From Candidatus Tectimicrobiota bacterium (lineage in GTDB: Bacteria > JACPSX01), in contig JACPSX010000161.1 of assembly GCA_016193065.1 (NCBI GenBank), positions 1 through 23,662 of the forward strand: DNA of 23,662 nucleotides, read 5' to 3'. The notes under the pieces are model-generated. The model worked only from the letters and a program-made list of their open reading frames with translations. It had not been told where the DNA came from and searched no databases. Made by a program: the position numbers and the translations under genes. Shown piece after piece: positions 1 through 23,662 of this stretch (positions are counted from its first letter, which is position 1; each line of letters opens with the position of its first letter).

Positions 1-118
1 CCCCCTTGTGAATTTGGTTGGAGAACCGGATGGATCGCCGCTTTTCCCGAATGTGGGGGGATTATAAGCGTTTGGACATCGCCAGGTCAAGCCGCGGATC
101 TTTCCCCCCTCACCCTAG

Positions 119-142
119 CCCTCTCCCCCTCCGGGGAGAGGG
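119..142. terminator. C/T-rich hairpin downstream of the SirB1-like gene, member of a dispersed repeat
   Basis: A perfect 10-bp inverted repeat (CCCTCTCCCC at 119-128 and GGGGAGAGGG at 133-142) flanks a 4-nt loop. It lies 30 nt past the stop codon of the minus-strand operon, so it could terminate that transcript, although there is no clear U-tract. The flanking CTCACCCTAG at 110-119 makes it look like a member of a short interspersed repeat, with relatives near 8425-8462 and 12161-12212. The repeat identity is seen in the sequence; the terminator role is inferred. Confidence 0.5.
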
Positions 143-172
143 GACCTATCATGCCGATTTCAGCCGCCTCCC

Positions 173-1015
173 TTAGATGTCTAGAAATTTCTTCATGACC
201 TCCAGGTTCTTTCGAATCCGCTCCACATCGGTGCCGGAGGTGAAGGGGGGCAGCATCTGAAGGTAGGCTTCCAGGTCCGCAATGGCCCGGGCAAACAGTC
301 CCGTTTGCGCGAAGAGAAGGCCCCGGTCCCGCAGTTCGTGAGCCGATTCGGGGTCAAGGAGCAAGATTCGCTCGGAAGCAGCCAGGGCTTTGGCGTGCTC
401 ACGGCGTGAGATGTAAATGCTTTTCAAGTTGTTCAGGATGCGGATGAGGATCCCCTTGCGGGGCAGCGCAGACAGATACTCCGGGCGCAGAGAGAGGACC
501 CCTCCGTAAATCTGGTCCAGGCGCTGCTGGCAATCCTCCGCCGACAGGAACGACCCGGCATTGTACGGGTCGATGAGCAGTTCCCCCTCGTCCTCCTTGC
601 AACCCACGATAAAGTGGCCGGGCAGTCCCACCCCGACCAGAGGCAACCCCAGGCGCCATCCCAGCTCCAGGTAGATGATGGACAGTGTGATGGGAATCCC
701 CAGCCGGGTGTCGAGAACCTCGTTCAGAAAACTGTTCTTGGGATTATAGTAGTCTTCCCGATTGCCGGAAAAAGCCATCTCATCGAACAAGTACTGGTTT
801 ATCACGTCGATGACCTGGCCGGGCCCCTGATTGGCCGGGAGCCTTGCCTGCACCTCCAGCGCCATATCATCCAGCATCCGGATATAGTGGTTAATTTCCA
901 GATCCGGGTATTCCTCCTGGGCGATCAGAAGAGCCCCTCGGGCCAGATCGATGGACTCATCGGGGCTTTGGGTCAAGCTGGCAAAGCGCTCGCGGACCTG
1001 GTGAGGGAGAAGCAT
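173..1015 (-). CDS. SirB1-family transglutaminase-like protein with C-terminal TPR region
   Basis: This 280-residue protein matches the SirB1/transglutaminase-like family. The core block around residues 97-150 contains the hallmark RLGIPITLSIIYLELGWRLG, then GVGLPGHFIVG and LLIDPYNAG. The C-terminal part (about 185-280) has TPR-like helical pairs (NLKSIYISRREHAKALAASE, then ALEL-type turns ending in YLQMLPP). Members of this family are soluble and their biochemical role is poorly defined; the classical transglutaminase Cys is not obvious here. The ATG at 1015 lies only 8 nt after the ThyX stop codon, which indicates translational coupling within one operon. The ribosome-binding site is weak. 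Family assignment is firm, function is not. Confidence 0.85.
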   Translation of the reverse strand: MLLPHQVRERFASLTQSPDESIDLARGALLIAQEEYPDLEINHYIRMLDDMALEVQARLPANQGPGQVIDVINQYLFDEMAFSGNREDYYNPKNSFLNEVLDTRLGIPITLSIIYLELGWRLGLPLVGVGLPGHFIVGCKEDEGELLIDPYNAGSFLSAEDCQQRLDQIYGGVLSLRPEYLSALPRKGILIRILNNLKSIYISRREHAKALAASERILLLDPESAHELRDRGLLFAQTGLFARAIADLEAYLQMLPPFTSGTDVERIRKNLEVMKKFLDI

Positions 1016-1023
1016 AGAGAAAC

Positions 1024-2547
1024 CTACAGGCGGCCCAAGGGATATTCTTCCAGATCCACCCTCATGTAGCGAGCCAGCAGGGGGTGAACCCGTTCCAGCT
1101 CCCGGTAGACTTCCTGGGCTACCGATCGATACGACGCATGTCCCTGGCGGGCGGAGCGGAGCTGCACGAAGTGGAACATCTCCCGCAGGTTCCAGGTGAA
1201 CAGGACTCTGCGGCGATAGGCCAGCGGCAATACGTAGGCGGCTTCCAGGGGATGTTTTCTGCGGATCATCCCGTAAGCCTCCCGGGCCTGCTCCATGGAG
1301 GCCTCAAAGTGTGTCTCGAGACCTAACTCGGCGACCTCCGGCGGCACCACATAGCCGTGATCGGCTGTGAACTCCTGTAGGTGCTGAGTCGCCATCCGGT
1401 GGCGCTGGATGTCCCGGAACGCCCCAAAATCCACGAGGATCTCAAAGGAATAGACCAGATCCTCAAGGGCCCGCAAAGGCGGATCGTGGGGGCCCCGGCC
1501 CTTGAGATATTCGTCAATGACCCTCTCCCTTTCCTGGGGAGACAGGAGGCTCACCCTGTCCGTTAGCTGGGCATAGGAAGAGCTGCCGTAGGAGTAGAGA
1601 ATCGCAGCCACCAGCCGCTTCTCGGCATCCTCAGGAGCCGCGACCAGCCTGACGGTCCTGTCTTCCTGCGGACTCGTGGTCCCCGAGAACTCCTGGGCCA
1701 TCTCCCGCATCACCTGTTCCGTCTCCATCCGGTAGGGGCTCGGAGCCGCATACTTGATCAGGGTCGGGACGATCTTCTGGGCCTCCTCCTTCACGGCCTG
1801 GCCGATGCCCTGGATCTCCTCCAGAGGGTGGGAGAGGAGCTTCGAGATCATATACTCCAAAGCGCGCCCGTTAATGGTCAGACCCAGATTCGTCTGGGTG
1901 GCGGCCGGCAGAAGGTAGCGCAAGATGTCGCAGCTTTTGGCCCGGCAGGCGGCCTTGTACGCCGCCTCCGTTTTCCCCTCCTGGCGGGGCCAGCGGGCCT
2001 GGACCGCCGCGATGGTCTCCTCCATGAGGGTGTGGTAGCAGGAGAGCAAAGCAGTCACGGTGCGCTCGTAAATTTCCCGGCAGGAAGACTCCTGCAAACG
2101 GGCGGGAGTGTAGTAACTGCGGGGGTCGAAGATCACGTAGCGGGTGGACTTCTCCGTATAAGAAGCCAGCCGGTTGTCCTCGATGATCTTGGTGGCCAGG
2201 ATGGAAACTTCCTCCAGGGCCAGGTGGACAACGGCATGCTCGGCCACCGAGGAGTGACCGTAACCGACCACCCACTTCTCGTGAAACTGCCGGGCCTTCT
2301 CTTTCGCCTCGGCCAGCGCTCCGGAATCTTGCTCGATCCACTGCAGGCGCCGGTCCAGATCGACCTCCTGGTCGCGAATCAGCTTGAGGAGGTTGCGGCG
2401 CAGGCTCTCCGTGCTGCGGCTGTAGTAGGCAAACAGAACCGCTACGACTTCCTCGGGGAGGTTCCCCAGCGCGTAGATGGGCCGGTCCACGTTGGTCACG
2501 TAGGGGGACAACAGAACCTTCTCGTCCGCGGAGAAAGAATCAGGCAT
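1024..2547 (-). CDS. Double-length FAD-dependent thymidylate synthase-like protein (ThyX duplication)
   Basis: ThyX makes dTMP from dUMP using FAD and methylenetetrahydrofolate. Normal ThyX is about 220-250 aa; this protein is 507 aa and contains two ThyX-like halves. The first half holds GYGHSSVAEHA (95-105), the signature-like segment DNR-LASYTEK-S (124-134) and a later ALEYMISKLLSHP block. The second holds RHR-MATQHLQ-E (382-392), NLREMFHFVQLR (453-464) and ARQGHASYRSVAQEV. The canonical signature RHR-x7-S is thus split: the first half keeps the Ser but has DNR, and the second keeps RHR but has Glu. Long ThyX-like proteins of this type occur in several bacterial phyla. Whether it makes dTMP alone is uncertain. 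No thyA is visible in the window. It lies 18 nt downstream of the ferritin-like gene in the same operon. Confidence 0.82.
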   Translation of the reverse strand: MPDSFSADEKVLLSPYVTNVDRPIYALGNLPEEVVAVLFAYYSRSTESLRRNLLKLIRDQEVDLDRRLQWIEQDSGALAEAKEKARQFHEKWVVGYGHSSVAEHAVVHLALEEVSILATKIIEDNRLASYTEKSTRYVIFDPRSYYTPARLQESSCREIYERTVTALLSCYHTLMEETIAAVQARWPRQEGKTEAAYKAACRAKSCDILRYLLPAATQTNLGLTINGRALEYMISKLLSHPLEEIQGIGQAVKEEAQKIVPTLIKYAAPSPYRMETEQVMREMAQEFSGTTSPQEDRTVRLVAAPEDAEKRLVAAILYSYGSSSYAQLTDRVSLLSPQERERVIDEYLKGRGPHDPPLRALEDLVYSFEILVDFGAFRDIQRHRMATQHLQEFTADHGYVVPPEVAELGLETHFEASMEQAREAYGMIRRKHPLEAAYVLPLAYRRRVLFTWNLREMFHFVQLRSARQGHASYRSVAQEVYRELERVHPLLARYMRVDLEEYPLGRL

Positions 2548-2565
2548 CAGGTTTAAGCTCTGCCC

Positions 2566-3222
2566 TCAGCAACCGGGCGCGTGGTGGATCCCCGCTTTCT
2601 CCCGCACCGCGTTCTGCAGCTCTTCGGCCAGCTCCAAGGTCTTGCGGGCCACCTTGCGTGCCCTCTCCTGAGCCTCGGGGGTGGTGGCCAGGCGCTCCAA
2701 AAGCCGGCGGCCCAGGAGGTGATGATACCCCTCATCGACCTGAATCGTGTCTCGATACATGCGGGCCGTCACCTCGTCTCCCCGCGCCGTGCAGAGTTCG
2801 ACAAATTGCTGGTTCTTCACAGTGGCGATGGCCTCCCGGGTGAACTGGGCTCCGGAGACTCTCTCCACGGTGTCCGTGAGGGTCACCAGGGAGTTGAAGA
2901 GCGGGCTGTACCCCTGGGCCACCGGATTAAACTCGTCCGTGTTTACCCCCAGATCCTTGAGACGGTCCTGGATCATCCGGTAGTGCTTGGCCTCATCCCC
3001 GATCTGGCGGGCAAAGGCGAGCTTCACCTGAATATCCTCTGTCGTCTCCATCCAGCGGGCCGCCAGCTCGGTGGCCTCCAGCTCATTCTTTAACGCCATC
3101 TTCAACAACACGACGAGGTCCAGATGAGGATCATCGGCCTCCAGCGTTTCCGTGGGGCCCAGACGGTCCAAAATCTCCTGATTCTCCCGGGCCAGACTTT
3201 CGACAAACTCTTTTGAATTCAT
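2566..3222 (-). CDS. Ferritin-like diiron-fold protein
   Basis: This 218-residue, almost wholly helical protein has four-helix ferritin-like architecture. Candidate diiron ligands are Glu47/Glu49 in the KNELEA helix, E77xxH80 in DEAKHYRM, Glu130 or Glu142, and E164xxH167 in DEGYHH. The two ExxH motifs are typical of the superfamily. It may be an oxygenase or oxidase rather than iron storage; nothing identifies a substrate. The start at 3222 is chosen because GGAGGGGGAGTC immediately precedes this ATG. An in-frame ATG eight codons upstream lacks such a site. The protein ends HHAPGC, with a terminal Cys. It is the first gene of the operon with ThyX and the SirB1-like protein, transcribed from the promoter at 3271-3299. 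Confidence 0.8.
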   Translation of the reverse strand: MNSKEFVESLARENQEILDRLGPTETLEADDPHLDLVVLLKMALKNELEATELAARWMETTEDIQVKLAFARQIGDEAKHYRMIQDRLKDLGVNTDEFNPVAQGYSPLFNSLVTLTDTVERVSGAQFTREAIATVKNQQFVELCTARGDEVTARMYRDTIQVDEGYHHLLGRRLLERLATTPEAQERARKVARKTLELAEELQNAVREKAGIHHAPGC

Positions 3223-3270
3223 GACTCCCCCTCCAGTCGGCAGCATTTTTCACTCGGTCTGATGGCCTCA

Positions 3271-3299
3271 CTTATACCGTCCCCCTCCGGTTCTGTAAA
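3271..3299 (-). promoter_or_regulatory. Sigma-70-type promoter for the ferritin/ThyX/SirB1 operon
   Basis: On the minus strand TTTACA (3294-3299) is separated by exactly 17 nt from TATAAG (3271-3276). Transcription would begin near 3264, about 40 nt before the ferritin-like start codon. Both hexamers match five of six consensus bases. Read from sequence; activity is inferred. Confidence 0.6.
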
Positions 3300-3338
3300 G
3301 CCCTTCTTCCGGCGGGATCCGGGAAGAGCATTCAGCCA

Positions 3339-3417
3339 TCAGCTATCAGCACTCAGCTTCGGATAAAAAGACCCACGGTTTCTCCTTTTCGGCTTCAAGC
3401 TGAATGCTGATCGCTGA
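3339..3417. repeat. Imperfect 21-bp inverted repeat with 37-nt spacer
   Basis: The arms at 3339-3359 and 3397-3417 match at 19 of 21 positions when one is reverse-complemented; the arm begins TCAGCTATCAGC. The structure lies between two co-directional minus-strand genes, just upstream of the ferritin operon promoter and 18 nt past the end of the LLM gene. It could act as a terminator for the LLM gene or be a small dispersed repeat. There is no open reading frame worth calling in 3223-3434. Confidence 0.6.
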
Positions 3418-3434
3418 AAGCTTCCTAGCTCTCG

Positions 3435-4388
3435 TTACAACGTTTTGCTGACTTCCGCCAGGCAGCTGAGCGTGCGCCGCATGGAGGCATCGCGTTGGGG
3501 CCCGGCGGTTATCGGCATCGCGATGATCTCCGTGGCACCCCAGGCAAGGAGCTCCCGCAACTTGCCGGCCACCTGCTCCTCCTTACCCATCGCCACCACT
3601 GCGTCCAGCAGGCGGTCGCTCCAGGCGCCTTCCTTCGCCTCGGGATAGCCGGCATCGACGAACATCTGCTGATAGAAGGGCAACTTGGGATAGTAAACCA
3701 TCTGCTCCCTGGCCACGGCGCGGACCTCCCTCAGGTTATCGTGCACGCACACCGGCACATGGGCAACCAGGGGCGGGGTATCCCGCTCGGCCTTTCGCGC
3801 GCCTTCTTTCATTGCAGGCAGCGCCACCTCCCGAAGGTAGTGGCCCGGGCAAACCCAACTGATGGCGCCGTCCGCGTGCTCCCCGCAGAGTTCGAAAGAC
3901 CGACGGCGAAGAGCGGAGGCCATGACCGGAACGTCCCGCACCGGCGCCTCGATCTTGGCGTGAGCATGGTAGTGCTCGCCATCAAAGTCCACGGAGCCTT
4001 CCCGGAGCAGCGTCTTGACGATGGTAAGGTACTCGCGCAGATTGGCCAGCGCTGTCCGGAAGTGAGCGCCGAACATTGTCTCCATGCCGGCCTTGTGGCT
4101 GGGCCCGACGCCGAGCCGGAAGCGGCCAGGCGACAGTTGCGCTACGACCTGAGCCTGCGAGGCCGTGACGATTGGGTGGCGCGGCCAGGTAGGCGTAATG
4201 CACGTCCCCAGGAGAATGCGCTCTGTGCGGGCTGCGGCGGCTGCAAACAAGGTGAGGCCGTCCAGTCCCGCGCCCCCCGTGGTGAGCCACGCTGCAGAAA
4301 CGCCCATGCGTTCCAGCTCCTGAATTCGCGCCACCACCGCCTTGCTGTCGCCGCCCATGGCGGTTACTCCGATCCGCTGCTTTGCCAT
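3435..4388 (-). CDS. LLM-class (luciferase-like) flavin-dependent oxidoreductase
   Basis: The 317-residue protein has the bacterial luciferase-like TIM-barrel signatures: an N-terminal MAKQRIGVTAMGG strand, ERILLGTCITPTWPRHP (typical of F420- or FMN-dependent LLM enzymes), LSPGRFRLGVGPSH, and GEHYHAHAKIEAP followed by VPVMASALRRRSFELCGEHADGAISW. It would carry out flavin/F420-linked hydride transfer or monooxygenation on an unknown substrate. The start at 4388 is preceded by AAGGAGGAG at ideal spacing, so the longer in-frame extension to 4601 is rejected. The gene is divergent from the molybdenum hydroxylase operon, sharing a 227-bp intergenic region. F420 versus FMN use cannot be decided from sequence by eye. 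Confidence 0.87.
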   Translation of the reverse strand: MAKQRIGVTAMGGDSKAVVARIQELERMGVSAAWLTTGGAGLDGLTLFAAAAARTERILLGTCITPTWPRHPIVTASQAQVVAQLSPGRFRLGVGPSHKAGMETMFGAHFRTALANLREYLTIVKTLLREGSVDFDGEHYHAHAKIEAPVRDVPVMASALRRRSFELCGEHADGAISWVCPGHYLREVALPAMKEGARKAERDTPPLVAHVPVCVHDNLREVRAVAREQMVYYPKLPFYQQMFVDAGYPEAKEGAWSDRLLDAVVAMGKEEQVAGKLRELLAWGATEIIAMPITAGPQRDASMRRTLSCLAEVSKTL

Positions 4389-4427
4389 AAACTCCTCCTT
4401 TGAAGCTGTCTCTTCTTGCTTGCATCG

Positions 4428-4456
4428 ATTGTACGGAGTCCGTGCCGATGGCACAA
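4428..4456 (-). promoter_or_regulatory. Promoter of the LLM oxidoreductase gene with overlapping 13-bp inverted repeat
   Basis: Minus-strand TTGTGC (4451-4456) and TACAAT (4428-4433) are spaced 17 nt apart, giving a leader of about 30 nt to the start at 4388. The inverted repeat GTGCC-GAT-GGCAC (4442-4454) covers the -35 hexamer and part of the spacer, which is a classical position for a repressor operator. The elements are seen directly; the regulatory role is inferred, and no regulator gene is present in the window. Confidence 0.55.
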
Positions 4457-4481
4457 GGAGAAAGCGGTGGAACGGCAGTCC

Positions 4482-4510
4482 TTGACGGTCCGCCGGTGGG
4501 ACGGTATAGT
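4482..4510 (+). promoter_or_regulatory. Sigma-70-type promoter of the molybdenum hydroxylase operon
   Basis: TTGACG (4482-4487) is followed after exactly 17 nt by TATAGT (4505-4510). Transcription starting near 4517 would give a leader of about 100 nt before the ATG at 4616. This is one of the best promoter matches in the window. Confidence 0.65.
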
Positions 4511-4517
4511 TAACCGA

Positions 4518-4585
4518 TCTCACCTGGAAACGGCGTGAGGGGGTGAGAGCCGAGACATTGGCCGAGAACAGCTCTGCGCGAGCAG
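4518..4585 (+). promoter_or_regulatory. Structured 5' leader of the molybdenum hydroxylase operon
   Basis: The predicted leader contains a 7-bp stem, TCTCACC (4518-4524) with GGTGAGA (4542-4548). A competing 5-bp stem, CTCAC (4519-4523) with GTGAG (4535-4539), uses the same 5' arm. Further down is CTGC-GCGA-GCAG (4574-4585), a GNRA-capped hairpin. The first gene has no clear Shine-Dalgarno sequence, so the leader may influence translation. I do not recognise a known riboswitch; the pairing is seen, the function is speculative. Confidence 0.3.
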
Positions 4586-4615
4586 ACAAATCCTGGAACA
4601 CTCAAAAAACAGACT

Positions 4616-5578
4616 ATGAACTACCTTAGAGAGCTGCCCAAATTTGAGTACCTGGCGCCCCAAAGCATACCCGAAGTGTGCGAGATGCTGGCCGCGCACG
4701 AAGGCGAAGCCAAGCTCATGGCAGGAGGCACAGACCTCATCATCATGATGCGGCGCCGGGAGGTGGTGCCCCACTACCTGATCGGGCTGAAGAGCGTCCC
4801 CGAGTTGAACTTCATCCGGGAGGAGAAGGACGGCGGGCTCACCATCGGCGCCATGGCCACCTCCTGGGAGATTCAATCCTCGTCGCTCGTACGCCAGCGC
4901 TATGATTTCCTGGCCAAGACCGCCGCCGACATTGGCAGCATCGAGAACCTTCACGTCAGCACCATCGGCGGGAACCTGTGCGACGGTTTTCCTTGCGTTG
5001 ACTTCCCGGCTCCCCTGCTCACCCTGGATGCAAAGGTCAAGCTGGTAAGCCAGAGGGGCGAGCGGATCGTTCCTCTGGACGGTTTTTACCTGGGTTATCA
5101 AAAGACGGCCGTAGAACCGGACGAGCTGCTTACCGAAATTCAAATCCTACCTCACAACCATCGCTACGGGGGTGCGTACATCAAGTTTCACGACCGCCAC
5201 GCGATTGACATCACGACCACCGGGGCCGGTGCCTTCATCACGCTGGACTCCGATGGGCAGACGGCCCGGGATGTAAAGATTGCGCTCACGACAAGTGCCC
5301 CGGTGCCTCTGCGCGTCAAAGGTGCCGAGGCCGCCCTGTGCGGACGGAAGGTCACCGAAGAGGCGACCGAGGAGGCAGGGCGGATTGCCTCAGAGGAAGC
5401 AAGTCCCCGGACCTCGTGGCGATCTACGGCAGAGTTTCGTACCAAGCTCGTGCAGGTGCTCGTGCGGAGAGCCCTGAGGCAGGCCTGGAGAAAAGTCACG
5501 ACTTCGTCTTCTTCGGGTGCGGCGCCCGACCTGTGGCTCATGCATCCCCTAGACCCACGCATAGGAGAGAACCGGTGA
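4616..5578 (+). CDS. FAD-binding (CoxM/CutM-type) subunit of a molybdenum hydroxylase
   Basis: The 320-residue protein is the medium subunit of a xanthine dehydrogenase/CO dehydrogenase-family enzyme and passes electrons between FAD and the Fe-S subunit. It shows the two FAD-binding motifs of the family, AGGTDLIIMM (about residues 37-46) and TIGGNLCDGFPCVDFPAPLL (about 116-135). A C-terminal CO_deh_flav-like domain ends in the RSTAEFRTKLVQVLVRRAL block. It starts at the first ATG downstream of the promoter and leader, with no clear ribosome-binding site. Its stop overlaps the GTG start of the next subunit (GTGA), showing tight coupling. The last 30 residues, rich in Ser and Pro, look like a family-atypical tail. 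Substrate is unknown. Confidence 0.92.
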   Translation: MNYLRELPKFEYLAPQSIPEVCEMLAAHEGEAKLMAGGTDLIIMMRRREVVPHYLIGLKSVPELNFIREEKDGGLTIGAMATSWEIQSSSLVRQRYDFLAKTAADIGSIENLHVSTIGGNLCDGFPCVDFPAPLLTLDAKVKLVSQRGERIVPLDGFYLGYQKTAVEPDELLTEIQILPHNHRYGGAYIKFHDRHAIDITTTGAGAFITLDSDGQTARDVKIALTTSAPVPLRVKGAEAALCGRKVTEEATEEAGRIASEEASPRTSWRSTAEFRTKLVQVLVRRALRQAWRKVTTSSSSGAAPDLWLMHPLDPRIGENR

Positions 5579-6066
5579 AGCAGCGGGTCCCGATTTCCTT
5601 GACGGTGAACGGAGAGATTCATGAGCTCTTCATCCCTCCCTGGCAGTTGTTGCTGGACACGCTCAGGGACGAGTTGGGTCTTACGGGAGCCAAGCGGTGT
5701 TGCATCGAAGGACAATGCGGGGCCTGCACCGTATTGATCGATGGGAAGCCCATCAATTCCTGCCTGTATTTGACCATCGAAGCTCAAAACCAAGAGATCG
5801 TGACGGCGGAGGGCCTGGTGGAGGACGGAAAGCCCCATCCCATCCAAAAAGCCTTTGTCGAGCGCGGAGCCGTTCAGTGCGGCTTCTGCACTCCGGGACT
5901 GGTCGTGGCCACCAAGGCGCTTTTGGACCAAAATCCCAACCCCACTGAGGATGAGATCCGGATTGCTCTGTCCGGGCACTTATGCCGCTGTGGAGCCTAC
6001 GTGCAGATCACGGAGGCGGTGATGGCAGCGGCACGGGAAACGGCACAGAAGGAGGTGGGCGTATGA
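5575..6066 (+). CDS. 2Fe-2S (CoxS/CutS-type) subunit of a molybdenum hydroxylase
   Basis: This 163-residue small subunit carries two [2Fe-2S] clusters that relay electrons from the molybdenum centre to FAD. The N-terminal plant-ferredoxin-type cluster uses C43, C48, C51 and C63 (CIEGQCGACTVL, then NSC). The C-terminal all-helical cluster uses C102/C105 (QCGFCTPG) and C137/C139 (LCRCGAY). All eight ligands are present. The start is the GTG at 5575, preceded by AGGAGAGAACC and overlapping the previous stop as GTGA. The longer in-frame reading back to 5338 simply overlaps the upstream subunit. The gene overlaps the next subunit by 4 nt (ATGA at 6063). Confidence 0.94.
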   Translation: MKQRVPISLTVNGEIHELFIPPWQLLLDTLRDELGLTGAKRCCIEGQCGACTVLIDGKPINSCLYLTIEAQNQEIVTAEGLVEDGKPHPIQKAFVERGAVQCGFCTPGLVVATKALLDQNPNPTEDEIRIALSGHLCRCGAYVQITEAVMAAARETAQKEVGV

Positions 6067-8381
6067 TGACCCTGGAGGAGGTCATTGAGAGGGAAGGGTA
6101 TTCCGTCATTGGAAGACCCACACCCAAGAAAGACGGCTGGATCAAGGCGACGGGGGAAGCCAAATTTGCCGATGACCTGTATTTTCCCGGCATGCTCCAC
6201 GGGAAGCTCCTGCGCAGTCCTCTTCCCCATGCGAGAATTCTCCACATCGACACCAGCCGGGCCGAGAAGCTGCCCGGCGTTCGCGGAGTCGTCACGGCAA
6301 AAGACTTTCCGGGCATCCTATACGGAGATTTTGCCCACACCCGGGACTACCTGCCGCTCGCCCAGGACAGGGTTCGCTACATTGGCGAGGAGGTGGCGGC
6401 AGTAGCGGCCACGGACATGGACACCGCCGAGGAAGCGCTCGATCTGATCTGCGTCGAGTATGAACCCCTGCCGGCGGTGTTCAGCCCGGAAGAGGCGATG
6501 CAGCCCGAAGCTCCTCAGCTCTACGACCGTGCTCCTAACAACATCGCCTCGAAAAGCGAGTTTCATTACGGGGATGTGGAGAAGGGTCTTGCCGAGTCCG
6601 ATTATGTGCGAGAGGACACCTTTGAAACTCAGTCCATGAAGCAAGGGATGCTGGAGCCCCATGCCTGCGTAGGTCTATGGGAAGGATCGGGTAAGATCAC
6701 GCTGTGGTCCTGCAAGTCGAGCCCTTACGTGGTCTGGCGGCACCTGGCGATGGGATTGGGAGTCGATCCGGGCAATATCCGTGTGATCCAGACCTACATC
6801 GGCGGCTCCTTCTCCGGGGGAAAGCAGGAAGGCATGCCCATGGACTTCTGCGCCGTCATATTGTCCAAGAAGACCGGACGGCCCGTGAAGTTCGTGCACA
6901 CGATGGACGAGGTCCTGGTGATCGGTCACATGCGCCACTCCATGAAGATCCGGCTCAAGACAGGGGTAAAGCGGGATGGGACTCTCGTCGCTCAGCACTG
7001 CCGGATCATCGCCAACGGCGGCGCCCACGCCAGCATCGGGCAGCTCAGCATCTTTTTGCCCGGCTTGGGGCTCAACCTGCCCTACCGGGTGCCCAATGTA
7101 CAGATGGAATCGTACCGGATCTACACAAACACCGGCTTCGCCGGGGCGCTGCGCAGCCACACCCAGCCCCAGATCTGCTTTGCCCGGGAATCTCAGATCG
7201 AGATGATCGCCAAGGAACTGGACCTGGATCCCGTCGAGATGCGCAGGAAGAACGCCCGCGCCGGCGGAGACGTGACCCCCAGTGGTTTCAAGCTGGGAAC
7301 CTTCGGCTTTCTCGATGGCCTTGACCGCGTGATAGAAGCTTCCGGCTGGCGGGAGAAATACGGAAAGCTCCCTCGGGGTCGGGGAATCGGCATGGCGGGA
7401 AGCGGCATGATCAGCGGGGCCCGTCTCATGTCCCATTCCGCTTCCTCGGCACAAATCAAGATCCGGGAAGACGGGACCGTAGCCCTCATGACCGGCTCGG
7501 CGGATATCGGCCAGGGCGCCGACACGGTGCTCTCTATGATCGCAGCCGAGGTTCTCGGCGTGCGTGTGGACGATGTCACGTACGCCATGATTGACTCCGA
7601 TGTGACACCCCTAGATCCAGGTGCTTTCAGCTCCCGGGTCACATTGTGGACCGGCAACGCCGTGAAGCAAGCAGCGGAGGATGCCCGCAAGCAGTTGGAG
7701 GAAGTGGCCGCCCAAAAGCTCAAGGCGGATCCGAAACATCTGGTTTTCCGGGATCGCCGCGTCTACGTGCGCCACGACCCGCAGAGAGGGATGGATTTTG
7801 CAAGCCTGGTACGCTCGACTCAAAACCGCCTGGGACATCCGGTCATGGGACAGGGCTCTTACACAAGCGGAGATGAGCCCATCGCTGTTCAGGGTGGATA
7901 CGGAAATGCTTCCCCAGCGTACAGTGCCTCGGTCGTGGTCGTGGAGGTGGAAGTGGACGAGGAAACGGGGCATGTCACGCTGGCGGGAATCTGGAACGCC
8001 AGCGACTGCGGCTTTCCGCTCAACCCCATGGCGGTTGCGGGGCAGTCCATGGGGGCCTTCACCATGAGCATGGGCCAGGCGCTTTACGAGAACCTGATCC
8101 GCATCGAAGGTCAGGTGATGAACCCGTCGTTCCGGGACTACAAGATGCCCCTGATCGTGGATCTGCCCAAGGTGGAGAACGTGCACCTCTTCGACATCAT
8201 CACGAACGATCCCAACGGCCCGTTCGGCGCCAAGGAGGCGGGGCAGGGGCCGGGAGACGGGGTTATTGCGGCTCTGGCAAACGCCATCTACAACGCCACC
8301 GGCGTGCGCGTCAAGAGCCTGCCCATCTCACCCTCCAAGATTCTCTCTGGGTTGGAAGAATCACGATCGAATAAGCCGTAG
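6063..8381 (+). CDS. Molybdopterin-binding large (CoxL/XdhA-like) subunit
   Basis: The 772-residue subunit binds the molybdenum-pterin cofactor and hydroxylates the substrate. It has the N-terminal Ald_Xan_dh_C domain (TGEAKFADDLYFPGMLHGKLL) and the pterin loops IGGSFSGGKQEG and GFAGALRSHTQPQ, where the Arg of the usual FRGFG loop is kept. It also has GSADIGQGADTVLSMIAAEVLGV and a C-terminal GPFGAKEAGQGPGDG. The AYxCSFR active-site loop of true CO dehydrogenase is absent, so CO is not the substrate. In the last motif residue 728 is Gln, where the family usually has the base-catalytic Glu. Start ATG 6063 follows GAAGGAGGTGGGC and overlaps the previous stop. No Moco sulfurase or chaperone gene lies beside it. 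Confidence 0.92.
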   Translation: MMTLEEVIEREGYSVIGRPTPKKDGWIKATGEAKFADDLYFPGMLHGKLLRSPLPHARILHIDTSRAEKLPGVRGVVTAKDFPGILYGDFAHTRDYLPLAQDRVRYIGEEVAAVAATDMDTAEEALDLICVEYEPLPAVFSPEEAMQPEAPQLYDRAPNNIASKSEFHYGDVEKGLAESDYVREDTFETQSMKQGMLEPHACVGLWEGSGKITLWSCKSSPYVVWRHLAMGLGVDPGNIRVIQTYIGGSFSGGKQEGMPMDFCAVILSKKTGRPVKFVHTMDEVLVIGHMRHSMKIRLKTGVKRDGTLVAQHCRIIANGGAHASIGQLSIFLPGLGLNLPYRVPNVQMESYRIYTNTGFAGALRSHTQPQICFARESQIEMIAKELDLDPVEMRRKNARAGGDVTPSGFKLGTFGFLDGLDRVIEASGWREKYGKLPRGRGIGMAGSGMISGARLMSHSASSAQIKIREDGTVALMTGSADIGQGADTVLSMIAAEVLGVRVDDVTYAMIDSDVTPLDPGAFSSRVTLWTGNAVKQAAEDARKQLEEVAAQKLKADPKHLVFRDRRVYVRHDPQRGMDFASLVRSTQNRLGHPVMGQGSYTSGDEPIAVQGGYGNASPAYSASVVVVEVEVDEETGHVTLAGIWNASDCGFPLNPMAVAGQSMGAFTMSMGQALYENLIRIEGQVMNPSFRDYKMPLIVDLPKVENVHLFDIITNDPNGPFGAKEAGQGPGDGVIAALANAIYNATGVRVKSLPISPSKILSGLEESRSNKP

Positions 8382-8424
8382 GGCGCAGTTTCGAGTAACC
8401 CCGCGAACACTTCTTACAAAGTCT

Positions 8425-8445
8425 CCTCCCCCTGGACGGGGGAGG
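8425..8445 (+). terminator. Hairpin downstream of the molybdenum hydroxylase operon, repeat-family member
   Basis: CCTCCCCC (8425-8432) pairs perfectly with GGGGGAGG (8438-8445) across a 5-nt loop, 44 nt after the operon stop. It is followed by ACCAAGGTGGGGGTGAG, the same tail type seen (reverse complemented) beside the hairpin at 119-142. It may terminate the operon, but its resemblance to other copies suggests a mobile intergenic repeat. There is no U-tract. Confidence 0.5.
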
Positions 8446-8516
8446 ACCAAGGTGGGGGTGAGACCGGGCCTCATCAATGGCTTGTTAGCCCGTAGTTCTG
8501 ATGGGCGAACTTCACA

Positions 8517-8927
8517 TCACAGTTGGGTGGCCAACGGCTGAGGGTATGCGAGCAATCTCAAACCTGGGATGAAACGATAGTCACTCTGATTCTTTGTTAC
8601 GAAGGACATATCCAGTGACAGAGCAGAGGCTGCAATCAGCGCGTCCGCAATCAATAAGCCATGGCTCACCCGATAGCGGCGTAACAAGTCAATGGCAACA
8701 TCTGAGGTTTGCTCGTTCAGCTTGATGACCTGAAAGCGCAGCAGAAACCGATCCAGTGTACGCAGTTCAGCCTTGCTGCGACACCCGATAGTGAGTTCCA
8801 TCTGTGTGATTGCGCTGATTGCCGGGAATGCCTGTTGCTCGATCTGTCGGAAAGATGACACGGCTTCGCGAACGCCGCGCCCCATATCGATCAGGATGTC
8901 AGTGTCGATCAACACCAAGTCAGGCAC
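8517..8927 (-). CDS. vapC: VapC-type PIN-domain toxin ribonuclease
   Basis: The 136-residue protein is a PIN-domain endoribonuclease, the toxin of a VapBC-type pair. Acidic metal-binding positions are visible: D8/D10 in LIDTDILID, the Glu of ITQMELTIG, the Asp of LIADALIAASA, and the C-terminal TKNQSDYRFIPGL with its conserved Asp. Length and order are normal for VapC. Its start overlaps the upstream antitoxin gene by 8 nt, so the pair is translationally coupled. Targets of VapC enzymes are usually tRNAs or rRNA; the target here cannot be deduced. Confidence 0.9.
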   Translation of the reverse strand: MPDLVLIDTDILIDMGRGVREAVSSFRQIEQQAFPAISAITQMELTIGCRSKAELRTLDRFLLRFQVIKLNEQTSDVAIDLLRRYRVSHGLLIADALIAASALSLDMSFVTKNQSDYRFIPGLRLLAYPQPLATQL

Positions 8928-9165
8928 GGCGCCTCACCCATTCGCGTTCTCGCACATTCCGAACCCAGGCACCGCTGTCTTGCAAATCCTCGCGATTGCG
9001 CCACATGCCAATGAAGGCTTCGCTCGCCAGTTTGGCTGGCTTTGCTGCCTTGCGTGAACGCGATGGAGCATAACGCTGCCGCAGAAAGGCGATGAAATCC
9101 ATCACTTGTCGCCGTGCTTCGGGAGGCAAGCTGTTAAGGTCTTGCCATGACGTTTTCACACTCAT
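8920..9165 (-). CDS. vapB: VapB-type antitoxin (DUF2281-like)
   Basis: This 81-residue basic protein begins MSVKTSWQDLNSLPPEARRQ and continues VMDFIAFLRQRY, matching the DUF2281/YdaT-like antitoxin N-terminus seen upstream of many PIN toxins. Its variable C-terminal half, ending DSGAWVRNVREREWVRRRA, would wrap the toxin. A ribosome-binding site (GCGAGGTGA) sits 4 nt before the ATG. It overlaps vapC by 8 nt. Antitoxins of this sort normally neutralise the toxin and, with it, repress their own promoter. Confidence 0.85.
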   Translation of the reverse strand: MSVKTSWQDLNSLPPEARRQVMDFIAFLRQRYAPSRSRKAAKPAKLASEAFIGMWRNREDLQDSGAWVRNVREREWVRRRA

Positions 9166-9181
9166 AAGTCACCTCGCCTTA

Positions 9182-9210
9182 TTTATCGGTGATATTCGGG
9201 AGATTGTCAA
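9182..9210 (-). promoter_or_regulatory. vapBC promoter with operator-like palindrome
   Basis: On the minus strand a perfect TTGACA (9205-9210) lies 17 nt from GATAAA (9182-9187). The predicted start near 9175 leaves only about 10 nt before the antitoxin ATG. The inverted repeat TATC-GGT-GATA (9184-9194) overlaps the -10 box, where a VapBC complex would be expected to bind for autorepression. Sequence elements are seen; regulation is inferred from the family. Confidence 0.55.
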
Positions 9211-9604
9211 CCCTAAGCCTGTCCCCTTCGGGAAGCGAGGGAATTATTGCTCCGACTTCGAACTCATGACATCAGCGGCCAAAAGAGTAAAATGGTTTGA
9301 TCTCCCTGAAGGAAGAAAGAGTGAGGTAGGAGCGGAGTGCGTTCCTGCGTGCCCGGAGGTTCTCCATCACCGGATCAGTTTTTTCGCGAACTCCATCTCC
9401 GGGAAGATGCCCGAGCCGGGAATGCTTGCGTGTGAATGGAGAGGGGACAAAGGAGTTCCGGGTAGAACGCGAAGCAGGAAATCTGTATGATTACACCGGG
9501 TGACGTTAGCCTACAGGAGGGGCCACGCATGCTGAACCCCAATGTCGCATCATCCACCCGGGTGCACCTGTGGTTCGAATCATGTTGAACGAGCGGGAGT
9601 AGCC
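9211..9604. other. Gene-free intergenic stretch
   Basis: Between the vapBC promoter and the SWIM gene I find no convincing coding sequence, RNA gene or repeat. Reading frames here have no recognisable family and poor ribosome-binding sites. A GGTTCGAATC string near 9573 resembles a tRNA T-loop but has no pairing arms. The promoter of the SWIM operon should lie here, but I cannot place it. Confidence 0.5.
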
Positions 9605-11362
9605 ATGGCATCCAGCCTTGCAAAGATCCTGGACCGGAGTACCCTGCGCCGGATGGCCGGGCCTCGCTCGTTCGAGCGGGGTGAAGAGTACTTCGCCGGC
9701 GGGCAGGTTCGCGCCCTCGCGGAAGACGGTGGCACCCTCACGGCGAGAGTGCTCGGCACGCGGGAGTATCGCGTGAAGCTCTGGGTCGAAAAGGGCGAGA
9801 TCGACTACTCCTGCACCTGCCCCGTGGGCATGGCCGGGGAGTTCTGCAAGCACTGCGTGGCCGCCGGGCTTTCGTGGCTCGACGGGGCGCATCCCGGAGA
9901 GGGGAAGCGGAAGAAGACGGGGAAGCCGGCCACCACAATGGACGACGTCCGCGCTTATCTCGGCGGACAGGAAAAGAAGGCCCTTGTCGAGATGCTCATG
10001 AAGCAGGCCATGGAGGACGACCGGTTGCGCCAGAGCCTTCTGCTGAAGGCGGCAAAGAAGAGCCCAAAGGGTCTGGACACGGCGGCGTACCGGGCGGCCA
10101 TCGAGGAAGCGATCGACATCGGGGAATTCATTGATTACCGGGGCGCGTACGACTACGCGCGGGGCATCGGAGAGGCCGTGGATTCGGTCGAGGAACTCCT
10201 CAAGGAAGGGCACAACGTAGAGGTAATCGAGCTCGCCGAGCACGCATTGGCTGCGGCCGAAGATGCGATGGGATCGGTCGACGACTCGGATGGGCTCATG
10301 GGCGGCATCCTGGAGCGGTTGCAGGAGATCCATCTCAAAGCCTGCAAGAAGGCCAAACCGGACCCAGAGGCACTGGCCAGGCGACTCTTCGAATGGGAGA
10401 TCCGAACGGAGTGGGACACGTTCTACGGCGCCGCCGAAACATACGCCAACGTCCTTGGCGAGAAGGGGCTGGCGGTGTACCGCAAGCTTGCCGAAGCCCG
10501 GTGGGCGAGCGTACAGACCCTCGGCCCAGGGGACGATGATACGAAAAGGTTCGGGAAGCACTTCCGGATCACGCACATCATGGAGACGCTGGCCCGGCAG
10601 ACCGGCGACGTGGAGGCCGTGGTCGCGGTCAAGAAACGCGACCTCTCTTCCCCTTATTCCTACCTCGAGATCGCCCAGGCCTATAAGCAGGCGCGCAAGC
10701 ACGACCTGGCGTTGGAATGGGCGGAGCGGGGTGTGAAAGCTTTCCCGAAGCGGCCGGATCCCAGGCTCAACGAGTTCCTGGCCGAGGAGTACCACCGCCG
10801 GAAGCGTCACGACGAGGCGATGGCCCTCATCTGGATCGACTTCACGGCGGCGCCCGGCCCGGACCTCTACCGAAAGCTGAAAAGCCATGCCGATCGGATC
10901 GGGCAGTGGCCGGACTGGCGGGAGAAAGCCCTCACCCACCTGCGAGAGGAGATCGCGAAGGCGAAGCAGCAAGCGCAGAAAAGCCGCTGGGGGTGGTCCG
11001 CCTGGGCCGATCATTCGGAGCTCGTGAAGATCTTCCTCTGGGAGAAAGACGTTGAAGCCGCGTGGCGTGAGGCGAAGGAAGGCGGATGCTCCAGCGACCT
11101 CTGGCTGGCGCTTGCCGCCAAGCGGGAGAAAGGCCATCCGGATGAGGCCCTTCCCGTGTATCAGGCTCAAGTCGATCCGACCCTCAACCGGAAGAACAAT
11201 CAGGCATACCAAGAAGCCGTGGGCCTCCTGCGCAAGATCCGCGGTCTGATGACTGGTCTCGGCCGGGGGGCGGATTTCGCCCGGTACCTGGAATCCGTAC
11301 GCGCGGCGCACAAGCCCAAGCGGAACTTCATGAAGCTGCTGGATCGGGCGAAATGGCAATAA
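9605..11362 (+). CDS. SWIM zinc-finger protein with helical repeat C-terminus
   Basis: The 585-residue protein carries a SWIM zinc finger near the N-terminus, C70-x-C72-x8-C81-x-H83 (within CTCPVGMAGEFCKHC). SWIM domains bind DNA or proteins and occur in MuDR-type transposases, SWI2/SNF2-associated proteins and bacterial proteins of unknown role. The remaining 500 residues are helical, with TPR-like pairs (for example YLEIAQAYKQARKHDLALEWAERGV) and alternating Ala/Glu helices. Start 9605 is chosen for the adjacent GCGGGAGTAG. An in-frame ATG at 9542 adds 21 residues containing CTCGSNH but has a poorer site. The gene is 48 nt upstream of a co-directional unknown gene. A DNA-associated role is a family-based guess. 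Confidence 0.8.
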   Translation: MASSLAKILDRSTLRRMAGPRSFERGEEYFAGGQVRALAEDGGTLTARVLGTREYRVKLWVEKGEIDYSCTCPVGMAGEFCKHCVAAGLSWLDGAHPGEGKRKKTGKPATTMDDVRAYLGGQEKKALVEMLMKQAMEDDRLRQSLLLKAAKKSPKGLDTAAYRAAIEEAIDIGEFIDYRGAYDYARGIGEAVDSVEELLKEGHNVEVIELAEHALAAAEDAMGSVDDSDGLMGGILERLQEIHLKACKKAKPDPEALARRLFEWEIRTEWDTFYGAAETYANVLGEKGLAVYRKLAEARWASVQTLGPGDDDTKRFGKHFRITHIMETLARQTGDVEAVVAVKKRDLSSPYSYLEIAQAYKQARKHDLALEWAERGVKAFPKRPDPRLNEFLAEEYHRRKRHDEAMALIWIDFTAAPGPDLYRKLKSHADRIGQWPDWREKALTHLREEIAKAKQQAQKSRWGWSAWADHSELVKIFLWEKDVEAAWREAKEGGCSSDLWLALAAKREKGHPDEALPVYQAQVDPTLNRKNNQAYQEAVGLLRKIRGLMTGLGRGADFARYLESVRAAHKPKRNFMKLLDRAKWQ

Positions 11363-11410
11363 TGATAGAGCTTCACAGGATTTGGATCAAACGAAGGAGG
11401 AGAGTTCCTC

Positions 11411-12157
11411 ATGGCTGCAGGAAGAAAAGGGACGTCCCGACCTCCCGGGCCCACCATTGATCAGGTGATCGAGGAATTTCTGGCCGATCAGCGCGGGCGG
11501 CTGAAACGCCGAACTTTCACCCAGCACAAAGACGTGCTCGACCTGCTGCGGAGCCACCTGAACGGCTACGGATACGAGGGCTTGTCCAAGGCCGAATCCG
11601 CCCTTTTCGACAAGTACTATGACGCCGAGGGGGAAGAACACTGCGAATTCTGCCGGCTCTTCGGGCCGGACAAGATCGTCGAGAACCTGGGGGGATTCCT
11701 CGGGTACTTCATGATCCGCAAGGTCATCGCCGGCGCGGAACTCAAGCGCGCCGCGGGCACGGTGACGAAGAAGCTCAGCCAGTGGCTAGTCGAGAAAGGA
11801 TACATTTCCGAGGAGTCCGCTCGCGAGGGCTCGGAGCGGGGCGGCGAAGCAGCCAGGGATCTCCCCAAGGCCGACAGGGCAACGGAGATCCTTCTTGAGG
11901 CTGCGGAGAAGTTCGCCGCCGCTGGGAAAGAACTGGACGACAAGGACTACCGGGATTTCGGCCAGTACACGATTGCCAAGTTGGAACCGGGAAAGCTCTG
12001 GCTGAAAGATCCGGAGAGAGACGAAACTCTGGGTCCAGTCCCTGTCCCCAAGGAAGCGACCAGCCTGCTGGAAGAAGGCTGGGAACTCAGTTGTGCGATG
12101 GGAAGGATTCGCGGGCAGTGGCAGATTTTGGAAATCGCCAACGTGTATCCTATGTAA
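11411..12157 (+). CDS. Conserved hypothetical protein with CxxC, SWIM-associated
   Basis: I do not assign a function to this 248-residue soluble protein. Residues 15-60 (TIDQVIEEFLADQRGR, then RRTFTQHKDVLDLLRSHL) superficially resemble the core-binding helices of tyrosine recombinases, but there is no catalytic domain. A CxxC occurs at HCEFCRLFGP (about 78-81). The middle (about 95-140) contains GYFMIRKVIAGAELKRAAGT and LSQWLVEKGYI, a winged-helix-like segment. The C-terminal third is beta-rich and ends WQILEIANVYPM. A strong site, ACGAAGGAGGAGAG, precedes the ATG. It lies 48 nt after the SWIM gene and 126 nt before the DNA polymerase gene, all on the same strand. Confidence 0.75.
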   Translation: MAAGRKGTSRPPGPTIDQVIEEFLADQRGRLKRRTFTQHKDVLDLLRSHLNGYGYEGLSKAESALFDKYYDAEGEEHCEFCRLFGPDKIVENLGGFLGYFMIRKVIAGAELKRAAGTVTKKLSQWLVEKGYISEESAREGSERGGEAARDLPKADRATEILLEAAEKFAAAGKELDDKDYRDFGQYTIAKLEPGKLWLKDPERDETLGPVPVPKEATSLLEEGWELSCAMGRIRGQWQILEIANVYPM

Positions 12158-12160
12158 GAG

Positions 12161-12212
12161 GAGAACCGAGGTGGGGTGAGAAAAGGGGACACCCCCATCC
12201 TGGCCTTCCCCG
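12161..12212 (+). repeat. Inverted pair of the G/C-rich intergenic repeat, possible terminator
   Basis: The segment AACCGAGGTGGGGTGAG and, just after, ACACCCCCATCCTGGCC form an imperfect inverted repeat around a short AAAAGGGG loop. Each arm resembles the ACCAAGGTGGGGGTGAG tail of the element at 8425-8462. It occupies the gap between the unknown gene and the polymerase gene and could attenuate transcription between them. Confidence 0.4.
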
Positions 12213-12283
12213 CACGCCCAGAGGGTACCCGGGGGGAAGGGATCAATTGGGCGGACTTTCCCTGTCTGTTGAACGGAGGAAGT

Positions 12284-14536
12284 ATGGTTACCGTTTCCCC
12301 CCCTGGATGGGGGAATCCCCTCCTGTACGGGCATGACCTGACGCCGGGAATCGTGGCGGTGGAGATGACTCCGGCAGGGAGCATTTCTCTCTACATCCGC
12401 CGCGAGGGGAAGGTCACCCGTACGGAAGAACCCCTGGAGCCGTTCATGTTTTTATCGGACGACTCTCTTCTGAAGGGATTCGAAGGGGAAGTGGAACGGA
12501 AGACCCTGGCGGGCAACGCGTTCTACCGGGAACTGCTCACCTTCCCTTGCTGGAAAGATCTCGAACAGTGCCGCAAGTACATCCAGACAAACGCGGGGAT
12601 CACTGCCGGGCATCCCGATTCCCCCCAGCTTTTCCTGAACGACCCCGTGCAGCAGTACTTGATCAAAAGCGGGAAAACCTCCTTCAAGGAGATGGACTTC
12701 TCCCGGCTCAAACGCCTGCAGGTAGACATTGAGACATACTGTGCCCCGGAGTTCGAGTTCCCCAACGCCGGCCGGAAGAGCGACCGGATCACGGCCATCG
12801 CCCTGTGCGACGAGAGCGGCTTCGAGCGCGTGCTCTTCGGAAAGGAGATGACGGAAGAGGAGATGTTGCGGGAGTTCGTGCGGCTGGTCCGGGATCTCGA
12901 TCCCGACGTCATCGAGGGTCACAACCTGTTCAAATTCGACCTCCCCTACCTGTGCACGCGGGCCAGGATGCACAAGGTCCACCTGGAGCTGGGCCGGGAA
13001 GGGCAGGAGCCCACCGTGCGCAACTCGCGTCTCATGATCGCCGAACGCACGATCGACTATCCCCGATACGGCATTTACGGCCGGCACGTTGTGGACACCT
13101 GGATCCTGGCCCAGTACTACGACATCGCCACCCGCGAGCTGGAAAGCTTCGGACTCAAGGACGTGGCCGTTCAGCTTGGGGTGGCGGGGCCTCAACGGGT
13201 GTACGTGGAAGGGGATCGCACCTCCTGGTACTTTGATCACGAACCCGAGACTCTCCTGAAGTATGCTCTGGACGACGTGCGGGAAGTGCGTGACATCAGC
13301 GCCCTCTTGAGCCCCAGCTATTTTCTCCAGGCCCAGATCTTCCCCTACTCGTTCCAAAACGTGGTCGTGCGGGGCAACGCGGCCAAAATCGACGCGCTCT
13401 TTCTGAGAGAGTATTTGCGCCAAGGGTACTCGATCCCGAAGCTCAAAGGCGGGACCGAAGTCGCCGGCGGCTATACGGACATCTTCTGGACCGGAGTGGT
13501 GAAGAACGTCCTGCATTGCGATGTCCAATCCCTATACCCTTCCATCATGCTGGCTTACGGGATATTTCCGGAATGCGACGAGCTCCAGATCTTTAGCAAG
13601 CTGCTGAAGGATCTGGTCCGTTTTCGACTGGAAGCGAAGGAACAGGAACGATTGGCGAAGGAAACCGGTCCGCGCAGCTATTACCACGCGCTGCAAACCA
13701 CCTTCAAGATCGTCATCAACTCCTTTTACGGCTACCTGGGGCATGCCTTCTCCCACTTCGCCGACTTCGTCCAGGCGGCGGCGGTGACCGAGAAGGGGAG
13801 GGTGATCCTGCGCACGATGATCGGATGGCTGCGGGAGCAGGAGTGCGAGATCGTGGAGATCGACACGGACGGGATCTACTTCGTCCCCCCTGCCGCAGCC
13901 TGGGATGAAAGCGGCGCGGAGCGCCTCATCGCCGATCTAAACGCCGCTCTCCCGGAGGGGATCGTGGTGGAGCTGGACGGCCGCTACGCCGCCATGTTCA
14001 GCTACACGATGAAGAACTACGCGCTTCTGGACCTCTCGGGGCGTCTCACGATCAAGGGCTCCGGCTTGCGCTCGCGGGGGATTGAAAAATACCAGCGGGA
14101 TTTCCTGCGGGAACTCATTCTGCTGGCCCTGCGCGGTGAATTGTCCCGCGCTCCCGGGCTTCTGGAACAGCGCCTGCGGGATATCGCCGAACACAAACTC
14201 CCCATCAAGGAGATCATGAAAACCGAGACACTGCAGGATTCGGTGGAAACCTACCAAGGGAAAATCAAAGAGGGGAAGAGAAACCGCAGCGCCCTCTACG
14301 AGCTGGCCCAGGTCTCCGGCCGGCCCTACCAGGCCGGGGATCAAGTCTCCTACTACGTGACCGGGGACTCCGCCAAGGTGACGGCTTATAACAATGCCAA
14401 ACTCGCGGCCGATTGGAGCCCTCAGCATCCGGATGAGAACGTGGCCTACTACCAGAAGAAGCTGCGGGAACTGTACGAGAAATTTGTCCCGGCCTTGAAT
14501 CCCGCCGGCCCTCAGGAGGACAAGAGCTCCTCGTAG
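12284..14536 (+). CDS. Family-B DNA polymerase with intact 3'-5' exonuclease
   Basis: The 750-residue protein has every family-B landmark in order. Exonuclease: Exo I LQVDIETY (D148, E150), Exo II NLFKFDLPYL (D219) and Exo III YALDD (Y327, D331). Polymerase: motif A DVQSLYPSI (D413), motif B KIVINSFYG (from K475), motif C EIDTDGIYF (D527, D529), followed by MKNYALL. Both proofreading and synthesis should therefore be active. Bacterial members (Pol II-like) act in lesion bypass or repair rather than bulk replication. The start at 12284 follows AACGGAGGAAGT; the in-frame extension to 12176 reads through the intergenic repeat and is rejected. LLYGHDLTPGIVAVE near the N-terminus matches the usual beginning of this polymerase subgroup. 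The 3' end overlaps the convergent selenoprotein gene by 25 nt. Confidence 0.92.
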   Translation: MVTVSPPGWGNPLLYGHDLTPGIVAVEMTPAGSISLYIRREGKVTRTEEPLEPFMFLSDDSLLKGFEGEVERKTLAGNAFYRELLTFPCWKDLEQCRKYIQTNAGITAGHPDSPQLFLNDPVQQYLIKSGKTSFKEMDFSRLKRLQVDIETYCAPEFEFPNAGRKSDRITAIALCDESGFERVLFGKEMTEEEMLREFVRLVRDLDPDVIEGHNLFKFDLPYLCTRARMHKVHLELGREGQEPTVRNSRLMIAERTIDYPRYGIYGRHVVDTWILAQYYDIATRELESFGLKDVAVQLGVAGPQRVYVEGDRTSWYFDHEPETLLKYALDDVREVRDISALLSPSYFLQAQIFPYSFQNVVVRGNAAKIDALFLREYLRQGYSIPKLKGGTEVAGGYTDIFWTGVVKNVLHCDVQSLYPSIMLAYGIFPECDELQIFSKLLKDLVRFRLEAKEQERLAKETGPRSYYHALQTTFKIVINSFYGYLGHAFSHFADFVQAAAVTEKGRVILRTMIGWLREQECEIVEIDTDGIYFVPPAAAWDESGAERLIADLNAALPEGIVVELDGRYAAMFSYTMKNYALLDLSGRLTIKGSGLRSRGIEKYQRDFLRELILLALRGELSRAPGLLEQRLRDIAEHKLPIKEIMKTETLQDSVETYQGKIKEGKRNRSALYELAQVSGRPYQAGDQVSYYVTGDSAKVTAYNNAKLAADWSPQHPDENVAYYQKKLRELYEKFVPALNPAGPQEDKSSS

Positions 14537-14871
14537 CGTCCTTTGCTGAACCCCGCAGTTGCCTTTTCTCCCCTCACGACCACGGGGCGCGAGATGAAGG
14601 TGTACTCCTGCGCCATCAGGCGAATCATTTCACGGGCAGACAGTTCTTTGCCTGCCAGCCCCATCGTCCGGTACTTGATTGCTCGCCTGGAGAAGAGCCC
14701 CCCGGCCCCGCCGACCTTCTTGGCCAAGCTCTCGACTTCCTTGGCCGACAAGGGCTCGGATTTCAGATCCCGGAACTCCATATCCCCCGCCTTGATCCCC
14801 TGCTCCTTGAGAAAGGCAACTGCCTTCTGGCAGGTGTTTCAGGTAGGCACCCAGTAGACCTGCACCTTCAT
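14512..14871 (-). CDS. ArsC/Spx-like thioredoxin-fold selenoprotein (UGA-decoded, U11-x-x-C14)
   Basis: Read through one in-frame TGA (14839-14841), this gene encodes 119 residues. It begins MKVQVYWVPT-U-NTCQKAVAF and continues LKEQGI...EFRDLKSEPLSAKEV, RRAIKYRTMGL, ELSAREMIRLMAQ and FISRPVVVRG...GFSKGRYEELL. This order and length fit the ArsC/Spx thioredoxin-fold family. The TGA falls exactly at the first redox Cys of the family's CxxC, so the motif is U-N-T-C. The ATG at 14871 has an excellent ribosome-binding site (AAAGGAGGAGAACCG), which is pointless unless the TGA is decoded. A SECIS-like hairpin follows the UGA. The alternative, a pseudogene truncated after 10 codons, is unlikely. Conventional calling would start at the ATG at 14781 and lose the active site. 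It is probably a thiol-disulfide or selenenyl reductase; arsenate reduction is not proven. Confidence 0.85.
14799..14834 (-). promoter_or_regulatory. Putative bacterial SECIS element of the ArsC-like selenoprotein
   Basis: Counting from the base after UGA on the minus strand, CCUGC (nt 5-9) pairs with GCAGG (nt 36-40). Above an internal loop, AGAAGGC (nt 11-17) pairs with GCC-U-UUCU (nt 22-29), with one bulged U. The apical loop AGUU starts 17 nt after the UGA and has a G in its second position. This fits the known pattern for bacterial SECIS elements: a hairpin directly after UGA with a G early in a small apical loop about 16-37 nt downstream. A competing 5-bp hairpin (CUGCC-AGAA-GGCAG) also exists. 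Confidence 0.65.
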
Positions 14872-15010
14872 CGGTTCTCCTCCTTTAAGAAAGTCCTTCT
14901 CTAGACTGCCCGAGTTCCGGTACCCCGTCAAGCCGGCTCTGAGAGGGCACCCCGGTCCCTCCCTTCTCTCTTGCCCTCCCCCCAGGTTCCGGGTAAAGTG
15001 GGCTATCTTT

Positions 15011-15026
15011 TCCACGTCGACGTGGA
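15011..15026. promoter_or_regulatory. Perfect 16-bp palindrome, candidate operator
   Basis: TCCACGTCGACGTGGA is its own reverse complement. It lies 30 nt upstream of the deacetylase-like start codon, within the region between divergent genes, and overlaps where a promoter would lie. A dimeric regulator site is the simplest reading. No regulator gene is adjacent. Confidence 0.4.
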
Positions 15027-15056
15027 CATGAGTTTTCTCGATTGAAAGGAGGCTGA

Positions 15057-15913
15057 ATGTATCTGGACCGGCGACGCTCACCCATTGCCTGGCCCGATGG
15101 GGCCCGCATCGTAATCATCCCCTGTGTAGCCTTTGAAACCTGGCCTGCCGACCTGGGCACTCCGGAGACCATGCAAAACGAAGATCGCCCGCCGCTTTCC
15201 AAAAACGCTCTCTTCCGCAGGGACCTGTGCTCCGTAACGGACCGGGAGTACGGCGAGCGGGTGGGCGTGTTCCGGATGCTCGACGTCTTCGCCCGGGAAG
15301 GGATCCACACCACATTTTTCCTCAACGCCATTAACCTGGAGCGCTGTTCGGAAGCCTGCAAAGCCATCCAGGAGGCGGGTCACGAGCTGGCCTCGGAAAA
15401 TTATATCCACGACTACAGCTTCATGAAGACCTACGAGCAGGAGCGCGAAGATCAACGCAAGACCGGGCGCATCTTCGAGCAGAGGACCGGGCAGCGTCCC
15501 GTGGGCTACCTGTCTACAGGCGTGCGCCCCTCGAACAACACCCCGGAGATTATCGCAGAGGAGGGCTAGTGAACGGAAAGAAGAAGCTTGTGGTCATGTC
15601 CTACCTGCGCTACTTGAACGACTACTCGACGATGAAAAGCGTGGAGAGAATCCCCCAGGATCTGCTGAGCGTGTGGAAAGACACCTTTGACCAGCTTTAC
15701 CTGGAGGGAGAAACCTACCCCTCCATGATGGCCTGGGGCCTGCATCCGTTCCTGAGCGGACGTCCCTACCGAGCCAAAATTCTCCGGGAGTTTATCCGCT
15801 ATGCCAAGGGACATCCTGGGGTGTGGTTCGCCCGCTGCCAGGAGGTAGCCCGCTGGTGGAAGGATCACTACTCGGAATCCTGGGTGGAGGAGTGGCCCAA
15901 CATCCGCATGTAG
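15057..15913 (+). pseudogene. Polysaccharide-deacetylase-like gene broken by a frame-disrupting internal deletion
   Basis: The first part (15057-15569) starts after AAAGGAGGCTGA and reads as a NodB/PuuE-type deacetylase-like domain: RIVIIPCVAFETWP, then ERVGVFRMLDVFAREGIHTTFFLNAINLER, GHELASENYIHDYSFMKT and RPVGYLSTGVRPSNNTPEIIAEEG. It then hits TAG. The family continues in a different frame from 15569 (VNGKKKLVVMSYLRYLNDY...YAKGHPGVWFARCQEVARWW) to 15913. About 15-20 residues normally found between these blocks (the aromatic/acidic loop leading to the next strand) are missing. The lesion is therefore a deletion of a length not divisible by three, not a single-base slip. The position of the first His of the NodB HxxxH motif is Glu. 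The downstream piece has a GTG but no clear ribosome-binding site. An assembly error cannot be excluded. Confidence 0.72.
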
Positions 15914-15968
15914 CCCGCGTGTTCCGTCGACTGGGACCCAGCGCTCGAAAGCAGGCGCGCTGCCGAGT

Positions 15969-16005
15969 CCCGGAAAAAAAGAGTACGAACTCTCTGTCCT
16001 CCGGG
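15969..16005 (+). terminator. Nested stem-loop between the deacetylase remnant and the HAD gene
   Basis: CCCGGA (15969-15974) pairs with TCCGGG (16000-16005), enclosing an inner hairpin AGAGT-ACGA-ACTCT (15980-15993). It lies 55 nt past the deacetylase reading frame. It could terminate that transcript, but lacks a following U-tract. Low confidence. Confidence 0.3.
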
Positions 16006-16053
16006 CTACCATAACGAGCGTTGGAATCAGGCCCGGAGGTATGAGGAGGAACT

Positions 16054-16755
16054 GTGGACCCGGGAGCCGCCAGGCTGGTTCTCTTCGATATTGACCAGAC
16101 GCTGATTTCTTCCGCGGGGGCCGGGATCAGGGCACTGAACGCGGCGTTTCAGCAGGAGCTGGGGATTTCCGACGCCCTGCGGGGGATCCGCTGCGACGGC
16201 AAACTGGATCCCGCCATCATCAAAGAGGTCCTGGACCCGCAAGGGGACGGGGCACACCCCGAACTCATGCACAGGGTCCTGAGGCGCTACCTGGAATGTC
16301 TGCGCGCGGAGATGGAGCAGACCCAAGGAGGGCACATTAAACCGGGAATCCAGGCCCTTCTCGACCGACTCCACGAATCCGGTCTGAGCCTGGGTCTTCT
16401 CACCGGAAATGTCCGGCAGGGGGCTCTCATTAAGCTCCGTCACTTCGCCCTGGACTCATACTTCCCCGTTGGCGCCTTTGGCGACGACGCGGAGGAGCGC
16501 TGGCAACTGGTCCCGGTCGCCAGGCAGCGGGCTGAGGATCATTACGGGCGATCGTTCCCGCCTAACCGCATCTTTGTCATCGGGGACTCCCCCCGCGACA
16601 TCGAATGTTGCCGGCCCAGCGGCGCGGTTTCCATTGCCGTGGCCACCGGATCGAGTTCCATGGAGGCGCTGGCCACCCAAAACCCCCACTACGTTTTCCC
16701 CGATTGTTCCCAATTCCAGCGCATTGCTCGGGCGATCCTGTCTCACGAGACTTAG
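16054..16755 (+). CDS. HAD-superfamily phosphatase (phosphoglycolate phosphatase-like)
   Basis: The 233-residue protein has the HAD motifs in order: motif I LVLFDIDQTL (nucleophile D12, general acid D14), motif II LGLLTGN, a Lys in the ALIKLRHFALDSYF region, and motif IV FVIGDSPRDIEC. The helical C1 cap between residues 20 and 90 places it with the Gph/PGP-like phosphatases. It is cytosolic; the substrate is not predictable. The GTG start follows ATGAGGAGGAAC at good spacing. It is the first gene of a tightly spaced plus-strand series, 14 nt before the MBL-fold gene. Confidence 0.88.
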   Translation: MDPGAARLVLFDIDQTLISSAGAGIRALNAAFQQELGISDALRGIRCDGKLDPAIIKEVLDPQGDGAHPELMHRVLRRYLECLRAEMEQTQGGHIKPGIQALLDRLHESGLSLGLLTGNVRQGALIKLRHFALDSYFPVGAFGDDAEERWQLVPVARQRAEDHYGRSFPPNRIFVIGDSPRDIECCRPSGAVSIAVATGSSSMEALATQNPHYVFPDCSQFQRIARAILSHET

Positions 16756-16769
16756 GGAGGGGGACGGAG

Positions 16770-17564
16770 ATGTTCGGGCGGAGATTCTTCCTTGCGAACT
16801 TGCTGGCCGGATTCGGAGCCCTGTTGTTCCCGGGCCGCAGCCGGGCGAGCTGTCAACTCAACGTGGTCCAGGGCCCCGGGCAGAGAGAACGGGTGAGGCC
16901 CGTAAGCTTTCACGCCACCGGAAAGACGACTCTGGAGTGGATCGCCCACGCTTGCTTTGCGATCACGACGGGACAGGGGACAAGGATCGTCGCGGACCCG
17001 GCCTTCCGCCTGGAGGGTCCCCCTTTGCCGGCAGCGGACGTGGTCACCGCAGGCTGCCTCCACCCCTTTCACAATGCTTTGGGCGCCGTGCCGGGGAATC
17101 CCAGGGCATTTGTCGGCATCAGCCCGGATGGACAGAATTGGAACCGGATCAGCGCCACCGTGAAAGAGGTCAAGATCACCTCAGTCCCCACGCTGCATCT
17201 CGACGGGCAGCAAAAGGGGTCCGCGTTCCTCTTCCAGTTTGGCGGGCTGTGCCTTGTTCACCTGGGGGATCTAGGGCAGCCCCTCACCCCCGAGCTGCGG
17301 AGCTTGTTGGGACGGCCGGACGTCCTGCTGCTCCCCATCGGCGGCGGCAGCTATTCCATCGGGCCGGAACGCGCCCGTGCGGTTCTGCAAGATCTCCAGC
17401 CCCGCCTTGCGATCCCGATGCACACCGGGGAACCCGAAGAAGAGGTCATCTCCCGCTTCGTTGCTGGATTCCCCCGGGTTCAAAGACTCGAACAGACGAC
17501 CCTCTCCCTGACGCGGTTGTCGCTGCCCGTACAGACGACCATTGCCGTCCTGAAGCATCTTTGA
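16770..17564 (+). CDS. Exported MBL-fold (UlaG-like) protein with degenerate metal motif
   Basis: The 264-residue protein starts with a signal-like peptide containing a twin-arginine-type core, GRRFFLANLLAGFGALL, then RASC. The mature part follows the UlaG-like MBL fold: TLEWIAHACFAITTGQGTRIVADP, ADVVTAGCLHPFHNALG, ITSVPTLHLD, LCLVHLGDLGQPLTPEL and LAIPMHTGEPE. The usual HxHxDH metal motif reads C96-L-H98-P-F-H101, so the first His and the Asp are replaced by Cys and Phe. The later Asp (HLGDLG) and His (PMHTG) ligands are kept. The start at 16770 is set by GGGAGGGGGACGGAG just upstream. It is 3 nt from the UDG gene. Activity may be altered or lost. Confidence 0.8.
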   Translation: MFGRRFFLANLLAGFGALLFPGRSRASCQLNVVQGPGQRERVRPVSFHATGKTTLEWIAHACFAITTGQGTRIVADPAFRLEGPPLPAADVVTAGCLHPFHNALGAVPGNPRAFVGISPDGQNWNRISATVKEVKITSVPTLHLDGQQKGSAFLFQFGGLCLVHLGDLGQPLTPELRSLLGRPDVLLLPIGGGSYSIGPERARAVLQDLQPRLAIPMHTGEPEEEVISRFVAGFPRVQRLEQTTLSLTRLSLPVQTTIAVLKHL

Positions 17565-17567
17565 CGC

Positions 17568-18257
17568 GTGCGCGATTCAGAGCTTCTTCGCTTGGAAAAG
17601 ACAATCATTTGCTGCCGGCGCTGCCCCCGACTGGTACGCTACCGGGAGGAAGTGGCCCGCACAAAGCGGCGCCAGTACCAGAATTGGGAGTATTGGGGTC
17701 GTCCGCTGCCGGGATTTGGCGATCCCAAAGCCCGCCTCTTGGTGGTGGGCCTGGCGCCGGCAGCTCACGGGGCCAACCGCACGGGACGGCTGTTCACAGG
17801 AGACCGCAGCGGAGACTGGCTCTACGAAGCCCTTTACCGGTTCGGCTTTGCCAACCAGCCGACCGCCACGAGCCGCCAGGACGGCTTAAAGCTCAAGGAC
17901 TGCTACATCACAGCCATCGTTCGCTGCGCTCCGCCGCAAAACAAGCCCACCCTCCAGGAACAGAACAACTGCCGGCCCTACCTGCTGGAGGAGATCCCGC
18001 TCCTGAAGAAAGTTCGGGTCGTCATTGCCCTGGGGCAGATGGCCTTTGCGGGCTATTTGAGAGCTCGAAAGGAACTGGATCTCTCTCTCCCCGGGCCCCT
18101 GCCTCGATTTGCCCATGGCAGCAGAACCGATTTTGGGGACAGGATGACCCTCCTCGGTTCCTACCACCCGAGCCAGCAAAACACCTTTACCGGGCGCCTT
18201 ACGGCTCCCATGTTTCATAAGGTCTTCGCCACAGCTCGGCATCTTCTTCCCCATTAG
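17568..18257 (+). CDS. Family-5 uracil-DNA glycosylase (UDGb)
   Basis: The 229-residue enzyme removes uracil and other deaminated bases from DNA in base-excision repair. Four cysteines suited to a [4Fe-4S] cluster are C16-x2-C19 (CRRC) and C120...C135. Motif A reads VVGLAPAAHGANRTGRLFTG (from residue 59), the form diagnostic of family 5 because it lacks the catalytic Asp/Asn of other UDGs. Motif B is SYHPSQQNTFTGRLT (H201). Length is normal. It starts at GTG 17568, only 3 nt after the MBL-fold gene, so it is translationally coupled. The region after its stop (18258-18494) holds only an inverted repeat. Confidence 0.93.
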   Translation: MRDSELLRLEKTIICCRRCPRLVRYREEVARTKRRQYQNWEYWGRPLPGFGDPKARLLVVGLAPAAHGANRTGRLFTGDRSGDWLYEALYRFGFANQPTATSRQDGLKLKDCYITAIVRCAPPQNKPTLQEQNNCRPYLLEEIPLLKKVRVVIALGQMAFAGYLRARKELDLSLPGPLPRFAHGSRTDFGDRMTLLGSYHPSQQNTFTGRLTAPMFHKVFATARHLLPH

Positions 18258-18299
18258 GGACAAGCTCCCCTGCGCGAAGCCTCTGGAATGTTGGAGTTG

Positions 18300-18442
18300 A
18301 CCCCGATCCGAAATTCTGACCCCGGACGCCTCCTTCAACACAGATCTGAAAAGCCATAGGACCAAACTCCCAAAATGATCCAGAAACGTGAAGGCCCGAT
18401 TTCCAATGATTATGAACCTCATAGTTTCGGATCGGGGTTGAA
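18300..18442. repeat. Short element bounded by inverted repeats
   Basis: ACCCCGATCCGAAA (18300-18313) is mirrored by TTTCGGATCGGGGTT (18425-18439), leaving about 110 nt between the arms. A second TGACCCC lies at 18317-18323. The arms are nearly perfect, and no coding function is evident inside. It may be a miniature transposon remnant or a long hairpin in the leader of the following gene. Confidence 0.45.
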
Positions 18443-18494
18443 GGAACAGGGTTTTTCTGCTATTTCTGCAAGGGGCAAGGAAGGAGCTGGAGTT

Positions 18495-18731
18495 TTGGTC
18501 GTACAGGTTGAGTGCTATGCGGGCTACCGGGGTAACGAGCGTCCCCTGCGGTTCTCCTTCGGCAACCGCACCTACGAAGTGCGGCGCATTTTGGACCGTT
18601 GGTACGGGGAAGACCACCGTTATTTCAAAGTCCAGGCCGACAACGAATACATTTACCTCCTCAAGTACAATGAAGCCGAGGATCTCTGGACCCTCGAATG
18701 GGTCGACCCTCAAAGAGATTCCTCCCCTTAA
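18495..18731 (+). CDS. Small conserved hypothetical protein
   Basis: This protein of about 78 residues is cysteine-poor, beta-rich and soluble, with the pattern GNERPLRFSFGNRTYEV, ILDRWYGEDHRYFKVQ and YIYLLKYNEAEDLWTLEWV. Compact proteins with this W/Y-rich pattern recur in many bacteria, but I know no assigned function. The start is uncertain. TTG 18495 is preferred because AAGGAAGGAG lies 8 nt upstream and the conserved part begins there. An in-frame ATG at 18375 would extend it into the inverted-repeat element. It sits 15 nt before the laccase-domain gene and is probably cotranscribed with it. Confidence 0.65.
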   Translation: MVVQVECYAGYRGNERPLRFSFGNRTYEVRRILDRWYGEDHRYFKVQADNEYIYLLKYNEAEDLWTLEWVDPQRDSSP

Positions 18732-18746
18732 AGGATACGCAAAAAG

Positions 18747-19511
18747 GTGATCCACTTCCTGCGGATGCCCAACTGGGATCTGATCCCCAACTTAATCTAT
18801 GGATTCCTGGAACGAAACGGAGGGGTGAGTGCCCGACCCTTTGACACCTTAAACCTCTCCTATCGGGTCGGCGATGACCCGGCCTCCGTGAAATCAAACT
18901 GGCATCGTGTGAAAAACCGTTTAGGACTCGACGGCCTGCCCATCGTGACACTGAAGCAAGTTCATGGGGACCACATTGTGACCCTGTCGAACCCGGCCTC
19001 AAAAGACGCTGGGGAGGGAGATGCTTTGGTAACTCGAACCCCACACACGATCCTGGGGATCCTGACGGCGGATTGTGTCCCGATCTTACTGGTCGATCCC
19101 TCCACTCGTGTTGTGGCTGCGGTTCATGCGGGGTGGCGCGGGACCTTGCTCGGGATTACCGAGAAAGCCGTGCAGCACTTGAAGGCCCACTTTGCCGTCC
19201 ACACCGAAAACCTGCAGGCCGCCCTGGGACCGGCCATCGGCGGGTGCTGCTACGAGATTGAGAGCCACATTTTCGAGCGGATCCAGGCGCGCTGGGGGCC
19301 GGACTCCGAGCCGGCTTGGAGCAGCCACGGCGAGCGGGGAAACCTCGATTTGAGGACCCTGATTACACACCAGCTCTACGGCGCCGGTTTGAAGGAGACC
19401 CAGGTCTTCCGGGTCGGGCCCTGCACTTCCTGCTCCCCCGATTTTTTCTCCTACCGCCGGGAGCGCAAAGAGACCGGGAGGCAACTGAGCTTTATCGGCT
19501 GGCTCTCCTAG
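18747..19511 (+). CDS. pgeF: Laccase-domain peptidoglycan-editing factor / purine nucleosidase-like (YfiH family)
   Basis: The 254-residue protein belongs to the DUF152/YfiH (PgeF) family. Metal-site residues are in place: H73 in LKQVHGDHI, C110 in LTADCVPILL and H127 in VHAGWRGT, followed by LGPAIGGCCYEI. The closing block is GPCTSCSPDFFSYRRERKETGRQLSFI. Family members have been reported to correct wrongly incorporated Ser in peptidoglycan precursors in E. coli and to act on purine nucleosides in other systems. The GTG start at 18747 follows a modest AAAAAG site. It is 12 nt upstream of the MFS gene, in the same co-directional run. Confidence 0.92.
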   Translation: MIHFLRMPNWDLIPNLIYGFLERNGGVSARPFDTLNLSYRVGDDPASVKSNWHRVKNRLGLDGLPIVTLKQVHGDHIVTLSNPASKDAGEGDALVTRTPHTILGILTADCVPILLVDPSTRVVAAVHAGWRGTLLGITEKAVQHLKAHFAVHTENLQAALGPAIGGCCYEIESHIFERIQARWGPDSEPAWSSHGERGNLDLRTLITHQLYGAGLKETQVFRVGPCTSCSPDFFSYRRERKETGRQLSFIGWLS

Positions 19512-19523
19512 AAAAGGGAATCC

Positions 19524-20801
19524 ATGAGCGCGACCGAGCCCGAAAGTCATTATCGCTGGGTGGTCACGTCCGCCTCCTTGGTTCTTGTGGCCCTCAGCTA
19601 CGGCTCTGCTTCTGCCTTCTCTGTCTTCCTGAAACCCCTGGTGGAAGAATTTGGCTGGCCCCGTGGAGCAGCTTCCCTGGCTTATTCGTTCAACATGGTG
19701 TGTTCTGGGCTATTCGCAATTGCCATGGGAGCTGTAGCCGATCGCTACGGCACCAGGCGTGTGGCCTTGCTGGGAATCACCTTCCTGGGCCTGGGGTTGA
19801 TCCTCTCCAGCCGAACCAGCCACTTGTGGCAACTCTATCTCTCTTTTGGCCTGGTGGCCGGAGGAATGGGATTTGGATCCCTCAACGCCCCACTCGTGGC
19901 AAACGTCACAGGCTGGTTTGATCGGAATCGAGGTCTGGCTACCTCCATAACCTTTTCAGGGACAGGCCTGGGTGTTATGGTGCTCTCTCCCCTGAGCCGT
20001 TACCTGATTACCACCTATGGCTGGCGAACCTCATTTCTTATTTTAGGGGTTCTATCCTGGACCATTGGTTTCCCTCTGGCCCTCCTCATCCGAACTCGTT
20101 TTTCTGCACACTTTGCCTCCACGAGCCAGGCGCTTGCTTCCGCAACGGCTCCGGACCCTCATGTCCCCGGGCCTCCCCTAAAGAACCGTCCGAACGGGGA
20201 ATTAAGCCAGCTCCTGTGGCGCATGAGGAGCGCCATTTTGTGCTGCTGCATCACCATGTCTATCCCGCTGGTCCATGTGGTGGCCTACGCCCAGGACCAG
20301 GGAATTCCCAAGATGGCAGCCGCCACCCTGCTGGGTGCTATGGGGGGCTTTGGATTTGTCGGCCGAATTCTTATGGGATTCGTTTCGGACCGGATTGGCG
20401 GGAGATCCACGCTCCTGCTGTGTTCCATCTTGCAGACTTCCGGCGTCCTTGGACTCCTCATGGCCCATGGTCTTGGGACCCTCTACTTGTTTGGCAGCCT
20501 TTTTGGCATTGGCTACGGCGGCCTCCTTCCGCAATATGCCGTCATTACACGCGAGGCGATGGGCACGAGGGTGATTGGCCGGACTTATGGAACCATCTCC
20601 CTGTTTGGTACCGGGGGAATGGCCATCGGCGGGGCTCTCGGCGGCTTCCTCTTCGACCTGAGCGGCACCTATTTGCTGCCGTTTGGCCTGGCCGTGTTGT
20701 CAGGAATTGCGAATATCCTGCTGGCCGTCTCGCTACTCCACATGAAAGTGGAGTCCTCACCCACCCCCGTCCTCCAGGCCAAGAGCCCGTCGCTCTCCTG
20801 A
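19524..20801 (+). CDS. MFS transporter, monocarboxylate/oxalate-formate antiporter-like
   Basis: The 425-residue integral membrane protein has about 12 hydrophobic segments arranged six plus six around a cytoplasmic loop (about residues 195-235). Motif A between TM2 and TM3 is GAVADRYGTRRVALLG, and a counterpart GFVSDRIGGRSTLLL follows TM8. The opening YRWVVTSASLVLVALSYGSA and FSVFLKPLVEEFGWPRGAAS are typical of the MCT/OFA branch, which carries small carboxylates. The substrate is not predictable. A weak AAAAGGGAAT site precedes the ATG. It is 14 nt upstream of the methyltransferase start. Confidence 0.9.
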   Translation: MSATEPESHYRWVVTSASLVLVALSYGSASAFSVFLKPLVEEFGWPRGAASLAYSFNMVCSGLFAIAMGAVADRYGTRRVALLGITFLGLGLILSSRTSHLWQLYLSFGLVAGGMGFGSLNAPLVANVTGWFDRNRGLATSITFSGTGLGVMVLSPLSRYLITTYGWRTSFLILGVLSWTIGFPLALLIRTRFSAHFASTSQALASATAPDPHVPGPPLKNRPNGELSQLLWRMRSAILCCCITMSIPLVHVVAYAQDQGIPKMAAATLLGAMGGFGFVGRILMGFVSDRIGGRSTLLLCSILQTSGVLGLLMAHGLGTLYLFGSLFGIGYGGLLPQYAVITREAMGTRVIGRTYGTISLFGTGGMAIGGALGGFLFDLSGTYLLPFGLAVLSGIANILLAVSLLHMKVESSPTPVLQAKSPSLS

Positions 20802-20815
20802 CGAGGTGTGAGCCC

Positions 20816-21532
20816 TTGCCCTCTTTTCTGCCGCGCAGCTTCCAACCTGAGCTCATCGATGGGGAAGAATTTACGAACGAGGAGCTGGTCACCAGCTATC
20901 ACGAGATCGAGTGGGTAAACCGCTTTCTCGGAGGCACCCGAACCCTCACGAGCCATCTCTTTCCCTTATTGTCAGGAAAAAATCCCCCGCTCCAACTTGC
21001 CGACGTCGGATGCGGGAGTGCCGATATCCCGCTGCAGGTGCTGCAGTGGAGCCGAAAGATGGGGATTCCAGTCCGTCTCATCCTGGTGGATCGCAACTTT
21101 CATATCCTGCGCATCGTCAAGGAGCGCTTCGCCGGCTTTGCAGGAGTTCTGGTGGCCCAGGCAGACGCAAACCGACTCCCCTTCAAGCCGGGAAGTATTC
21201 ACATTCTCACGGCTTCCTTGCTGCTCCACCATTTCCCAACGGCTCAGGCCGTACAACTACTGCGCCATTTCCAGGAGATCTCCCGGGAGGCGATTCTCAT
21301 TAACGACCTGATCCGCGGCTGGATCCCTTATCTGAGCATTTCCCTGCTCAGCACTCTCTTTTCCCGCAGCCGTCTCGTCCGGAACGACGCTCCCCTCTCC
21401 GTTCGGCGGGGTTTTTCTCCGGGTGAGGTCCGCGCTCTGGCAGTGGCGGCGGGGGCCACCCGCTGGAAGTTCTCTCGCCACTTCCCCTACCGCTTCTGCC
21501 TCCTCATCGAGTTCGAGGAATCCAGGAAATGA
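20816..21532 (+). CDS. Class I SAM-dependent methyltransferase
   Basis: The 238-residue enzyme has the Rossmann-like SAM-binding motif I LADVGCGSADIPLQVL, motif II VRLILVDRN and motif III around HILTASLLLHHFP. The following SREAILINDLIRG resembles lipid or quinone/polyketide methyltransferases. The TTG at 20816 is chosen as start because GAGGTG lies 8 nt upstream and no ATG/GTG candidate precedes the conserved region. Readings further upstream overlap the MFS gene. It ends in a 4-nt ATGA overlap with the geranylgeranyl-reductase-like gene, so these two proteins are made together and probably act on one pathway. Confidence 0.85.
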   Translation: MPSFLPRSFQPELIDGEEFTNEELVTSYHEIEWVNRFLGGTRTLTSHLFPLLSGKNPPLQLADVGCGSADIPLQVLQWSRKMGIPVRLILVDRNFHILRIVKERFAGFAGVLVAQADANRLPFKPGSIHILTASLLLHHFPTAQAVQLLRHFQEISREAILINDLIRGWIPYLSISLLSTLFSRSRLVRNDAPLSVRRGFSPGEVRALAVAAGATRWKFSRHFPYRFCLLIEFEESRK

Positions 21533-22722
21533 AGCGGGAAGTTCTCGTCGTTGGTGGCGGACCGGCCGGAGCGGCAACTTCGGCTCTGCTGGCTTGCAGA
21601 GGAATACCCGTCACGGTGATCGAAGCCCGGGATTTCCCCCGCTCCAAGCTCTGCGGAGATTTTATAAGCCCCGAGGCAAGAGCCATTCTGGCGGAATTGG
21701 GCCTTCTGGACGCGATCGACCGGGAGGCTTCGAAAATCACCGAGGCCTCCTTTTTTTCCCCGCAGGGAAGACAGGTCCGCATCCCCTTTCCGGAAAGGAG
21801 TCATGGCTTCGGTCTCAGCAGGAGTCGCCTCGACAGCCTCCTCCTGAACAAAGCTGCCGCGTGTGGGGCTGAGGTGCTAACCGGCATCCAGGCAACCGGA
21901 GTTCTCTGGGACCGGGGACGCATTTGCGGCGTTCGGGTACAAAGCTCTCGATCGAGGCAGGATCACACCTTTGAAGCCAGGTATCTCATCGCCGCCGACG
22001 GCCATCATTCTCGATTTCGGCGCTGGACCCGCCCTGACCAATTCCCCGGCAAGGAAGGCGATCTGGCCCTCCAGGCCCATTTCCATGGGGTTGAAGGCAG
22101 CCACGGGAGTGTGGATCTCTTTTTCTACCCGGGGGGCTATGCGGGTTTGGTCCACATCGAGGACGATCTCTGGAACCTCTGTCTACTGGTGCAGGCTAGA
22201 GACTACCTGCCCAGAGGGGCAAACCCGGACACGATTTTTGCCGCCACGGTCCTAAAGAACCCCGTGGCCCGGGAAAGGCTTCTTGGCGCCCGCCGGGTGA
22301 GCCGCTGGCAAGGGATGAGCCACCTGAACTGGGGGGTTTATAGTCCCTCCCGATCCGGTCTCCTCTTTGTGGGAGATGCCGCCGGGACCATTCCCCCATT
22401 CCTAGGAGAAGGAGTCACCATGGCCCTGCGAGGAGGGCAGATCGCGGCTTCAGTGCTGGAGAATACCCTGGGGGTGGGGAGCAAAATAGGCGGAACGTCG
22501 CCGGAATCTATTTACGGTCGAATCTGGAGCCGGGAACTCCGCCGCCCGTACCGGCTTGCCACGCTGTTGTCGTTCGGAACCCGCTCGCCTCTTCTCAGAA
22601 AATTCCTTCTGAGCGGGCTAGCCCGCAGCCCCTCCCTGGCCAGCTTGCTGCTGGCCGCTACCCGTAGCACCGCCTTTCGAGCCCGAGCCCGGCCCGGCCG
22701 GGGACTGCCTCAGATTCCGTAG
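21529..22722 (+). CDS. FAD-dependent oxidoreductase, geranylgeranyl reductase-like
   Basis: The 397-residue flavoprotein starts with the dinucleotide-binding motif VLVVGGGPAGAATSALL and an ExR after the second strand (VIEARDFPRSKLCGDFISPEA, the typical beginning of this family). It has the second FAD motif GLLFVGDAAGTIPPFLGEGV. Relatives reduce isoprenoid chains or oxidise/halogenate aromatic and polyketide substrates. Overlapping ATGA with the methyltransferase implies a small tailoring module. The last 105 nt overlap the convergent peroxiredoxin-like selenoprotein gene. The basic, Arg-rich tail (FRARARPGRG) is probably coded by the shared region. No prenyl or polyketide synthase is in view, so the product is unknown. 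Confidence 0.87.
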   Translation: MKREVLVVGGGPAGAATSALLACRGIPVTVIEARDFPRSKLCGDFISPEARAILAELGLLDAIDREASKITEASFFSPQGRQVRIPFPERSHGFGLSRSRLDSLLLNKAAACGAEVLTGIQATGVLWDRGRICGVRVQSSRSRQDHTFEARYLIAADGHHSRFRRWTRPDQFPGKEGDLALQAHFHGVEGSHGSVDLFFYPGGYAGLVHIEDDLWNLCLLVQARDYLPRGANPDTIFAATVLKNPVARERLLGARRVSRWQGMSHLNWGVYSPSRSGLLFVGDAAGTIPPFLGEGVTMALRGGQIAASVLENTLGVGSKIGGTSPESIYGRIWSRELRRPYRLATLLSFGTRSPLLRKFLLSGLARSPSLASLLLAATRSTAFRARARPGRGLPQIP

Positions 22723-23265
22723 AGCCTGAAGCCAGAAATCCGGGGGTGGGATGTCCCCGGCATGGCTGGAGCGGTATGCCGCGCGGATTACTCCTTGCCG
22801 GTCCACAAGAAAACCACCGGGGAGTTGCCGCACCGGGCCTTCGGGACGGCCCCAGCGAGCCCCAAGGAGAAAAGCCCGAACCCCCTTTCCCCACACAGGG
22901 AGTCCCAGGATTTGCCAGAATCCCCCCAGGGGTAAATGGTAGGCCTGAAACGCTTTCCCTTCCGGGTCGGCCAGGCAAGGAAAGGCCACGGCCTGATCCT
23001 GGCAAAACGCTTCAGTTCTTTGCGGGTCTGCTAAGGATACAGCCACAACCTCTGCACCCAGACGCCGGATTCCCCCGTAGGAAAACCGCAACTCGCCGAG
23101 TTGCCGGCGGCAGAAGATTCAGCCGAAGTGGCGCAGGAAAAGGAGCAGGACAGGGCTTTGTTTCCAAAAAAAGGAAAGGGGGATCACCTCTCCTTCTTTC
23201 CATTGCAGTCTGATATCGGGAGCCTGATCTCCACAACCTGGAGGGTGACCCGGCAGCGGTTTCAT
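22618..23265 (-). CDS. Peroxiredoxin-like (AhpC/TSA_2) selenoprotein (UGA-decoded, U49-x-x-C52)
   Basis: Read through one in-frame TGA (23119-23121), the gene gives 215 residues. The upstream part runs GCGDQAPDIRL, EVIPLSFFWKQSPVLLLF and then LRHFG. The next codon is TGA, followed by IFCRRQLGELRFSYGGI, GAEVVAVSLADPQ, FPCLADPEGKAFQAY and QLPGGFLVDRQGVIRAAYRS. In Prx-like/AhpC-TSA_2 proteins this point is FGCxFC, so TGA replaces the first Cys of the CxxC. An in-frame stop lies five codons before the ATG at 23265, fixing that as the first possible start; AAGAAGGGG precedes it. A strong SECIS-like hairpin follows the UGA. It would probably reduce peroxides or disulfides. The C-terminal 35 residues are Gly/Gln-rich and overlap the convergent flavoprotein gene. 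Standard calling would keep only the part after the TGA. Confidence 0.88.
23086..23107 (-). promoter_or_regulatory. Putative bacterial SECIS element of the peroxiredoxin-like selenoprotein
   Basis: From the base after UGA on the minus strand, GCAACUC (nt 15-21) pairs perfectly with GAGUUGC (nt 25-31) around a three-base apical loop GGC. Below a bulged G, CC (nt 12-13) pairs with GG (nt 32-33), and a G-U pair can extend it. The loop begins 22 nt after the UGA and opens with GG, close to the accepted features of bacterial SECIS elements that SelB recognises. This is the stronger of the two SECIS candidates in the window. Confidence 0.8.
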
Positions 23266-23286
23266 AACCCCTTCTTCTCAAATAAC

Positions 23287-23662
23287 TTAGCGAGCCGGAA
23301 AGATCAGTGAGGTTGCTTCCCTGCTGCGGGACTGCTTGAGCTTCTCGACCATTTCCGGCGCAGCAGACTCCACATAACCCAAGAAACCAGTCAGGAAACG
23401 GTTGGAATGGTGATAATCGGGAGAGAAGGCTTTTAAGTTTTCCAGGAGCTTGTCAAGTACCCGCCTCCCCATTTCCAGATCGATGGGTTGCTGGTCGAGA
23501 ATGGCCTTCAAATCTTTCCAGATCTCCTCCCCGGCAGCCAGACCGCTCACGCCGGGGATCGTGACCGGGCTCAGTTGCCTGCGGATCTCCCCCAGAGCGG
23601 ATAGGACCTCCCAGTCCTGTCCGCCCGACCGGCGGGAAAAATGAACATAGAACAGGTTGTCG
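23287..23662 (-). CDS. Unidentified protein, C-terminal part (runs off the window)
   Basis: An open frame continues from beyond the right edge to a stop at 23287, giving at least 124 residues. The visible part begins DNLFYVHFSRRSGGQDWEVL and continues through IRRQLSPVTIPGVSGLAAGE, WKDLKAILDQQPIDLEMGRR, a likely helix VLDKLLENLKAF, and FLTGFLGYVESAAPEMVEKL. It is soluble and mostly helical. I do not recognise the family. A GTG at 23550 could start a shorter product, but the frame is open upstream without interruption. It lies 21 nt upstream of the peroxiredoxin-like selenoprotein and is probably cotranscribed with it. Confidence 0.6.
   Translation of the reverse strand, partial: DNLFYVHFSRRSGGQDWEVLSALGEIRRQLSPVTIPGVSGLAAGEEIWKDLKAILDQQPIDLEMGRRVLDKLLENLKAFSPDYHHSNRFLTGFLGYVESAAPEMVEKLKQSRSREATSLIFPAR

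Follow-up and report, generated by a model that had tools for sequence, protein, structure and literature searches.

An apparent stop codon in a bacterial gene for a thioredoxin-fold redox enzyme is almost certainly read as selenocysteine

A reading frame interrupted by one TGA codon

Is the minus-strand gene near the end of this contig broken by a stop codon, or does the codon in question specify selenocysteine (Sec)? The window analysed here comprises positions 1 to 23,662, which correspond to contig C287 of genome G000. The gene almost certainly encodes an intact redox enzyme of the thioredoxin fold that contains Sec. More specifically, we favour, at a probability of roughly 0.93, a cytosolic, peroxiredoxin (Prx)-like oxidoreductase of the SelL-related/PRXL2 type, in which a UGA is read as Sec by means of a hairpin to give a UxxC motif (Sec49, Cys52). 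What the sequence establishes directly is the frame, the family, the identity of the critical alignment column, the conservation of the hairpin, and the presence of SelB and of two SelD proteins.

The frame extends on the minus strand from position 23265 to 22618, begins with an ATG that is preceded by a purine-rich stretch (AGAAGAAGGGG), and ends with TAG. Exactly as an earlier note on this DNA described, its sole internal stop is a single TGA, which constitutes codon 49 (23121–23119). Reading through this codon yields a product of 215 amino acids, with the sequence ...LLLFLRHFG-U-IFCRRQLGELR... surrounding the site. The translation bears out the proposal that TGA occupies the first Cys position of an FGCxFC motif and that a Cys is retained three residues later. 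This residue, Cys52 (codon at 23110–23112), is invariant in an alignment of 39 sequences and is the putative resolving Cys of UxxC. A gene of this type would be cut in two or missed altogether by standard gene callers.

A pseudogene or a sequencing error could produce the same arrangement if TGC or TGT in a Cys-type SelL-related gene had become TGA, a change that requires only one substitution. However, the TGA is the sole lesion in 216 codons, in agreement with the earlier description of an otherwise undamaged frame, and every residue that is invariant in the family has been retained. Alternatively, the UGA might serve as a true stop, with the downstream part made as a 157-amino-acid protein from an internal TTG start at 23091. 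An ORF with these boundaries (22618–23091) does exist, but its product would be devoid of the N-terminal strands and the entire UxxC active site, and conservation runs across the junction throughout the 39-member family. We consider this second explanation very improbable.

A co-directional ORF lies upstream (23287–23661, minus strand), where it is cut by the contig end; it carries no family match in the profile search. A gap of 21 nt separates the end of this ORF from the start of the selenoprotein gene, and the two might therefore share a transcript. On the opposite strand, the ORF list and profile search place a convergent neighbour of the geranylgeranyl reductase/FAD-binding family (21529–22722, plus strand), whose 3' end runs 105 nt into the sequence for the selenoprotein's C-terminal tail.

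Fold, family and active-site motif

The earlier note had recognized AhpC/TSA-like sequence on both sides of the TGA, and the Pfam AhpC-TSA profile indeed matches residues 12–162 of the read-through protein without interruption at the TGA (70.7 bits, cut-off 26). The protein is also matched by Pfam AhpC-TSA_2 (41.1 bits, cut-off 27) and by NCBIfam NF040769, named “SelL-related redox protein”, at 129.7 bits, which is above the curated cut-off of 120. The latter profile is likewise matched by 39/39 members of the alignment, in which R45, H46, G48, [U/C]49 and C52 are invariant. An AlphaFold2 model generated from this alignment adopts a peroxiredoxin-like fold (mean pLDDT 88.3, pTM 0.81), with residues 190–215, the tail overlapped by the convergent gene, modelled at low confidence. 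The best PDB match of the model is 9usa (E 1.3e-10, TMt 0.81), a C44S/C47S mutant of the CxxC-spaced active site of human prostamide/prostaglandin F synthase, followed by AhpE and Bcp peroxiredoxins.

When the protein is aligned to AhpE with phmmer, Cys52 pairs with the classical peroxidatic Cys and Sec49 pairs with the Thr of TxxC. The motif is therefore UxxC, of the SelL/PRXL2 or the thioredoxin type, rather than the TxxU of Sec-peroxiredoxins, and ‘peroxiredoxin’ in this case names a fold and not a proven activity. The proposal of a peroxiredoxin-like selenoprotein stands with regard to Sec and fold, and the AhpE alignment refines it to a SelL-related/PRXL2-like UxxC protein. Two more specific assignments were rejected. 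SelL proper is defined by UxxU, whereas codon 52 of the window gene is TGC and the motif is UxxC. A classical TxxC/TxxU peroxiredoxin carries a T(S)xxC/U site, which is absent from RHFGUIFC, where Sec occupies the Thr column.

The bacterial, mostly CxxC, NF040769 family has the RHFGCxFC motif in common with the window protein, along with a similar length and fold, but in the window gene the motif carries Sec in place of its first Cys, a replacement shared by at least 14 further close genes (E<=1e-10). SelL is likewise Prx-like and has its Sec within a short redox motif (PMC2397514, PMC3316567, PMC2398784), and resembles the window protein in both respects. However, SelL, from fishes, sea squirts and marine bacteria, has two nearby Sec residues (UxxU, diselenide), and animal SelL uses a SECIS in its 3' UTR, whereas the putative SECIS of the window gene is located inside the coding sequence. 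Human prostamide/prostaglandin F synthase, of the PRXL2 family (9usa, 9us9), has a similar fold and a CxxC-spaced redox pair (C44/C47), but is a Cys enzyme with a eukaryotic substrate and 19% identity. Two listed selenoprotein families are also relevant (PMC9312934, PMC13188914, PMC2398784). Both the prokaryotic Prx-like thiol:disulfide oxidoreductases with UxxC or UxxU (pfam00578) and the AhpC/TSA_2 selenoprotein with UxxS (pfam13911) carry Sec at the same motif position. Finally, the Sec-peroxiredoxin (TxxU) belongs to the same fold superfamily, but there Sec replaces the peroxidatic Cys.

SelL (UxxU), Prx-like UxxC/UxxU and AhpC/TSA_2 UxxS selenoproteins are known, and the window gene is a solid addition to this known kind, as a UxxC member of the SelL-related family. 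The selenoprotein reviews consulted nowhere give NF040769 as a UxxC selenoprotein, but some members may be filed under ‘Prx-like’ UxxC; the table of a 2026 review holds no NF040769/SelL entry, and its AhpC/TSA_2-type entry is UxxS. The SelL-related family gains a Sec form with UxxC, and a bacterial Sec enzyme is linked to a human family, PRXL2, whose structure has been solved.

Sec or Cys at column 49, and a hairpin that accompanies Sec

Homologues were sought in 145 diverse genomes, in one phylum of 18 genomes and in a GTDB contig set, and the matches were re-read by tblastn. Counting the window gene, 21 genes combine TGA at column 49 with Cys at column 52. The Cys homologues to which the earlier note had looked for support are also present, with TGC or TGT at this column in 98 genes. 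Fourteen of the 20 other UGA homologues are close (E<=1e-10). UGA genes are found in the phylum of genome G137, where 8/18 genomes carry the close form, in Chloroflexota, where each of three Anaerolineales-like records has an adjacent Cys paralogue, and in several other lineages. In the Anaerolineales-type genomes of loci L052, L054 and L057, a Sec copy of the SelL-related gene lies next to a Cys copy.

The same searches recovered no close relative by which a sequencing error or purifying selection could be assessed. The relatives found are labelled as sharing only the domain with the window lineage, which appears to have no relative from its family, order, class or phylum among the genomes searched. 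A maximum-likelihood tree places the window protein beside the all-Sec clade of the G137 phylum, which is a different phylum, although the fork uniting them is weakly supported (84/75). The Sec and Cys labels on this tree require 3 changes, compared with a mean of 11 when shuffled. The genes neighbouring the UGA relatives form no common operon, except for a glycosyltransferase in two related genomes.

The earlier note had also called attention to a perfect 7-bp stem with a GGC loop beginning 22 nt after the UGA, and both position and pairing were confirmed. On the minus strand, GCAACTC (23104–23098) pairs with GAGTTGC (23094–23088), such that the putative SECIS hairpin (23088–23104) starts 14 nt past the UGA and its loop follows after 21 nt. 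Published constraints for bacterial SECIS (bSECIS) elements specify a loop of 3–9 nt with G within its first two positions, a stem of 4–16 bp, a spacing of 16–37 nt and an MFE <= -7.5 (PMC13188914). The window hairpin has a 3-nt loop starting with GG, a 7-bp stem, a spacing of 21 nt and an MFE of -9.3 kcal/mol, and hence falls within the published limits. Its occurrence exceeds chance. The two strands of the window together contain 627 TGA triplets, of which this is the only one with a 7-bp Watson-Crick stem and a 3-nt G loop at this offset; a 7-bp hairpin of this kind anywhere within the allowed range follows 7 of them. When the same peptide is recoded with synonymous codons according to window codon usage, 7/7 Watson-Crick pairs arise in 2.4% of sequences.

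The stability of the hairpin is unexceptional (z of -1.4 to -1.8), and 11% of synonymous recodings fold equally well. Because the folding energy alone is unremarkable, the argument for a SECIS is borne by conservation. At least 6 of the 7 pairs are present in 18/21 UGA genes versus 6/98 Cys genes. This enrichment corresponds to a Fisher p of 2e-10 among close homologues and 2e-5 when matched at GC>=0.57, both values being optimistic given the relatedness of the sequences. In relatives the element takes forms such as GCAGCTG-GCG-CAGTTGC, wherein the closing pair has changed from C-G to G-C through alterations on both sides. The covariation score over 18 UGA genes is higher than in any of the 500 shuffles or any slid version.

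Two neighbouring peroxiredoxin-like genes at 221 and 1639 of locus L031 (genome G038) are both UGA (UxxC) genes, and they share the hairpin GCARCTC-GGT-GAGTTGC. The distant UGA match L049 is without a stem at the equivalent position. In several relatives the stronger hairpin is a different one, whose AGUU loop follows the UGA by 25 nt; it was set aside because it does not form in the window. Rfam matches at the locus were at chance level only.

These findings also bear on the possibility of a pseudogene or sequencing error, in that 20 other genes from several lineages have TGA at the same column, and a SECIS-like hairpin is located at the exact offset seen in UGA genes and is mostly missing from Cys genes. 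We regard such an origin as very unlikely. The chances are about even that the SelL-related UxxC form represents a subfamily of bacterial selenoproteins that is widespread yet uncatalogued, that has a conserved SECIS of its own and repeated Sec/Cys exchange, including the tandem Anaerolineales copies, and that is present here in a lineage without same-phylum relatives among the genomes searched. The approximately 21 UGA and 98 Cys genes permit a direct comparison at the SECIS position, and offer a usable test case for the gain and loss of SECIS elements alongside Cys/Sec exchange.

Selenium machinery of the genome

The assembly is a draft of 2.9 Mb in 294 contigs that is 86% complete. It encodes one full-length SelB, on contig C175 (370.6 bits over its cut-off), and two different SelD proteins over cut-off, each of which is itself a selenoprotein whose catalytic residue is encoded by UGA (TVRCAG-U-AGK and LSHGAG-U-GCK). 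As located by profile matches, one selD lies on the plus strand of C175 (8301–9455) and the other on the minus strand of C120 (about 3960–4886). The expectation that the genome should hold sel genes was thus realized for selB and selD, but searches of the 86%-complete draft yielded neither selA nor tRNA-Sec (selC). The reading of UGA as a Sec codon is supported by Cys homologues, by the 20 UGA homologues, by a UGA-specific hairpin, and by selB with two selD genes.

The two missing genes, in what is a single draft genome, are points in favour of the pseudogene or error judged very unlikely above. A PF03841 match was rejected as SelA (14 bits, E 0.02, below cut-off), and the 260 nt upstream of selB contain no recognisable SelA end. 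Matches to RF01852 in this genome were rejected as tRNA-Sec, those typed by ARAGORN being tRNA-Trp, -Ser and -Leu. A strict tRNA-Sec pattern search of the genome gave one unconvincing match, and a loose one gave no excess over a reversed-pattern control. Identical searches in relatives that carry the UGA gene recovered tRNA-Sec in 6/6 tested (73–75 bits, ARAGORN-confirmed) and selA above cut-off in 8/11 (about 440–610 bits). In genomes G137, G139, G154, G158 and G159, selA is located 0.02–1.1 kb upstream of selB. Given that selB resides ~0.26 kb from a contig end, where relatives keep selA, this gene was most simply lost at the break. A break of this kind is a plausible reason for the lack of selA, and the absence of tRNA-Sec would need a separate gap.

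The presence of several in-frame TGAs in the genome might suggest that, instead of directing Sec insertion, TGA has been reassigned genome-wide to an amino acid such as Trp, Gly or Cys. However, TGA terminates 3/15 window ORFs as well as the selD on C175, and the code is therefore not globally reassigned. Moreover, the in-frame TGAs examined, in SelD and in UxxC proteins, occupy redox or catalytic positions of the Sec type, and SelB is present at full length. We consider reassignment exceedingly improbable.

For the preferred reading, a UxxC selenoprotein, we infer actual Sec insertion, a catalytic cycle and a type of substrate along the following lines. SelB carrying Sec-tRNA-Sec would bind the hairpin in the coding sequence and deliver Sec at UGA codon 49. 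The Sec49 selenolate would then attack a disulfide or peroxide substrate, Cys52 would resolve the intermediate as a selenenylsulfide, and a thioredoxin-type donor would presumably reduce this bond.

Between selB and the first selD on C175 (4970–8288, plus strand) lies a PhnD/PhnC/PhnE/PhnE-like ABC transporter, whose binding-protein frame seems broken near 5458. The N-terminal part of this binding protein resembles the putative selenate-binding TIGR04553, below cut-off, and by its sequence the transporter is possibly a selenium uptake system. A second UxxC selenoprotein gene of the AhpC/TSA type, with the motif FYMIHT-U-DSC and an N-terminal membrane anchor, is located on contig C145 (3099–4481, minus strand). 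This gene ends in a TGA stop and is followed by a PEMT/ICMT-type methyltransferase gene.
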